A program made the translations under genes and the position numbers. A stretch of DNA of 64,000 nt from assembly GCF_014217785.1 (NCBI RefSeq), contig NZ_CP048814.1, positions 620,001-684,000 on the forward strand. The letters run 5' to 3'. Within the stretch, counting starts at the first letter, position 1, and each line of letters starts with the position of its first letter. Shown here in pieces: positions 1-64,000 of the stretch. The DNA comes from Rhodococcus triatomae (GTDB taxonomy: Bacteria; Actinomycetota; Actinomycetes; Mycobacteriales; Mycobacteriaceae). Below the pieces are notes generated by a model that was given only the letters and a program-made list of their open reading frames with translations, was not told the origin of the DNA and did no database searches.

Positions 1-1373
1 CCACCGAACGGGGCGGCCGGGTTGGAGACCAGCCCGGTGTTGAGGCCCACCATGCCGGCCTCGATGCGGTCGCTCAGCCGCCATGCGCGGTCGATGTCCT
101 GGGTGAACAGGTACGCCACGAGGCCGGCGTCGGTGTCGTTGGCCGCGGCGATCGCCTCGTCCTCGTCGTCGAAGACGTGGACGGGGGCGACGGGGCCGAA
201 GATCTCGGTGGCCGCCAGCTCGGCGTCGGCGGGCACGTCGGCGAGCACGGTGGGCCGATAGAAGTACCCGGTCTCCCCGGCCCGTTCGCCCCCGGTGACG
301 ATCCGGGCGCCCTTCGCGACGGCGTCCGCCACGAGGCGCTCGACCTTCCCGAGACCGGCCGCGTCGATCAGCGGGCCGACATCGGTGCCGGGTGCGGTGC
401 CGTCGCCGACGGTCAACGCCGACATACGTTCGGCGAGTTTGGTGGTGAACTCGTCGACGACGTCACGGTGCACGTAGAACCGGTTGGCCGCGGTGCACGC
501 CTCGCCCATGTTCCGGAGCTTGGCCACCATCGCGCCGTCCACGGCCTTGTCCACGTCGGCGTCGGCACACACCAGGAACGGCGCATTTCCGCCGAGTTCC
601 ATCGAGGTCCGCATCACCGTCTTCGCCGCCTGCCCGAGCAGGATCTTCCCGACGTTCGTGGAGCCGGTGAAACTGATCTTGCGCGCCTTTCCGCCTTCGA
701 CCCACTCGGTGACCACCGCCGCCGCATCGGTGGTGGCGACGGTGTTGAGAACACCGTCCGGCAAGCCCGCCTCGCGGAGGACCTCGGTGAGCAACAGAGC
801 CGTCAGCGGTGTCTGCGGGGCGGGCTTGAACACCATCGTGCACCCGGCCGCGACGGCGGGCCCGATCTTCCGGGTGCCCATCGCGAGCGGAAAGTTCCAC
901 GGGGTGATGAGCACACACGGCCCGACCGGGGCGCGGCCGACGAGGATGCGGTTGCGGCCGTCGCCGGTGACGGTGGTGTCCCCGGCGATGCGGACAGCCT
1001 CCTCGGAGAACCAGCGCAGGAATTCGGCACCGTAGGCGACCTCGCCGCGGGCCTCGGCGAGCGGTTTGCCCATCTCGAGGGTCATCAGAGTGGCGAAGTC
1101 CTCGGTGCGGGCGATCACGAGTTCGTAGGCACGGCGCAGGATCTCGCTGCGCTCGCGGGGCGCGGTGCGGGCCCACTGGTCCTGGGCTGCCGCGGCGGCG
1201 TCGATCGCCCGGCGCGCGTCGTCGGCGGTGCCGTCGGCGACCGAGGCGAGGACGACGCCGGTGGCAGGGTTCTCGACGTCGAACGTCCGGGCACCGTCGC
1301 GCCAGCGGCCGTCGATGAAGAGACCGGTGGGTACGGCAGGGAGCGTGGCCGGCTGGAGTTCGGTGGTGGTCAT
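1..1373 (-). CDS. gabD: NAD(P)-dependent succinate-semialdehyde-type aldehyde dehydrogenase (3' end outside window)
   Basis: Aldehyde dehydrogenase superfamily protein that would oxidise succinate semialdehyde, or a close semialdehyde, to the acid. 457 codons are present and the C-terminus runs off the window; the family is usually about 480-490 residues. Visible landmarks are the cofactor-site segment TPWNFPLAMG, the general-base motif MELGGNAPF and the nucleophile motif GEACTAANR. The ATG at 1373 overlaps the TGA of the upstream FAD/Fe-S gene (ATGA), so the two are translationally coupled. With the class III aminotransferase two genes upstream, this makes the transaminase/dehydrogenase pair of GABA or omega-amino-acid breakdown. 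The exact substrate is inferred from context. Confidence 0.88.
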   Translation of the reverse strand, partial: MTTTELQPATLPAVPTGLFIDGRWRDGARTFDVENPATGVVLASVADGTADDARRAIDAAAAAQDQWARTAPRERSEILRRAYELVIARTEDFATLMTLEMGKPLAEARGEVAYGAEFLRWFSEEAVRIAGDTTVTGDGRNRILVGRAPVGPCVLITPWNFPLAMGTRKIGPAVAAGCTMVFKPAPQTPLTALLLTEVLREAGLPDGVLNTVATTDAAAVVTEWVEGGKARKISFTGSTNVGKILLGQAAKTVMRTSMELGGNAPFLVCADADVDKAVDGAMVAKLRNMGEACTAANRFYVHRDVVDEFTTKLAERMSALTVGDGTAPGTDVGPLIDAAGLGKVERLVADAVAKGARIVTGGERAGETGYFYRPTVLADVPADAELAATEIFGPVAPVHVFDDEDEAIAAANDTDAGLVAYLFTQDIDRAWRLSDRIEAGMVGLNTGLVSNPAAPFG

Positions 1374-4261
1374 CGGTATCCGCCTCCGTCGAGGGTCGAG
1401 GGTGTGGGTGGAGCGGGGTCGAGTATCTGCGCCAGGTGCAGCGAACTCCGCGTGGGGTCGAGCTGGCGTACCTGCATGTGGCAGGAGAAGCCGTCCGTCA
1501 GTACGGGTGCAGTGTCCGCGCGCAGAGCCGGGGCGAGTGCCTGTTCGGCGACCTTCATGCTCAACTCGTAATGATCCTTCTCGAATCCGAAGTTTCCGGC
1601 CACGCCGCAGCATCCGGTGGCCTCCCGCACCTGGGTGACGCCGACGGCGGCCAGCGCTTTGCGTTGAGTGGCCGCGCCGAACGCCGAGTATTCGTGGCAG
1701 TGGGTCTGCACGGTGACCGCGTCCGGCACCGCCGTGCGCGGCACCCAGCCGTCGGCAGCGAGGTGCACGACGTGGTCTGCGAAGCTGCGGACGCGAGCGG
1801 CGACGCGACGGGCGGAGTCGGTGTGCACGAGTTCGGGCAGATCCGTCCGGAACGCGGCGGCGCAACTCGGTTCCAGCACCACGATCGGCCGCTCGGTACC
1901 GTCGTCGAGAATCTGCGCCGCCGCGCGCAGGTGTGTGCGGGCGGTGTCGAGCTGCCCGGTGGAGATGTAGGTGAGCCCGCAGCACGCGTCGGCACGACAG
2001 TCGGTGGTAGTCCCGGCGTCGCCGAGTACTCGCCGGGCCGCGCCGATCACCTCCGGCCGGAAGCCGCGAGTGAAGGTGTCGGCGAGCAGGACGACGGCCG
2101 CCGACTCGTCGCGCGGGCCGAGATTGGCCCGGACGGCCTTGCGCGAGGCGAACTCCGGGATCTCCCGGCGGTCGGTGAGCCCACCGAGCCGGGCGCCGAT
2201 GCCGGCCAGCCGGGTGCGGGCGAGTGCATTGACCACCGGGGCGGCCCGCTCGGTGAGGCGCAGCCACAACGGGAGACGTCCCAGCGAGTGGTGCGAGAGC
2301 GGCCTGCGATGTGTCCGGTAGTAGTGATCGAAGAACTCGGACCGATACGTCGCCATGTCCACGCCCACCGGGCAGTCCGTCGCGCACGCCTTGCACGACA
2401 GGCACAGGTCCAGCGATTCACGCACGTCCTCGGACGCCCACCCGTCGGCGACGGTGGGAGCGGTACGCACCATCTCCTGCAGGGCACGGGCGCGGCCGCG
2501 GGTGGAGTCTTTCTCGTCCCGGGTGGCCCGGTAGCTGGGGCACATCACTCCCCCGGTGTCGGCGCGGCATCGACCCACGCCGATGCATCCCTGCACCGCG
2601 TGAACGAAGTCGGCGACGGGAACGCGGTGGCTCGGGGTGAGATCGAAGCTGGTCTGCCACTCACGGGGGCTGATGCCCTCCTGGGACAGGTCGGCCATGA
2701 ACGGTTCCGGATCGACGATCGCGTGCGGGCCGAGCAGGGCATTCGGATCCCAGATCCGCGCGAACCGGGCGAAGGCCTGCATCATCCGGGACGAGTACAT
2801 CATCGGCAGCAGCTCGGAGCGGGCCCGGCCGTCCCCGTGCTCGCCGGACATCGACCCGCCGAAGTCGACGCACAGCTGCGCGGCGCGGCGGACGAACCGT
2901 TCCATCACGTCGCGTCCCTCGGGTGTGCGCTGATCGAAGTCGATCCGGATGTGCATGCAGCCGGCGCCGAAGTGGCCGTAAAAGATTCCGGTGAGCCCGA
3001 ACTCGTCGAGGAGGGCGGTGATCGCGACCAGATAGTCGGCGAGCTGATCGGGCGCGACGGCCGAATCCTCCCACCCGGTCCAGGATTCGCCGCCCTCCTC
3101 GAGCCGTCCCGAAAGCCCGGCGCCGTCCTCGCGCACGCGCCACAGGGAGGCACGCTCCCCCGCGTCGTCGACCACACGGGAGTCGACCAGCCGTCCGTTC
3201 GCGTGGAGCTTCGCGATCAGGTCGTCACGGCGGTCACGTACCTCGGCGGGGTCGTCGCCGTCCAGCGAGACGTACAGCCAGGCCGCGCCGTCCGGAAGCC
3301 CGACGACGGAATCGGTTCCCCGGCGCCAGCGCATGGTGTCGACGATCTTGGAGTCGATGCCCTCGAGTGCGGCCGGGTGATAGTCGAGGATCGTGGTGGT
3401 GTCCCGAGCCGCATCGACGATGTCCCGGTAGCCGAGGCACAGCAGGATCGCGTTGGGCGGCACCGGGACCAGCTGTACCGTCGCGGCAACCACGATCACA
3501 CAGGTTCCCTCGCTGCCCACCAGGGCGCGGGCGACGTCGAAGCCGTTCTCGGGGAGCAGGTTCGCCAGGTGAAATCCGGACACCTGCCGGGGGATGCGGC
3601 CGAGCTCGAGCCGGAAGTCCGCGAGGTGGTCGGCGGTCAGGGCCGTCAACTCGTCGGTGAGCATCTCCGCCGCCTCGACCGCCGCGTCGTCGGCGGGATC
3701 CGTGGCCCGCAGGCCGGTTCGGGTGGCGGTCAGGCGATGTCCGGCAGCGGTGACCAGATCGAGTGCGAGCACGTGATCACTGGTACGCCCGTACCGGACC
3801 GAGTGGTTGCCGCACGCGTCGTTGCCGATGGCGCCGCCGACCGTGGCGCGGGACTTGCTCGACGGGTCGGGTGCGAAGGTCAGGTCGCCGCTGCTCTCGG
3901 CCTGCACGGCCGCCTGCAGGTCGGTGAGCACGATGCCCGGCTCGACCACCGCGGTGCGCGCGGTGGCGTCGATCTCGACGACACGGTTCATGTACCGGGA
4001 GAAGTCGAGGACAACTCCTCTCCCGATGGCGTTGCCTGCCAGCGAGGTTCCGCCGCCGCGCCCGGTGATCGCCAGCCCGCGGGACGCACAGCCGCGGACG
4101 ACGGCGACGACGTCGGCCGGGGTTCGCGGGAACACGACGCCGACCGGCGGCACCCGGTAGTTCGAGGCGTCGTAGGAGTATTCCGCGCGGCGGCGGCTCG
4201 ACGTGTCGAGCGCGACACCCTGGGCGGCCAGCTCGGCCTGCAGGTCGGCGTATCCGGTCAG
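1370..4261 (-). CDS. FAD-linked oxidase with 4Fe-4S and CCG domains (YdiJ/D-2-hydroxyacid dehydrogenase type)
   Basis: About 960-residue fusion. The N-terminal half is a PCMH-type FAD-binding and FAD-oxidase C domain (GRGGGTSLAGNAIG, then GGAIGNDACGNHSVRYG). Two Fe-S cysteine clusters follow (CIGVGRC and CLSCKACATDCP), and then CCG cysteine-rich segments (ACCGLTY, GCCGVAGNFG). This order is that of E. coli YdiJ, a D-2-hydroxyglutarate dehydrogenase of similar size, and of bacterial D-lactate/glycolate oxidases; substrate not provable here. The first ATG/GTG in frame (GTG at 4153) would remove a conserved stretch ending YSYDASNY, which is encoded upstream. Translation therefore probably starts further up, perhaps at the CTG at 4261 that overlaps the aminotransferase stop. 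It may recycle a hydroxyacid by-product of the pathway (inference). Confidence 0.85.
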   Translation of the reverse strand: MTGYADLQAELAAQGVALDTSSRRRAEYSYDASNYRVPPVGVVFPRTPADVVAVVRGCASRGLAITGRGGGTSLAGNAIGRGVVLDFSRYMNRVVEIDATARTAVVEPGIVLTDLQAAVQAESSGDLTFAPDPSSKSRATVGGAIGNDACGNHSVRYGRTSDHVLALDLVTAAGHRLTATRTGLRATDPADDAAVEAAEMLTDELTALTADHLADFRLELGRIPRQVSGFHLANLLPENGFDVARALVGSEGTCVIVVAATVQLVPVPPNAILLCLGYRDIVDAARDTTTILDYHPAALEGIDSKIVDTMRWRRGTDSVVGLPDGAAWLYVSLDGDDPAEVRDRRDDLIAKLHANGRLVDSRVVDDAGERASLWRVREDGAGLSGRLEEGGESWTGWEDSAVAPDQLADYLVAITALLDEFGLTGIFYGHFGAGCMHIRIDFDQRTPEGRDVMERFVRRAAQLCVDFGGSMSGEHGDGRARSELLPMMYSSRMMQAFARFARIWDPNALLGPHAIVDPEPFMADLSQEGISPREWQTSFDLTPSHRVPVADFVHAVQGCIGVGRCRADTGGVMCPSYRATRDEKDSTRGRARALQEMVRTAPTVADGWASEDVRESLDLCLSCKACATDCPVGVDMATYRSEFFDHYYRTHRRPLSHHSLGRLPLWLRLTERAAPVVNALARTRLAGIGARLGGLTDRREIPEFASRKAVRANLGPRDESAAVVLLADTFTRGFRPEVIGAARRVLGDAGTTTDCRADACCGLTYISTGQLDTARTHLRAAAQILDDGTERPIVVLEPSCAAAFRTDLPELVHTDSARRVAARVRSFADHVVHLAADGWVPRTAVPDAVTVQTHCHEYSAFGAATQRKALAAVGVTQVREATGCCGVAGNFGFEKDHYELSMKVAEQALAPALRADTAPVLTDGFSCHMQVRQLDPTRSSLHLAQILDPAPPTPSTLDGGGYR

Positions 4262-5520
4262 TGCAGCCCCGCTTTCAATGCCGCACCGAACCTGGCCAGG
4301 CCCTGGTCGATCTCGTCGGGCGTGACCGTGAGTGCGGGAATGACGCGGACGACGTTGCCGTACCCGCCACAGGTGAGGAGCAGCAGGTCCTCGTCGACGC
4401 CGGCCTGCTGAACGGCCAGAGCCGCTGCGCCATCGGGGGTCCCGTCGGCTGCGGTGAACTCGACACCCTGCATGAGTCCGAGGCCTCGGACGTCGCCGAT
4501 GCGCGGGTACTGCTCCTTCAGCTCCCGCAGCCCGGCGGCGAGTTGCTCGCCGCGCTCACGCGCGTTCTCGACGAGCTGCTCGTCCTCGATGACGTCGAGC
4601 GTGGCGACCGCAGCCGCCGCGGACACTGCGTTGCCGCCGTAGGTGCCGCCCTGCGACCCGGGCCATGCCTTGCTCATCGTCTCGGTCGAGGCCGCGATGG
4701 CGGAGATCGGGAATCCGGAGGCGATCCCCTTCGCCGTGATGAGAATGTCCGGGGTCGCATTCGAGTGCTGATGCCCCCAGAACTTGCCGGTACGTCCGAC
4801 ACCGGCCTGCACCTCGTCGATGACGAGGGCGATGCCGTGGGCGGTGGCCCGCTCCCGGAGCCCGTCGAGGAAGCACGGTGGGGTGGGCAGATAGCCACCG
4901 TCGCCGAGCGCCGGTTCGATGAGGAATGCCGCGGTGTCCGAGGGAGACGAGACGGTCTGCAGAATGTGGTCGAGCTCGCGCAACGCGAAGTCGACGGCCG
5001 TGTCCACGTCCCACCCGTAGCGGTAGGCGTAAGGAAACGGCGCGATGTGCACGCCGCTCATCAGAGGGGCAAAGCCGCTGCGGAAACGCGTACCCGCGGT
5101 GGTGAGCGATGCGGCGGCGACGGTGCGGCCGTGGAAACCACCGTGGAAGGCGATGATGTTGGGCCGGTCGGTGGCCATGCGCGCGAGCCGGACCGCAGCC
5201 TCCACCGCCTCCGCGCCCGTCGTCGCGTAGAAGACGGAATCGAGACCGGCAGGCAGGTAGTTGCCCAGCTTGTCGGTGAGCTCCAGCAGCGGCTTGTGCA
5301 TCACGGTCGTGTATTGGGCGTGCACGATCTTGCCGACCTGCTCCTGCGCGGCGGCAACCACGCGGGGATGACAGTGACCGGTGCTGGTCACCCCGATCCC
5401 GGTGGTGAAGTCGAGGTAGCTGCGGCCGTCGGTCCCGTAGATCCAACTGCCCAGCGCATGGTCGACCACCACGGGAGTGGCCTGCTTGAGGATGGGGCTC
5501 AGCGTGGTCATGGGGTCCAT
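4258..5520 (-). CDS. gabT: class III (GABA-type) PLP aminotransferase
   Basis: 420-residue fold-type I, class III aminotransferase, cytosolic, moving an omega-amino group (GABA or similar) to 2-oxoglutarate. Visible motifs are the PLP-contact segment TTGAEAVEAAVRLAR, the aspartate motif VIDEVQAGVGRTG and the Schiff-base lysine in LITAKGIASG. Start chosen at ATG 5520 (MDP...); a second ATG at 5511 (MTTLSP) is an equally good alternative. An upstream in-frame extension to 5610 would run through a palindromic operator and is rejected. It is the first gene of a tightly overlapping three-gene operon with the FAD/Fe-S dehydrogenase and the semialdehyde dehydrogenase. Confidence 0.88.
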   Translation of the reverse strand: MDPMTTLSPILKQATPVVVDHALGSWIYGTDGRSYLDFTTGIGVTSTGHCHPRVVAAAQEQVGKIVHAQYTTVMHKPLLELTDKLGNYLPAGLDSVFYATTGAEAVEAAVRLARMATDRPNIIAFHGGFHGRTVAAASLTTAGTRFRSGFAPLMSGVHIAPFPYAYRYGWDVDTAVDFALRELDHILQTVSSPSDTAAFLIEPALGDGGYLPTPPCFLDGLRERATAHGIALVIDEVQAGVGRTGKFWGHQHSNATPDILITAKGIASGFPISAIAASTETMSKAWPGSQGGTYGGNAVSAAAAVATLDVIEDEQLVENARERGEQLAAGLRELKEQYPRIGDVRGLGLMQGVEFTAADGTPDGAAALAVQQAGVDEDLLLLTCGGYGNVVRVIPALTVTPDEIDQGLARFGAALKAGLH

Positions 5521-5540
5521 CGTCGTGGCGCGGGCGAGGA

Positions 5541-5557
5541 TTGTCAACAATTGACAA
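5541..5557. promoter_or_regulatory. perfect palindromic operator upstream of the aminotransferase operon
   Basis: TTGTCAACAATTGACAA is a perfect inverted repeat: 7-bp arms TTGTCAA/TTGACAA around CAA, ending 21 bp before the aminotransferase start. The size and the GTC/GAC arms resemble operators of GntR/FadR-family regulators (inference); no regulator gene lies next to it in the window. Confidence 0.6.
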
Positions 5558-5789
5558 CTCTGGCGTGGACTGGTGCACCAGGAGGCGGTCGTCGCAGGCG
5601 GTGTGGACAATCGCTACCGGTACAGCCATTGCGACGTTCCAGAGCGCGTGCGACGACTCCGTGGTCGGTGGCGCGTAGCGCAGCCCCCGAGCATCCGCGC
5701 ACGTTGCACCCTGCGCGACGCGGCAGGAACCTGCGCAGATGCGATAGCCTTTGGCCGTTCATTCTCCATCTCGTCTTCAGGGGGGCACG

Positions 5790-6092
5790 TTGAGCGACGA
5801 GCAATTGCGCGACGTCACGGCCGAGTTTCCACCCGTGGTGTACCTACCGTGCCAAGAACATGTCAGCGATCCGCAGGACGCCGTGATCGACATGCGTACG
5901 ACACGGGACGGACGGACAGCGGTACTCACCTACTCGGCGCTGGACCGGCTCAAGTCCTGCTGCGGTGACGACCAGCCGTGGTTGGTGGCTCCCTCTGCGT
6001 TCCTCGAGCAGCTTCGCGCGATCCGGCCCTTCGATCTCGTTCTGCTCGACGTGGAGATCCCCGAGCACGAGCGTCGGAGGTCGACGACGTGA
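5790..6092 (+). CDS. SAV_915-family small protein
   Basis: 100 residues from a TTG start at 5790, chosen because a strong purine run (CAGGGGGGCACG) lies just upstream. The segment VLTYSALDRLKSCCGDDQPW followed by a short acidic tail matches the SAV_915 family of small actinobacterial proteins of unknown function. Stop and start overlap with the next gene (GTGA), so it is the first gene of a four-gene T7SS-associated operon. Function unknown. Confidence 0.75.
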   Translation: MSDEQLRDVTAEFPPVVYLPCQEHVSDPQDAVIDMRTTRDGRTAVLTYSALDRLKSCCGDDQPWLVAPSAFLEQLRAIRPFDLVLLDVEIPEHERRRSTT

Positions 6093-6376
6093 CCGTCTAC
6101 GTCGACCACGCGACCCTGGACACAATCGCTCAATCGTTCAGCGGCGCGAGCAGCGAACTGGACGGAGTTGCGGCTTCCGCGCCGGAGTCGATCGACGGAG
6201 GGGACGCCACTGCCGCCGTCCTGGGAATCCTGTCCCGACTGATGCACGATGCGGGGCAATTGGTTGTCGGCCTCGATGCCGCCGGGCAGGCCGTCGCAGA
6301 CGCTGACGCGAAGTATCGGGAACAGGATGTCGAGACCGCCGACGCCCTGATCGAGGCGTGGTCGGATCACGAATGA
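6089..6376 (+). CDS. EspC-like T7SS-associated protein
   Basis: 95-residue, mostly helical, acidic protein without signal peptide or membrane segment. Size, composition and the pattern of a WXG-less helical hairpin fit the EspC/DUF2580 group of ESX-secretion-associated proteins, which act as small partners of larger T7SS substrates. The GTG start at 6089 overlaps the stop of the preceding gene, and its own stop overlaps the ATG of the following WXG-type protein (ATGA), indicating coupled translation and probably complex formation with that protein (inference). Confidence 0.6.
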   Translation: MTVYVDHATLDTIAQSFSGASSELDGVAASAPESIDGGDATAAVLGILSRLMHDAGQLVVGLDAAGQAVADADAKYREQDVETADALIEAWSDHE

Positions 6377-7533
6377 GTATCGAGACGCTCATCGAGGGAA
6401 ATCCGGACAGTATTCGCACCGCGTCCGACTGGCTGCGCGGGTCTCTCGCCACCGGTATCGACACCGCAGTGGAGTCGATAGATGCTTCGCGCTCGGCGGC
6501 GGACGGCGGCTGGGACGGGGAAGCGGGAGACAATTTCTCCGAGAAGATGAAGTCGGCCGGCAACAAGGGCAACGACCTTTCCTCTGCCGCCCGCGAGTCC
6601 GCAACGTCCATCGACGATGCGGCAGCCGCCCTACAGACGGCGCAATCGATGATGGAACAGATCCGCTCCGACGCTGCTGCCGCGGGCCTCACCGTCAACG
6701 GAACCGTCATCGAACACCCCGGCGACGCTCCTCCGACGCCGATCTCGCCACCCACCGGCGATGCCGCGACACCGGCCGCCGTCAGCGCCTACAACGCCGC
6801 GGTGATCGCGGCGGAGGAGTACGCGAGGAAGGCCGAGGCGTACGAGGTTGCCGAGGTCGAAGCCGCGGCTGCCCGCTCGAACTGGGAGGAAGCGCTGAAA
6901 CTCTTGGTCGGCGCCTTCGAGGCATCGACCACCAAGACATGGTTCCTGATCGCGGACATGATCAGCGCCCATGCCAACGCATGGACCGACCTGAATCCCT
7001 ATCTCATGGGTAAGCGTGCCGAACTCCTACGCATAGACGGAATCAAGTACCTCGAACTGGCGCGGAACGCCGGCCCCGGAACCCCGGCCGCAACCGTGTA
7101 TCGCGATGTCGACCTGGGCAGACAGTTCCTCCGGCAAGCTGACGAACTCGTCGATGCAGCCGCGGACAGCGCCAAAGCGACTGACGCTCGTGGGCTGAAG
7201 CTCGGCGGCGCATTCGCCGCAGCAGGTGTTGCATACGACATCTACGACGGAAAGCCGGTCGACCAGGCTCTGGTTTCGGGCGGGCTCGGTTTCGGAGCAT
7301 CGGTTGCTGCGGGCGCACTCATCGGTACCGCCATCCCGGTTCCTGTGCTAGGAACCGCAACCGGCGCAATTGTCGGTGCCGGTGTCGGCATCTTCACCTC
7401 GGGAGCGATTGATTCAGTGTTCGACAATGGGCTCGACGTCGGGAAGGCGCTGAGCAGCGGAGGCAGCGCAGTCGCGGACACGACGAAAGCGGTCGGGGGG
7501 GTGTTCAGCGGTGCGTGGAATGCAATCTTCTGA
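6373..7533 (+). CDS. WXG100-like putative T7SS substrate with glycine-zipper hydrophobic C-terminus
   Basis: 386 residues. The N-terminal about 100 residues form a WXG-type helical hairpin (GGWDGEAGDNFSEKM carries the W-x-G turn). A proline/alanine linker and a long helical middle follow. From about residue 285 the tail is rich in Gly/Ala and hydrophobic residues (GFGASVAAGALIGTAIPVPV, then ATGAIVGAGVGIF), like glycine zippers in membrane-inserting proteins. There is no signal peptide, as expected for T7SS export. It sits between an EspC-like partner and a membrane protein whose gene overlaps its 3' end. A pore-forming or membrane-acting effector is an inference; a structural membrane-associated role is also possible. 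Confidence 0.65.
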   Translation: MSIETLIEGNPDSIRTASDWLRGSLATGIDTAVESIDASRSAADGGWDGEAGDNFSEKMKSAGNKGNDLSSAARESATSIDDAAAALQTAQSMMEQIRSDAAAAGLTVNGTVIEHPGDAPPTPISPPTGDAATPAAVSAYNAAVIAAEEYARKAEAYEVAEVEAAAARSNWEEALKLLVGAFEASTTKTWFLIADMISAHANAWTDLNPYLMGKRAELLRIDGIKYLELARNAGPGTPAATVYRDVDLGRQFLRQADELVDAAADSAKATDARGLKLGGAFAAAGVAYDIYDGKPVDQALVSGGLGFGASVAAGALIGTAIPVPVLGTATGAIVGAGVGIFTSGAIDSVFDNGLDVGKALSSGGSAVADTTKAVGGVFSGAWNAIF

Positions 7534-8311
7534 AGCCACCCGACCGGCGGAATGGCCGTCGGGAAACTGGAGAACCCTCCGGGAGCGGATCAAACTGGCA
7601 TTGGCGGCCGTGTTCGGCGCGGTAGTCATGTTCGTGTGTGCGGCCGGGGTGGTAGTGATGCTCGACGAGGGAAGCCCTCAGTCGGCTAAGTACTTCGTGC
7701 TGTTCGGCCTGCTCTGGGTGCCAATCCTGGCCTTCCCACTCGTATACAAACCGAAAGCGAACGGACGACTCGCCCCCACGGAGCGCACGCTGAACGGAAG
7801 CCCCGCTACCACTATCGAGTACTCTTCGGGTCCGCTCACAGTGATGTCGATCCTCACCGGGTTTGTCTCGCTGATGATGGGACTCGGCGCCTACGACTAC
7901 TCGCTGGAAGCGGAGTCGGACGGGTACGGCTCCACAGTCATCTTCGCGGCGATCGCGCTCTTCTTCGGCAGTTTCCCGCTCAGCTACCTGCTGGGACGTC
8001 TTCGCCGTGGCTACATTGCGTTCACGACCGAAGGAATCCACCAGCGCGGCTGGGCATTCGAATCGTTTCTGCCGTGGGACTCCGTCATGGGCGTCAGCGC
8101 CGGCTACCAGGGATTCCCCATGACCTTGATCATCGCCTACAACGACGAGGGTTGGCGCAGAAGATATACCGCGCGTCTCTGGAGAATCGATCGCATTCCC
8201 CCGACCCCGATGATGGACATCGACTATCGAAAGATCGGTGACGACGCGGCCCTCGTCCACGCGTTCATCGTGGAACAGGTGGAACGAAACAGGCGCCCGT
8301 TGCGACGTTGA
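7520..8311 (+). CDS. four-helix membrane protein with C-terminal soluble domain (possible immunity/partner of the WXG protein)
   Basis: 263 residues from ATG 7520, overlapping the 3' end of the WXG gene by 14 bp. Four predicted membrane segments fall in the first two-thirds; two examples are VFGAVVMFVCAAGVVVML and FVLFGLLWVPILAFPLVY. A soluble C-terminal domain follows (RRGYIAFTTEGIHQRGW ... PWDSVMGV) that reads like a bacterial PH-type domain. The very end resembles that of the membrane protein at 37001-37933, which occupies the same position in another T7SS module. No known family recognised with certainty. Confidence 0.65.
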   Translation: MQSSEATRPAEWPSGNWRTLRERIKLALAAVFGAVVMFVCAAGVVVMLDEGSPQSAKYFVLFGLLWVPILAFPLVYKPKANGRLAPTERTLNGSPATTIEYSSGPLTVMSILTGFVSLMMGLGAYDYSLEAESDGYGSTVIFAAIALFFGSFPLSYLLGRLRRGYIAFTTEGIHQRGWAFESFLPWDSVMGVSAGYQGFPMTLIIAYNDEGWRRRYTARLWRIDRIPPTPMMDIDYRKIGDDAALVHAFIVEQVERNRRPLRR

Positions 8312-8367
8312 AGCCTACTCGGACAGGCCCTCGTGGACACTGGAGGCCACCCGCGAAGGGAGAAGCC

Positions 8368-8973
8368 ATGGCACCCGCCGACCCGAAGACCGTCCTGCAT
8401 CGCACGCTGGACGAGGCCAGGGATGCGCTGCTGTGGAAGCTCGACGGCCTCGGCGAGTACGACGCCCGGCGCCCGCTGACACCCACCGGCACCAATCTCC
8501 TCGGTCTCGTCAAACATCTCACCGGAGTCGAGTTCGGATACTTCGGTGAGCCGTTCGGGCGGCCGGCCCGCCGGTTGCCCGCGTGGCTGGTTCCCGGCGC
8601 GGAGGACAGCACGGCCGAGGAGAACGTCGACATGTGGGCGAAGGAGACGGAGACCCGGCAACAGATCCTCGACGACTACCGCGCGGCCCGCGCCCACGCG
8701 GACGCCACCATCGCGGCCCTACCCCTCGATGCCGCCGGCCGGGTAGAGCCCTGGCCGCCGGACCGGCGGGACGTGACACTGCACGAGATGCTCGTCCTCG
8801 CCATCGCCGAAACCCACCGCCACGCGGGGCATGCCGACATCGTTCGCGAGCTCGTCGACGGTTCCGTCGGCCGGCTACCGGACGATCCCGCCTCCCCGCG
8901 CACGCGGTCCGAACTACAGGCACACTGGGATCGGGTCCATTTCGCCGCCGAACGCGCTGATCACCCTGTGTGA
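8368..8973 (+). CDS. DinB/DUF664-family protein
   Basis: 201-residue four-helix-bundle protein of the DinB/DUF664 type. Histidines fit the metal site of the fold: LVKHLTGVEFGYF early and ETHRHAGHADIVRE late. Members with known function are mycothiol- or bacillithiol-dependent transferases and isomerases; the substrate here is unknown. ATG 8368 is preceded by GAAGGGAGAAGCC, a good ribosome site. It appears to be a single-gene unit between the T7SS module and the glutamate synthase-like operon. Confidence 0.8.
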   Translation: MAPADPKTVLHRTLDEARDALLWKLDGLGEYDARRPLTPTGTNLLGLVKHLTGVEFGYFGEPFGRPARRLPAWLVPGAEDSTAEENVDMWAKETETRQQILDDYRAARAHADATIAALPLDAAGRVEPWPPDRRDVTLHEMLVLAIAETHRHAGHADIVRELVDGSVGRLPDDPASPRTRSELQAHWDRVHFAAERADHPV

Positions 8974-9196
8974 CGGACGTCGTAACGCGAGCGTATTGCC
9001 GAATTTACCCAGGCAGGACTACTCTGCCGTTGTGCCCGGGTTTCGGCCCGATCTGCACCATTTCAGACAACGACGTCTGCCTCACCGGCTATCGGTTTCG
9101 AGGCCGGTCATCCGACACGAACCTCTCACCGCTGGCCACCGGTCCCCTTTTCCGGGAACCACCTTCTGTCGATGACACACATGAGGAGACGGTCGA

Positions 9197-12100
9197 TTGA
9201 CGACACGTGCCGCCCGGACGGGCCTGTACGACCCCGTGCTCGAGAAGAGTAGCTGCGGTGTGGGTTTCATCACCCGCAAGGACGGCACGCAAACCCACGA
9301 GATTCTCGCCAAGGCGCACGCCGCACTGTGTGAGGTGCCCCACCGAGGCGGCATGAACGCCGAGGGTGTCGGAGACGGGGCCGGGGTCAGCGTCGACCTG
9401 TCGGTGCGCCTGTTCCGCAAGCTCACCGGTATCGCCGACCTCGAGGCCGGCCGCTTCGGTGTGGGCAACTTCTTCCTCCCGAACAACCCGGAGTCGTACC
9501 CCGACGCGGAGTCGGTGATCACCCGCGGGCTCGCCGCACAGGGCCTCACCGTGCTGCTCACCCGCAACGTGCCCGTCGACGCCGCGGCCCTGCGGCCGGC
9601 GGCAGCCGCATACCAGCTGCCGATCCGACAGTGGGTGTTCGCCGCCCCGGACGGCTGTACCGATGCGACCGAGTTCGATCTGCGCATCCACGAGGCACTG
9701 CTCGAGATCGAGTCCGTCGCCTACACCGATCCGGCGCTGACCGGTCTCTATCCACTCTCGTTGAGCGCCCGCACCCAGGTCCTCAAGGGGCGGCTCAACT
9801 CGGGAGAGGTGATCCCCTACTTCCGGGATCTGGTCGACCCGGATCACGAAGTGCACACCCTGTACTTCCACACTCGCTTCTCCACCAACACCGATCCGCA
9901 CCCCACGATGGCGCAGCCGTTCCGGCTGATGGCGCACAACGGTGAGCTCAACACAGACAAGAAGAACCGTCTCTCCGAGGCGGCGGTCGCCCGCGCTCGC
10001 AACCGCGAGATCATCCGTCCGCCCGGACAGTCCGACAGCTGCCGGCTGGACCAGACCTTGCAGAGCCGCGTCGTCGAGGACGGCCTCGGTCTCGTCGCCG
10101 CCGTCGTGTCGATGATGCCGCCCGCCTGGGAGAACGACACGTCGCTGTCGCCCGACGTCCGCGCGATGCTCGAGTTCTTCTCGCTCTACGAGGAGAAGAA
10201 CGACGGCCCCGCCGCGCTGATCTTCGGCGACGGCTCGGTCGTCGGCGCTCGGCTCGACCGGCTCGGGCTGCGGCCGCTGCGCTCGGTGGAGACCGACGAG
10301 TACCTCTGCGTCACCTCCGAGGCGGGTCAGTTCGACTTCGACCCACAGACCGTCCTGCACCGCGGACGCATCGAAGCCGGTGGGATGCTGTACTTCGATC
10401 ACCGTGCCGGACGGGCGTATTCGACCGACGAGGCTCTCGAACTGCTCGCCGCTCGTGAGGACTACGCGGCGCTCGTCGCGCAGGCGCGCAACACTCTCGA
10501 GTCGCTGCCCGAGATCCCGGTCGAACCCGGGCCGCAGCGCTACAACGGCGACCTGGAGCGCCATCAACGGTACGTCGCGTACTCGCACAACCAGGAGAGC
10601 TTCAAGTTCATGATGGACCCGATGCTCGCGTCGGGCCAGGAGAAGATCTCCGCGATGGGGTACGGCAACGCCATCAACGCACTCTCCGACGTCGAAGGCG
10701 GTGTGGCCAAGTACTTCTCGCAGCGCTTCGCCCAGGTCACCAACCCGGCACTGGACAGTATTCGCGAGGCGGACGGCATGACTCTGCGGGTGGCGCTCGG
10801 CGCGCGGCCGGGCAGCGGCGCCGTCGACGCTCCCCAGATCGTGGTGCCCACACCGATCCTCACGCATGCCGACATGCTCAGGATCCGCAAGCAGACGGCC
10901 ACGCCGGTGCAGCGGTTCCCGATGCTCTACACCCCCGTGTACGGCGACCGGGACGCCAATGCCGCCGCGGTGGTCGCCGCGATCGATGCGCTCTGCGACG
11001 AAGTCGAGGCGTTCGCCCGGGAGCGCGGGGGCATCGTCATCGTCACCGACCGCCACGTGGCGTCCGATGCGGCGGCCCTGCCGCTGATCGTGGTCGTCTC
11101 GGCGATCAACCAACGCCTCATCGAGGAGGGCCTGCGGCTGCGTGCCTCCCTCGTCGCCGAGTCCGGCCAGATCTCGTCCTCGCACCATGTCGCGACCGCC
11201 CTCGGTTTCGGTGCGTCCGCGATCTACCCGCTGGCCGTGCAGTTGCGCGCCGAGGAGAAGTTCGCCGCCGACCCGGACGCCGCGTTCCGGAAGTTCGCGA
11301 AGGCATCCGAGAAGTCGCTCATGAAGACCATGGGACGCGTCGGACTGTGCACCGTGGAGAGCTACATCGGCGGCGAGTTCTTCGAGCCCAACTACCTCGA
11401 CACCGACGACCCGGTGCTGCACCGGTACTTCCCGAACATGAAGACCCCGGTCGGTGGTGTGGGGTTCACCACCGTCGCCCAGGCCGTCGCCGATTGGCAC
11501 GAGCGGGCACGGACCGTCCAGGGTGAGAAGGACATTCCTCTGCTCGGGCTGTTCAAGGAGCGAGCCGAAGGCGCGGGTCACTCGTACGGCACCACTGCGG
11601 TGCGCGGGTTCGTCGACCTCACCGAGGAGCCCATCTCGTTCGACACCTCCGGGTCGCAGGACCACACCGACGCACTGCGTCTGCTACCGCTCCACCGGCT
11701 CGAGGATGCCTTCGGCATCGACGACGACGCCTACCGCAACGCCGGGTTCCGAGCACTCACACCGGAGGCGGTCGACGGCTTCACCATCACCCCCGGCTAC
11801 CGGGCCTTCTCCCGGACCATGGCCGAGGAGCGCTCCCGCCGCCCCGCCGCGCTGCGGGACGTGCTCGAGTTGCCTGCCGACGTGACGTTCGCGGTCACGG
11901 CCGACGACTTCACCCGCGAGATGGGCCCGTACAGCCGCACCGGGAACAACCACTACGTGGTGCGCGGACTGGAACCGGAGGCGCTGGGCGAGGACCGCTT
12001 CCGGCTCCGCCTCACCGGTCCGCACCGCGGCGACGGCGGACGCCTCGAGGCGCTCGGCACGTCGCTGGCCGCACGTTTCGGTGCCGACGTGCTCGAGCGC

Positions 12101-14698
12101 GTGGTCGACGGCGAGGCACTCGTGGTGCGGGTGGCGGGGCCGGCTCTGGCGTACGTCGGGCTGCTGCGGGCCGCGCCCGCCGCGATCTCCCTCGACGAGG
12201 TGCAGCCGGCCGGCGCGATCACCCCGCGCCTGACGTCCGGTGCGATGAGCCACGGCGCACTGAACGCCAACGCCCACGAGGCCGTCGCACACGGGACGAA
12301 CATGGTCGGCGGCATGTCCAACTGCGGTGAGGGCGGCGAACACATCTCCCGCTTCGGCACCATCCGCGGCTCGCGGATCAAGCAGTTCGCGTCCGGCCGG
12401 TTCGGCGTGTGGGCCGGCTACCTGGCCGACCCGATGCTCGAGGAACTCGAGATCAAGATCGCGCAGGGCGCCAAACCCGGCGAGGGCGGGCAGTTGCCCG
12501 CACCGAAGGTGACCGTCGAGATCGCCGCCGCCCGCGGCGGCACTCCCGGAGTCGAACTGGTCTCTCCCCCACCACATCACGACACCTACTCGATCGAGGA
12601 CCTGGCGCAGTTGATCCACGACTGCAAGGCCTCCCGGGTCCGCGTCATCGTCAAACTGGTGTCCTCGGAAGGCATCGGCACCATCGCGGTGGGTGTCGCG
12701 AAGGCCGGGGCGGACGTCATCAACGTCGCCGGAAACACCGGCGGCACCGGGGCCGCCGCCGTCACCAGCCTCAAGTACGCGGGCCGCTCCGCGGAGATCG
12801 GTGTCGCCGAGGTCCATCAGGCGCTCAGTGCGAACGGGCTGCGCGACAAGGTGCTGCTGCGCTGTTCGGGCGCGCACCAGACCGGCAGCGACGTCGTCAA
12901 GTCGGCGCTGCTCGGCGCGGACAGCTTCGAGTTCGGCACCACCGCACTGATGATGCTCAAGTGCGTGATGGCCAAGAACTGCAACGTCAAGTGCCCGGCC
13001 GGGCTCACCACCAACCCGGAGGTCTTCGACGGCGATCCGCGGGCGATGGCGCAGTACCTGCTCAACATCGCGCACGAGACCCGCGAGTTGCTCTCCGAAC
13101 TGGGCCTGCGCTCGCTCCGCGAAGCGCGTGGTCGCACTGACCTGCTGCAACTTCTCGACCACCCCTCGGGTGTCGGTGCGCTCGACCTGCGGGCCATGCT
13201 CACCGTCGTCGACGAGATCCGCGTGGAGAACCCCGTGTACCTCGAGAAGGACTACACCCTCGACGACGGCTGGCTCACCGAACTGCGTGCGGCCCTGATC
13301 GACGACGGCGCCGAGACTGTGCGGCTGGGCGGCGGAGTCGTGCTCGGCAACCGGAACAAGACGGTCGGCGGTCAGCTGTCGGTCGACATCGAGCGGATGC
13401 TCAACCACGAACTGGGCGAGCAGCTTCCGCCGGCGGCTCTGCGGGACGACCGTGGCCGCGGGTACCTGCGAGCGGACTCGGTGCGGATCGAGACCACCGG
13501 GTCCGCGGGCCTGTCGTACGCCGCGTTCTGCAACGACGGCATGCGGATGACGCACACCGGAACCTGCAACGACGGCGTCGGCAAGGGCGCGTCCGGTGGC
13601 GTGATCGTGGTGCGCTCCCCCGGCGGCGGCTCCCCCGCCACCGGAGGGAACGTCCTCATCGGGAACTTCGCTCTGTTCGGCGCCACGGGCGGACGCACGT
13701 TCGTCGAGGGCGCGGCCGGGGACCGCTTCGCGGTGCGCAACTCCGGCGCCACCGCGGTGGTCGAAGGCGTCGGCGACTTCGCCTGCGAGTACATGACCAA
13801 CGGCGCCGTCCTCAATCTCGGCGGGTTCGGCAAGGGCGTCGGCAACGGCATGTCCGGTGGCTTCTTCTACCAGTACGATCCGCACGGACTGCTGTCCGGC
13901 AAGGCCAGTGTGGATTCGATCCTGCTCGGGTCGATCGTCGGCGACGACGAGCAGGCCGTGCTGCACCGCGAGGCGGTGCACCTGTTGCTGGCCTGGCATG
14001 CCGAGGCCACCGGATCCACCAAGGCCCTGTGGTTGCTCGAGCACTGGGACACCGAGCAGGTGCACTTCGTGTACGGCATGCCGCGGGCGCTTCTGCAGTA
14101 CCAGGACGCGGACGAGATCCTGGCAGCCAAGCCCCGCAAGGAACTCGTCGACGAGCTGGGATCCGCACTGGTCGCCCATCAGGTCCGCAAGTTCAAGGAG
14201 GACTACCGCGCCGGGCGCAGCGTGCTGGGCGGGGCCGTTCCCTCCTACGGCGAGACCGACACGGAGACCATGTTCGCGCTGCTCAACAACTACACGGTGC
14301 TCAGCGCCGCGCAGGAGCTGGCGCTGTCGAAGCTCCCCGGCGTCACCGACACGTCGGATCCGGCCGTGGACAAGGCTGTCCGGAACCTGCTTCTCACCGA
14401 GGATTTCTTCCTGGTCCAGAAGCTGCAGCGGTACGCCCGGGAGGCACTGGCCGGGTACGGAGACGAGGAGCTCGCGGTGATGGTGGCGGCCAAGCGGGTC
14501 GGCGACTACAAGGAGTCCCTGCGCCGCCGTGACGTGCGGTCCATGGACAGCCCGGGAACGTACGGCTGGATCCTGCACCAGGACACCAAGAACCGGGAGC
14601 GCATCGGCCGCCTGCCCGGGTTCGAGGAGCTGTTCGCCCAGCACGCGCTCCCCGACGTCGCCGCCGCGGCGGCCCGCACGATCGCACCGGCGTCGTGA
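9197..14698 (+). CDS. glutamate synthase-like large subunit with C-terminal extension
   Basis: 1,833 residues; normal GltB is about 1,500. Order: class II glutamine amidotransferase whose nucleophile would be Cys20 after removal of 19 residues (SSCGVGFITRKDG; later MAHNGELNTDKKN), central domain, FMN-binding synthase domain (ITPRLTSGAMSHGALN; NVAGNTGGTGAAAVTSLKYA), a 3Fe-4S-type cysteine cluster at 1256, 1262 and 1266, and a GXGXG beta-helix (NDGVGKGASGGVIVV). About 230 further residues have no counterpart in canonical GltB. The cysteine spacing is C-x5-C-x3-C, not the usual C-x5-C-x4-C. TTG start with GAGGAG 10 nt upstream. The stop overlaps the diflavin reductase start. Predicted to make glutamate from glutamine and 2-oxoglutarate, or to run a related amidotransfer reaction. 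Confidence 0.9.
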   Translation: MTTRAARTGLYDPVLEKSSCGVGFITRKDGTQTHEILAKAHAALCEVPHRGGMNAEGVGDGAGVSVDLSVRLFRKLTGIADLEAGRFGVGNFFLPNNPESYPDAESVITRGLAAQGLTVLLTRNVPVDAAALRPAAAAYQLPIRQWVFAAPDGCTDATEFDLRIHEALLEIESVAYTDPALTGLYPLSLSARTQVLKGRLNSGEVIPYFRDLVDPDHEVHTLYFHTRFSTNTDPHPTMAQPFRLMAHNGELNTDKKNRLSEAAVARARNREIIRPPGQSDSCRLDQTLQSRVVEDGLGLVAAVVSMMPPAWENDTSLSPDVRAMLEFFSLYEEKNDGPAALIFGDGSVVGARLDRLGLRPLRSVETDEYLCVTSEAGQFDFDPQTVLHRGRIEAGGMLYFDHRAGRAYSTDEALELLAAREDYAALVAQARNTLESLPEIPVEPGPQRYNGDLERHQRYVAYSHNQESFKFMMDPMLASGQEKISAMGYGNAINALSDVEGGVAKYFSQRFAQVTNPALDSIREADGMTLRVALGARPGSGAVDAPQIVVPTPILTHADMLRIRKQTATPVQRFPMLYTPVYGDRDANAAAVVAAIDALCDEVEAFARERGGIVIVTDRHVASDAAALPLIVVVSAINQRLIEEGLRLRASLVAESGQISSSHHVATALGFGASAIYPLAVQLRAEEKFAADPDAAFRKFAKASEKSLMKTMGRVGLCTVESYIGGEFFEPNYLDTDDPVLHRYFPNMKTPVGGVGFTTVAQAVADWHERARTVQGEKDIPLLGLFKERAEGAGHSYGTTAVRGFVDLTEEPISFDTSGSQDHTDALRLLPLHRLEDAFGIDDDAYRNAGFRALTPEAVDGFTITPGYRAFSRTMAEERSRRPAALRDVLELPADVTFAVTADDFTREMGPYSRTGNNHYVVRGLEPEALGEDRFRLRLTGPHRGDGGRLEALGTSLAARFGADVLERVVDGEALVVRVAGPALAYVGLLRAAPAAISLDEVQPAGAITPRLTSGAMSHGALNANAHEAVAHGTNMVGGMSNCGEGGEHISRFGTIRGSRIKQFASGRFGVWAGYLADPMLEELEIKIAQGAKPGEGGQLPAPKVTVEIAAARGGTPGVELVSPPPHHDTYSIEDLAQLIHDCKASRVRVIVKLVSSEGIGTIAVGVAKAGADVINVAGNTGGTGAAAVTSLKYAGRSAEIGVAEVHQALSANGLRDKVLLRCSGAHQTGSDVVKSALLGADSFEFGTTALMMLKCVMAKNCNVKCPAGLTTNPEVFDGDPRAMAQYLLNIAHETRELLSELGLRSLREARGRTDLLQLLDHPSGVGALDLRAMLTVVDEIRVENPVYLEKDYTLDDGWLTELRAALIDDGAETVRLGGGVVLGNRNKTVGGQLSVDIERMLNHELGEQLPPAALRDDRGRGYLRADSVRIETTGSAGLSYAAFCNDGMRMTHTGTCNDGVGKGASGGVIVVRSPGGGSPATGGNVLIGNFALFGATGGRTFVEGAAGDRFAVRNSGATAVVEGVGDFACEYMTNGAVLNLGGFGKGVGNGMSGGFFYQYDPHGLLSGKASVDSILLGSIVGDDEQAVLHREAVHLLLAWHAEATGSTKALWLLEHWDTEQVHFVYGMPRALLQYQDADEILAAKPRKELVDELGSALVAHQVRKFKEDYRAGRSVLGGAVPSYGETDTETMFALLNNYTVLSAAQELALSKLPGVTDTSDPAVDKAVRNLLLTEDFFLVQKLQRYAREALAGYGDEELAVMVAAKRVGDYKESLRRRDVRSMDSPGTYGWILHQDTKNRERIGRLPGFEELFAQHALPDVAAAAARTIAPAS

Positions 14699-16470
14699 CC
14701 GCGCTGTACATCCCGCAGGATGCCCCGTTCAGCACCGACCAGCGAGTGTGGCTGTCCGGGTTCCTCGCGGGCGTGCAATCGCGGCTCCTCGTCGCCGCCG
14801 ACGCCGCCGGGTCCGGCGCAACGAGTTCGGCTCCGGTCGTGCACGTGCTGTACGGCAGCCAGACCGGCAACGCCGAGTCCGTCGCCGAGGACGCCGCCGA
14901 AGCGGCTCGCGCACAGGGCCTCTCCCCGGTCGTGTCCGCACTCGACGACATGGACCTCGATCGGCTGACGACGGTCGAGCGACTCCTGGTCGTCACGTCC
15001 ACGTACGGCGAGGGCGAGATGCCCGACAACGCCGAACTGTTCTGGGAGGCGCTGTCCGCCGAGGGCACGCCGCGACTCGAGCAGTGTGAGTTTGCGGTGC
15101 TCGCCCTCGGCGACACCGGCTATGACGGTTTCTGTCAGGCCGGCAAGGTGATCGACACCAGGCTCGAGCAGCTCGGTGCCAGGCGTCTGACCGCCCGGGT
15201 GGACTGCGACGTCGACTACGAGGACGCTGCGGCCGCATGGGTCGCCGAGACCGTGCCGCTGCTGGCTGCCGAGGCCGGGGCCGGGGCCGGGGCCGGGGCC
15301 GGAGCCGACGCCACACTGCCCGAGGTCGCGGCGAAGCCGAAGCGCAAGCGCTCACAGTGGACCCGCAAGAACCCGTACGCCTCGACCGTCGCCGTCAACC
15401 GTTGCCTGTCGAAGCCCGGCTCCGCGAAGGAAATCCGGCACTACGAATTCGCCCTCGCCGAGTCGGGACTCGAGTACGAGGCCGGGGACGCGCTCGGGGT
15501 CATGCCGATCAACGACCCGGTCCTGGTCCAGGCCGTCATCGACCGGCTCGGCATCGACGGTGACACCTCGGTGGCCGGCCACGATCGGCCGCTGCGCGAC
15601 GTTCTGGCGTACAGCCTCGAGATCCGGACCCCGTCGCACGAGCTGATCACCGAGATCGAACAGCGCGCCGGCGACGACGAACTCAGCCACGTGGTCCGGC
15701 ACGGCGACAAGGAAGCCCTGGACGCCTGGCTCTGGGGCAAGGATGTGCTCGATCTTCTCCTCCTCGACCCGTCCCCGGCGTTCGAGGTGGACGAGTTCAC
15801 CGGACTACTGCGGCCTCTGCAGCACCGCGCCTACTCGATCTCGTCGAGTCCCAAGGCGGTCCCGGGCTCCGTCCACCTCACCGTGGCGAGTGTCCGGCAC
15901 TGCACCGACGGACGCGACCGGGGTGGTGTGTGCTCGACGTTCCTCGCGGACCGGATCGGGGACGGCGAGTGTGCGGGAATCTTCGTCTCGCCCAACAAGT
16001 CGTTCCGCGTTCCCACCGACGACGGCGCGCCGATGATCATGGTCGGCCCGGGTACCGGCGTCGCACCGTTCCGGGCCTTCCTGCAGGAGCGCCGGGCACG
16101 CGGTGCGTCCGGGAAGAACTGGCTGTTCTTCGGTGATCAGCACCGGGCGTCGGACTACATCTACGAGGACGAGCTGACGCAGTTCGCCGACGAGGGTGTG
16201 CTGCACCGGCTGGACCTGGCGTTCTCCCGCGACCAGGCCGACAAGGTGTACGTACAGACGCGGATGGCGGAGCACGGCAAGGAACTGTTCGGCTGGCTCG
16301 AGGAAGGTGGGCACTTCTACGTGTGCGGCGATGCGAGCCGGATGGCGAAGGACGTCGACCGGGCACTGCACGCGGTGATCGAAACCCACGGCGGCATGTC
16401 CGCGGACGCGGCGAGCGAGTACGTGAACACCCTCAAGCGGGAGAAGCGGTACCTGCGCGACGTGTACTGA
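14695..16470 (+). CDS. NADPH diflavin reductase (CysJ-like)
   Basis: 591 residues. Flavodoxin/FMN domain at about 48-190 (YGSQTGNAESVAEDAA, TSTYGEGEMPDN, LALGDTGYDGF), Ala-Gly linker, then a ferredoxin-NADP reductase-type FAD domain (RAYSISSSP, GVCSTFLADRI) and NADPH domain (GPGTGVAPFRAFLQERR, YVCGDASRMAKDVD). It ends in the FAD-stacking tyrosine of RYLRDVY, as CysJ does. CysJ normally feeds electrons to sulfite reductase, but no sulfite reductase hemoprotein gene is nearby. The GTG start overlaps the TGA of the glutamate synthase-like gene (GTGA), so it very likely supplies that enzyme in place of the usual GltD (inference). Confidence 0.9.
   Translation: MTALYIPQDAPFSTDQRVWLSGFLAGVQSRLLVAADAAGSGATSSAPVVHVLYGSQTGNAESVAEDAAEAARAQGLSPVVSALDDMDLDRLTTVERLLVVTSTYGEGEMPDNAELFWEALSAEGTPRLEQCEFAVLALGDTGYDGFCQAGKVIDTRLEQLGARRLTARVDCDVDYEDAAAAWVAETVPLLAAEAGAGAGAGAGADATLPEVAAKPKRKRSQWTRKNPYASTVAVNRCLSKPGSAKEIRHYEFALAESGLEYEAGDALGVMPINDPVLVQAVIDRLGIDGDTSVAGHDRPLRDVLAYSLEIRTPSHELITEIEQRAGDDELSHVVRHGDKEALDAWLWGKDVLDLLLLDPSPAFEVDEFTGLLRPLQHRAYSISSSPKAVPGSVHLTVASVRHCTDGRDRGGVCSTFLADRIGDGECAGIFVSPNKSFRVPTDDGAPMIMVGPGTGVAPFRAFLQERRARGASGKNWLFFGDQHRASDYIYEDELTQFADEGVLHRLDLAFSRDQADKVYVQTRMAEHGKELFGWLEEGGHFYVCGDASRMAKDVDRALHAVIETHGGMSADAASEYVNTLKREKRYLRDVY
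15274..15306 (+). repeat. GGGGCC hexanucleotide tract inside the diflavin reductase gene
   Basis: Four exact GGGGCC units (15277-15300) with one flanking degenerate unit encode an alternating Ala-Gly interdomain linker. Because the unit is six bases, copy-number change would alter linker length without shifting frame. Confidence 0.8.
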
Positions 16471-16501
16471 CCGACAGCCGCGATCGCAACGCTGTGTCGG
16501 T
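16470..16501 (+). terminator. possible hairpin terminator after the diflavin reductase gene
   Basis: ACCGACAGC and GCTGTGTCGGT can pair as a nine-base stem with a two-base bulge, starting at the last base of the stop codon. There is no clear T-run afterwards, so this is a structural guess. Confidence 0.4.
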
Positions 16502-16563
16502 GTCAGCTTCTATGCTCTGTGTTGTTGGAGAACACCGGCACGATCAACAGAGCGAGGGCAACC

Positions 16564-17262
16564 ATGGCTGAGCGTTTGTGGCTCGACGTTCCGTTCAGTG
16601 AAAAGGACGACGCGAAGGCAAGTGGAGCACGGTGGGACGGCGGCGCGAGGCGCTGGTTTGCACCGACACCGCAATCCATGAGTCAGCTCGGACGATGGGC
16701 ACCGAAGCCTCCAGTGCCAGCACTTCTTCCAGGGGAGGATAGGACATTCGGATCGGGCCTGTTCGTCGACCTCGTGCCAAGTTCTTGCTGGTTCACCAAC
16801 GTCAGGTCGTGCGTCTCACAGCAAGATTGGGATCGATTGCGTCGAATGCTGATCACCCGCGCGGAGCAGCGTTGCGAGGCATGCGGCAGCGGTGAGGACC
16901 GTGCTGCCCGACGCTGGCTCGAAGCCCACGAACGTTGGAACTATGACAACGCCAGCCTCACCCAGAGTCTGCGTCGGTTGATCGTGCTCTGCACTCCATG
17001 TCATCAAGCAACCCATTTTGGTCTCGCTCAACTACGAGGACACGACGTTGAGGCACTCACCCACCTGTCGATCGTCACACGTATGAATCGCGATCAGGCG
17101 AACGCGCACGTATCCGACGCATTCCGTCTCTGGAACCAACGGTCGCAGTACGCTTGGCATCTCGACCTTTCCATCTTGATCAATGCGGGCATCGGCCTTC
17201 AGCGACCTCCATCACCGCAGCAGCGGGTCGAAGCTGCCATCCCCCACACTTCCGGCGCATAG
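16564..17262 (+). CDS. DUF5710 / HNH-type zinc-binding protein
   Basis: 232 residues. The N-terminal DUF5710 motif (LDVPFSEKDDAKASGARWD, then RRWFAP) is a short domain common on DNA-processing proteins of mobile elements. The middle carries an HNH-like treble-clef zinc site: CEACGS, then LEAHERW, then CTPCHQATHFG. This suggests a nuclease or DNA-binding protein, but no target or partner is evident. ATG 16564 follows a purine-rich GAGCGAGGG. Base composition looks lower in G+C than the flanking genes, consistent with transfer. Single gene, convergent with the DUF3558 lipoprotein gene. Confidence 0.75.
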   Translation: MAERLWLDVPFSEKDDAKASGARWDGGARRWFAPTPQSMSQLGRWAPKPPVPALLPGEDRTFGSGLFVDLVPSSCWFTNVRSCVSQQDWDRLRRMLITRAEQRCEACGSGEDRAARRWLEAHERWNYDNASLTQSLRRLIVLCTPCHQATHFGLAQLRGHDVEALTHLSIVTRMNRDQANAHVSDAFRLWNQRSQYAWHLDLSILINAGIGLQRPPSPQQRVEAAIPHTSGA

Positions 17263-17384
17263 TAGTCTTCTCGCCGCAAGCCGCGCGCAGCGACACTACG
17301 ACATGAGCCGCCGTAATCCCGGTCGATCCGACCAGCGTGCGCCAGCCGGGACGACGTTGCGATAGCAGGTCGGCGGCCCCCAAC

Positions 17385-17981
17385 CTATGCGCCCACCGGC
17401 AGGTACGGTAAGAACACTCGCATCATCCCGTCCATCCCCGCACATCTCTCTCCGGGGGGCGTATCGCCGCCGAAGACGTCCCGCGTGATCGTGAGAGCTC
17501 CGAACGAGGTTTCGACGGTGAGCACGCATTTGTCGAAGTGCCGGTCGGCATTGAACATGGCGCGTCTGCCGTCGATGTCGGCGTAGCTGATATCGGTGAT
17601 CTGGGCGCGTTCGTCTCTCTCGACGTACTCCTCGAATGTGGTATTCGTGGAGATGACATTGACGCCTTTCACTCGTGGATCCATGTACGCGCAGGTGAGA
17701 AAGGTCCGGTCTTCGCCGCCGGTCAGATCGCTGACCTTCTCCGTGGAGGGGTCCAGCCCCGCCGCCTCGATCGCGTCGTCGGGGAGGTCGAGGCAGGGGT
17801 CGAAAAGCACCGGAGGCCGCCCCGATTCATCGGTGGACCGGGGTTCGCGAGTTGTCGAGGTTGCTACCGCGAGAGTGTCCCCGGATGCGTCGGGATCGTC
17901 GCTGTCCGTGCCGCACGAGGCAAGGGACAGTCCGAGAACGGTGACGATCCCGGCCGAACCGGCCCAGCGCCGCAGTGTCAT
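17385..17981 (-). CDS. DUF3558-family lipoprotein
   Basis: 198-residue secreted lipoprotein. Signal sequence with lipobox LASC (Cys23), disordered Ser/Thr/Asp stretch, then a DUF3558-type domain with the paired cysteines of FDPCLDLP and FLTCAYMD. Function of DUF3558 is unknown; the family is largely confined to mycolic-acid actinobacteria. Its ATG overlaps the stop of the upstream small T7SS-like gene. The same two-gene arrangement recurs twice at 56256-58369. Confidence 0.82.
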   Translation of the reverse strand: MTLRRWAGSAGIVTVLGLSLASCGTDSDDPDASGDTLAVATSTTREPRSTDESGRPPVLFDPCLDLPDDAIEAAGLDPSTEKVSDLTGGEDRTFLTCAYMDPRVKGVNVISTNTTFEEYVERDERAQITDISYADIDGRRAMFNADRHFDKCVLTVETSFGALTITRDVFGGDTPPGERCAGMDGMMRVFLPYLPVGA

Positions 17982-18319
17982 GAGGCGAACCCTTGGGAAA
18001 TGGTGGTGATCTGCTGCATTACGGCACTGTCCTGATCCGCAAAGGCCTCGCCACCGCCCACGAATGCGGCTCGCATCGCCTCGATCGCCTCGCGGAACTG
18101 CACCAACCGTCCCAGTACGGAATCAGGCCCGTCGACCCCTTTGCGGCGATATCCCTCGGCAAGTTGCTGTGCCGACTCGAATCCGCCGAATCCGGACACC
18201 GAACCGAGTTCGGACGCGTCGACTATTCTTTGGTCCAGTTTCGCCAGCATCTCGTCACAGATCCCGACGATCTCCTCGATCGTCCCCTCCTCGAGGCGCA
18301 ACGGCTTTTGCTCACTCAC
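17978..18319 (-). CDS. small T7SS/WXG-type helical protein paired with DUF3558 lipoprotein
   Basis: 113 residues from a GTG start at 18319 with GGGGGGAT just upstream. All-helical, with a central GFGGFESAQQLAEGYRRKG segment and a C-terminal AMRAAFVGGGEAFADQD. The same end signature (AMREAFAAGGEAFADVD) is found in the orphan gene at 30532-30852, so the two are paralogues. Probable ESX-associated protein of unknown function. Its stop overlaps the lipoprotein start (ATGA). Confidence 0.65.
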   Translation of the reverse strand: MSEQKPLRLEEGTIEEIVGICDEMLAKLDQRIVDASELGSVSGFGGFESAQQLAEGYRRKGVDGPDSVLGRLVQFREAIEAMRAAFVGGGEAFADQDSAVMQQITTISQGFAS

Positions 18320-18629
18320 GGTTCATCCCCCCTGGCTGCTCATTACGTCCGATCTGTGGACATGCTAGTCGACAAGCGAAACAGAGAACGCTGCCGAACC
18401 AGGATGGTGTCGTGGGCCAGTGCCCATCGCAGGAGTCAGCAGCCGAACTTCACGATCGGTTCACCAGTGTGGTGGTGCGGGGCTCGGCACAGGGTGGAAG
18501 GTGCCCGACACCTCACCCTGGGGCGAGGATTCCATGGGCAGGATAGACCAGTGCTGAGCGAACCTCGTCCGCTTGGCAAGCCACCAGCATGATCGTGTCG
18601 CCCCGGCCGCCTGCGGCGCCGTCACGTGG
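18320..18629. other. 310-bp intergenic region with no recognised gene
   Basis: Lies upstream of the small T7SS-like gene (minus strand) and downstream of the siderophore-binding protein gene (minus strand). Open frames here have no family signature and no ribosome site. Only the promoter of the T7SS-like gene is expected. Confidence 0.5.
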
Positions 18630-19607
18630 TCAGGCGAGCGCCGTCTCGAGATCGTCCAGGATGCGGTTGGCGCCTGCGAGTCCGATGCCGGTGATCCAGA
18701 TCCGGTAGTCGACCTGGCGGATACCCCCGCTCTCGGCCGCACCGAACTGCGAGACCAGTTCGGGCGGCAGACCGAGATCGCCCTCGGGCAGGTTGTTGGC
18801 GATGAACAGTAGGTCCGAGTCGACCAGACCGACATGCTCGAGTGACAGTTCGGCCATGTCGTTCTTGGCATCCCACTCGTGCCCGGTGACCAGCAGACCG
18901 GCCTCGGTGAGCACGGATCCGCCGAACGTGCGCGGGCCGTGCAGCCGAACTCCCGGGTCGACGACCCGCAGGATGTGCGCGGTACGGGGATTCGCCGCGA
19001 AACGTTCCTTCAGCGCCGCGGTCCGCTCGTGGTAGCGAGTGAGTGCTTCGTCCGCCGTCTCGGTGCGTCCCAGGGCGTCGGCGTAGAGGTGGATGCTGCC
19101 CTGCCAGTCGACGGCCGGCGATGCGGCGAACACGGTGGGTGCGATGTTCGACAGGGACTCGTAGATCTCGCCGTGCCGCTGATCGTTGGACAGGATCAAG
19201 TCGGGCTGCAGGCGCGCAATCGATTCGAGGTTCGGCTCCGCGATCTTGCCGACGGACTCGGTGCCGTCGAGCCCGCTGCCGAGGTACTCGGGCAACGAGG
19301 AGGCGGACCCGGCCTCCGCCGCACCCACAGGTGTGACGCCGAGACTGACGACGGTGTCGATCGGGAGGCTGTCGAGGACGACCACTCGTTCCGCGCGGAA
19401 CGGCACATCGGTGACACCACGAGCATGTTCCACCGCCCGCGTCCCCGACGTGTCGCCGGTGGCCGCGTCGGATCCGCTGCATGCGGCGGCCAATGCCGCC
19501 AGCGCCGCGACGCCGAGACCTGCACCGAACTGCCGCCGGGTGAGGTCGTCCACGATCTGATTCCATCGCACGTCGTCGACCGTCTTCGCCGCATACGCCA
19601 CTGTCAT
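18630..19607 (-). CDS. iron-siderophore ABC transporter substrate-binding lipoprotein
   Basis: 325 residues. A twin-arginine signal (LTRRQFGAGLG, Arg24-Arg25) ends in a lipobox AAAC (Cys43), so a folded, lipid-anchored extracytoplasmic protein is expected. The body is a FecB/FepB-type periplasmic binding fold (RVVVLDSLPIDTVVSLGVTP, ESIARLQPDLILSNDQRH). Start set at ATG 19607 because GAGGAG sits correctly before it; an ATG at 19625 has no such site. An IdeR/DtxR-type iron box lies immediately upstream, so iron-repressed expression is likely. No permease or ATPase gene is adjacent; it must use components encoded elsewhere. Confidence 0.9.
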   Translation of the reverse strand: MTVAYAAKTVDDVRWNQIVDDLTRRQFGAGLGVAALAALAAACSGSDAATGDTSGTRAVEHARGVTDVPFRAERVVVLDSLPIDTVVSLGVTPVGAAEAGSASSLPEYLGSGLDGTESVGKIAEPNLESIARLQPDLILSNDQRHGEIYESLSNIAPTVFAASPAVDWQGSIHLYADALGRTETADEALTRYHERTAALKERFAANPRTAHILRVVDPGVRLHGPRTFGGSVLTEAGLLVTGHEWDAKNDMAELSLEHVGLVDSDLLFIANNLPEGDLGLPPELVSQFGAAESGGIRQVDYRIWITGIGLAGANRILDDLETALA

Positions 19608-19624
19608 CGAACAGACTCCTCGCA

Positions 19625-19643
19625 TCAGGGTTGGCTTACCTTA
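19625..19643 (-). promoter_or_regulatory. IdeR/DtxR-type iron box
   Basis: Minus strand reads TAAGGTAAGCCAACCCTGA, matching 13 of 19 positions of the palindromic consensus TTAGGTTAGGCTAACCTAA. It lies 18-36 bp upstream of the start of the siderophore-binding lipoprotein, where an iron-loaded repressor would block transcription. Confidence 0.7.
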
Positions 19644-19709
19644 ACGTGTCGCCGGAGTGACGTGCAGTGCCCCTCTCCCCGCTGCGCTCAGTGGCCGGGG
19701 AACCCTCTG

Positions 19710-20108
19710 CTACCAGTCGGTGCTCAAGATCGATGGCGGGTCGTCGAAATAGTCGTCGTCATCACTGCTGTCGACCGCTCGATCGCGACTCGCCTGTGCC
19801 GCCTTCTCCGCGGCGTAGGCGTCCTCGATCTGCTGCCGCCCCTGCTCGGCCAGCGCCTCGCGCTCCTCGTCGCTCAGAGCAGACAATTCCTCGACGGCGC
19901 CGGTGACGAGCGGACCGACGACCCCGGTGAAAGTCTGGGAGTCGAAGACGTCGCGCAGGTCGGCGCGACCGTCCAGCACCTCGCCGACAAGCTTCTTGAA
20001 AGCCGGGTCGGGGGTGACCGCCGCGAGTGTCCGAAGCGACTTCCGCAGGTGCAAAGCTGCCGCCGGGTCGTCGTCCAACGAGGGGAGCAGTGGGCGTTCG
20101 TCAGCCAT
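19710..20108 (-). CDS. small acidic protein of a T7SS module
   Basis: 132 residues, helical, with a charged C-terminal tail rich in aspartate (SSDDDDYFDDPPSIL). The tail recalls the end of the YbaB-like protein at 39035-39487 (DDDEYFENRSIL), suggesting a related role in the two modules. Starts one base after the stop of the WXG-type gene upstream, so co-translated. No named family recognised. Confidence 0.6.
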   Translation of the reverse strand: MADERPLLPSLDDDPAAALHLRKSLRTLAAVTPDPAFKKLVGEVLDGRADLRDVFDSQTFTGVVGPLVTGAVEELSALSDEEREALAEQGRQQIEDAYAAEKAAQASRDRAVDSSDDDDYFDDPPSILSTDW

Positions 20109-20109
20109 C

Positions 20110-20856
20110 TCAGACCTCGCCGTGATCGTACGCGGCGTCCGGCAGGTTGGGGAGCTTCACATCTTTGACGGTGGCCATATAGCCGGCAATGACACCAACG
20201 GTGGCCTGCGCACCCTGGAAGGCGTAGTTGAGGAGATCGAGAACCTTGTCAATCTTGCTGTAGACGCGATAGCCCATCGCGACAGCAGCCGCCCACGCAC
20301 TGGCCGTCACCGCTGCGCCCACCCCCGTCGCTGCCAGTGCGGTCGACGCTTTCGCCGCGGCGAGGGTGATGAGGAACTCGATCATGCTGTCGGTAGCAAT
20401 CGCGAGGCCGCCCTTGATGGCTTGGGATGCCTCGTACATGCCGATCGCTGTCTGTTCGATCTGCTTGCCCAGTGAATTGATCGCCGACTTCTGAGACTCG
20501 ATCGCTTGCGCCAGCCCATCGAAGTACTGGGAGGCCGAGTTCGCGGCGTCCCCCTGCCAAGTCTTCGTTGCCACTTCCATAGCAGAAGACAGTTCACCGG
20601 ACAGGAGCCCGTTGAACTTGCTGAGATGTGCCACGGCGAGGCCGGCCTCCTGGACAGACATCCAGTCGCCGGCAACGAAATCAGCAATCCAGTCAATCGG
20701 ATTCGGCGCATTGATGAAACCCAACGCTGCATTGACTGGAGCTGTCAGCCAATACGTCGGGCTGAGGTAGGAGCCGCTCAGCGCGTTCTCCAGGATATCG
20801 GGAACTGGATCCGTCGCAGTTGGAGCGACGAGAGCACTGTACGGATTACTCAACAT
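20110..20856 (-). CDS. WXG100-like putative T7SS substrate with hydrophobic C-terminus
   Basis: 248 residues, no signal peptide. An N-terminal about 90-residue segment with aromatic and proline residues precedes a WXG hairpin (TKTWQGDAANSASQYFDGLA). A hydrophobic Ala/Gly-rich tail follows (EFLITLAAAKASTALAATGV, then AAAVAMGYRVYSKIDKVLDL). It shares this overall order with the protein at 37930-38691 but little exact sequence. Second gene of a three-gene minus-strand operon (EspC-like, this, acidic protein). Probable ESX-exported protein; activity unknown. Confidence 0.65.
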   Translation of the reverse strand: MLSNPYSALVAPTATDPVPDILENALSGSYLSPTYWLTAPVNAALGFINAPNPIDWIADFVAGDWMSVQEAGLAVAHLSKFNGLLSGELSSAMEVATKTWQGDAANSASQYFDGLAQAIESQKSAINSLGKQIEQTAIGMYEASQAIKGGLAIATDSMIEFLITLAAAKASTALAATGVGAAVTASAWAAAVAMGYRVYSKIDKVLDLLNYAFQGAQATVGVIAGYMATVKDVKLPNLPDAAYDHGEV

Positions 20857-20872
20857 TCAGCGCTCCTGGAAG

Positions 20873-21172
20873 TCAGCCTGGCTGAATCTGGGCCAGGTTC
20901 GACGTGGTGACACGGTCAGTAGTGCGATAGTGGTCGGCAACCTTGGCCATTTCCTTGCCAGATTCTTCAATGAGCCGCTTTATCTCGTTCGTGTTGTCGA
21001 CAAGCTGCGTCCGCGTGTCGGCAACCGCGGGTGCAACTGTGGCGAATATCCGTGCGTCACCCATGCCGATCGATAGGTGTTCCTCCAGATACCTCACTGC
21101 CTCAGCGGCTTGCCCTGCCAGATCATCCAACCTGGCTGCAAACACGTCGAGCTCAGCTGCATCGACATCCAT
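20873..21172 (-). CDS. EspC-like T7SS-associated protein
   Basis: 99 residues from ATG 21172, placed after AAGGGGGCGCTG; a longer in-frame reading up to 21313 has no ribosome site and low-quality composition. Acidic helical protein of the EspC/DUF2580 type (VFAARLDDLAGQAAEAVRYL at about 9-28, and KVADHYRTTDRVT near the end). First gene of the operon with the WXG-type protein at 20110-20856, and the likely secretion partner of it (inference from family). Confidence 0.65.
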   Translation of the reverse strand: MDVDAAELDVFAARLDDLAGQAAEAVRYLEEHLSIGMGDARIFATVAPAVADTRTQLVDNTNEIKRLIEESGKEMAKVADHYRTTDRVTTSNLAQIQPG

Positions 21173-21276
21173 CAGCGCCCCCTTCTCAGTCCGACCCCAC
21201 CCCGGGTCGCACATCGGCTGCGAGAGTACCAGGGGCGAACTTGCGAAACTGAACCGCCGGCGATTGACTGAGTGGC

Positions 21277-21924
21277 GTGCACCAGCAGACGGACGACCGA
21301 GTGGCCTTTCCACTGCGCGAGGGAACGGAAGAAGAACTCGGCCGCTGGATCTCGCACCGGCACGTACCTAGACTCATGAGGTTCGAGGTTGTCCCACTAC
21401 CAGAACTGTGCCCGGCTCACGGCGCCCCTTCGGTCTGGTCCAAGCAGTTGCGAATCTGGGCGGACCCCGAGACCGACTACCATCGAAAATCTCGCCTACG
21501 CAGAATCCTGCATGACTTGGGGCCTGGGCCGCGTCGCCTGAACCGCGGCATCGAGCGAGCAAAGACCGCACCGTCTGTTGCCGTCACTGCTCACGGCTGC
21601 CGCGAGTGCACGCGGTGGGTCTGGCGCCGACGGGCGCAGACCGCGCTGCTGGCGATTGTCGCTATCTGCCTACTGACCGCCGTTCCACGCGCGTTGGTTC
21701 TGGCGTCTCAGCACGGCTTGGCGCAACTGTCCCTGATTGCCGGAATCATCGTCCTTCTCTTCGCTGCGAAGTCGTGGAATTGGCTCGTTGAGTTCTCGCG
21801 GGCCTCGGTCAGCGACAACGGCACCCGACTGATCATCAGTCGCGCACACCCGGACTATGTGAGGGCTTCATTGGTTGCGGGCGCGCACCTTGCCCCTGCC
21901 GCATCCAGGGATTCGCAATCCTGA
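21277..21924 (+). CDS. two-helix membrane protein, divergent from the T7SS module
   Basis: 215 residues from GTG 21277; an internal ATG at 21376 is an alternative start. About 110 polar residues, with Cys-bearing and Arg-rich patches, precede two membrane helices (TALLAIVAICLLTAVPRALV and LSLIAGIIVLLFAAKSWNWL). A short conserved tail follows (EFSRASVSDNGTRLIISRA). Not a family I recognise. A truncated copy of its second half lies directly downstream. Position next to the EspC/WXG genes makes a membrane partner or immunity role possible but unproven. Confidence 0.6.
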   Translation: MHQQTDDRVAFPLREGTEEELGRWISHRHVPRLMRFEVVPLPELCPAHGAPSVWSKQLRIWADPETDYHRKSRLRRILHDLGPGPRRLNRGIERAKTAPSVAVTAHGCRECTRWVWRRRAQTALLAIVAICLLTAVPRALVLASQHGLAQLSLIAGIIVLLFAAKSWNWLVEFSRASVSDNGTRLIISRAHPDYVRASLVAGAHLAPAASRDSQS

Positions 21925-22229
21925 CGAGGCGAGGACGAATCCAGACATCGATTGCGGCGGAACAGAACACAAGCTTTTTTCTCGCCGTGCCACGTGCGAG
22001 GGTCCTGGCGTCGATCCCACAGTTCGTCTTCTTCTCACTGCTTGCGAGCCTGGGCGCCGTCGCTCTGGCTGCCAAGTCCTGGCACTGGGTCGTCGACTTC
22101 TCCCGGGCTTCCGTCAGCGACGACGGCAGCCACCTGGTCATCAGGGACGCACACCCCGACTACGTGAACGCCGCCCTGGCGATGGGCGCGGAGCGCCTCG
22201 CGCCAGGTTCCAGCGAGCGCACGCCTTAG
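21920..22229 (+). pseudogene. truncated tandem copy of the upstream membrane protein gene
   Basis: From about 21933 the reading frame repeats the second half of the 21277-21924 gene. VPRARVLAS matches VPRALVLAS, AAKSWHWVVDFSRASVSDDG matches AAKSWNWLVEFSRASVSDNG, and AHPDYVNAALAMGA matches AHPDYVRASLVAGA. The cytoplasmic N-terminal part is missing and the first membrane helix is partly degraded. A GTG at 21987 could still give an 80-residue peptide. Its end overlaps the convergent hydrolase gene by 4 bp. Confidence 0.75.
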
Positions 22230-23086
22230 CCCGGTATCTGCCGCGCCAGCTCGTTGCGCTCGAATCCCGAGAACTGCCGGGTATCCGAGCAGTAGCCGCA
22301 GTTCTCGCCGAAGAACTCGGTGGCGGCGTTCGGGTCGTCGAGCAGCCAGTACCGCAACCATGCCGTGCTCGGTCCGCGGTTGGCACCTCCGGTGATGGCT
22401 GTCCCGAAGTGGATGGCCCCCCGAAGTTCCAGGTACTCGGCAGGTACGTGATCGGCGTCCTCATACAACGCACGTACCAGTGCCGGCCGGACGATGAGGT
22501 CGAACTGCCCGGCAAGGTAGAGGACGGGCACGTCGATGAGATCGACGTCGTTGAGCGGGCCGGGCTGAATGGCGACAACGGTATCGACGCGTTTGTCGAT
22601 CGCCGCGTTGATCGCGCCCGAGCCGCCCTGTGAGTGCCCCGCCGCACCGATCCGGTCCAGGTCCACATTCCCGAAGAACACACTGTTCGGGTCCGCCGCC
22701 TCGCGTTCCATGAGGTCGATCCCGGAACGCATGGTGATCGCGAAGTTCACGTTCGGGCTGTTCGCCGCGACGACCACGAACCCGTGGCTGGCGTAGTGAC
22801 GCAGCAGGGACGCATAGGCACCGGGGAGTGCTCCGGTGCCGTTGCCCCAGAGGACTATCGGATGCTTCTCGCCGCGCTGACCGAGGTCACGCGGGTAGTA
22901 CAGGGTGTGCACCAGCCCGATCGAAACCTCCGGCGTGTACGGCCCGATCTCGGCCCATCGGTGTCCCACGCTCGGGACGGCCGCCGGTTCCGCGGCAGCC
23001 GTCCCGACCCACCCGGTTGCCCCGAGTGTCATGCACAGGGCCACGGCTACGAAGGTTCTTCGGAGCAGCGCGAGGGGTTTCCGCAT
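22226..23086 (-). CDS. secreted alpha/beta hydrolase (dienelactone/PET-hydrolase-like fold)
   Basis: 286 residues with an N-terminal signal peptide (about 1-32, ending TAAAEP). Alpha/beta-hydrolase fold with nucleophile elbow GHSQGGSGA, acid residue in GQFDLIVRPA and histidine in GAIHFGTA. It ends with a cysteine pair motif CGYC. An esterase/lipase acting outside the cell membrane is expected; substrate unknown. It lies downstream of an MFS transporter and a second secreted (SGNH) hydrolase on the same strand, which suggests joint use of an external ester (inference). Confidence 0.82.
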   Translation of the reverse strand: MRKPLALLRRTFVAVALCMTLGATGWVGTAAAEPAAVPSVGHRWAEIGPYTPEVSIGLVHTLYYPRDLGQRGEKHPIVLWGNGTGALPGAYASLLRHYASHGFVVVAANSPNVNFAITMRSGIDLMEREAADPNSVFFGNVDLDRIGAAGHSQGGSGAINAAIDKRVDTVVAIQPGPLNDVDLIDVPVLYLAGQFDLIVRPALVRALYEDADHVPAEYLELRGAIHFGTAITGGANRGPSTAWLRYWLLDDPNAATEFFGENCGYCSDTRQFSGFERNELARQIPG

Positions 23087-23114
23087 GGGAGTGCACCTTT
23101 CGGGATCTGGCCGG

Positions 23115-24464
23115 TCAGTCGGTGAGGCTCGCCCGCATGCGCGCGGAGTCCGCCCCCACGGTTCGGGTGGCGAGGTAGATGAACACCGCGGTGAGCGCTA
23201 GCGTCAACGGCACCAGGTACAGCGCCGAGTTGAGCCCCTCCCCCGCGAACGCGGTCACTTCCTGCACGCCTGCGTCGGCTGCGGCGCGTTCGGCGAACCA
23301 GTCGGAGATTCCGCCGACCACCACCGGGCCGGCGAACCCACCCAGCAGATACATCGCGGCGAAGAACAGTGCGGTCGCGGTGGCCCGCAGCCGTGGGACG
23401 ACGATGTCGTGGATCGCCGGGTACACGCTGATGTAGAAGCCGTAGGCGAGCAGCCATCCGAGCGCGAACAGCAGGGTGAACAGGAAGACGCTGCCCCCGT
23501 TCTGCATCAGCGCGAGCGCGGTGAGCGGCGCCGCGACAGCACTGGTGACCACGCCGATCATCAGCCGGGCGCGGGGCGAGGTGGCCGATGCGCGGTCCGC
23601 GTAGCGGGCGCCGATCAGCAGGCCGAGCAGTCCGGTGAGCCCGACGATCACTCCGGTGACGACCGCCGCGGACGTCAGCTTCAGCTCGTACTGTCGCATC
23701 AGCAGCGGCACGGTGAACGAATTGACGGCATAGGCAGCGAAATTGAAGGTCAAGCCCGCAAGGATCAGCCAGCGCAGGGTAGGGATCGTGAGTAGCTTCC
23801 GGATCGGCTGCGTGACGGGCTCCGATGCGGTGGCCGACACCTCTTCGGCCCCACCGCGTTCGGGATCGCGCATCCGGAACATGACGAGCGCGAGGAGCAC
23901 TCCGGGAACAGCGGCAACGAAGAACGGTGCGCGCCAGGAATCGAACGACTCGGCGATCTTACCGACGGTGAAGTACGCGAGCATCAGCCCCATCGGGAGC
24001 CCGAGCATGAAGATTCCGAGGGCGCGGGAACGCCGGTCGGCCGGGTAGAGGTCACCGATCATCGAGTTGGCGGCCGGGGTGAAACTGGCCTCACCCACGC
24101 CGACACCGAGCCGGGCGAGGATGAACAACAGATAGTTGCCGGCGGCACCGGTGGCAGCGGTCAATCCGCTCCACACCAGCAGCCCGGCGCCGATGATCTT
24201 CGGGCGATGCGCGCGGTCGGCGAGGCGGCCGAGCGGCAGTCCCGCGATCGCGTAGACGACGGTGAACGCCGACGTGATCAGCCCGAGTTGCAGGTCGCTG
24301 AGCCCGAATTCGATCTTGATGGGTTCGGCGACGACGGCCGGAATGGCACGGTCGAAGAAGTTGAGCAGGTTGGCGAGGAACAGCGCGATCAGCGCCCCGC
24401 CGAGGATGGTGGTGCGGCCGGTACCCGAGGCAGGGGTGGTCGGCGCGGTCTGGTGCAGTGACAT
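23115..24464 (-). CDS. MFS transporter (spinster-like)
   Basis: 449 residues, about 12 membrane helices. Typical MFS loop motif between helices 2 and 3 (GLPLGRLADRAHRPK), followed by ARLGVGVGEASFTPAANSMI, which is characteristic of the spinster-like subgroup. ATG 24464 is preceded by GAGGACCCTCC. A conserved central Arg/Asp-rich loop separates the halves. Substrate unknown; clustered between two secreted hydrolases, so it may take up a hydrolysis product. Confidence 0.88.
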   Translation of the reverse strand: MSLHQTAPTTPASGTGRTTILGGALIALFLANLLNFFDRAIPAVVAEPIKIEFGLSDLQLGLITSAFTVVYAIAGLPLGRLADRAHRPKIIGAGLLVWSGLTAATGAAGNYLLFILARLGVGVGEASFTPAANSMIGDLYPADRRSRALGIFMLGLPMGLMLAYFTVGKIAESFDSWRAPFFVAAVPGVLLALVMFRMRDPERGGAEEVSATASEPVTQPIRKLLTIPTLRWLILAGLTFNFAAYAVNSFTVPLLMRQYELKLTSAAVVTGVIVGLTGLLGLLIGARYADRASATSPRARLMIGVVTSAVAAPLTALALMQNGGSVFLFTLLFALGWLLAYGFYISVYPAIHDIVVPRLRATATALFFAAMYLLGGFAGPVVVGGISDWFAERAAADAGVQEVTAFAGEGLNSALYLVPLTLALTAVFIYLATRTVGADSARMRASLTD

Positions 24465-24505
24465 GGAGGGTCCTCGTTGACGACAGTGAACGGGTGGGGT
24501 GGTGG

Positions 24506-25369
24506 TCAGCGGAGCCGGTCGGCGACGTGGGCACCGATCGCCTGCATTCCCAGCGCCGTGGGATGCAGCGGTGCCGCGGATTCGGTCGGCACGGCGCCGG
24601 CGTAGTGCGCCTGTCCGGGGTCGGCACAGATGTCGTGCCCCGCGGTGACCGGACGGATGTCGACGAATGTCATTGCCCGCGCGCGTGTCTGCTCGGCCAT
24701 CGCGTCGTTGACCGCGTCCATGACGCCCTGGAGGTAGTCGGCGTCGCGTGGCCACATCGGTTGACGGTCGGGGCATCCACCCGGCCGGGTGTACGTCCCG
24801 TAGCCGATGACGACGATCTCGGCGTTCGGCGCGTGAGCGCGCACCTCGTCGAGCGCCGCGCCCCACTGCGGAGCGGCGTCGTCGACGAGCGCCTGCTGCC
24901 GGTCGACGCCGTCGACGGTGGACGCGTCGGCGCACGACGTCCCGTTCGGTTCCGGGAGCGGGTTGAGGCAGCCGAGCGCGGTCGCGAACAGGTTGATGTC
25001 GTTGGCACCGATGGTGAGGGTGACGAGGTCCGTCTCCTCGCTCAGTGCGTGGATCTGCGGCGGAACGGGGCCGGAGACGGTGGCTTGCGGGCTGCTCGTG
25101 ACGTGAGCGCTGCGCGCGGACGAGCACGTGACGTCGGTGAGCTGCGCGCCCAGGGACGCGGCGAGCACGGACGGATAGTTCAGATGCGAGCGCAGACAGC
25201 CGGGGCTCGTGAGGTCCTGGTCCGGGATCAGCGGCCCCGCGGCTGCCGAGTCGCCGAGCGCAACGTACTCGAGCGGCTCCGTCGGCCCCGCCGCGGCGGG
25301 GCCTGCTGCGGCGGCCAGGAGACACGCCGCGGCGGTGACGGTGTAGGCGGTTCGGCGCACGGATGGCAC
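24506..25369 (-). CDS. secreted SGNH/GDSL hydrolase
   Basis: 287 residues with a signal peptide (cleavage near PAAAGP, about residue 28). SGNH blocks are all present: block I ALGDSAAAG (Ser nucleophile), block III TIGANDINL, and block V PLHPTALG (catalytic Asp replaced in spacing by His of the LHPT motif). Similar to Streptomyces-type extracellular lipases/esterases with several cysteines (CLRSH, TCSSARSAH, CADPG) that could form disulfides. GTG start with AGAGGAG about 11 bases upstream. Divergent from the PucR-type regulator. Confidence 0.85.
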   Translation of the reverse strand: MPSVRRTAYTVTAAACLLAAAAGPAAAGPTEPLEYVALGDSAAAGPLIPDQDLTSPGCLRSHLNYPSVLAASLGAQLTDVTCSSARSAHVTSSPQATVSGPVPPQIHALSEETDLVTLTIGANDINLFATALGCLNPLPEPNGTSCADASTVDGVDRQQALVDDAAPQWGAALDEVRAHAPNAEIVVIGYGTYTRPGGCPDRQPMWPRDADYLQGVMDAVNDAMAEQTRARAMTFVDIRPVTAGHDICADPGQAHYAGAVPTESAAPLHPTALGMQAIGAHVADRLR

Positions 25370-25499
25370 GGGGCTGGTCTCCTCTGGTCGGCGCCACCGT
25401 ACGATCGGATTTGTCGATTCCGGAGTGGCGTGGATTACATATTCTCTGGAAAGTGACAGGTCGTCCTTGTTCGGGCGGCTCGACTATCGGGAGGAATTT

Positions 25500-26744
25500 G
25501 TGTCTGCAGACAAAACCATCGTGCTCGGTGGCCGGCCGCTGGCGGATCAGCTCGCCCAGCGCACCCACGCGATCGTGGCGGAGACCGTCGACACGGTGTG
25601 GACGCAGGTGCCGTTCTACCGGTCGCTGCCCGAGGAAGCCGTGCGCAGCGATGTCACCGCGATCATCCGACGTAACCTCGAGGTCTTCATCGCGAGCCTG
25701 CGGTCGCTGCGGCCACCGAGCGACGACGAATTGGTACGGGTCCGCGAGTCCGCGGGGCGACGGGCCGAGGAGCTGGTGCCGCTCGCGGAGGTACTGCACG
25801 CGTATCACCTCGGCACCGAGCACTGGTGGGCCGCGATCACCGAGCTCGCCGAGCCGGGGGATGTCGCGGACCTGGGGCGCGCGGGGGCGTTGTTGCAGAC
25901 TCACCTGCAAGCGGCCACGGCTGCGGTGCTGGCCGGCTACGGGTCGGATCGGGCGACGCCAGGCGAGGACGACTCGGCGCGGCGCGCCCTGTTCCTGGCC
26001 CTGACGTCCGGGACGGACGCGACGGGGACGGCGGAGCGTGTGGGGGTCGACCTGCCGCGCCTGTACTGGGTGGCGGCGCTTCACATCGACCCCCATCCGG
26101 ACGAGCAATCCGCCGAGGTCGATGCCGTCGTCGCCGAACGCCGCAAGGTGCGGCGGTTGCAGCGGGAGCTGGACAATGTCGGCCGCGACAACGCACTGAG
26201 CATGGTGACCAGCAGCGGTGGCGGAGTACTGATTCCGATCCTCGAGGCGGAGCCCGGCGTGGACGACTGGCAGAACAGTCCGCAGTACGCGCTACTGCAT
26301 CGGAACCTGCGGGACATGGAACGGACGATCGGCGCCGCCGTGGTGGCAGGAGTGGCGGTGGCGGCGCCTCCGGATGTGCCGGGTGCATACGAGCAGGCGC
26401 GGGCCGTCCTGGATGTCGCCCGCCACTACGGCCGGGCCAGCGGCGCGGTGCGGCTGCGCGACGTCGCGCTCGAATACCAGCTCACCCGGCCGAGCGCCGC
26501 GACGCCGCTGCTCGCAGACCTGCTGTCCCCGTTGAACTCTCACCCCGCCGTCCTCGAGACCCTGGAGTCCTACCTCGACGCCGGCTGCGACCGCGCCGCC
26601 GCGGCAACAGCGCTGCACGTGCACCCGAACACGGTGGTCTATCGACTGCGGAAGGTCGCCACTCTCACCGGCCTGGACGTCGGCTCGGCGCCCGATCTGG
26701 TGCGGCTCGTCGCGGCGTTGGCGGCGCGGCGGGTGCGTGAGTGA
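25500..26744 (+). CDS. PucR/CdaR-type transcriptional regulator
   Basis: 414 residues. N-terminal helical sensory region, central GGDEF-like (PucR) region, and the C-terminal helix-turn-helix of the family (LESYLDAGCDRAAAATALHV, then NTVVYRLRKVATLTGLDV). GTG 25500 follows GGGAGG; a longer frame from 25425 lacks a site. Divergently transcribed from the SGNH hydrolase-MFS-hydrolase gene set across a 130-bp gap, so it most likely controls that set in response to a small molecule. Confidence 0.85.
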   Translation: MSADKTIVLGGRPLADQLAQRTHAIVAETVDTVWTQVPFYRSLPEEAVRSDVTAIIRRNLEVFIASLRSLRPPSDDELVRVRESAGRRAEELVPLAEVLHAYHLGTEHWWAAITELAEPGDVADLGRAGALLQTHLQAATAAVLAGYGSDRATPGEDDSARRALFLALTSGTDATGTAERVGVDLPRLYWVAALHIDPHPDEQSAEVDAVVAERRKVRRLQRELDNVGRDNALSMVTSSGGGVLIPILEAEPGVDDWQNSPQYALLHRNLRDMERTIGAAVVAGVAVAAPPDVPGAYEQARAVLDVARHYGRASGAVRLRDVALEYQLTRPSAATPLLADLLSPLNSHPAVLETLESYLDAGCDRAAAATALHVHPNTVVYRLRKVATLTGLDVGSAPDLVRLVAALAARRVRE

Positions 26745-27023
26745 GTGAGTGGTCCGCACTACGACACTGCGCGGCCTCCAACTCGTCGCGATCTGAAGCC
26801 AACCGTAGGTCGAATTTCGCGCTACCCTCGGGCGGTATCGCCCGCCCTCAAACCGGCGAGCCAGCGCTGATCCGGCGGCCACTTCACGAACCGTCGCCGC
26901 CGACACCTGGGATGGAGAGTGCAAGCGCCGTGCCATTCACTCGCTCCAGAAGCAGCCAACCGAGATGTGAGATCACTCCTGACTGGCGCGCCCAGACAGA
27001 GTTCGTCATACCCGAGCCCTACC
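26745..27023. other. 279-bp leader between the PucR gene and the restriction-modification island
   Basis: No gene recognised. Marks the left edge of the drop in G+C content that continues to about 30.4 kb. It should contain the promoter of the methyltransferase gene. Confidence 0.45.
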
Positions 27024-28118
27024 ATGAACAGCGTGCGCACACTCATCGATCTCTTCGCCGGCTGCGGGGGCATGACCAGCGGTTTCACCGCCGAGGGATT
27101 CACGTCAACACTCGCTATCGAGTTCGACCTCCATGCCGCGGCAACTTACGCTGCCAACTTCGGCGAGGATCACACACTGTGGAAAGATATCGGTGCGGTC
27201 AGAAATCAGCAGATTCCGAAGGCAGATGTGGTCATCGGCGGTCCACCGTGCCAGGGGTTCTCGAACCTAGGTTCAAGAGACGTCGACGATCCCCGCAACC
27301 AGCTATGGCGCGAGTACTTACGTGTCGTTCGTGCGGCGAACCCCAAGGTCTTCGTCATTGAGAATGTTGACCGATTCATGCGGTCGCAGGAGTTCGAGTT
27401 GCTCCTCGCCGAGGCCGACCACGGTTCACTCAAACGGTATGAGCTGTCGTACGGTCACCTCAATGCGGCAGACTTCGGCGTAGGCCAACGACGAAAGCGC
27501 ACGATAGTCATCGGCTCCCGCATCGGAAAGATCGAGCTGCCTGCTGCGACGCACGCCCGCGTGCCGGATGCCCGCAACGTGGCCCCCTGGGTGACAACTC
27601 GCGAACGCATTGGCGATGCACCTGAGACACCGACCTCAACATCGCTTCCCGATTCTACTGTCAGGGTCTTCGGTGAGAATGTTCCCGGTGTCTTTAAAGG
27701 CCTCGACATCCACCTTGGACGAACACCGACACCCCTGTCCCTGCAACGTTACGACCACGTCCCGCCCGGCGGGGGTCGTTTCGATGTACCTGACCATCTC
27801 CTTCCACGGTGCTGGCGCGAAAAGCCTTCCGGCACGACCGATGTCATGGGCAGGATGCGGTGGGACATGCCATCTCATACGATTCGGACTGAGTTCTTCA
27901 AGCCCGAAAAGGGTGCATATCTGCATCCCCAGTGGGACGCCCTCGGCAAGCACCGCGTCAACCGTCCAATAACACACTACGAGGCTGCACTACTACAAGA
28001 CTTTCCCGAGGATTTCCTATGGTGTGGGAGCAAAATTCAGATAGCCAAGCAGATCGGCAACGCGGTGCCCGTCGGGCTAGCTCGTGCTATAGCCAAGCAC
28101 ATTTCAGATTACCTGTGA
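27024..28118 (+). CDS. DNA (cytosine-5-)-methyltransferase of a type II restriction-modification system
   Basis: 364 residues with the canonical 5mC motifs in order: I LIDLFAGCGGM (AdoMet), IV GGPPCQGFSN (catalytic Cys), VI VIENVDRF, VIII QRRKRTIVIG, X QIGNAVPVGLA. The target-recognition region lies between VIII and X. It protects host DNA from the two endonucleases encoded directly downstream. ATG 27024. Since the neighbours are NaeI- and NgoMIV-like, the expected target is GCCGGC (inference). G+C content is visibly lower than in flanking chromosomal genes, suggesting acquisition by transfer. Confidence 0.95.
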   Translation: MNSVRTLIDLFAGCGGMTSGFTAEGFTSTLAIEFDLHAAATYAANFGEDHTLWKDIGAVRNQQIPKADVVIGGPPCQGFSNLGSRDVDDPRNQLWREYLRVVRAANPKVFVIENVDRFMRSQEFELLLAEADHGSLKRYELSYGHLNAADFGVGQRRKRTIVIGSRIGKIELPAATHARVPDARNVAPWVTTRERIGDAPETPTSTSLPDSTVRVFGENVPGVFKGLDIHLGRTPTPLSLQRYDHVPPGGGRFDVPDHLLPRCWREKPSGTTDVMGRMRWDMPSHTIRTEFFKPEKGAYLHPQWDALGKHRVNRPITHYEAALLQDFPEDFLWCGSKIQIAKQIGNAVPVGLARAIAKHISDYL

Positions 28119-28182
28119 TGCGTCCGCACTTGCCGATTGCCTCAGCTACTCATTGGAGTCCACCACCAGCATGCTTGGACAC

Positions 28183-29394
28183 ATGACCGACAGCACAGGA
28201 CTATTCGAGGTAGATACCGTTCCCAGCACAGGAGCCTCGAAGCGTCCGTCAGATGCACGAGCAACGGCAATGCGTCGCGTTCGGAATGGGTTCCGAAAGC
28301 ACCCCGACCCAACGAGCCCGATGTCCACGGTTCGCTATCGGCCGAAGCAAGCTCCACCATCCCCACCGAACGACCTCGAGCATGTGGCTTCGTTCTTCGA
28401 GAGTGCTCCAGACGGCCGCGAGCGTTTCCGCTGGACCCTGAGAGACTCACTCGATGAAGCCCTCGACGGTCAACGCACCGGTCGATGGTGTTACCAACAC
28501 CTCCGGAAGACGGAAAAGACCTATCTCGGAACGGCTGTCGAAATCAACCTGACTCGCGAGTTCGACATCTCGGATGGGCACGACCTCGACTGGAGGATCC
28601 TTGACACTGAAGTCGACTGCAAGTTCTCCCGCGATCTGGGAGGATGGGAAATTCCCACAGAGATGTACGTCTGTGCACACCACGGAGAGCAGTCAGCAGA
28701 TTACGACCAGATTGCCCTCCTAACCTGGTTGAACGATGACACCAAAGAGTGGGCTGCTGGACTTCTTCGAATTTCCGACAGCCGCCTCCGTTGGCGGCGG
28801 GACAAGTCGGGAGCAGACGTCCGCGCCTACAATAAAGATTTCAAACGCAGAATCTCTGAGAGCTCGTTGGCAGACATCTACTGGCTATGGGGAGGGATAC
28901 AGACCGATCTGCCCACGAATCTCCTCCGCCACCTACCCAAATCAACCCGTGACGAAATCCTCAAACCGGGATCGAGTGGGCAGGGTCGCGTGGACGCGCT
29001 TTTCCGCCACGTCCAGAATCGACTGATCAATCGCAATGTAGTCCTTACGGTCGGACAACAGGATGACGCGCCCAAACGGGCAAGAGACGCCCGCATACAC
29101 TTGAGACCGCACGGTATTATTGTGCTCGGACACGACCGGCCACACCAGAGGATCGCCGATTCGCTAGGACTTGAGATTCCTAGTAAAGGCTCGTGGATTT
29201 CCACGCGCGTTGCCCCTGTCCCGCCTGACGACGTACGCAGCAGCTTCTTCCTCGATGAACAGTGGTGGGCACGAGCCACCGGCGACGACGAGAGCGAAGC
29301 GCCGACCTTCCCGACGAAAAAATGGGATGGGCTCCGATTCGCCCCTCCGGCCGCTACAGGAACCAGCCGAACGGATATCACATGGGCGCCGTGA
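28183..29394 (+). CDS. NaeI-family type II restriction endonuclease
   Basis: Up to 403 residues. Strong resemblance to NaeI from memory: LDGQRTGRW, LRKTEKTYLGTAVEINL, the catalytic EVDCKFS (D-x-C-K), then LPKSTRDEILKPGSSGQGRV and RPHGIIVLGH in the second, DNA-binding domain. NaeI is a homodimeric type IIE enzyme that binds two GCCGGC copies and cuts GCC/GGC. The aligned NaeI start corresponds to ATG 28321 (357 residues). An upstream ATG at 28183 gives a 46-residue extension of unknown meaning, and a TTG at 28153 with GGAG is also possible. Follows the methyltransferase by 64 bp. Confidence 0.9.
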   Translation: MTDSTGLFEVDTVPSTGASKRPSDARATAMRRVRNGFRKHPDPTSPMSTVRYRPKQAPPSPPNDLEHVASFFESAPDGRERFRWTLRDSLDEALDGQRTGRWCYQHLRKTEKTYLGTAVEINLTREFDISDGHDLDWRILDTEVDCKFSRDLGGWEIPTEMYVCAHHGEQSADYDQIALLTWLNDDTKEWAAGLLRISDSRLRWRRDKSGADVRAYNKDFKRRISESSLADIYWLWGGIQTDLPTNLLRHLPKSTRDEILKPGSSGQGRVDALFRHVQNRLINRNVVLTVGQQDDAPKRARDARIHLRPHGIIVLGHDRPHQRIADSLGLEIPSKGSWISTRVAPVPPDDVRSSFFLDEQWWARATGDDESEAPTFPTKKWDGLRFAPPAATGTSRTDITWAP

Positions 29395-29439
29395 CCGTTC
29401 TCAGACCCGAGAGAGAGCACAATTTGGCAGGTTCAAGGC

Positions 29440-30294
29440 ATGGATCCTAAGTTCGCGCGTACTCTCTGCGGGTACCGCGCAGGGACGGCATTGCCATCGA
29501 CCTCTGACAAGGGTGATGTCAACTCGATCCGATGGGGCCGAGCGATGTTCGATGCGCTAGGTGTCGCCCACGCAACACCCGAAATCTCAGATGTCGGCAC
29601 GGCACTCGAAGTCGCCGTTGTCGAGGATCTCCGCGCGCGGCGCCCCGACCTAATCGTTGATCGGTCACGTATCGCTACCGATTTCGATCAGTATCGACAT
29701 CTTTCACAGCTGAAGAACTATATGTCCAGCTTTCACGATGATCTCGATCGTATCGAGATGGCAATCGCTGAAACGAAACAACTCGATACCTCGAAATCTG
29801 TAACAGCGCTACGGCGGCAGCTGAACACCATTCGGAACCATGCCGCCTCGAACCGCGGCTTTTTTTGCGCGCTGAAGGAGAACCTCGCCGAAGAGTCAAT
29901 GTTGAGGACGGACATCGCCGTAACTTCCCCTCGAAGTGGCCAGCGCCTACTAGTCGCACTCAGCTCCAAATGGTCGCTGCGGACTGACCGAGCACAGGAT
30001 TGCGTGTCGCAGGGAAGCAAACTCGTATCGCTGCGTAGAGGCCATATGCCACACTTCGCAGTCATCACGATGGAACCTCGTCCATCGATGCTCCGCCTGC
30101 TCACAGATGGTTCTGGATCCGTCGATTGCGTCTATCACGTTGCCTTCGGCGCCCTCAAGACCGCCGCCAACAGTCTTTCTAAGCAATCGATCCCGAGAAT
30201 GCCGGAGCAGCTTGATCTACTCGACCGGATGATCAAGCAGAATCGCATCAGACCATTTTCGGCGCTCCTCGATGAGATCAATCTCCTGCCATAG
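29440..30294 (+). CDS. NgoMIV-family type II restriction endonuclease
   Basis: 284 residues; NgoMIV is 286. Matches NgoMIV in order: an N-terminal glycine/serine segment, GTALEVAVVEDL (catalytic Glu), FDQYRHLSQLKNY, LRTDIAVTS (catalytic Asp), SSKWSLRTDRAQ (catalytic Lys, Cys of the prototype replaced by Ser), and PHFAVITMEPRPS followed by DCVYHVAF. NgoMIV is a tetrameric type IIF enzyme that cuts G/CCGGC. All three active-site acidic/basic residues are retained, so the enzyme looks intact. Starts 45 bp after the NaeI-like gene on the same strand; no second methyltransferase accompanies it. Confidence 0.88.
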   Translation: MDPKFARTLCGYRAGTALPSTSDKGDVNSIRWGRAMFDALGVAHATPEISDVGTALEVAVVEDLRARRPDLIVDRSRIATDFDQYRHLSQLKNYMSSFHDDLDRIEMAIAETKQLDTSKSVTALRRQLNTIRNHAASNRGFFCALKENLAEESMLRTDIAVTSPRSGQRLLVALSSKWSLRTDRAQDCVSQGSKLVSLRRGHMPHFAVITMEPRPSMLRLLTDGSGSVDCVYHVAFGALKTAANSLSKQSIPRMPEQLDLLDRMIKQNRIRPFSALLDEINLLP

Positions 30295-30298
30295 TCAC

Positions 30299-30323
30299 AA
30301 CCCACGGACGTCCAGTCTGGGTT
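30299..30323 (+). terminator. possible hairpin terminator of the restriction-modification operon
   Basis: AACCCA and TGGGTT form a perfect six-base inverted repeat around a 13-base loop, 4 bp after the endonuclease stop, followed by ATTCC. A second hairpin (CCCCT..GGCT / AGCCAGGGG, 30359-30389) lies further on. Neither has a strong T-run. Confidence 0.4.
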
Positions 30324-30531
30324 ATTCCACGCAGTAAGCAGGTCATTCCCGTTGTTCACCCCTGCGGCTCCTGTACCACTAGCCAGGGGCCTCACTGAAC
30401 CGTGCTGTGTGCGCTAACTATCTCCCACTCGTCAGATCCCAACCTCGCGCGCGCCGTCGCCGATGATCCGATCATTACATAGCAGGGGCAGCTCGACCCT
30501 GTGGCACCAGCGATCGCCCGGTGCGGACCCC

Positions 30532-30852
30532 TCAACCCATACCCACCCGCCCCTCGACCACCCCCAACGTCCGAGCAATCCGCCCATCGACATCGGCGAA
30601 CGCCTCACCACCGGCCGCGAATGCCTCACGCATGGCTACGATGACCTCTTCGTACTGCCCGATGCGAGTGCGGACCACCGCAGCCTTCGCCACGTACCCG
30701 GCGGTGAGTTGTCGGCCGGTCGCGAAGTCGCCCAGGCCGGTGAGCTGGTCGAGGCGTGAGGCCTCGCTCTGCGCCTCGCGCAGCATCTCCAACATCTGAT
30801 CGCAGATCCTGACGCACTGCTCGATCGCGTCGTCGTCCAAGCGAAATGTCAC
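30532..30852 (-). CDS. orphan small T7SS-like helical protein
   Basis: 106 residues, GTG start at 30852 with GGGGGATACC upstream. Paralogue of the 17978-18319 product: AMREAFAAGGEAFADVD matches AMRAAFVGGGEAFADQD and both have a central G-x-F-x-x-x-x-Q-L motif. Here it has no DUF3558 lipoprotein partner. Divergent from the cobalamin riboswitch and ABC operon. Function unknown. Confidence 0.6.
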   Translation of the reverse strand: MTFRLDDDAIEQCVRICDQMLEMLREAQSEASRLDQLTGLGDFATGRQLTAGYVAKAAVVRTRIGQYEEVIVAMREAFAAGGEAFADVDGRIARTLGVVEGRVGMG

Positions 30853-30934
30853 GGTATCCCCCCGTCGAAATCTTCCTCCCCTTGGCTGGGCATGCTACTT
30901 CAGCGCAGGTCGGCCGTATACCCGAATCCGGAGC

Positions 30935-31090
30935 GGATGCTAGGTTCACTTCCGCAGGGAACACCGGTGCGAATCCGGGGCTGTCCCGCAACTGTCACCG
31001 AGTAGCAGACCTTCATCCGATGGCCACGACCTCCCTGGGTTGGAAGGCCGAAGGCGAGTGTTGATCCGGGAGCCAGGACACCTGCACCGT
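30935..31090 (+). ncRNA. cobalamin (B12) riboswitch
   Basis: Conserved core elements are present in order: GGAACACCGGTGCGAATCC (30957-30975), then GCTGTCCCGCAACTGT (30979-30994), and the B12 box AGCCAGGACACCTGCACC (31070-31087), which sits 26 bp before the substrate-binding protein start. Folding would normally let cobalamin shut off expression of the downstream genes. Ends of the element are approximate. Confidence 0.88.
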
Positions 31091-31112
31091 AGTCAGGACC
31101 GAGTTCACGAGG

Positions 31113-32765
31113 ATGAAGATGCGAGTGTTCACTCGCCGCACCCGGCAGTCTGCCGCGCGGCCACCCCACCATGCCCCCACCCCGGCCCGGCGCCGCTCGA
31201 TCTTCGCGGCCGGGATGCTGGCCGTCGCGCTGGTCTTCGCCGGCTGCGCGTCCGGCGACACCGCCGACGACGCGACCGCCTCGGCGCAGCAGCTCCGAGA
31301 GGAGGGCGACGGCTCCCTGACCATCTACAACTCGTACAAGATCGCGGGCCTGGACCCGATCGGCACCGGCACGAACTGGCTGTTCGACTGGGGCATCGCG
31401 GAGAACCTGCTGCAGGTCACCGACGACGGCGACATCGAGCCGTGGCTCGCAGAGGACGTCTCCCGCGACGGCGACACCCGCTGGATCATCACCCTGCGGG
31501 ACGGCGTCACCTTCCAGAACGGCAAGCCCGTCGACGCGGAGGCCGTCGCGGCCGCCCTGTCCCGCCAGATCGCCGAATCCTCCAACGCGCAGGTCTACCT
31601 CGACCCTGCGACGACCGCGACGGTCGACGACGGCAAGGTCGTGCTCACCACGCCCGAACCCAACGCGATGGTTCCCGCGGCCCTCGCCGCCCGCGACAAC
31701 TCGCTGCAGATCTACGACGTCGCGGCCATGGAAGCAGCGGCAGGAGACTCAGCGCAGATCGTGAACGCCGGCGCCTACTCCGGCCCCTACGCGATCACCG
31801 AGTGGAACCCGGACAACCTCGTCCTCGCCCCCTACGCGGACCATTGGGAGGGCACTCCCCCGCTGACCGGGATCACCGTTCGCGTGGTTCCCGACGAGCA
31901 GGCCCGGCTCGCGGGCGTGCAGAGCGGGGAGGCCGACATGGCCTTCTACCCGTCCACGTCGGCGAAGCTCGAGCTCCAGGGCAACGACGACATGCACGTG
32001 CTGTCCTCCGAACTCGCTCTCCAGTCGCTGCTGGTGGAGATGAACCTGAAGGACGGGATCTTCACCGACACCGACGTGCGCAAGGCGTTCACCGCCGCCA
32101 TCGACTACGAAGGCATCGCCGCGGACGTCGGCAACGGCCAGTTCGCCCCCGCGGCCGGCCTCTACCCGGACACCATGTCCTTCGCCGTAGACAACCAGGT
32201 CCACGACCTGGACGAGGCGAACCGCCTCCTCGACGAGGCGGGCTGGGTCACCGGCGGTGACGGCATCCGGGAGAAGGACGGCCAGAAGCTGGTGGTGCGC
32301 TTCGTCACCCAGGCGCAGGGACCGGAGACCAACGACGTCGCCATCGCGATGAAGGACCAGGTCTCGCGCGCCGGGTTCGACCTGCAGATCGACAACGCCG
32401 AGGACTCCGCAGCGGTGAAGAACGATCCGACGGCGTGGGAATCATCGGTGGCACTGAGCGGTTCGCTGTCCGGCACCGCGGACCCGATCCAGCCGTACCT
32501 GGTGCGCTGGACCACCGACGGCTCCTCGAATGCCCAGGGCATCAGCAACCCGGAGATCGACGCGATCGGTGAGCAGCTGCGCGGCGAGTTCGACACCGAG
32601 CGCCGGGACGAGCTGCTCGAGCGCGCACAGGAGATCCTCGTCGCCGAGCAGGCTTACGTGGTGGCCGGGACGTTCAAGTACTTCACGGTGGTGACCGGTC
32701 CGGAATGGGCCGACTACCACGTGTCGAGCGTTCGCCGGCACATCACCAGCCAGACCGGCAAGTAA
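31113..32765 (+). CDS. ABC transporter substrate-binding lipoprotein (peptide/nickel family, SBP_bac_5)
   Basis: 550 residues. Long Arg-rich N-terminus, hydrophobic stretch and lipobox VFAGC (Cys45), so lipid-anchored outside the membrane. Family 5 binding-protein features: DPIGTGTNWLFDWGIAENLL, WIITLRDGVTFQNGKPVDA, DEANRLLDEAGW. ATG 31113; ATG 31119 has slightly better spacing from CGAGG. Located behind a cobalamin riboswitch and in front of two permeases and a double ATPase, so the cargo is predicted to be cobalt, a corrinoid or a precursor rather than a general peptide (inference from regulation). Confidence 0.9.
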   Translation: MKMRVFTRRTRQSAARPPHHAPTPARRRSIFAAGMLAVALVFAGCASGDTADDATASAQQLREEGDGSLTIYNSYKIAGLDPIGTGTNWLFDWGIAENLLQVTDDGDIEPWLAEDVSRDGDTRWIITLRDGVTFQNGKPVDAEAVAAALSRQIAESSNAQVYLDPATTATVDDGKVVLTTPEPNAMVPAALAARDNSLQIYDVAAMEAAAGDSAQIVNAGAYSGPYAITEWNPDNLVLAPYADHWEGTPPLTGITVRVVPDEQARLAGVQSGEADMAFYPSTSAKLELQGNDDMHVLSSELALQSLLVEMNLKDGIFTDTDVRKAFTAAIDYEGIAADVGNGQFAPAAGLYPDTMSFAVDNQVHDLDEANRLLDEAGWVTGGDGIREKDGQKLVVRFVTQAQGPETNDVAIAMKDQVSRAGFDLQIDNAEDSAAVKNDPTAWESSVALSGSLSGTADPIQPYLVRWTTDGSSNAQGISNPEIDAIGEQLRGEFDTERRDELLERAQEILVAEQAYVVAGTFKYFTVVTGPEWADYHVSSVRRHITSQTGK

Positions 32766-32777
32766 CACCGCCTCACG

Positions 32778-33719
32778 ATGCGTGTCCTGGCTATCGCCCG
32801 GCGCCGCGTCGTCGAGGCGCTGATCACCCTGCTGGGTGCGAGCGTGCTCATCTGGGCGCTCATGCCGCTGGCTCCGGGCAGCCCTGCGCGAATGATCCTC
32901 GTCGCGCAGGGCATCCCGGAACCGACGCCGCAGCAGATCAGCGACCTCGAGCGGGCGCTGCACCTGGACCAGCCGTTGCTCTCGCAGTACGTGCATTGGC
33001 TGTGGGGCGCCGTGCGGGGCGATTTCGGGCTCTCCTTCGCCTCCGGGCGTCCGGTCTCGGACGAGCTCGCCGGTCGCCTCCCGGCCACCCTCACGTTGGC
33101 GGCGGCGTCCCTGGTTCTCGCACTGGTTCTCTCCGTTGCGCTCGGTGTCGCCGCCGCCCAGTTCCCCGGACGCTGGCCGGACCACGGAACCCGAGGCCTG
33201 GCACTGCTGTTCGCCTCGATCCCGGGGTTCGTCATCGCCCTGCTGCTGATCCAGGTGTTCGTAGTCGGTTTCGGCGTGGGCAAAGCCGCACTGGACGGCA
33301 CCTGGCAGCAGGTGTGGATGCCCGCGCTCTGCCTGGCCGTCGGACTGTCCGACACCTGGTCGCGGCTGCTGCGCGCCAATCTCCTCGCCTTCATGGAAAC
33401 ACCGACCGCGCAGGTACTCGCGGCCCGGGGCGCCTCCCGCCGGCGAATCCTGTGGCGGCACGGGCTGCCCAACAGCGCGGTGCCCTCCCTGCACGCGCTG
33501 GCAGTCGGCGTCGCGATCCTCATCGGCGGAGCCACCGTGGTCGAAACCGTCTTCACCTGGCCGGGACTCGGCTCCTACGTCGTGGAGTCGGTCAAACACC
33601 GGGACCTGCCGGTGATCCAGGCGTTCACCGTGTTCGCCACCCTGTCCTACATCGTCACCAGTGTCGCCGCCGACATCGTGTCGGCCGTCGTCGACCGCAG
33701 AATCACGGTGGACGCATGA
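32778..33719 (+). CDS. ABC transporter permease (DppB/NikB type)
   Basis: 313 residues, six membrane helices, cytoplasmic EAA-loop region around ARGASRRRILWRHGLPNSAV. The N-terminal helix and the DxDQP-like periplasmic segment (LERALHLDQPLLSQYVHW) are typical of the DppB/NikB half of peptide/nickel importers. Starts 12 bp after the substrate-binding protein gene; its stop overlaps the start of the second permease (ATGA). Confidence 0.9.
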   Translation: MRVLAIARRRVVEALITLLGASVLIWALMPLAPGSPARMILVAQGIPEPTPQQISDLERALHLDQPLLSQYVHWLWGAVRGDFGLSFASGRPVSDELAGRLPATLTLAAASLVLALVLSVALGVAAAQFPGRWPDHGTRGLALLFASIPGFVIALLLIQVFVVGFGVGKAALDGTWQQVWMPALCLAVGLSDTWSRLLRANLLAFMETPTAQVLAARGASRRRILWRHGLPNSAVPSLHALAVGVAILIGGATVVETVFTWPGLGSYVVESVKHRDLPVIQAFTVFATLSYIVTSVAADIVSAVVDRRITVDA

Positions 33720-34621
33720 CTCGAACCCGACGCCCCACTCCGGCGCCGACGACGACCACGCCGCCGCACCGAGAACAGCCCCGCGACCCACGGCGGTTCC
33801 GGCTGCCCGGCCACTCCCTTCCGCTGTCGGTCCGCGCCGGGATCGTGCTGCTCGCCGCGCTGATCCTGGTCGCGATCGTGGGTCCGTGGATCGCGCAATA
33901 CCCGCCCGACGAGCCGCACTACGCGGACAAGCTCGTCGCCCCGAACGCCGAATACTGGCTCGGCACGGACCAGTACGGCCGCGACCAGTTCTCCCGGGTG
34001 GTGCACGGCCTGCGGCTGTCGTTGCTGTCGGCGTTCCTCGTCCTCGCCGGTTCCGCGACGATCAGCCTGCTGGTCGGCTTGCTGTCCGCCCTCTACGGCG
34101 GCCGCCTGGACCGGGCCGTGTCCCGCTGCATCGACATCGTCCTCGCCATCCCCGGCCTCGTTCTGGCACTGGCCGTGGTCGGGCTCCTCGGCCCGGGCTA
34201 CGTCAACCTCCTGATCGCCCTGGTCATCTCCAGTTGGGCGGCCGACGCCCGGATCGCCCGGGCGCTGACTCTCGAGGCCCGCACCCGCCCCTATGTGGTG
34301 GCCGCGCGGGTCGCGGGGGTGAGCCGCCCGGCGATCGGGGTCCGGCATCTGATGCCCGCGGTGTTTCCGCAATTCCTCATCGTCACCACGCTGCGCCTCG
34401 GCGGAATCGTCGTCTCACTGGCCGGATTGTCGTTCCTGGGGCTCGGGGTGCAGATGCCGGAAGCCGAACTCGGTGCCATGCTCGGCGACGCCCGCCGATT
34501 CCTCACCGCCGCACCGTGGCTCCTCCTCGCACCGTCGCTGGCGATCCTCGCGATGGCGACTGCGGCCAATCTCATCGCCGAGGGCATGCAGAGCAGGCGC
34601 GGGATGGGGGCCGTCCGATGA
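33716..34621 (+). CDS. ABC transporter permease (DppC/NikC type)
   Basis: 301 residues from ATG 33716. A Pro/Thr/Arg-rich cytoplasmic N-terminus, then the family signature APNAEYWLGTDQYGRDQFSR and VVHGLRLSL. Six helices; EAA region ARVAGVSRPAIGVRHLMPAV. The stop overlaps the ATPase start (ATGA). Pairs with the DppB-type subunit to form the import channel. Confidence 0.9.
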   Translation: MTRTRRPTPAPTTTTPPHREQPRDPRRFRLPGHSLPLSVRAGIVLLAALILVAIVGPWIAQYPPDEPHYADKLVAPNAEYWLGTDQYGRDQFSRVVHGLRLSLLSAFLVLAGSATISLLVGLLSALYGGRLDRAVSRCIDIVLAIPGLVLALAVVGLLGPGYVNLLIALVISSWAADARIARALTLEARTRPYVVAARVAGVSRPAIGVRHLMPAVFPQFLIVTTLRLGGIVVSLAGLSFLGLGVQMPEAELGAMLGDARRFLTAAPWLLLAPSLAILAMATAANLIAEGMQSRRGMGAVR

Positions 34622-36018
34622 GCGCCCCGATCGTCGAGATCCGCGGGCTCACCGTCTCGTTCGGCGACGAGCCTCCGGTTCTCCACGACATCGACCTCAC
34701 CGTCCGACGCGGCGAGACCGTCGCAGTGGTGGGTCCGAGCGGAAGCGGCAAGACCACCGTGGTCCGCGCGATCCTCGGAATGCTCGACGCCTCGGCGCGC
34801 GTCGGCGGCTCCGTCGTCGTGGACGGCGTCGACCTCACCGGTTGCACCGAACGCGAACGACGGGACCTACGAGGATCCGTCGTCGGGTACGTGAGCCAGG
34901 ACCCGTTCGGCGCGATGGACCCGATCATGGACGTGGGCACCAACATCGCCCAGGCATGGCGGATCAAGAAGCGCCCGGTCCCGGACGGCCGCATCGTTGC
35001 CGATCTCGCCGCGGTGGACATCGCCGACGCCTCCGCTCGGGTGCGCGAGCGCCCCTTCACCTGGTCCGGCGGGATGCTGCAACGGGGATCGGTGGTGACT
35101 GCCCGCGCCCTGGAGCCGAAGCTGGTCCTGGCGGACGAGCCGACGTCCGCACTCGACGAGGCCAACGCCCACCGGGTGATGGCGACGCTCACCGACGGTG
35201 CGGCGGCGCTGCTGATCGTCAGCCACGACCGGGCGCTGGTGGAGCAGTACGCGGACCGGGTCTACGTGGCTGATCACGGCACCCTCGTCGAGGCCGCGCC
35301 GTCGGTCCGCGTTGTCTCCGAACAGGTTCCGCCGCGGAACACCGCGCGCCCCGACACGGAACCGATTCTGCGGGCACGCGGGCTGACGAAGAAGTACCCG
35401 ACGGGCGGCGGGCTGCACCCGACCGATCTCGACGTGCACCGAGGCGAGATCGTCGGCCTCGCCGGCCCGTCCGGAGCAGGCAAGAGCACCCTCCTGCGGG
35501 TGCTCGCCGGAATCGAGCCGGCAAGTGGTGGCACACTCACCTGGGACGGGCTGGACGGACCGCCGCGCCCCGGGCAGGTGGGCATCGTGTTCCAGAACGC
35601 AGTGGGCAGTCTCGACCCGCACTGGCCGATCTACCGCAGCCTCACCGAACCTCTGGCCCCGCGGCTGCGGAGCCGACTCGCGAAGACCGAAGCACTGTCC
35701 GTGACTCGCACGGCGCTCGACCGGGTGGGGCTGGGCGACCTCGACCCCACCCGGCGACCGAGACAGTTGTCCGGCGGTCAGGCACAGCGAGTGGCCATCG
35801 CCCGGGCACTCGTGGGAGACGTGTGGCTGTTGCTCGCGGACGAGCCCACGGCCTCCCTGGACGATGCCACCTCGGAGCGGATACTCGACATCCTCCGCGG
35901 CCTCGCGGACGACGGTCTGCCCGTCGTGATGGTCTCGCACGCGGACCGCATGCTCCGGCGGGTCGCCGACACCGTGGTCAGAATCGAACCGACCGAGGAG
36001 CGTTCCAGCGTGGAATGA
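34618..36018 (+). CDS. fused double ATPase of the riboswitch-controlled ABC transporter
   Basis: 466 residues carrying two nucleotide-binding domains in one chain, replacing the usual separate DppD and DppF. Domain 1: Walker [10 protein letters not shown], Walker [14 protein letters not shown], but the signature loop reads WSGGMLQRG instead of LSGGQ. Domain 2: Walker [10 protein letters not shown], signature [15 protein letters not shown], Walker [13 protein letters not shown]. The 3' end overlaps the convergent luciferase-like gene by about 40 bp. Confidence 0.9.
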
Positions 36019-36949
36019 CCTCGTCGGCGAACACGCGCAGGCTCTCGCGGACGGCCGCCTGCGACGGCCCCGCGGGCTGGACGTTGCAGAGGAAGTCGGT
36101 GGCATCCGGGACCACGAGGTCGCGGCCGATTGCCTCACCGACCTCGGCGCCGGTACCGAGGTAGCTGTGCCCGGTGCCGACGTAGTCACGTGCGGTGAAC
36201 CCCTCCGGAAACCGTCCGGCCGCAATCGATGTGGTCACCCATCGCTCGATGCCCGGCCGCATCTGCGCGAACGCGGCGTCACCGCTGTCCGCGCACAGCA
36301 CGGATCGGGACACCCCGACACGTGGCACCCGGCCCTGCTCCTCCTGCGCGGCTCGATAGCGCGCCACCCGGTCGGCCGCAATCTCGTCTCGTGGCCCGTG
36401 CGGTGAGGACGAGCGCCCGGTGAGCACGCCCAGGTCGTGCTCGGCGGCCAGGGCGAAACCGGACTCGGACGCGGTGCCGATCCACAGCCGGTCACGTAGT
36501 CCCGCAGTGGCGGGCACCAGATCGCTGTTGTCCGCCAACAACTCCCCCAGCACCTGCACGGTGTGCAGGAAGCGTTCGTGGCGACGGTCGTGGTCACTCC
36601 CGAAGCGCCGGGAGGTCGCCTCGTCCGCACCGGCACCGAGGCCGAGTTCGAGGCGGCCACCGCTCAGTGCGTCGAGCGTCGCGGCGTCCTCGGCCAAACG
36701 GATCGGATCCTCGAGCGACCCGACGACGACGGCGGTACCCAGGCGGAGTCGTTCGGTGTGCTGGGCGATCGCGGTCAGCAGGATCAGGGGTGACGGACAG
36801 TGCGCACGCTGCGCGCCGAAGTGGTGCTGCGCCACCCAGAACGAATCGAAGCCGAGTTCCTCCGCGTGAACGGCGAGTTCGACGGTCTCTCGCAGAAGGG
36901 CAGCCGAGTCGCCGTCACCGACGACGTGCGAGATGAATCCGAACCGCAT
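35978..36949 (-). CDS. luciferase-like (LLM) flavin-dependent monooxygenase
   Basis: 323 residues, bacterial-luciferase TIM-barrel family. Start [20 protein letters not shown], then the signature [20 protein letters not shown] and [20 protein letters not shown]. Cofactor is FMN or F420 and the substrate is not predictable. Convergent with, and overlapping the tail of, the double ATPase gene. Single gene; no link to the neighbouring T7SS module evident. Confidence 0.85.
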
Positions 36950-37000
36950 TGCCTCGCACTCCTCGTCACCGGGGCCACCACCGAGGCCTCTTGCCGATGC

Positions 37001-37933
37001 TCACCGTAGCGTCTGCGCCCCGGCCTCGATGAGGTGGGCGCGGCGGATCCTTCTCTCGATCAGCTGGCAGATCAAGGTGGCGTTGTCGACCGGGATGTAC
37101 CGCTCGAACTCGTCGGTGGTCAGGAGGATTGCCTCGCCGGGCACTGCCCACAGCTGCGTGCCGGTACGCAGCACCATCCACGGCGACGCACTCACCTCGG
37201 GGCCGAGGGTGATGGTGCGGCACCTGCGGATCTGGTTGTACGGCACCGACGCGTACAACCCCTCGTCAGGGAGTGTGGCCGGACCGAGGTTCCCGGGGCT
37301 GACGACTGCCAGTTCCAGTTGCTCGCCTGTGAGCTCGATCGTGGCGAGCTGAATTCCCTTGTTCCAACGCTCGAACCGGAACAAGGGACGCATCGTATGC
37401 CCCTTGGGATGTCCGAGGTATCGCGTGTGGAAAGGCAGGCGCAGCGACGTGTCGCCGAGCGCAGATGTCGTCGGAGGCACGATCAACTTGCGTGCCTGAT
37501 TCGCGACGTACGTGGACACCATGGGCAGCAGCCATATCCATAGCCACATCCACTCGAGTGCGACCGAGACGTCGACCCCCGAATCGTCGCGGATCAACAC
37601 CGAACTGACGACACCACCGAATGCCTGTGCCAGCCCTGCCAGAAAAGCCGTCGACGCCCACGCCGCAGGCTCCTGGTAGCCCGTACGTCGGAGCCAGACG
37701 CCGGCGGCCACCGCGGGGAGCGCACCCACAGCCGGGCCGATCAGCAGGTCACCCGTGAAAACACCACCCCGCGCCATGGTCGTGACGACGAGCACCAATG
37801 TGACGATGAGCGCGGGAGCCACGACGTAAACACAGGCGAGGAGCATCCGAACTCGTGCCCACAGTGCGGCGACGTCGGGAGCAGGATCAGCGACAAGTCC
37901 CGGCGGACGGGTAGGAACAGGAGCCGGGATCAC
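37001..37933 (-). CDS. four-helix membrane protein of a T7SS module (possible immunity/partner)
   Basis: 310 residues from the GTG at 37933, which overlaps the stop of the WXG gene (GTGA); an upstream GTG at 37966 would give a longer overlap. Four membrane helices (e.g. LLACVYVVAPALIVTLVLVV) and a soluble C-terminal domain (IELTGEQLELAVVSPGNLG ... YNQIRRCRTITLG). It ends NATLICQLIERRIRR. The 7520-8311 protein ends in a similar way (DAALVHAFIVEQVERNRR) and has the same place in its operon. Family not recognised. Confidence 0.65.
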   Translation of the reverse strand: MIPAPVPTRPPGLVADPAPDVAALWARVRMLLACVYVVAPALIVTLVLVVTTMARGGVFTGDLLIGPAVGALPAVAAGVWLRRTGYQEPAAWASTAFLAGLAQAFGGVVSSVLIRDDSGVDVSVALEWMWLWIWLLPMVSTYVANQARKLIVPPTTSALGDTSLRLPFHTRYLGHPKGHTMRPLFRFERWNKGIQLATIELTGEQLELAVVSPGNLGPATLPDEGLYASVPYNQIRRCRTITLGPEVSASPWMVLRTGTQLWAVPGEAILLTTDEFERYIPVDNATLICQLIERRIRRAHLIEAGAQTLR

Positions 37934-38691
37934 TGTGCGGTCGTCACCTGGAGTGCGTTGTAACACCCGTCGAGGAGACTCCGAATCATGGCGATCGCTT
38001 CCAGTCCCAGCTGCACGTACTTGGCAAGGTCACCCAACAGGTTCCCTACAGTCCTGACCACCTGCGCTATACGCGTCACCGCTTGAGCCACGACAGCGGG
38101 AGCGGCGAAACCGACCGACGCAAGGATCTGAGCTGTCCAACTGAGCAGCGAGGCCGCAATGCTGGCGAGCAGGTCACGTACAGCCGTCCGCACGCCGGCC
38201 ACGATTTTGGACATGCCTTCCGTCGCCGTTGCGAGGCCGTTCGCCGCGGCAGCCGCCGCCCCGGCGATGTTCGCAATGTCATCTGCGCGAGCGCGATAGG
38301 CTTCGGCAGCTTGCCCGGACCAATCACTGGTACCCGACTTCACCTCGCTGCCCATCGACTCGCGCACCGAAGTGAGCTCGTTCTCGATGTTGCTCCAGGA
38401 CTGCGCGTAGGAGGCCACCATTGCCGGGTTTCCTGCAAGGTTGTCGAGAGCCTCACGAGCAGGCTCGATGTGTTCGAGCATCCAGGAAATAGTTTGACTC
38501 GCCACGTAACCGATAGGGTCGATCACCGCCGAGGCGGTATCCACTGCGACACCCAGCCTGCCCGACGCCGCCGAACCCAGGTCTCCGGCCTCAATTCCAT
38601 CCGATACCTGCCAGGCTGCCTCGAACAGTGTCAAGCCGGTCGTGAGTCCGGTACTTGTCGGCTGATACTCGGCGATCAGACTGTCCGTCAT
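37930..38691 (-). CDS. WXG100-like putative T7SS substrate with hydrophobic C-terminus
   Basis: 253 residues, no signal peptide. About 75 residues lead into a WXG hairpin (TSDWSGQAAEAYRARADDIA), preceded by LDNLAGNPAMVASYAQSWSN. The tail is hydrophobic and helical (LLASIAASLLSWTAQILASV, then VVAQAVTRIAQVV). The 5' end overlaps the stop of the EspC-like gene and the 3' end overlaps the membrane-protein gene, giving a tightly coupled four-gene operon. Probably exported by an ESX system encoded elsewhere. Confidence 0.68.
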   Translation of the reverse strand: MTDSLIAEYQPTSTGLTTGLTLFEAAWQVSDGIEAGDLGSAASGRLGVAVDTASAVIDPIGYVASQTISWMLEHIEPAREALDNLAGNPAMVASYAQSWSNIENELTSVRESMGSEVKSGTSDWSGQAAEAYRARADDIANIAGAAAAAANGLATATEGMSKIVAGVRTAVRDLLASIAASLLSWTAQILASVGFAAPAVVAQAVTRIAQVVRTVGNLLGDLAKYVQLGLEAIAMIRSLLDGCYNALQVTTAQ

Positions 38692-39038
38692 CGTCCACCC
38701 CCACGACCCGGGCCGCCAGCCGGACCGAGGCTCTCGAGAATCTCTCCGAGTGCTTTTGCCAGCCTCTCGTCGGCCTCCTTGTACGCAACGGCCGCCTCAC
38801 GCAGCTTGACGCTGACGTCCTTCATCGCCTCGGCCGTCGCGCGGATACTCGCCGCACCCTGTTGCTGGGGTTCGACCAGCATCGCACCGAACACCTGGCA
38901 GAAGACTCCGTAGGCCTCGTCCATCGAGGACAACTGATTCGCATCGTCCGCCGCGCTTCCGGTTCGCCCGCCGAAGTCGGCGACGGATTCCGAATGTGAG
39001 GTCAACTGGTCGAGGTCGACCGACAACGGGGTAGTCAT
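38688..39038 (-). CDS. EspC-like (DUF2580) T7SS-associated protein
   Basis: 116 residues. Clear EspC/DUF2580 pattern: LTSHSESVADFGGRTGSAAD near the start and IRATAEAMKDVSVKLREAAV in the second half, closing with a Gly/Arg tail. Coupled by ATGA overlap to both neighbours (YbaB-like protein upstream, WXG-type protein downstream). Expected to act with the WXG protein in export. Confidence 0.75.
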   Translation of the reverse strand: MTTPLSVDLDQLTSHSESVADFGGRTGSAADDANQLSSMDEAYGVFCQVFGAMLVEPQQQGAASIRATAEAMKDVSVKLREAAVAYKEADERLAKALGEILESLGPAGGPGRGGGR

Positions 39039-39487
39039 CGTCGGCCCTCGTCCCCGTTGTCGAGGATCGACCGATTCTCGAAGTACTCGTCGTCGTCGGC
39101 AGGACGCTCTTCCCCTTCGGCCGGATCGGGGAAACGCTGCCGATACTGGTTGAGGATGTCCGCCCCGGCGGGATCGTCGCCCACCGTGGCCTGCACGGCG
39201 GATGCCACGGATTCACGGAGCTGTGCCTGTGCCTCGCGCAGAGTCTCCATGATCTCCGCGGACAGCGACGACGGGTCCACCCCGCGAGCCGAGTCGGTGA
39301 GAAGGATGTCGGACGGCAGGCCGTTGCCGTCGATCGACACCTGCACCCGCCCGGACCTGGATGTGTGCGTGACGTGCGCGGACGCCATCTGTGTATGCAG
39401 TTCGCGGAACTGCTGTGCCTTGCGCTCCAAGCCCTCGGCCCAGCTCGCGAGTTCGTCCGCGGCGCGATGCGGATCGGTACTGATCAC
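39035..39487 (-). CDS. YbaB/EbfC-like protein heading a T7SS operon
   Basis: 150 residues from GTG 39487, chosen for the GGGGGGAA site; an upstream in-frame ATG lies in non-coding-looking sequence. N-terminal coiled helix (ADELASWAEGLERKAQQFRE), then a beta-rich YbaB-type core (SGRVQVSIDGNGLPSDILLT), then a long helix and an acidic tail (DDDEYFENRSIL). YbaB-like proteins often open actinobacterial T7SS-associated operons; their job there is unknown. Confidence 0.72.
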   Translation of the reverse strand: MISTDPHRAADELASWAEGLERKAQQFRELHTQMASAHVTHTSRSGRVQVSIDGNGLPSDILLTDSARGVDPSSLSAEIMETLREAQAQLRESVASAVQATVGDDPAGADILNQYRQRFPDPAEGEERPADDDEYFENRSILDNGDEGRR

Positions 39488-39604
39488 GACTTCCCCCCTA
39501 TGGTCCTGCCCCTGCCCCCGGCAGTGGTTCAGCGTCGACCGCGCCACGCTAGCACCACGGATCACACGCCACCATTGCGCCACCGATCTCCTAGCCTGGA
39601 CACC

Positions 39605-40210
39605 ATGCCGCTGCGCAACCGCGTGACCCCGACGGGTGAACTGATCGCCACCACCTCACGGGGCACGCTGATGGGCAACCGGGGTGTGCTGCACGACGAT
39701 CACCGCCGGATCGTCCGTCACGGTCAGACCCGCCGCTGGATCATCTGCCTACTCGAATTCAAAGGCCGACGCCGCACCGTGATGACACCGCACCGCTACA
39801 CGGAACTATTCTTCCTCGACGAGGCCACCGCACTCGCCGCGGGACATCGACCGTGTGCGGAGTGCCGTCGGCCCGAGTACAACTCCTACCGAGCGGCCTG
39901 GGCGAGCGCTCGCCGCCTCACGGCACCGCCCTCCGCCGACGAGATGGATCTGATGCTGGCGGCTGAACGCCGCGCGCGCCCGAGAAGAGGCAACGCAGCA
40001 GATCTGCCACCGGGTTCGATGATCCTCGTGGAGCACGTGCCGCACCTGGTGCTCGGCACCAGCGTCGCCCGGTGGACCCCCTCCGGGTACGTCGACCCCG
40101 GGCCGCTGCCCACCGGCGAGGTCCCGATCCTCACTCCTGAAACGACGATCGACGCGCTGCGTGCGGGCTACCTCCCGGTTCTCCATTCCTCGACGCCGTC
40201 GTCCTCGTGA
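39605..40210 (+). CDS. Ada-like zinc-binding protein of unknown function
   Basis: 201 residues. LFFLDEATALAAGHRPCAEC followed by RRP resembles the metal-binding N-terminal repeat of the Ada DNA-repair protein (A-x-G-x-R-P-C-x-x-C). The rest has no recognised domain; the motifs LMGNRGVLHDD and DLPPGSMILVE appear well formed. A nucleic-acid-related role is a guess. Monocistronic, ATG 39605. Confidence 0.65.
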   Translation: MPLRNRVTPTGELIATTSRGTLMGNRGVLHDDHRRIVRHGQTRRWIICLLEFKGRRRTVMTPHRYTELFFLDEATALAAGHRPCAECRRPEYNSYRAAWASARRLTAPPSADEMDLMLAAERRARPRRGNAADLPPGSMILVEHVPHLVLGTSVARWTPSGYVDPGPLPTGEVPILTPETTIDALRAGYLPVLHSSTPSSS

Positions 40211-40310
40211 CCCGGGCGGCCACCCACCCCCACATCACCGATTCGACAGATTCCGTTCACCGGGCACTCGTACGCTTCGCTCACCACCCGCCGAACACGG
40301 AGAGAATTTC

Positions 40311-41732
40311 ATGTATCTGACGAGGACTCGCCGGTTCGCGGCCTACGCCGCACTGATCCTGGGCGCCACACTCGTGGCTCCGACCGTGGCCGCCGCGGAT
40401 CCGTCCACCGGCTACGCGGTCAGCGCCGTCCCGGATCGAATCGTCCTGACCCCGACCGCGAATCCGCAGACGTCCCAGGCGGTGTCCTGGCGAGTGTCCA
40501 CGGACACCACCGATGGTGTCCTGCAGGTCGAGGTCCCCGGGTCCGGGACCGTCGACTTCGCCGCCGACCGGAGCAACGATGTCCAACTGGCCGGGTGGCC
40601 GGTCGGAGCCCGTCACTTCTCCGCCGTCGCGGAGGGTCTGGCACCCGGCACCGACTACCGGTACCGTGTCGGGTCCGACGCGCACTGGAGCGACTGGGCC
40701 ACGTTCACCACCGCATCCGCCGACGAGGCGCTGACGTTCCTCTACTTCGGCGACGCGCAGAACGATGTCGCGGCCACGTTCACGCCCGTCGTGGACGCCG
40801 CGTTCGCCGCCACCCCCGGTGCGAAGCTGCACCTGCACGCAGGGGATCTCATCAACACCTCGAGCACGGACAGCGAGTGGGGCGAGTGGTTCGACGCCCT
40901 GGGTGAGCACGGCCGCGAGGTCAACGTGTTCGCCACGCCGGGCAACCACGAGTACGTGGGCGATGCGCGGATCGAACAGTTCCGCAGCCACTTCCGGTTC
41001 CCGGACAACGGACCGCAGCCGGTCGACGACACGGAGCGGTTGCTGTCCGAGTATCTCGGTGGCGGTACCTACTACACGGACTACCAAGGGGTGCGGTTCA
41101 TTTCGATGAACGCCAACACCCCGGGTCAGCTGCTGAGCTACCTGCCGACCGGGAGCAGCGCATCGGGCTTCCTCACGGTGTGGGAGGACCTGCAGGCCCG
41201 CTGGCTGGACGCGGTGCTCGCGGAGAACCCGAATCGGTGGTCGGTGGTCACGTTCCACCAGCCCGTCTTCTCGGCCACCAGCGGCCGCGACAACACGACG
41301 TTGCGCGAGGCGTGGGTGCCGGTACTGGAACGCCACGACGTGGACCTGGTCCTGATGGGCCACGATCACGCGTACACGCGCGGACACCTCTTCGCCAACG
41401 ACGGTGCGACGCCGTCGGAGAGCACCGGTCCGGTGTATGCCGTCACGGTGGCCGGGCCGAAGTACTACGACGTGGACAGCGACGAGAACTCGAACTGGTT
41501 GAACAACGGCGCCCGTCGCGTGGTCACCGCGAACGAGACGTCGACGTTCCAGCAGATCACCGTGGACGGCAGCACCCTCTCCTACCGCTCGGTGATCGCC
41601 GCGGTCGGCGACGACGCGCACATCGGTGACCGGCCGATCGGAGCAGGCGACGTCGGTTCCGTGCTCGACGAGTTCACGATCGAGAAGACGGCGGCCGGCA
41701 AGCGTGTGGTGGACGGTCCCGCCGCGCGCTGA
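40311..41732 (+). CDS. secreted purple acid phosphatase-like metallophosphoesterase
   Basis: 473 residues with a signal peptide cleaved after VAAADP (about residue 29-30). An N-terminal fibronectin/PAP beta domain (LTPTANPQTSQAVSWRVSTD) is followed by a calcineurin-like phosphoesterase core: LYFGDAQND, LHAGDLINTS, TPGNHEY, VTFHQPVFS, LMGHDHAYTR. These supply the five dinuclear-metal motifs. Extracellular phosphate release is the likely role. ATG 40311 after GGAGAGAATTTC. Stops 4 bp from the convergent acetyltransferase stop. Confidence 0.9.
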   Translation: MYLTRTRRFAAYAALILGATLVAPTVAAADPSTGYAVSAVPDRIVLTPTANPQTSQAVSWRVSTDTTDGVLQVEVPGSGTVDFAADRSNDVQLAGWPVGARHFSAVAEGLAPGTDYRYRVGSDAHWSDWATFTTASADEALTFLYFGDAQNDVAATFTPVVDAAFAATPGAKLHLHAGDLINTSSTDSEWGEWFDALGEHGREVNVFATPGNHEYVGDARIEQFRSHFRFPDNGPQPVDDTERLLSEYLGGGTYYTDYQGVRFISMNANTPGQLLSYLPTGSSASGFLTVWEDLQARWLDAVLAENPNRWSVVTFHQPVFSATSGRDNTTLREAWVPVLERHDVDLVLMGHDHAYTRGHLFANDGATPSESTGPVYAVTVAGPKYYDVDSDENSNWLNNGARRVVTANETSTFQQITVDGSTLSYRSVIAAVGDDAHIGDRPIGAGDVGSVLDEFTIEKTAAGKRVVDGPAAR

Positions 41733-41736
41733 TCGG

Positions 41737-42462
41737 TCAGGCGGGGGTCTGCACCAGCGTGAGCATCGATCGCTTGCGGAGGGTGAATCCCAGTGTCTCG
41801 TAGAGGCTGATCGCCGTCGTGTTGTGAGCGACGGCGTGCAGGAACGGCACCTCTCCCCGGGATCGGATCCCCGCCCCCACCGCGCGGATCAGCCGCGAGG
41901 CATAGCCACGGCCGCGGAACTCGGGATCGGTGCACACGGCGCTGATCTCGGTCCAGCCGGGCGGGTGCATCCGCTCGCCTGCCAGCGCGACCAGACGCCC
42001 GTGCACCCGCAGGCCGAGATAGGTGCCCATCTCGATGGTGCGCGGCGCGTACGGCCCTGGCTCGGTGCGGGCGACGAGGTCGAGGATCTCCGGCACGTCG
42101 GCCGCCGTGAGCACCTCCGGTTCGGGTTCGTCACCGACTTCCGGGCCGGCGACGCGGAGGCCACGACCCTCCATCTGCACCGAGCCGAACTGCTCGAGCA
42201 CCGTCCACCCGTCCGGAGGGACGTGGCCCGGCCCGCGCAGCGCGGTCACGGCGCCCGGGCCGATCAGGGTGGCCAGATCCGCCCAGTCCCGATCGGCGAG
42301 GACCGGTGGGTGACCGACGAATCGGGCGACCTCCGGTTCATAGCGGCCGATCCGCCCGACCCACTGCGCGAATCCACTGTGCGCGCCCCGCAGCGAGGCT
42401 CGCACCGGGTCGTCCAACGGATGCAACGACGTATCGAGGTCGACGGTCGAATCAGCAGTCAC
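41737..42462 (-). CDS. GNAT-family N-acetyltransferase
   Basis: 241 residues. The C-terminal FR47-like GNAT domain shows the acetyl-CoA motif A CTDPEFRGRGYASRLIRAVG and the later HNTTAISLYETLGF segment. The N-terminal half is a second, degenerate domain common in this subgroup. Start at one of two adjacent GTG codons (42465 or 42462), because GGAGG lies 6 bases before 42462. Substrate unknown. Confidence 0.82.
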   Translation of the reverse strand: MTADSTVDLDTSLHPLDDPVRASLRGAHSGFAQWVGRIGRYEPEVARFVGHPPVLADRDWADLATLIGPGAVTALRGPGHVPPDGWTVLEQFGSVQMEGRGLRVAGPEVGDEPEPEVLTAADVPEILDLVARTEPGPYAPRTIEMGTYLGLRVHGRLVALAGERMHPPGWTEISAVCTDPEFRGRGYASRLIRAVGAGIRSRGEVPFLHAVAHNTTAISLYETLGFTLRKRSMLTLVQTPA

Positions 42463-42797
42463 CACAGTCCTCCGTACCGAACACCCGACACCATCCCGAA
42501 CGTTAGCCACGCACACGAGAGCATGGCAGCGTTTGCACTCACCGAGATTCCGAAACCCCGCGTCCCGCTCACCGCCGTCTCCTCCGTCCGTCCGCGACGG
42601 CACACACCAGCTGCAGGCATCCCGGCCCGGCGCCGGGCAGCCGACACCGGCCGGACGCGCCGCCGCCCCGACCACGGTCTTCACGCTCGCGCCGATCTAT
42701 TCCCCGGGTATCACCGTGATCCGAACCGTTGATCCCGCGAACGGTCGTTCCTACGTTGACGGGAGACCCGTCCGGCGCATCCCAGGAGCCCACCACG
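42463..42797. other. 335-bp divergent intergenic region, sulfur-cluster promoter side
   Basis: Separates the acetyltransferase from the first luciferase-like gene. It holds the inverted repeat ATCACCGTGAT (42710-42720), the perfect hairpin GACGGGAGACCCGTC (42758-42772) and the AGGAG ribosome site. No convincing gene is seen; a frame reading MAAFALTEIPKPRVP from about 42523 has no ribosome site. Confidence 0.5.
42710..42720 (+). promoter_or_regulatory. putative operator ATCACcGTGAT
   Basis: Imperfect dyad (ATCAC/GTGAT around one base), followed by CCGAAC. A matching 17-base motif, in the orientation of its own gene, lies upstream of the TauD-like gene (48501-48511). Located 78 bp before the first luciferase-like gene. 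Confidence 0.5.
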
Positions 42798-44009
42798 ATG
42801 GCATCGACTTCCCTCCACCTCGGCGTTGCACTCGACGGCGCCGGGTGGCACCCGGCGGCATGGCGCGAGCCGAACTCGCGCCCCACTGAACTGTTCGCCC
42901 CGTCGTACTGGACCGATCTCGTCGCCACGGCAGAGCGGGGGCTGCTCGACTTCGTGAGCATCGAGGACACCCTGACAGCGCCCACCGAGCGCCACCTCCG
43001 CGCCGACGATGCCGTGGACCGGGTCCGCGCGCGGATCGATGCGCACCTGATCGCGGCCCGAGTCGCGCCGGTCACGTCGGGGATCGGCCTGATCCCCACG
43101 ATCACGACCACCCACACCGAACCGTTCCACGTCTCGAAGGCACTGGCGACGCTCGACTACACCTCGCGCGGTCGCGCCGGGTGGCAGGTGCGGATTTCGG
43201 GCACCGCGGACGAAGCCGCACACTTCGGCCGGCGGGAAGTCCACAGTCCCGCCGACGAGGAGATCGCGAACGTGCTGGCGGGCGGCGACCTCCCCGCCGG
43301 TGTGCTCGAGCTGTTCGACGAGGCGCAGGACGTCATCGAGGTCGTGCGGCGCCTCTGGGACAGCTGGGAGGACGGCGCGGAGATCCGTGACGTCGCGACC
43401 CGCCGGTTCATCGACCGGGACAAGCTGCACTACATCGACTTCGAGGGCCGGTTCTTCGACGTGCGCGGACCGTCGATCACGCCCCGGCCGCCGCAGGGCC
43501 AGCCCGTGGTGGCGGCGCTGGCGCACCAGCGGGTTCCGTACGAGCTCGCCGCCCGCGGCGGCGATCTCGTGTTCGTCACACCGTCCGTCGACGGGCCCCA
43601 GACCGTTCTCGACGACGTCGCCGGCGCGCTCGCGCGGACCGGTCGTGAGGGCGAGCCTCTACGGGTGTACGCCGATCTCGTCGTGTTCCTCGATACGTCG
43701 CAGGAGCCCGGGGCGTCCCGGCTGGACCGGCTGAACACCCTGGACGGCCGCGAATTCCACTCGGATGCCGCCGTGTTCACCGGGAGTGCCGAGACGCTCG
43801 CCGATCTGCTCACCGACTGGCGGGGCCTGGGGTTCGACGGCTTCCGGCTGCGGCCCGGTGTCGCGGTCGACGATCTCGCCACGATCAGCGACACACTGGT
43901 CCCGATCCTGCAGCGGCGCGGCCTGTTCCGCACCGCGTATCCGGATCTCCCGCTGCGTGGGCTGCTCGGCCTGCCCACCGACGTCCCCAACCGCTACGCC
44001 ACCGTCTGA
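42798..44009 (+). CDS. luciferase-like (LLM) flavin-dependent monooxygenase
   Basis: 403 residues, ATG 42798 after CCAGGAGCCCACCACG. Bacterial-luciferase fold: an N-terminal segment LHLGVALDGAGWHPAAW, then LATLDYTSRGRAGWQVRIS and FIDRDKLHYIDFEGRFFDVR, the last a hallmark of the NtaA/SnaA/DszA-DmoA group. First gene of a three-gene unit of such enzymes. These families oxidise organosulfur or amine compounds with FMNH2 from a separate reductase; no reductase gene is adjacent. Confidence 0.85.
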   Translation: MASTSLHLGVALDGAGWHPAAWREPNSRPTELFAPSYWTDLVATAERGLLDFVSIEDTLTAPTERHLRADDAVDRVRARIDAHLIAARVAPVTSGIGLIPTITTTHTEPFHVSKALATLDYTSRGRAGWQVRISGTADEAAHFGRREVHSPADEEIANVLAGGDLPAGVLELFDEAQDVIEVVRRLWDSWEDGAEIRDVATRRFIDRDKLHYIDFEGRFFDVRGPSITPRPPQGQPVVAALAHQRVPYELAARGGDLVFVTPSVDGPQTVLDDVAGALARTGREGEPLRVYADLVVFLDTSQEPGASRLDRLNTLDGREFHSDAAVFTGSAETLADLLTDWRGLGFDGFRLRPGVAVDDLATISDTLVPILQRRGLFRTAYPDLPLRGLLGLPTDVPNRYATV

Positions 44010-44023
44010 GTATCGAGGTTCCC

Positions 44024-45400
44024 ATGAGCACCGTCCGCAAGCAGGTCATCCTCGGCGCCTACCTCGGCGGCGTCAACCATCACACCGCGTGGTGGCACCC
44101 GGACGCCGGAAGTCAGATCGACTTCGGGACGTTCGAGCACACGGCGCGCACCGCCGAACGCGGCAAGTTCGACTTCTTCTTCCTCGCCGAGGGGCTGATC
44201 CTTCGCGAACGCGCGGGCCGGATATTCGACCAGGACGTCATCGGTCGCCCGGACACCTTCACCGTGCTCGCCTCCCTGGCTTCCGTCACCGAACATCTCG
44301 GTCTCGCCGGCACCATCAACACCACCTTCAACGAGCCGTACGAACTCGCCCGGCAGTTCGCGAGCCTCGATCACCTCTCCGGCGGGCGAGCCGCCTGGAA
44401 CGTGGTGACGTCGTTCGACGCCTTCACCGGACAGAACTTCCGGCGCGGCGGTTTCCTGGACCGGTCGCAGCGATACGAGCGAGCCGAGGAGACCCTGCGG
44501 GCCGTGCGACAACTGTGGGATTCGTGGAACGTCGACGACATCGTGGCCGACAAGGAGTCCGGCCGATACCTGCGCCGGGCCGAGGCCGGGGAGTTCGAGT
44601 TCCACGGCAACCAGTTCGACATCTCCGGTCGGTTCACGGTGCCGCGCAGCCCCCAGGGTCGCCCGGTGGTCCTGCAGGCAGGCGTGTCGCCGCAGGGCCG
44701 CGACTTCGCCGCCGCCAACGCGGACGCGATCTTCTCCCCGTACGGCGCACTCCCCGAAGCCGCGGATTTCTACCGCGACATCAAGTCGCGTGCGGTCGCC
44801 GCCGGACGGAGCGCGGACGACATCAAGATCCTGCCGTCGGCGAGCTTCGTGCTCGGCGACAGCGAGGCCGACGCTCTGGAGAAGTATCACGCCGTCCGCG
44901 AGGAGCAGGTCACCGGCCAGACGGCGCAGATCTTGCTGGAACAGATCTGGAACCGGGACCTGTCCGGCTACGATCCGGACGGCCCGCTGCCCGACGTCGA
45001 CCCGGACCCGGATGCACCACCGATCATCCAGGGTCGCGCCTTCGTCCATCAGGACCGGTTCGACACGGTGGCCCGGCTGCGCCAGGTCGCCGAGACGAAG
45101 AAGCTGAGCTTGCGCGAGGTCGTCATCGACCAGTTCGAGCGCGGCCCCGTCGTCGGCACCGCAGCCCAGGTCGCGGAGAAGATCGACTCGTTCGTACAGA
45201 GCGACGGATCGGACGGTTTCATCATCGGCTCACACCTGGTGCCGTGGGGTCTGGACGAGTTCGTCGACCAGGTGGTGCCGTTGCTGCAGGACCGCGGCGC
45301 GCTCCGCGCCGACTACACCGGCACCACCCTGCGCGACAACCTCGGCCTACCCGACGTGCGCGCGGCGCACGCCGCGCCCACCCACGCTGCGCACGCATAA
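44024..45400 (+). CDS. NtaA/SnaA/DszA-family FMN-dependent monooxygenase
   Basis: 458 residues, typical length for the NtaA/SnaA/DszA(SoxA) family. Hallmarks: ILGAYLGGVNHHTAWWHPDA at the start, FDFFFLAEGLILRER, LSGGRAAWNVVTSFD, QRYERAEETLRAVRQLWDSW, and FEFHGNQFDISGRFTVPRSP. Such enzymes hydroxylate nitrilotriacetate, dibenzothiophene sulfone or dimethyl sulfide. With the dioxygenase gene nearby, an organosulfur substrate is favoured (inference). Starts 14 bp after the previous gene, same operon. Confidence 0.9.
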   Translation: MSTVRKQVILGAYLGGVNHHTAWWHPDAGSQIDFGTFEHTARTAERGKFDFFFLAEGLILRERAGRIFDQDVIGRPDTFTVLASLASVTEHLGLAGTINTTFNEPYELARQFASLDHLSGGRAAWNVVTSFDAFTGQNFRRGGFLDRSQRYERAEETLRAVRQLWDSWNVDDIVADKESGRYLRRAEAGEFEFHGNQFDISGRFTVPRSPQGRPVVLQAGVSPQGRDFAAANADAIFSPYGALPEAADFYRDIKSRAVAAGRSADDIKILPSASFVLGDSEADALEKYHAVREEQVTGQTAQILLEQIWNRDLSGYDPDGPLPDVDPDPDAPPIIQGRAFVHQDRFDTVARLRQVAETKKLSLREVVIDQFERGPVVGTAAQVAEKIDSFVQSDGSDGFIIGSHLVPWGLDEFVDQVVPLLQDRGALRADYTGTTLRDNLGLPDVRAAHAAPTHAAHA

Positions 45401-45412
45401 GGAGACAACAGC

Positions 45413-46345
45413 ATGGAGATCGGTGTGTCCCTGTCCCCGGCCACCACCGGCAACGCCGTCGACGATGTCGTCGCGCAAGCCCGGGAGGCTGCCGATGCCG
45501 GACTTCAGGCAGCGTGGTTCGGGCAGCGATTCGACTACGACGCGATCGCGCTCGCCGCCACTGTCGGGCGGGAAGTGCCCGAGATCCGTGTCGGCACCTC
45601 CGCGGTACCCATCTACCCCCGGCATCCGCTTCTCGTTGCCGGCCAGGCGAACACTGCCCAGGCCGCCACCCACGGCCGGTTCCGCCTCGGACTCGCCCTG
45701 GGGGCGCGAAGCCTCATCGAGCCGGCGTTCGGCGTGCCCTACGAGCGTCCGATCACCCGCCTGCGGGACTTCCTGATCGCCACCCGCTCCGTCACCGTCG
45801 ACGGAGTGGTCGACTACCACGGGGAGACGCTCACCGCGGTGACGGTCCGGCCCGCACCGCTTGCGGGAGCCCAGCCACCGCCGCCGCTGCTCGTCGCCGC
45901 GATGGGCCCGCAGGCCCTGCGCGTCACCGGTGAACTCGCCGACGGCACACTGCCGTTCCTGGCCGGCCCCCGGACCCTCGAACAGCACATCGTGCCCACG
46001 ATCACGGCCGCCGCAACGAACGCCGGGCGCCCCGCGCCCCGCATCTTCGCTTTCCTCGCCGCAGTCGTCACCGACGACATCGACGCCGGGAAGACAGCCG
46101 CGGCAGAGCACACCGCGTTCTACGACGGGATTCCGTCCTATCAGCGGGTGGTGGCACTGGAAGGACACGACCGCGCCGCCGACCTGGCCGTCGTGGGTGA
46201 CGAGCAGGTTCTCGAGGACGCCGTCCGGCGCTACCGCGACGCGGGCGCGACCGACATCGTCGTCACCGAAACCGATCTGCTCGGTCCGGAGTCTCGTTCG
46301 CGCGCCTGGAAGGCGCTCGGCGAGATCGCGCGGTCACTCGGGTAG
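45413..46345 (+). CDS. LLM-class (probably F420-dependent) oxidoreductase
   Basis: 310 residues. MEIGVSLSPATTGNAVDDVV and IRVGTSAVPIYPRHPLLVAG are typical of the F420-dependent luciferase-like group, as is the C-terminal TDIVVTETDLLG loop. ATG 45413 with GGAGAC upstream, 12 bp after the DszA-like gene, so third gene of the unit. Overlaps the end of the convergent decayed monooxygenase by about 80 bp. Role within sulfur scavenging not defined. Confidence 0.85.
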   Translation: MEIGVSLSPATTGNAVDDVVAQAREAADAGLQAAWFGQRFDYDAIALAATVGREVPEIRVGTSAVPIYPRHPLLVAGQANTAQAATHGRFRLGLALGARSLIEPAFGVPYERPITRLRDFLIATRSVTVDGVVDYHGETLTAVTVRPAPLAGAQPPPPLLVAAMGPQALRVTGELADGTLPFLAGPRTLEQHIVPTITAAATNAGRPAPRIFAFLAAVVTDDIDAGKTAAAEHTAFYDGIPSYQRVVALEGHDRAADLAVVGDEQVLEDAVRRYRDAGATDIVVTETDLLGPESRSRAWKALGEIARSLG

Positions 46346-47409
46346 CGGCGGCCTTCGACGCGACGATCAGCTCCCGGAGCGTGCGCCCCGTAGCGGCGAG
46401 CCGGCTGAAGATCTCCACCCTGCCGCGACGCCGGTTCACCGAGTTCACCTCGGGGAGCATGCTCTCCGGAATCGGCTTGTCCAACGGCAGATCCGACAGG
46501 TCGGCACCTCCGAGCATGTCCTCGAGTCGCCGACGACCGGCATCGAGGTCGATCGATTCCTCCTGCTCACGCACCAGCCTCGCGACCTCTTCCTCGGAAG
46601 CCCCGTAGGTGGCGTGGAACGAGCTGAAGATCAGTGGCAGACCCTCCGCCCGACCGAGATCGACGGCGCGGGCCCGGATGGTCTTGGTGTAGGTGACGGC
46701 GTCCTCGAGCGTCGGCAGCGACGTGAAGACGACCTCGGCGAAACGCGCGCCGAGCTCGACCCCGCCGGCGGACTGACCCGCCTGGAACTGCACCGGGCGT
46801 CGCTGCGGCACCGGCGGAATGTTGAGCGGCCCCTGCACCGTGAAGTACTGCCCGGTGTGTTTCGATCGGACGTACCCGGTGCGCGTCGAGGATCGCCCCG
46901 CCCCGACCGTCCGGGGCGAGTGCACCCTCCTGCCACGAATCGACGAGCGCGTTGACCACTTCGAGCGACTCGGTGGCCCGTGCATACCGTTCCTCCGGCG
47001 AAGGGAGATCGAGATCGCTGTAGTTCTCCTCCCCGACCGAGGAGGTGACCGCATTCCACGCCGACCGGCCGTTGCTCACGTGGTCGAGGGTGCCGAACAA
47101 CCGGGCCAGGTTGTACGGGTGGTGGAACGTGGTGGTCACCGTCGCGATCAACCCCACGTGCGAGGTGACGGCGCTGAGCGCCGCCAGGTAGACGATCGGC
47201 TCCTGAGCGCCGATCGCCCCCTGGGCCCCGAAACTCAACAGATCTGCGGCGAAGAGGGCATCGAACCTGTGCTCCTCGGCGATCCTCGCGATCTCGAGCG
47301 AGGTGTCCAGCGTCGACCTCGCCGGATCCACTGCAGCCGAATAGATGTCCTCTCCGCCGCTGACCCCGGTCACCGTCTCGAGCGGTCTGCGTCGAGGCTG
47401 GTATCCCAT
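46263..47409 (-). pseudogene. frameshifted and truncated NtaA/DmoA-family monooxygenase
   Basis: The 5' part (47409 to about 46865) encodes IARIAEEHRFDALFAADLLS, FHHPYNLARLFGTLDHVSNG and VVNALVDSWQEGALAPDG. The conserved continuation HTGQYFTVQGPLNIPPVPQ lies in another frame from about 46862. One extra base in the AAA run at 46860-46862 explains the shift. The usual N-terminal GHHEAAW-type motif and the C-terminal VVGTPEQVAD-type end are also absent; the 3' end runs into the convergent F420-type gene. The combination argues for decay, not only a sequencing error. Confidence 0.75.
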
Positions 47410-47464
47410 TCCTTCGACGCTGGGAATCCCGTCTCTCGCGTGCCAGGGTTTCGCTCACCTCGAT

Positions 47465-48406
47465 TCAGGCCGCCCCGAACCGCTCACCGGCCAGCGACTG
47501 CGATTCCTCGCCGTCCACTCCCACCGGGACATCGCCGACCAGGGTGATGCGGTGAAGCACCCGGTCGTGTCCCAGATGTTCGACGTCCTTGGGCGCGAGA
47601 TGGAGGACGGCACGGTTGTCCCAGAATGCTACGCTGCCCGGCTCCCACTTGAACCGCACCGTGTACTCGGGCCGAGCGACCTCCTCGAACAGCAGGTCCA
47701 GGATGTGCCTGCTCTCCCGGGGAGAGAGATCGACGATCTCGCGGGTGAACGACGGGTTCACGTAGATCACCCGCTCGCCGCTCTCCGGGTGCACTCTCAC
47801 CACCGGGTGGACGGACGCCAGCGGGCTGCTGCGGACGAGTTCGCCGATCTTCTCCTTGCTGCGCTCGGCCGAGAAGCTGCTCCCGAACCGATGCTCGGCA
47901 CGCAGTCCGTCGATGAACCGACGGAGCGGCGCGGACAAGCCGTCGTAGGCCGCGGCGACATTGGAGAACTGGGTGTCCCCGCCGTAGGGCGGAACCACCT
48001 CGGCCCGCAGTATCGAGTGCGACGGCGGGTTGATCAGTGGGGTGACGTCCGCGTGCCAGCCAGGACCGTTGGCACCCTGCTTCTTTCGGTAGGCGACACC
48101 GTAGCGCTGGTCGTACGCCTCGGGAGAGACGGTGTGGATCTCCGGAAAACCGGGAGGCGCAGCGTCACCCTCGTACGGATGGCCCGGGGTGACCTCACCG
48201 AACTGCTTGCCGAAGGCGATCTGTCCGGCATGGTCGAGGTCCTGATCGCGGAAGAACACCACCTTCCATGTCAGGAGGGCTTCCCGGATCCGGGCGACGG
48301 CCTCCTCCGACAGCGGCTTCGACAGGTCGACACCGGAGATCAGGGCACCGGTCCAGCCCGATTGCGGTTCGACGGTGATACGGGATTCGGTGACCGATGT
48401 CGTCAT
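47465..48406 (-). CDS. TauD/AtsK-family 2-oxoglutarate-dependent dioxygenase
   Basis: 313 residues. Fe(II) facial triad visible as H-x-D in GWHADVTPL and the distal His in VLHRITLVGD, with the 2-oxoglutarate-binding Arg following. FFRDQDLDHAGQIAFGKQFG and WDNRAVLHLAPKD are typical of taurine/alkylsulfatase dioxygenases, which free sulfite or sulfate from sulfonates or sulfate esters. ATG 48406 with GAGGAG 6 bases upstream. A sequence motif shared with the luciferase-gene promoter lies 95 bp upstream. No sulfonate ABC transporter in the cluster. Confidence 0.9.
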   Translation of the reverse strand: MTTSVTESRITVEPQSGWTGALISGVDLSKPLSEEAVARIREALLTWKVVFFRDQDLDHAGQIAFGKQFGEVTPGHPYEGDAAPPGFPEIHTVSPEAYDQRYGVAYRKKQGANGPGWHADVTPLINPPSHSILRAEVVPPYGGDTQFSNVAAAYDGLSAPLRRFIDGLRAEHRFGSSFSAERSKEKIGELVRSSPLASVHPVVRVHPESGERVIYVNPSFTREIVDLSPRESRHILDLLFEEVARPEYTVRFKWEPGSVAFWDNRAVLHLAPKDVEHLGHDRVLHRITLVGDVPVGVDGEESQSLAGERFGAA

Positions 48407-48500
48407 CGACACTCCTCACAGGGGACGGTTCGGCGGGGCGGACGCCCCACCGGCGTGTCCACGACCGTAAGGGTGGCGCGCCGGCAAGCCACGAGTTGCG

Positions 48501-48511
48501 ATCACCGTGAT
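48501..48511 (-). promoter_or_regulatory. putative operator, second copy of the sulfur-cluster motif
   Basis: Read on the minus strand the site is ATCACGGTGATCGCAAC, agreeing at 14 of 17 positions with ATCACCGTGATCCGAAC at 42710-42726. It lies 95 bp upstream of the dioxygenase start, much as the other copy lies 78 bp before its gene. Confidence 0.5.
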
Positions 48512-48568
48512 GCCATGGAGCACAACGTGACATCAGTCTCGGGACGGCCGCCCGCGCGCCGATTCACC

Positions 48569-49366
48569 TCAGTAGTACACCGCGCCCGGTGCACCTCCGC
48601 CGACCGCGACCGCGTCGCCGGTGATGCCGATACTGCGCGGAGACGCGAGGAACGCCACGACGTCCGCGACCTCGCTCGCATCCACGATCCGTCGGATCGA
48701 GTTGGTCGCCAGACGCGATTCGAGTTCGTCCACCGACACCCCCTGCTCGGCCGACTGCGCCGCGAGCCGGTCCACCAGCCGCTCGGTGCGGGTGATCCCG
48801 GGGTGAACGACGGTCACGTTGACACCCTTCGGGCCGAGCTCGTCGGCGAGATTCTTCGTCAGTGCCGCGACACTGACGTTCCGTACGGTTTGGGCGATCG
48901 AATTCGCCTGCCGTGCACCCAGACCACTGATGTTCACGATCCGCCCCCAGCCCTGGGCGACGAAGTGCGGCGCGACGGCCCGCGCGGTGCGCAGGTAGCC
49001 GAGCACCTTGATCTCGATCTCCTCGCGCACCACGTCGTCGGTGATCGCCTCGAAATCGGTGGGCTTGCCCGCGCTCCACGGCGTTGCCGCGGAGTTGACC
49101 AGGATGTCGACACCCCCGAGTTCGTCGACGGTACGACGCACCAGCGCCCGCACCGACTCCTCGTCCCCGGTGTCCACCGCGACGGGCACCACCGTGCTGC
49201 CGGTCTCGGCCGTGAGTGTCTTCGCTGCGAGTTCCAGTGCGTCGACACCGCGCGCCGCGATCACCACGTCCGCGCCCTCGCGGGCCAACGCCCGAGCCGT
49301 CGCCAGCCCGATCCCCCTGCTACCGCCGGTGACGATCGCCCGCTTGCCCGTCAATCCCAGATCCAT
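48569..49366 (-). CDS. short-chain dehydrogenase/reductase lacking the YxxxK motif
   Basis: 265 residues. Rossmann motif TGGSRGIGLATARALAREGA and NSA of strand 4 (VDILVNSAATPW) mark an SDR. The catalytic region reads NISGLGARQANSIAQTVRNV then SVAALTKNLADELG; in place of Tyr-x-x-x-Lys there is Arg-Asn-Val-Ser-Val, so classical hydride-transfer chemistry is doubtful. This R-N variant recurs in some actinobacterial SDRs. ATG 49366 after GAGGAGTGCGG. Alone between the dioxygenase and the polyketide synthase, same strand. Confidence 0.82.
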   Translation of the reverse strand: MDLGLTGKRAIVTGGSRGIGLATARALAREGADVVIAARGVDALELAAKTLTAETGSTVVPVAVDTGDEESVRALVRRTVDELGGVDILVNSAATPWSAGKPTDFEAITDDVVREEIEIKVLGYLRTARAVAPHFVAQGWGRIVNISGLGARQANSIAQTVRNVSVAALTKNLADELGPKGVNVTVVHPGITRTERLVDRLAAQSAEQGVSVDELESRLATNSIRRIVDASEVADVVAFLASPRSIGITGDAVAVGGGAPGAVYY

Positions 49367-49508
49367 CCCGCACTCCTCGTGGTCGCTGCTACCCCCGACG
49401 GTAGGCAACGACGACGGGTCGGTCACGTGTTCGGCGCGAGGTGACCGAAAGGGCCAGGTCACCGAAAGGACGGCACGGACGGGGGGACGCGGCTGCGGAG
49501 CGCGCGGA

Positions 49509-50558
49509 TCAGATGTGGAAGAGCATCGTCTCCGCGGTGAGGCCCGGACCGAACGCCATGGCGCAGCCCGAACCGGTGGGACCGCCGTTCTTCGCCCGTT
49601 CCATCATCTCGGCGAGGACGAACAGCACAGTCGCCGAGGACATGTTGCCATAGTTGTCCAGTACGTGCCGCGACGGGGACAGCGCCTCCGGCTCGAGCCC
49701 GACTGCCTCCTCCACCGCGTCGAGAATCGAGCGCCCTCCGGGGTGGACAGCCCACAGATTGATCGAGTCCTTCTCCGCACCGGAGAGAATCGACTTCACG
49801 TTGGGTTCGTCCAGAGTCCGCGACAGGACACCGGGAACCTTGCCCGACAGCACCATGTCGAACCCGATGTCCCCGATCCGCCAGGTGATGAGTTCCGCAC
49901 TCTCCGGAACCATGAGCGCTTTGAAGGAGTCGATCGCGATGCCCTCCTCCTCCGCGGACACCAGCACCGCCGCGCAGCCGTCCCCGAACACGAGGAAGGA
50001 CAGCATGGTCTCGAGCGAGTCCGAGCGCTGCAGGTGCAGCGAGCACAGCTCGAGGCTGACCACGAGCACCTTGGCGTTCGGCTCGGAGCGCACGATGTGG
50101 TGTGCGGTCTTGAGCCCGTTGATTCCCGCGAAGCAACCCATGAACCCGATCGTCGTCCGCTCCACGGACATCGGGACACCACACTTCTCGATGATCTCGA
50201 AGTCGATTCCCGGCGAGAAGAATCCGGTGCACGAGATGACGATGAGGTGAGTGACCTCCGCTGCCTGGTCCCCGAGGTTCAACCCGTCGACTGCGCGGGT
50301 CGCCAATCCCGGAGCGTTGCGCTCGAACTCGATCATCCGGGTCTCTGTGGTCACCGAGTTGGGGTCGTCACCGTAGAAGGAATCCGGAGATCCGATTCCC
50401 GCCCAGCGGTGGGAGATCTGAGCCCGGTCGGCCATGCGTCGGAACAACAGCTGCTTGCGGCGCTCGGTGAACGTGTTGTCGGCGAAGTCGACGAAGGCTT
50501 GGTGGACATCGTGTTCGGGCACCGCGGTACTGATGCGATTGATGTAGGCAGTGGTCAT
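49509..50558 (-). CDS. type III polyketide synthase
   Basis: 349 residues, the normal size of a bacterial chalcone-synthase-like enzyme. Catalytic triad present: Cys142 in IGFMGCFAGINGL, His in LWAVHPGGRS, Asn in DNYGNMSSAT. A homodimer that extends an acyl-CoA starter with malonyl-CoA; product class (resorcinol, pyrone, naphthol) cannot be told from sequence alone. ATG 50558. Divergent from a glycosyltransferase gene across 216 bp. Confidence 0.92.
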   Translation of the reverse strand: MTTAYINRISTAVPEHDVHQAFVDFADNTFTERRKQLLFRRMADRAQISHRWAGIGSPDSFYGDDPNSVTTETRMIEFERNAPGLATRAVDGLNLGDQAAEVTHLIVISCTGFFSPGIDFEIIEKCGVPMSVERTTIGFMGCFAGINGLKTAHHIVRSEPNAKVLVVSLELCSLHLQRSDSLETMLSFLVFGDGCAAVLVSAEEEGIAIDSFKALMVPESAELITWRIGDIGFDMVLSGKVPGVLSRTLDEPNVKSILSGAEKDSINLWAVHPGGRSILDAVEEAVGLEPEALSPSRHVLDNYGNMSSATVLFVLAEMMERAKNGGPTGSGCAMAFGPGLTAETMLFHI

Positions 50559-50774
50559 GGCAGGGGGCTCCGTGACGGGAGTAGGGATGCAGGGTGTGCA
50601 GCACTGGTTCGACGTCGAACCCGGCGAGCGCTCAACGTAGACGCAGCTCGCACCGGTGCGCAAGACGTTCGTTTTTCCGCCACCCGCGTTGTACGGTCGT
50701 CCATCATCGCCCAGGTCGACGCCCCGTCACCCGGGCTTCCGACTCCGTCGGCTCCGCTCCGAAGGGAAACTTCG

Positions 50775-52055
50775 ATGCAATCCGTTCTGCTGTGCAGTGC
50801 GCCGCTCACGGGCCATGTCCAGCCCATGCTCGCCATCGGGCGCCGCCTCGTGGAGAGCGGAACCGACGTGACGATCCTGACCGGCCGCAAGTTCCGCGAA
50901 CGCGCCGAGCGCTCGGGAATCCGTTTCCAGCCACTGCCTTCCACCTGCGATTACGACGAATCGAGGCTGGACGATCACTTCCCCGGCCGGGGCCGCAGGC
51001 CGGCGTTCCTCCGGTCCCGGTTCGATGCCGAGCACATGTTCGCCGCTCCCCTCGCCGAGCAGTACCGGGCGATCGACGAGGCGATCGATGCCTTCGACGT
51101 GGACCTCGTACTCGCCGAGAATCTCTTCATGGGCACCCTCCCCTTGGTCGAACGTCCAGTCTCCGATCGGCCAAAGGTGTTCGCGGTCTGCACATCTCCA
51201 CTCATGGCGACCAGCGTGGACACCGCCCCGTTCGGCCCCGGGCTGCCGCCCGCAGCGTCCGGGCTCCGCAAGACCGTCAACGGACTTCTCAACACCGGGG
51301 CAAGGAAACTGGTCCTGCGGCGGGCACAGCAGGTCGCCGACGCGGGCACCCGGTCGGTCACCGGCCGCGGCGCAGCGACCTTTCTGCTGGACTGGCCACT
51401 GCTCGCCGACAAGGTATTCGTGCTGACCACACCCGGTTTCGAGTATCCCCGTAGCGATATCGGTGACCGCCTGAGCTTCGTCGGCCCGATCCTCCCCCCG
51501 GCCCCTGCCGACTCGGCGGTCCCCCCGTGGTGGACGCGGCTCGACACGGACCGCCCGGTGGTGCTGGTGACACAGGGCACGCTCGACAACGACGACCTGA
51601 GCCGCCTCATCGAACCCACCATCGACGCCCTCGCCGGCCAGGACGTCCTGATCGTCGCCACCACGGGAGGCCGGCCGGTCGATGCGGTTCGCCGGAACGC
51701 CCCGAACCTGATCGTCTCCGAATTCGTGCCCTTCGACCTGCTGCTTCCCCGCGTCGACGTGATGGTGACCAACGGCGGGTGGGGCGGCGTGCACTTCGCG
51801 CTCGCACACGGAGTCCCGATCGTCGTCGCGGGCAGCACCGAGGACAAGGCCGAGGTCGGCGCACGCCTGGAACGAGCCGGTGCCGGACTGCGAATTCGTT
51901 CCGGCAGACCGTCCAGTGCGGTTCTAGGGCGGGCCATCGACGAGGTAATTAGCAACAGCCACTATCGTTCTCGGGCGGAGGAGCTCCAGCGCGAGCTGGG
52001 AGAACTCGACTCGCTGGACGCAATCTCGCGGCAAGTTGACGCTCGAACAACGTAG
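50775..52055 (+). CDS. UGT/MGT-type glycosyltransferase (GT-B)
   Basis: 426 residues. N-terminal acceptor half (SAPLTGHVQPMLAIGRRLVE) and C-terminal donor half with VLVTQGTLDNDDLSRLIEPT and the nucleotide-sugar site region EFVPFDLLLPRVDVMVTNGG followed by HFALAHGVPIVV. Similar to macrolide/flavonoid and rhamnosyl transferases. ATG 50775 after CCGAAGGGAAAC. Divergent from the type III polyketide synthase, so it probably glycosylates that product (inference). Confidence 0.87.
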   Translation: MQSVLLCSAPLTGHVQPMLAIGRRLVESGTDVTILTGRKFRERAERSGIRFQPLPSTCDYDESRLDDHFPGRGRRPAFLRSRFDAEHMFAAPLAEQYRAIDEAIDAFDVDLVLAENLFMGTLPLVERPVSDRPKVFAVCTSPLMATSVDTAPFGPGLPPAASGLRKTVNGLLNTGARKLVLRRAQQVADAGTRSVTGRGAATFLLDWPLLADKVFVLTTPGFEYPRSDIGDRLSFVGPILPPAPADSAVPPWWTRLDTDRPVVLVTQGTLDNDDLSRLIEPTIDALAGQDVLIVATTGGRPVDAVRRNAPNLIVSEFVPFDLLLPRVDVMVTNGGWGGVHFALAHGVPIVVAGSTEDKAEVGARLERAGAGLRIRSGRPSSAVLGRAIDEVISNSHYRSRAEELQRELGELDSLDAISRQVDARTT

Positions 52056-52094
52056 CTCCCCATTTGGGCGATCTGTCCGCTACCTTCTCTTCTC

Positions 52095-52769
52095 ATGCGC
52101 AAGCGACTGTTGTGGATCGTCGGCGGCCTCGTGGTGGTGGCCGCACTCGTGATCGGCGTGGGCCCGTGGGTCTACGCCACCTTCCTGCACGGCGATCAGC
52201 CCGAGGCCCTCGGATTGTCGGACGAGGCCAGCGCCGCGTCCGGACCGCTCGACGGCAGCTGGGTGGCCGGGCCCGGCTCCCAGGCCGGCTACGAGGTGTG
52301 GGAGACCCTCAACGGGCAGCGCGTGTTCGTCCGCGGACAGACCGAGGACGTCACCGGCGGGGCCGTCATCGAGAACTCCACCCTGATCTCCGGGTCCGTG
52401 GCGGTCACGGTCGCCTCGATCGCCACCGACGACAGCCGCCGCGACTCGATGTTCGACACGATGATCATGGCCACCGCCCAGTACCCCGAGGCCACGTTCA
52501 CCCTCACCGAGTCCGTCGACCTGTCGTCGCTGCCGTCGGACGGCACCTCGGCCACCGTCCCGGTGACCGGCGAACTGACCATTCGCGGCCAGACACGGCC
52601 GGTGACAGCAGATTTCGATATCCGCCAGTCTGGTGATCGCCTCGAGACCGCTGGGGCGATCGACGTCGTCTGGACGGACTACGAGGTTCCCAAGCCCACC
52701 ATGTTCCCCAACATCGTCGTCGAGGACGCCGGACAGGTGCAGTTCGCCATCGTGCTCGACCGTGACTGA
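52095..52769 (+). CDS. YceI-family membrane-anchored protein
   Basis: 224 residues. Single N-terminal transmembrane helix (LLWIVGGLVVVAALVIGVGP), then a YceI lipocalin-like beta-barrel (SQAGYEVWETLNGQRVFV; ATFTLTESVDLSSLPSD; GELTIRGQTRPVTADFDI). YceI proteins bind isoprenoid or other amphipathic lipids outside the membrane. The 3' end overlaps the FAD monooxygenase by 8 bp, so same transcript as the hydroxylase. Confidence 0.88.
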   Translation: MRKRLLWIVGGLVVVAALVIGVGPWVYATFLHGDQPEALGLSDEASAASGPLDGSWVAGPGSQAGYEVWETLNGQRVFVRGQTEDVTGGAVIENSTLISGSVAVTVASIATDDSRRDSMFDTMIMATAQYPEATFTLTESVDLSSLPSDGTSATVPVTGELTIRGQTRPVTADFDIRQSGDRLETAGAIDVVWTDYEVPKPTMFPNIVVEDAGQVQFAIVLDRD

Positions 52770-54336
52770 CCCGAGCTCGTATCCGACGGTCCCGGTCCTG
52801 ATCGTCGGGGCCGGACCCACCGGCTTGACCGCCGCTGCACTGCTCGCCCGCCAGGGAGTGCCCTGCACCGTCCTCGAACGATCCTCGACGCCGTATCCAC
52901 TCCCCCGCGCCGTCCACCTGGACGACGAGGTCCTGCGTATCCTCCAGGCCGCGGGCGTCGGCGAGGAGGTCTCCTCCCTCTGCCGTCCGGCCCTCGGAAT
53001 GCGGCTGGTGGACACCGATCTTCGTGAGCTGCTCGAGATCAGGCGCGATCTGCGGGTGGGTGTCCACGGGTGGCCGCAGACCAACATGTTCGATCAGCCG
53101 CACCTCGAGAACGTGCTGCGGGCGAACCTTCGCGACCTCACCGGAGTCACGGTGCGCCCCGGAATCGAGGTCACCGGAATCCGGATACGCCCCGACGGCG
53201 TCGCCGAGGTCACCGTCCGGGACATCGCGACCGGTGCCACGTCCACTGTCACCGCACGATTCGTCCTCGGGTGCGACGGCGCACACAGCGTCGTGCGCAC
53301 GCACATCGCGGACGGGTCCACCGATCTCGGCTTCTCTCAGCGGTGGCTCGTGGTCGATGCCGAGTGCGAGGCAGACCTGGGTATGTGGGCCGGCGTGCAC
53401 CAGGTGTGCGGCGGCCTCGACTCCGCGACCTTCATGCAGATCTCGGACACCAGATACCGCTGGGAGTTCCGTCTTCCCGCGGCTCACGATCCCCGAATCC
53501 CGTTCGACGAGGAGAAGATCCACGCGCTGCTCGAGCCCTGGGCGCCTCCGGGCGGGTCGACGCTACGAATCCTCCGGCACACCACCTACTCGCACCGTGC
53601 CCACGTCGCACGGACCTGGCGCGCGGGCCCGCTGTTCGTTCTCGGCGACGCCGCGCATCTGACTCCGCCGTTCATCGGCCAGGGCCTCGGCGCCGGCCAG
53701 CGCGACGCTGCGAACCTCACGTGGAAGGTCGCCGCCGTCCTGCGCGGTGGAGCGTCCGAGGCGTTGCTCGACACCTACGGGCCGGAACGGAGACGACACG
53801 TACTCCGCGCGGTCGGAGCCGCAACTCTCATCGGGCACGTGATGTCGGTTCCCCCCGGCGTGCCCGGCCGGGCGACACACATCGCGCTCAGGGGAGCCGG
53901 ACGGCTACCCGGTCCCGATCCGATCGTCCGCCGTCTGCTCGAACCCCCGCTCCGAGGCAGCGCGTTGACCCGGGTCCGGCGCCGGATCGGCCCCGTCGCG
54001 GTCGGCCGGCCCCTCCCCCAGGACGTGGCTGCCGACGGCACCCGATCGGACGAACTGCTGGGCCCGGGATTCGCCCTGCTCCGACGCTCCGACACGGACC
54101 ACGCTCTCGCAGAGGTCGGCACACGCCTCGGCGCGCGAACTGTGACGGTCACCGAGACCACCCTGCCGACGGTCGGCTCGTGGATGCGGAGCCGGCGGCT
54201 GCGGGAGGTTCTGATCCGGCCGGATCGCGCCGTGCTCGCCACCGTGGACCAGCGCGGACGCCTCCGGGAACCGGAGTCGTGGAGAAGCGTGCTGGGCGTC
54301 GACGACTGCGTTCCGGACGGTGGCCCGAACCACTGA
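52762..54336 (+). CDS. FAD-dependent aromatic hydroxylase (MhpA-like)
   Basis: 524 residues, GTG 52762. Group A flavoprotein hydroxylase: GXGXXG in LIVGAGPTGLTAAALLARQG, DG motif FVLGCDGAHSVVRTHI, and the second FAD/NAD(P)H motif GPLFVLGDAAHLTPPFIGQG. A C-terminal thioredoxin-like extension is typical of 3-(3-hydroxyphenyl)propionate hydroxylases. Fits hydroxylation of a phenolic polyketide, as seen in other type III polyketide clusters (inference); free aromatic acid degradation is the alternative. Confidence 0.87.
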   Translation: MTDPSSYPTVPVLIVGAGPTGLTAAALLARQGVPCTVLERSSTPYPLPRAVHLDDEVLRILQAAGVGEEVSSLCRPALGMRLVDTDLRELLEIRRDLRVGVHGWPQTNMFDQPHLENVLRANLRDLTGVTVRPGIEVTGIRIRPDGVAEVTVRDIATGATSTVTARFVLGCDGAHSVVRTHIADGSTDLGFSQRWLVVDAECEADLGMWAGVHQVCGGLDSATFMQISDTRYRWEFRLPAAHDPRIPFDEEKIHALLEPWAPPGGSTLRILRHTTYSHRAHVARTWRAGPLFVLGDAAHLTPPFIGQGLGAGQRDAANLTWKVAAVLRGGASEALLDTYGPERRRHVLRAVGAATLIGHVMSVPPGVPGRATHIALRGAGRLPGPDPIVRRLLEPPLRGSALTRVRRRIGPVAVGRPLPQDVAADGTRSDELLGPGFALLRRSDTDHALAEVGTRLGARTVTVTETTLPTVGSWMRSRRLREVLIRPDRAVLATVDQRGRLREPESWRSVLGVDDCVPDGGPNH

Positions 54337-54424
54337 ACGGGACCCCGGGTGGCGTCGAGAACGCCGATGTGGTGAGTATGTAGTTACCCGATTGAACGAT
54401 CTACTCCCACCCGAGGTTGTGTCC

Positions 54425-55438
54425 ATGTCCGACAGGTCACCGTCCAGTGCGTCGTCCCTCGGCGACGGGATCTACCAGATTCCGGTGCCCATCACGGGCA
54501 ATCCGCTCGGACACACCCTGGTCTACGCCCTGGAATCGCCCGGCGGCCTGGTCCTCGTCGACGCCGGGTGGGACGACGACAACGGGTGGGACGGCCTCGT
54601 CCGCGGACTCGAGGACATCGGGCACTCGGTCGGAGACGTCGAGGGAGTCGTCCTCACCCACTTCCACCCCGACCACACCGGCCTGTGCGGGCGGGTGCGG
54701 GATGCGTCCGGCGCATGGATCGCGATGCACGGCGACGACTACGACATGTTCGAGAAGATGGTCGAACCCCACGATCGCGGCTGGCTGGACGTCCAGCGGG
54801 CCAACCTCGCCGCGGCGGGAGCGAGCCCCACGGATCTCGACGCCTTCGAGGAGTCCTCCCGCGGCGGGACGCCCACCGGTGCCCACTCCCGACCGGACCG
54901 GGTACTCGGCGACGACGAGGTGATCCCGCTCGCGGGCCGGAACCTGCGCGCCGTCTACACACCGGGACATACACCCGGTCACGTCTGCTTCTACCTCGAA
55001 GACGTGGACACGATGTTCACCGGCGACCACGTCCTGCAGAAGACCACACCGCACGTGGGGAACTTCGTCTATCCCCTCGACGAGCGGGATGCTCTCGCGG
55101 ACTTCCTGGAATCGCTGCGGCGCGTGCAGAAGATGGACGTCACCCGAGGCCTCGGTGCGCACGGTCTGCCGATCGAGGACGTCGCGGGACGCACCGGTGA
55201 CCTCATCGATCATCACGAGGAGCGGCTGGCCCACCTGGTCGGCGCCTTCTCGGACGACGAACTCACCGTGTGGCAGGTGGCCGCGCGGATGAAGTGGTAC
55301 CGGCCGTGGGACGCGATCTCCCCACTCGGCAAGACGATGGCCCTCTCCGAGGGCGCAGCGCACCTCCGCCACCTGGTCGCCCGCGGGCAGGTGGCACAGG
55401 TGCCCGGCAGCGATCCGGCCCGTTTCGTGCGGACCTGA
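54425..55438 (+). CDS. metallo-beta-lactamase-fold hydrolase
   Basis: 337 residues, ATG 54425 with CGAGG upstream. Metal ligands in THFHPDHTG (HxHxDH), TPGHTPGH and MFTGDHVL, and a C-terminal helical domain as in LACTB2/glyoxalase II-like proteins. Hydrolyses thioesters, lactones or similar. Last gene of the plus-strand unit with the glycosyltransferase, YceI protein and hydroxylase; stops 7 bp before the convergent MmpS-like gene end. Confidence 0.85.
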   Translation: MSDRSPSSASSLGDGIYQIPVPITGNPLGHTLVYALESPGGLVLVDAGWDDDNGWDGLVRGLEDIGHSVGDVEGVVLTHFHPDHTGLCGRVRDASGAWIAMHGDDYDMFEKMVEPHDRGWLDVQRANLAAAGASPTDLDAFEESSRGGTPTGAHSRPDRVLGDDEVIPLAGRNLRAVYTPGHTPGHVCFYLEDVDTMFTGDHVLQKTTPHVGNFVYPLDERDALADFLESLRRVQKMDVTRGLGAHGLPIEDVAGRTGDLIDHHEERLAHLVGAFSDDELTVWQVAARMKWYRPWDAISPLGKTMALSEGAAHLRHLVARGQVAQVPGSDPARFVRT

Positions 55439-55444
55439 CGTCGA

Positions 55445-55924
55445 TCAGAAGCGTGATCGGGCCCGTACGGAGCAGTAGGGTGCGGACGTCCCGGTGCTCG
55501 TCTCTTCCTCGTACAGCTCGCCTTCGACGAAGATCCGACAGGTGATGCCCGATGCGTCGAAGCCCTCGATCGGCGCGACTCTCAGCGTGATCCCGTTCGT
55601 TCCGTCCGGAACCTCGGTGTCGTGTACCCAGGGCAGCCGGGGGACGGCCTGGGTGACACTGCCGAGACCGGCGGCGCCGTAGGTGATCTCGACCGGCGCT
55701 GCGAAACCACCGCCGTCGACCTCGAAGCGGACGGCGTGATGCGCTGCCCGACCGTCGATGTGGAGGGAAATCGCCACGGTGACCGCGAGGACCACCGACC
55801 ACACCGCTGCCGCGACGTAGAAGATCGCGAGCTTGGAACGTCGCCGACGAGGGGGTGCGGCCGGAAGCTGTGGAGCCGTTCCTGGATACGCAGGCACGTA
55901 CGGCGGCTGCCGGGAGCCGGTCAC
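55445..55924 (-). CDS. MmpS-like transport accessory protein
   Basis: 159 residues. Pro/Arg-rich cytoplasmic N-terminus, one membrane helix (IFYVAAAVWSVVLAVTVAIS), and an extracytoplasmic beta domain with the MmpS pattern: VRFEVDGGGFAAPVEITYG, RLPWVHDTEV, then ITCRIFVEGELYEEE and a late cysteine. MmpS proteins partner MmpL lipid exporters in mycolate actinobacteria; no mmpL gene is present here. GTG start overlaps the stop of the upstream proline-rich protein. Confidence 0.72.
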   Translation of the reverse strand: MTGSRQPPYVPAYPGTAPQLPAAPPRRRRSKLAIFYVAAAVWSVVLAVTVAISLHIDGRAAHHAVRFEVDGGGFAAPVEITYGAAGLGSVTQAVPRLPWVHDTEVPDGTNGITLRVAPIEGFDASGITCRIFVEGELYEEETSTGTSAPYCSVRARSRF

Positions 55925-56253
55925 CGTCCCTGCCCCGCCGCGAGGCCGAATCCCAGGTGCTCGGCCTTCTCGTACACGGTCCGCTCGGTGGTCGCGACAT
56001 GGATCGCATAGCCGACGGTGAGGAGCGTGGCGAAGGCAAGACCCAGCGACAGCACGGTGACGGCGACGCCGTGTGCGATCTTGTTCCCGATACTCCGCCC
56101 GGTTCGTTGCGGGGGAACTCCGACGAACCCGGTCGGCGGCGGGCCACCGAAGTGCGCAGGCGCGGCCTGTGCGAATGTGCCGGGCGGCGGAGGAAAGTAG
56201 CCGCCCTGCAGCTGCTGTGGATACACGGGGGTGAGTCCTGCTTTCCGCTCCAA
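55921..56253 (-). CDS. proline-rich single-helix membrane protein
   Basis: 110 residues. N-terminal Pro/Gly-rich half (GGYFPPPPGTFAQAAPA), then one hydrophobic helix (VAVTVLSLGLAFATLLTVGY). No catalytic motif. Coupled to the MmpS-like gene by overlapping stop/start and directly downstream of a DUF3558 lipoprotein gene. Unknown function; likely part of an envelope complex. Confidence 0.7.
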   Translation of the reverse strand: MERKAGLTPVYPQQLQGGYFPPPPGTFAQAAPAHFGGPPPTGFVGVPPQRTGRSIGNKIAHGVAVTVLSLGLAFATLLTVGYAIHVATTERTVYEKAEHLGFGLAAGQGR

Positions 56254-56255
56254 GG

Positions 56256-56792
56256 TCAGAGATGCTCGGGGAAGTACGGGGCCAGATCCTCAGCGACCTG
56301 CAGGGCCAACGAGCAAGCTTGGTCGGCCGTCTCGATATCGCTCTGTTGGTATCCGACCATTACTTCCAATACACCGTGCTCGATCTCGACAGACGCCAGA
56401 CACTGCAACCCGCGTGGATAGTCATGGACCACTGCTCGATGGCCGGCAATATCAGCCTCGTCACTCACGGTGAAACGGGAGTCACCTTCCACCTCGGACA
56501 GCGACAGCCCGTTGAATGACACCGATACCATCGAGTACGGGTCTCGAGAAATGTAGGCGCATGTCCGCCGCTGGAACGGCTCTTCACGGTCGTCGTAGCG
56601 TTCCGCCGAGGATCCATCGATCCCCGCAGTCGACAATGCCTCAGGGCCGAATACATCGCACGGATGCGACGTCAAACTCTCCTCGATCTCGGGTGGCTTC
56701 TCATCCTGCGATGTCCCGCACGCCGCCAACGAAGTACCGATGGCCACCACAGCCATCATGGCACCGAACGAACGAACGGCTGTCGCTCCCAT
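56256..56792 (-). CDS. DUF3558-family lipoprotein, copy 1
   Basis: 178 residues; signal with lipobox LAAC (Cys25), then HPCDVFGPEAL, RRTCAYISRD and LQCLASVEIEHGVLEVMVGY. Paralogue of the 57387-57926 product: large parts are identical, and both end AEDLAPYFPEHL. The ATG overlaps the stop of the small helical gene upstream by one base. Envelope protein of unknown function in a duplicated gene pair. Confidence 0.82.
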   Translation of the reverse strand: MGATAVRSFGAMMAVVAIGTSLAACGTSQDEKPPEIEESLTSHPCDVFGPEALSTAGIDGSSAERYDDREEPFQRRTCAYISRDPYSMVSVSFNGLSLSEVEGDSRFTVSDEADIAGHRAVVHDYPRGLQCLASVEIEHGVLEVMVGYQQSDIETADQACSLALQVAEDLAPYFPEHL

Positions 56793-57238
56793 CAGAGATC
56801 GCCCCCTACGCTGCCGAGGTTGTCCACGGTGATACCCTCCTGCTCCTCGTACGCACGCAGTACACCCTCGAAGGTCGATTTCATGTCCCTGGCGAAGCTC
56901 TGGTGAGCACGAAACAGACCCAAAGCTGAGCTTTCAAATGCAATCTGCCCTCCGCCGAGGGCCTTGTCATTGAATTTTTCCATCAACAGCTGTGCAGACT
57001 CCAAGTCCGCCTCGCCTATTCCCAAGGAGTCCACTCGCAGCTCGTGTCGGGCCCGCTCGGCGAAACGCCCCATCGCATCGGCGTGGTCCTGACACAGCTG
57101 AATGCACCGCCGCAGCCCGTCCGGATCGACGCTGAGCGGCCCACCGCTCAACGCGGAATCGAGCACCGGCTTCCACGAACTCGCCAGCGGATTCTCCGTG
57201 CCCGGCGCTGCCGGCTGCTGATCTTCCGGACCGCTCAT
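56792..57238 (-). CDS. small T7SS/WXG-type helical protein, copy 1
   Basis: 148 residues from ATG 57238. Proline-rich N-terminus, then helices (LRRCIQLCQDHADAMGRFAE; LLMEKFNDKALGGGQIAFES) and the end DMKSTFEGVLRAYEEQEGIT. Paralogue of the product at 57923-58369; the first 45 or so residues are almost identical. The pairing with a DUF3558 lipoprotein repeats the organisation at 17385-18319. Probably ESX-associated; exact role unknown. Confidence 0.72.
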   Translation of the reverse strand: MSGPEDQQPAAPGTENPLASSWKPVLDSALSGGPLSVDPDGLRRCIQLCQDHADAMGRFAERARHELRVDSLGIGEADLESAQLLMEKFNDKALGGGQIAFESSALGLFRAHQSFARDMKSTFEGVLRAYEEQEGITVDNLGSVGGDL

Positions 57239-57293
57239 GACCGTCCTCCTCGCTCGGGCTCTGCCCATACACGCCCGCTACCAACGTATTTCC

Positions 57294-57376
57294 CTACCAT
57301 CGCTGCTCCGCCATCTCCCGCTGCACGCGGATGCCACGCCGCAGGGTGTCCGCCAGAGTGTCGACGAGCACCCGCG
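57294..57376 (-). pseudogene. remnant of the 3' end of the EspG-like gene
   Basis: Minus strand encodes RVLVDTLADTLRRGIRVQRE then MAEQRW and a stop; the intact EspG-like protein ends RVLVDTLSTTLRRGIRVQRE then MAEQRW. The fragment was carried along when the lipoprotein/helical pair was duplicated and shows which gene lay next to the duplicated block. Confidence 0.8.
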
Positions 57377-57386
57377 GTACAGCGGG

Positions 57387-57926
57387 TCAGAGATGCTCGG
57401 GGAAGTACGGGGCCAGATCCTCAGCGACCTGCAGCGCAAACGAGCACGCCTCCTCGGGCGTCTCCATGCCGATCGCCTTGTACCCGACCATCACCTCGAG
57501 CACGCCCGGGTCGATCTCCACCGATGCCAGGCACTGCACCCCGCCGGGGAAATCGTGGACCAACGCGCGGTGCCCGGCTACCTCGACATCCTCCACGAGG
57601 GTGAACCGCTCGTCGCTCTCCACGTCGGCGAGCGGCATGCCGTTGAACGAGACCAACGCTCTCTTGTGCGACTCGCCGGCGTAGTACGAGCACGCACGAC
57701 GTTGGAACGGCTCCTCACGATCGTCGTATCGCTCCGACTCAGAGGGGTCGAAACCAGCGGCCGACAACGCGTCCGGTCCGAACACATCACACGGGTGAGA
57801 GGTGAGACTCGCCTGCGGCTCGGGCACATCCTCGCCCTGCGATGCCCCGCATGCCGCGGATGAAGTTCCGATCGCGACCACGGCCATCACCACGCCGAAC
57901 GAACGGATCGTCTTGAAGTTCGTCAC
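57387..57926 (-). CDS. DUF3558-family lipoprotein, copy 2
   Basis: 179 residues; lipobox SAAC (Cys26), HPCDVFGPDAL, RRACSYYAGES and the shared end AEDLAPYFPEHL. About two-thirds identical to copy 1 by eye, with most change in the central loop regions. The start overlaps the stop of the upstream helical gene (ATGA-type). Envelope lipoprotein of unknown function. Confidence 0.82.
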   Translation of the reverse strand: MTNFKTIRSFGVVMAVVAIGTSSAACGASQGEDVPEPQASLTSHPCDVFGPDALSAAGFDPSESERYDDREEPFQRRACSYYAGESHKRALVSFNGMPLADVESDERFTLVEDVEVAGHRALVHDFPGGVQCLASVEIDPGVLEVMVGYKAIGMETPEEACSFALQVAEDLAPYFPEHL

Positions 57927-58369
57927 AGGTCGCCACCCGCGCTGCCAAGGTTGTCCACCGTTATCCCTTCCTGCTCCTCGTACGCGCGCAGTACACCCTC
58001 GAAGGTCGACTTCATATCGAGCGCAAACGCCTCGTGGGCGCGGAACATACCGACCGCGGAACTGCCGAAAGGGATCTTCCCGCCACCGACCGCCTTGTCA
58101 TTGAACTTCTCCACCAGCAGACGGGCCGAGTCCAGATCAGCCTCCCCGATACCCAATGCATCCACTCTCAGTTCATCTCTCGCACGCTCCGCGCAGTCGC
58201 CCATCTCTTTGGCGTGGTCCTGACACAGCTGAATGCACCGCCGCAACCCCTCAGGATCGACACTGAGCGGTCCACCGCTCAACGCGGAATCGAGCACCGG
58301 CTTCCACGAACTCGCCAGCGGATTCTCCGTGCCCGGCGCTGCCGGCTGCTGATCTTCCGGACCGCTCAT
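57923..58369 (-). CDS. small T7SS/WXG-type helical protein, copy 2
   Basis: 148 residues from ATG 58369. Same layout as copy 1 (LRRCIQLCQDHAKEMGDCAE; DMKSTFEGVLRAYEEQEGIT). Substitutions cluster in the middle; the N-terminal third and the upstream leader are almost unchanged. Lies directly downstream of the EspG-like gene on the same strand, so likely co-transcribed with the ESX accessory genes. Confidence 0.72.
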   Translation of the reverse strand: MSGPEDQQPAAPGTENPLASSWKPVLDSALSGGPLSVDPEGLRRCIQLCQDHAKEMGDCAERARDELRVDALGIGEADLDSARLLVEKFNDKAVGGGKIPFGSSAVGMFRAHEAFALDMKSTFEGVLRAYEEQEGITVDNLGSAGGDL

Positions 58370-58424
58370 GACCGTCCTCCTCGCTCGGGCTCTGCCCATA
58401 CACGCCCGCTACCAACGTATTTCC

Positions 58425-59180
58425 CTACCACCGCTGCTCCGCCATCTCCCGCTGCACGCGGATACCGCGCCGCAGAGTCGTCGACAGGGTGTCGACGAGC
58501 ACCCGCGGCCCGGCCGGGACCGCAGCATGCGGATCGCTCGGGCCGATCATGTAGCGGCCGTCACCGGCGAGGTCGAACCACCGGATCATCGCGAGGTCGG
58601 CGCGGGTGTGCCGCGGCCCCCGGAACACCCGGATCGTCCCGCGCCCGGCGTACCCGGCCCGCACTGCGTCCTCGAACCGAGGAGCGGCGGGGACGGAACC
58701 CGCGCTCTGCAGGACGCTTCCGGAGAAGTGGTCCGGTTCGGGTTCGTCGTTGCGGGCGAACGTTTTCGAGCCTCCGGCGTTCTGGGGAATCACACCGATC
58801 AGCAACGGCGCGAGATCGTCGGTGATGCCGGCGCCCAGCACCACGTCCCCGCCCACCTCGGGATTCGAACCCGGCAGCTGCACGGCGACCGCGGACCATC
58901 GCTGCACCTGTGCACCGATGATGCGCAGCGGACGCTCGTCGACGGTCTCACCCGAAATCTCCACGTACACCTCGGGGTCGGCCAGCACCCGTACTGCGTC
59001 CCGGACTCCTTCGCGTTCCTCGACGGCGAATGCGGCGCGGATCGCCTCCTGCTCACGCTCGTGTGCATCGTGGGTACGAGCCGACCCGACGAGAGAGAAC
59101 GGAAGCGGCGATCGGTCCTGGCCCGCACCGTGCCACAGAGCACCGAACTGGTCGCCGCGGATCTGCCAGTTGCGGATCAT
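58425..59180 (-). CDS. EspG-like ESX secretion-associated protein
   Basis: 251 residues, soluble. Start MIRNWQIRGDQFGALWHGAG and the following FSLVGSARTHDAHEREQEAI fit the EspG family, whose members are cytosolic chaperones that bind PPE proteins before ESX export. The gene overlaps the stop of the PPE-like gene (59177-60346) by 4 bp, the expected chaperone-substrate neighbourhood. The core ESX apparatus is not in the window. Confidence 0.75.
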   Translation of the reverse strand: MIRNWQIRGDQFGALWHGAGQDRSPLPFSLVGSARTHDAHEREQEAIRAAFAVEEREGVRDAVRVLADPEVYVEISGETVDERPLRIIGAQVQRWSAVAVQLPGSNPEVGGDVVLGAGITDDLAPLLIGVIPQNAGGSKTFARNDEPEPDHFSGSVLQSAGSVPAAPRFEDAVRAGYAGRGTIRVFRGPRHTRADLAMIRWFDLAGDGRYMIGPSDPHAAVPAGPRVLVDTLSTTLRRGIRVQREMAEQRW

Positions 59181-60346
59181 GCGCCGATCACCGGCGGCAC
59201 AGTGGTCGGTAGCTTGCCGATCAGTTCGTTGCCGTTGTCCAGGGTGACGAGGTAGTCGGGCGTCTTGTGTTCCTTGTCGTCACTGCCGCCGCCCCTCGCT
59301 CCGGGCGCACCCATCATTCCGCCCATCCCGCCGCCCATTCCCCGGCCCGGTGCCGCGCCCATCGCGCCGGGCCGAGCGCCCGACGCCGGCGCGGTGCCGC
59401 CCGCGCCGGGCTGCCCGCCGGGGACGCCGCCGAGCAGGCCACCTCCACCGAGCCCACCACCGGCCCCACCGGTTCCGGCAGCACCGAGTCCACCGCCGCC
59501 GCCTCCGCCGGAGGGACGGAAGCCATCCGCGCCGATGCCTGCACCCGGTCCGCCCCCGAGCGGCGCACCGGCGGATGCGGCAGCCGTCGATGCGGGATCG
59601 CCGCCGAGTTGCGGCGCCGTGGACGGATCGAGACCGGAGACGCCGGAGTCCGTCGGCGACGGTCCCGACGGGTCCACTCCCGTGCCCACGTCCCCGGAGA
59701 TATCGCCGGTGGGATCGACCGGCACTCCGCCGGAACCCCCACCCGAAGTTCCCCCGGATCCACCACCCGTCCCACCCGTGAACGGTCGGCCCCGCGGGTC
59801 CGCACCCGGGTCCGGCGGTTCGACGACGTCCTTCAACGGCGGGAACACCGGCACCGATCCGTCGGTGCCTTTCACGCCGGGGGGATAGATCGTGTTGATC
59901 GCCTCCAGCGCCTCGTCGCGCCTGCGGTAGTACTCGTCATCGCTGTCGGTCTTCCACGGGGTGATCTTGTCCCACCAGGTGAGCGGCATGACCTCGGGCA
60001 CGGCGCCGCCCTTGAGCGACGAGGCCGCCTGGTAGATCGGGTCCAGCGAGAGCGCGACCCCGTCGAGCTGCGTGGACACGGCCTCCGCCGACCTGGAGTA
60101 ATTCGCCGTCTTCTGGTCCGCGGCACTCGCCGCGTCGCCCTGCCAGGAGGCCGCGATCTCGCGGCGGACCGCGTCGGCGAACTCGACGATCTTCGTGTTC
60201 GCCTCCGCCCCGAGCGCCCGCCACGTGCGCTGCACCTGTTCGACGGTCCCCGGGTTCATCGATTGGGCCAGATCACGCAGCTGTTCCAGGCTCCACTCCG
60301 AGCCGTCGAAGCGCTCCACGTCCTGGACATAGATCGGTTCTGTCAT
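59177..60346 (-). CDS. PPE-like ESX substrate with Gly/Pro-rich tail
   Basis: 389 residues from ATG 60346. The N-terminal about 150 residues are a helical PPE/WXG-type domain (WRALGAEANTKIVEFADAVR then REIAASWQGDAASAADQ). The second half is low-complexity Gly/Pro/Ser/Ala sequence, including a run of eight glycines, then a short hydrophilic end (DYLVTLDNGNELIGKLP). An N-terminal PPE tripeptide is not seen, so it belongs to the divergent rhodococcal-type group. Partnered with the EspG-like gene by 4-bp overlap. No PE gene is adjacent. Confidence 0.72.
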   Translation of the reverse strand: MTEPIYVQDVERFDGSEWSLEQLRDLAQSMNPGTVEQVQRTWRALGAEANTKIVEFADAVRREIAASWQGDAASAADQKTANYSRSAEAVSTQLDGVALSLDPIYQAASSLKGGAVPEVMPLTWWDKITPWKTDSDDEYYRRRDEALEAINTIYPPGVKGTDGSVPVFPPLKDVVEPPDPGADPRGRPFTGGTGGGSGGTSGGGSGGVPVDPTGDISGDVGTGVDPSGPSPTDSGVSGLDPSTAPQLGGDPASTAAASAGAPLGGGPGAGIGADGFRPSGGGGGGGLGAAGTGGAGGGLGGGGLLGGVPGGQPGAGGTAPASGARPGAMGAAPGRGMGGGMGGMMGAPGARGGGSDDKEHKTPDYLVTLDNGNELIGKLPTTVPPVIGA

Positions 60347-60440
60347 GAGGTCCCCCCTCGGCGAGAAAAGTCGCAGCGCTCGAAGTATATGACGCGCTGA
60401 CACCCTAACCGGTTCCCATCGGCCCGAGCCCGGCGACCGC

Positions 60441-62282
60441 TCAACGATTCCGCTCGAGCCCCGCGATCAACGACGCCGCATCGAACGGTCCGGTGTGCCG
60501 CATCGGATCCTGCCCGGGCCCGCCCAGGTAGAAGGTGGGGGTCATCCCGATCTCGCTGGTGCGGGCATCGAGGACGTCGTCGTCGACGCGCAGACCGTAC
60601 TCGTCGGTCCGCAGATCCTTCTCGAATCTGTCCAGGTCCAGACCGAGTGCCTCGGCATACCGGTAGATGTCGTCCTCGCCGAGTGCGTCGCTGTGCCGGA
60701 ACAGCAGGTCGTGCATCTCCCAGAACCGGCCCTGGGCTCCGGCAGCCTCGCTCGCCTCCGCCGCATAGCGGGCCGACGGATGCTCCTGTTCCTTCGGCAG
60801 GTGCCGGAAGACGTAGCGCAGCGACGGACCGAAGTGCTCGAACACCTCCCGCAGACTGCCCGTGGCCTTGCTGCAGAAGGGGCACTCGAAGTCGCCGTAC
60901 TCGACGAGCGTCAGCGGTGCGTCGACCGGGCCGCGAATGTGGTCCCGCGCCGGGTCCACCGGACGCAGCAGATGGGTGCCCGCCGGCTCGGTCGGCGGAG
61001 TGCGCCAGTCCGAGATCCGGAAGATGGCCCAGCCCGACAGGGTCGCGAGTATCGCCGCGAACAGAACCCCGACCCGGGCCTCGTTGGCGAGCAGAGGGGA
61101 CTCGATCGCGAGATCGACGATGAACAACGAGATCGTGAACCCGATGCCGGCGAGGGCCGCGCCTCCGGCCACATGAGCGAACGGCAGGCCCGGCGGCACG
61201 CTCGCCGGCTGTAGCCGGCGCATCAGCCACGTCGCTCCCGTGATCCCGACGAACTTTCCCACCACCAATCCCAGCACCACCCCCCAGGTGAGCGGAGACG
61301 AGATCGCCTGGCGCAGAGTCTGTCCGGACAACTCCACTCCCGCGTTCGCCAGCGCGAAGATCGGCACCACCAGATATGCGGTGTAGGGCTGATAGAACCG
61401 CAACAGCCGGTCGTTCATCGACACCGCCCGCAGCACCCCGAGTTGTGCGGCGCGTGCATGATCGGAGCTGGGTGATTGCCGGAACGCCCGGGCCAGCGCA
61501 CCAGCCTGCTCGACCTCGCTGCGGCGCGGCGCGTACACCGGGAGGATCAGCGCGATCAACACACCGACGAGGGTGGGATGTACGCCCGACTCGAAGAACG
61601 CCACCCAGGTGGCGGCGGCCACCACGAAGTACGCGACCCCACGCCACACCTCGAGCCGCCGCAACTGCATGATCACGAGTAGTCCGAGTCCGCCGAGCAT
61701 CAGAAACCCGAACGACAGGTCCTCGGTGTAGAAGACGGCGATGATGGTGAGCGCCCCGATGTCGTCGGCGACCGCGAGGGTGAGCACGAAGACCCGCAGC
61801 CGCGCTGCGTTCTTCGGGCCGACCAGGGCCAGCGCACCGAGCACGAAGGCGGTGTCGGTCGACACGACGACGCCCCACGCCCGTGCTTCCTCTCCGGTCG
61901 GATTCAGAAGCAGGAACACCAGCGCGGGCAGCGCGAGCCCGGCCGCCGCGGCCACGAGCGGCACCGCGGCCCGGCTCCGGTCGGTGAGCTCTCCGATCGC
62001 CAGTTCCCGCTTGACCTCGAGACCGACGACGAAGAAGAACAGCGTCATCAACGCGTCGTTGACCCAGTGCTTGACGTCGAGGGTGATGCCGTAGTCGCCG
62101 ATCTGCACCGACACGGGGGTGTGCCAGAACGTCGCGTACGAATCCCCGATGTTCGCCCAGAGAAGGGCGAGTGCCGTCGCCGCGAGCAGGAATCCCGCCG
62201 CCAACTTGTCGTCGCCGGTGTCGTCGCGCAGTACCGCGAGCCGCATCGACGCCCGGCGCAGCCGGGATTGCTCGGCGACCAT
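60441..62282 (-). CDS. nhaA: NhaA Na+/H+ antiporter fused to a DsbA/thioredoxin domain
   Basis: 613 residues. Residues 1 to about 430 are Nha[38 protein letters not shown] and the ion-binding Asp pair in [12 protein letters not shown]. The last about 170 residues form a DsbA-like thioredoxin fold with active site CPFC (about 467-470) and cis-Pro region [10 protein letters not shown]. The NhaA-thioredoxin fusion is known in actinobacteria. ATG 62282 after GGAGAGGAGTTCG. Maintains sodium/pH homeostasis; the redox domain's job is unknown. Divergent from the VOC gene. Confidence 0.93.
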
Positions 62283-62397
62283 CGAACTCCTCTCCCGAAC
62301 TCGACGTTCGCTCAGCGTAACCATCCGGAGAGCCCGCGCCCGGGAGTACCGTCGGGAGGCGACGGACGTCACGCGACCGCACATGAAGGAGCGGACC

Positions 62398-62769
62398 ATG
62401 GCAGGCGAACTGTCCTTCTTCGAACTCGGCGTCGGCGACCCGGCCCAGGGCCGGGAGTTCTACCGGTCGCTGTTCGGCTGGTCGTTCGAGCCCAGCCCCG
62501 GCGGTGACGGATTCGTCGTGGACACCCCCAACATTCCCGGCGGCATGCACGGCGGGGATGCGGGCGGTGGCCCGTATCTGTTCTTCGCGGTCGACGATCT
62601 CGACGCGGCCGTGGCCCGCGTCCGCGAACTCGGCGGCAGCATCGAATCGCTCGGCGACGACCACGTGGAGGACGACCCCGACACCGTCCCGCGGTTCGGC
62701 CGATTCCGGCTGTGCCGAGACGATCAGGGCTCACCGTTCGGCCTGCACCAACGGCCCTCGGCCGACTGA
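62398..62769 (+). CDS. VOC-superfamily (glyoxalase/bleomycin-resistance fold) protein
   Basis: 123 residues, one pair of beta-alpha-beta-beta-beta modules: [20 protein letters not shown] in the first half, [20 protein letters not shown] in the second, and a closing [17 protein letters not shown]. Common single-domain VOC protein with no assigned substrate. ATG 62398 follows GAAGGAGCGGACC. Confidence 0.85.
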
Positions 62770-62997
62770 CGAACACGCCGGGAGAGCCGCTGCTCACACC
62801 CCGCGACGACCTACCGTGAGCCGGGAGTACCCTCTGTCGAGTGTTGTTCCTGACCTGTCGGCGCTACGTCGACCTTCGCCTCCAGGCGAGCGCGATCTGT
62901 CCGCGCTCGGCCTGATCGTCGGCAACACCCTTCCCCCTCACTTCACTTCCTTCGGCCGCGCCCGTCTGCCGTGCGCCGCCGCGCGAAAGGTACACCC

Positions 62998-64000
62998 GTG
63001 TCCGATTCTGCTGCGCCCACGCTCGCGGAGAAGTCCCGCTTCCCCCGGTGGGCCACCTCGTTCGGCCCCCAGGTCCTCGCCGGCCTGGTGATCGGTGTCG
63101 TCCTCGGGCTGGTCGCCCGGGCGATGCCCGACGCCGCCGACGGCAACGACAACTGGCTGATCGGCACGCTGAGCACGATCGGTTCGAGCTACGTCAAGCT
63201 CCTCACCGTGGCGGTGATCCCGCTGGTGTTCACCGCGATCGTCAGCTCGATCGCGAATCTGCGTGAGGTGGCCAATGCCGCGCGCCTGGCAGTGCAGACA
63301 CTGCTGTGGTTCGCGATCACCGCGTTCATCGCGGTGATCATCGGCATCGCCGTCGGCCTGATCACCCAGCCCGGCAACCACGCCGGCGTCGCGGCCGAGG
63401 CCGCGAAGGAACCCGCGAGCACCGGCTCGTGGTGGGCCTTCGTCACCGGCCTGGTCCCGAGCAACTTCCTCGGGCTGAACGCGAGGACCACCGTTGCCGA
63501 CGACGTCGCGACGACGTCGTTGAGCTTCAACGTCCTTCAGTTGCTGGTCATCTCGGCAGCGATCGGCATCGCCGCACTGAAGGTCGGCGAGAAGGCCGAG
63601 CCGTTCCTGAACTTCAATGCATCCCTGCTGGCGATCATCCAGAAGGTGCTGTGGTGGATCATCCGCCTGGCGCCCATCGGCACGGCAGCGCTGATCGGCA
63701 ACGCGGTCGCCAGCTACGGCTGGGACGCGATCGGCTCACTCGGCTGGTTCACCGCCGCCATCTATCTCGGCCTCGCCCTCGTCTTCTTCGTGGTCTACCC
63801 GGTTCTCATCAGGGCGCACGGACTGTCGGTGCGTAGCTTCTACTCCGGTGTCTGGCCGGCAACGCAACTGGGATTCGTCTCCCGTTCCTCGATCGGCACC
63901 CTGCCGCTGACGCAGCGGGTCACCGAACGCAACCTCGGTGTGCCACGTGAGTACTCGTCGTTCGCGGTGCCCCTCGGCGCGACCACCAAGATGGACGGCT
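62998..64000 (+). CDS. dicarboxylate/amino acid:cation symporter (3' end outside window)
   Basis: 334 codons of a GltP/DctA-family (DAACS) transporter; family length about 420-450. GTG start at 62998. Hydrophobic helices are regular, with LLTVAVIPLVFTAIVSSIAN and the reentrant-loop serine motif QLGFVSRSSIGTLPLTQ; the last residues in the window (SSFAVPLGATTKMDG) are the conserved loop before the NMDGTA motif. Imports C4-dicarboxylates or glutamate/aspartate with protons or sodium. 228 bp upstream hold no gene. Confidence 0.9.
   Translation, partial: MSDSAAPTLAEKSRFPRWATSFGPQVLAGLVIGVVLGLVARAMPDAADGNDNWLIGTLSTIGSSYVKLLTVAVIPLVFTAIVSSIANLREVANAARLAVQTLLWFAITAFIAVIIGIAVGLITQPGNHAGVAAEAAKEPASTGSWWAFVTGLVPSNFLGLNARTTVADDVATTSLSFNVLQLLVISAAIGIAALKVGEKAEPFLNFNASLLAIIQKVLWWIIRLAPIGTAALIGNAVASYGWDAIGSLGWFTAAIYLGLALVFFVVYPVLIRAHGLSVRSFYSGVWPATQLGFVSRSSIGTLPLTQRVTERNLGVPREYSSFAVPLGATTKMDG

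Follow-up and report, generated by a model that had tools for sequence, protein, structure and literature searches.

The analysed window, a 64,000-nucleotide stretch of the Rhodococcus triatomae genome (4.77 Mb), carried three intact genes on the forward strand. These were an m5C DNA methyltransferase (M; 27024..28118, +, 364 aa), a NaeI-type endonuclease (28183..29394, +, 403 aa) and an NgoMIV-related endonuclease of a clade called NgoQ here (29440..30294, +, 284 aa), in this order and with intergenic gaps of 64 and 45 bases. The methyltransferase gene adjoined a nuclease gene, as in type II restriction-modification systems, and all three open reading frames were present as described by the first-pass annotation, which had reported one methyltransferase beside two apparently intact nucleases.

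The system was located in a low-GC island (26750..30450, borders approximate). The G + C content was 0.56–0.60 inside (500-base windows, 27000 to 30499) and 0.67–0.72 in the flanks (24000–26749 and 31000–33499). From 28 genomes of the genus, including the host, the NgoQ profile matched only the host and G757, the latter as a weak fragment (E 1.2e-4). Most likely, the three-gene island was acquired by horizontal transfer. An empty site was not demonstrable, with the upstream genes being syntenic in G764 and G761 and the downstream genes having no match there. Scans for promoters and terminators gave no more matches than shuffled sequences. The earlier suggestion that one nuclease is a recent addition found no compositional support, all three genes being in the same low-GC island; nuclease partners were exchanged over longer times, as indicated by distance correlation and tree labels (see below). 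Close to the island there was a cobalamin riboswitch (30914–31103, +; RF00174, 84.9 bits), directly followed by a gene for an SBP_bac_5 solute-binding protein (31113–32765) and then by permease-like ORFs, together a candidate corrinoid-controlled ABC transporter.

M was recognized by Pfam PF00145 (199 bits, E 1.8e-58, above the cut-off). The first nuclease belonged to the NaeI family, as proposed before, with 267 bits for PF09126 (cut-off 25) and an alignment with the NaeI structure 1ev7 (chain residues 10–315, E 2.8e-61). Its reading frame was open from a TTG at 28153, and the start is most likely the ATG at 28183, judging from the line-up with the starts of homologues. Both domains were aligned with 1ev7, and residues matching E70, D86, D95 and K97, the catalytic residues of NaeI, were present. 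The window protein thus shared with the NaeI system the PF09126 family, both domains and the catalytic residues, and differed from it in having a second nuclease under the same M. It also carried an N-terminal extension of ~70 residues (28183–28400, +), lacking in the prototype chain. The extension was common to the five homologues compared and had a conserved LF motif and a RRxRNxFRxHP-like stretch.

The second nuclease, NgoQ, matched the NgoMIV model PF09015 with 78 bits (cut-off 23.2) and aligned with the NgoMIV structure 1fiu, chiefly in the C-terminal half (E 6.6e-18). By Pfam and by fold it belonged to the NgoMIV family, so that neither nuclease fell outside its proposed family, and NCBI names the NgoQ proteins “NgoMIV family type II restriction endonuclease”. 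However, NgoQ formed a separate clade. In a tree of 28 NgoQ and 14 Glu-type NgoMIV rows, the two groups were separated with a support of 100/100. Excluded from the tree were L069, L083 and L088 (NgoQ in pieces), L090 (a fragment) and L125, which had the same NgoQ motif as L078 and a contig of equal length, was treated as the same locus and remained uncounted. With E201 replaced by Gln (see below), NgoQ is classed as a sister clade of NgoMIV and not as an NgoMIV orthologue. The two window nucleases had been called unrelated; no sequence kinship between them was detectable, but both are PD-(D/E)XK enzymes according to passages of PMC4081073.

The active site of NgoMIV consists of E70, D140, K187 and E201. 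NgoQ kept the first three (the Glu, Asp and SSKW noted at first pass, here E57, D158 and K177), but E201 was replaced by Gln191, and an aspartate, Asp187, stood at the place of NgoMIV N197. The residues K177 (codon 29968..29970, +; the catalytic lysine, NgoMIV K187), D187 (codon 29998..30000, +) and Q191 (codon 30010..30012, +) were each invariant in all 120 homologues listed. Judging from this alignment, Gln191/Asp187 is a mark of the whole clade, not of gene decay. D187 is positioned one helical turn before Q191, and D158, K177, D187 and R181-T-D-R184, which fit the PD..K..D/E site and the R-(D/E)R recognition motif of CCGG-family enzymes, were all invariant. In two members of this family, BsaWI and Kpn2I, the last carboxylate deviates (excerpts of PMC6344858 and PMC4652773). 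In the excerpted text, BsaWI has its essential Asp (D175) ten residues after the lysine, at the place of NgoQ D187, and Kpn2I has a Gln at the E201 place, both as in NgoQ. On the BsaWI precedent we propose D187 as the relocated active-site acid, and because of its place NgoQ is probably catalytically active.

The loss of E201 throughout the clade could also mean that NgoQ has little or no catalytic activity and acts as an accessory to another nuclease, by binding or bridging GCCGGC sites, by nicking or by regulation. This would fit with the frequency of partners, as a second nuclease was found beside 24 of the 28 NgoQ tree rows vs 6 of the 14 Glu-type rows (Fisher p 0.009, uncorrected for relatedness and sampling). 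But the change of N197 to Asp is coupled, at BsaWI’s place, the remaining catalytic residues are all invariant, and four loci had M and an intact NgoQ with no partner among the three nuclease classes searched with HMMs. A dead NgoQ is made less likely by the covarying Asp187 and by the precedents of BsaWI and Kpn2I, as given in the excerpts, and we regard the accessory role as unlikely.

The NaeI prototype cuts GCC/GGC, leaving blunt ends (type IIE), and the NgoMIV prototype cuts G/CCGGC (type IIF). M was compared across loci. An M related to that of the window was present in 29 of the 30 NgoQ loci found in other genomes, scoring >250 bits in 28 of them and 40 bits in L083. The comparison covered M beside NaeI only (L101), beside Glu-type NgoMIV only (L095, L097, L098), beside NgoQ only (L065, L070, L071, L089) and beside pairs. 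The TRD core was conserved irrespective of the accompanying nuclease class, with an overall identity to the window M of 0.49–0.76, the lowest values coming from the shorter M of L062, L071, L077 and L093. Since the same M clade accompanies each nuclease alone, the nucleases most simply have the target of M in common, and since both prototypes act at GCCGGC, this would be the common site. M is therefore best read as protecting one target common to both nucleases, GCCGGC by prototype. The first-pass claim that both enzymes should cut GCCGGC is partly supported in this form, with the G/CCGGC cut being less certain for NgoQ. In 464 kb of the host genome, GCCGGC was found at 0.81 of expectation (z -4.9), the 19th lowest of 64 palindromes, with CCCGGG at 0.83 and CGGCCG at 0.87 in the same sample. 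In samples from three congeners without NgoQ, and with unchecked NaeI status, the values were 0.96, 1.02 and 0.97. This mild under-representation weakly favours GCCGGC as the target.

In CCGG-family enzymes the R-x-D-R motif reads CCGG, and it was unaltered in NgoQ (R181-T-D-R184). The residues S192, R227, D34 and Q63 of NgoMIV act at the outer base pair, which S192, R227 and Q63 contact (passages of PMC4652773). From these, S192 was replaced by Thr and R227 by Met in all 120 NgoQ homologues listed, the Q63 place was variable among them, and the D34 place had Asp in 109 and a gap in 11. The nearby T224 was replaced by Arg in the whole clade. Glu-type rows with these motifs kept Ser at 192 and Arg at 227 (11/11). 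Together with E201 and N197, S192 and R227 thus set NgoQ apart from NgoMIV. With these residues altered, recognition of the outer pair by NgoQ may depart from that of NgoMIV, and its target may differ. NgoQ could then cut another CCGG-containing sequence, with a different outer pair, and M would cover both targets; CCCGGG and GCCGGC were similarly infrequent in the host genome. We consider this improbable, given the conserved Asp at the D34 place, and given that M found beside NaeI only or beside Glu-type NgoMIV only has the TRD core of the M beside NgoQ only. The same substitutions at R227 (Met), T224 (Arg) and S192 (Thr), together with the shifted carboxylate, would also suit a dedicated companion nuclease, cutting GCCGGC in states that stop its partner, for example with foreign methyl groups where M puts none. 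If so, phages whose methylation protects them from one enzyme would still be resisted by the pair, and the partner could be any nuclease acting at GCCGGC. We consider this quite unlikely.

The arrangement had been called unusual, and the pairing is indeed rare per genome, yet recurrent in Actinomycetota. A scan of genome contigs gave the 30 NgoQ loci, all from Actinomycetota by title. With HMMs that we built for three nuclease classes (NaeI, remote NaeI-type, Glu-type NgoMIV), we found a second nuclease nearby in 24 of them: 18 NaeI, 5 remote NaeI-type and 1 Glu-type NgoMIV (L074). The remote NaeI-type enzymes had an ELK motif and lower PF09126 scores (92 bits in L073, 113 bits for a relative in G091). 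The two Asp and the Lys were retained in all 18 NaeI partners, and the partner in L068 had a Gln at the E70 place. The HMMs detected no partner in six loci (L065, L070, L071, L089, L088 and L090). From these, L065 adjoined an insertion sequence, L071 had only 3.7 kb on one side, L088 had a broken NgoQ and L090 was a fragment near a contig end. Five chosen neighbour ORFs from L065, L070, L071 and L089 gave by Pfam SIR2_2, no family, DUF2971, HATPase and Vsr.

Of the 397 genomes in an order-level sample, 25 had NaeI (24 of them above the cut-off) and 14 had a member of the NgoMIV family. Five genomes, including the host, had both, against 0.9 expected (Fisher 0.0009, relatedness uncorrected), and in all five the two genes were ≤2.5 kb apart. 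Pairs in the order sample were NgoQ with Glu-type NgoMIV (G166), NaeI with Glu-type NgoMIV (G057, G071, G105, G216) and NaeI with remote NaeI-type (G091). In the class sample, 3 of 394 genomes had NgoQ (G000, G166 and G613, the last two assigned from match strength and D/Q motif). Among the 396 genomes of the phylum sample, only the host gave a match strong enough to count as NgoQ, the assignment resting on match strength. None of the 17 pattern matches in viral contigs was confirmed, and phage records gave a single partial match (43% of the query). Sixteen plasmid records matched, 15 of them listed, and three examined regions were of the N/E type.

When gene order was compared, the trio recurred in at least eight orders and orientations, and it was inherited in one order in seven Streptomyces loci. 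Partner labels needed eight changes on the tree. The NgoQ and NaeI distances were correlated over 17 loci (Mantel r 0.70, p 0.0001), but the correlation was lost when only one of the seven Streptomyces was retained (r 0.09, p 0.22, 11 loci). We therefore do not postulate one ancient, co-evolving NgoQ/NaeI pair. With the several gene orders, the label changes and the lost correlation, the double-nuclease state has thus arisen by assembly or reshuffling on several occasions. Such exchange, as well as the NgoQ genes broken in L088 and frameshifted beside NaeI in L069 and L083, would also be expected if restriction-modification modules were replacing each other's genes and the pair were only a transient, functionless stage of this turnover. 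We consider this very unlikely, because two nucleases were kept in 24 of the 30 loci, the NaeI partners retained their D, D and K, and the Streptomyces trio was inherited.

As the best explanation, and a fairly probable one, we propose an acquired type II island in which one M protects GCCGGC against two active nucleases, NaeI-type and NgoQ. The analysis establishes the genes and their families, the conserved residues, the predicted fold, the recurrence of the pairing and the common M clade; the activity of both enzymes and GCCGGC as the target are inferred. M would methylate the host sites, and unmethylated invading DNA would be cut by both nucleases. A second site stimulates the NaeI prototype, whereas the NgoMIV prototype is a tetramer cutting two sites at once (passages of PMC4081073). 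In the NaeI prototype, one site is cut with the second acting as effector. NgoQ would use a CCGG-family active site with the last carboxylate shifted by one helical turn, as in BsaWI. Two enzymes that attack the same site but differ in architecture, allosteric control and point of cleavage could leave phages fewer escape routes, such as refractory sites, inhibitors or modifications stopping one enzyme, although this benefit of two nucleases is conjecture. Against the two-nuclease explanation stand the missing E201, the changes at S192, R227 and the Q63 position, by which the NgoQ target may differ, the mildness of the GCCGGC under-representation beside CCCGGG and CGGCCG, and the three broken NgoQ genes.

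Type II systems are usually described with one nuclease and one methylase. The system found here is a real double-nuclease variant of type II restriction-modification, with a distinct companion-nuclease clade. BbvCI, a two-subunit restriction enzyme in the excerpt of PMC6326814, likewise has two nuclease proteins in one system, whereas the window-type proteins are members of separate families, and either of them also occurs with M on its own. The families are already known. In titles and abstract openings of the open-licence literature, neither a NaeI/NgoMIV pair sharing one methylase, nor its interchangeable pairing, nor the D/Q clade was found described. Four nuclease classes (NaeI, remote NaeI-type, Glu-type NgoMIV and NgoQ) are combined pairwise, repeatedly, with one methylase clade. 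Experiments can thus address whether restriction becomes broader when a site is attacked by a second nuclease of different build. NgoQ itself is a natural case of a carboxylate shifted by one helical turn plus altered outer-base contacts, comparable with Glu-type relatives using the same methylase clade.

Vsr genes were found beside M in L089 (10048–10512, by Pfam), L160 (3007–3417) and L161 (3696–4169, both by annotation), and further ones were spotted by eye in L070 and L066. Next to the M of the window, no Vsr gene was noticed. G216 had two separate loci (L094/L095 on contigs C30/C15), one contig with NaeI, M and Glu-type NgoMIV, and another with M and Glu-type NgoMIV. In L100 (7777–11887, from G091), M was flanked on one side by a remote NaeI-family nuclease (113 bits) and on the other by a close one, so that this locus has two nucleases but no relative of NgoMIV.
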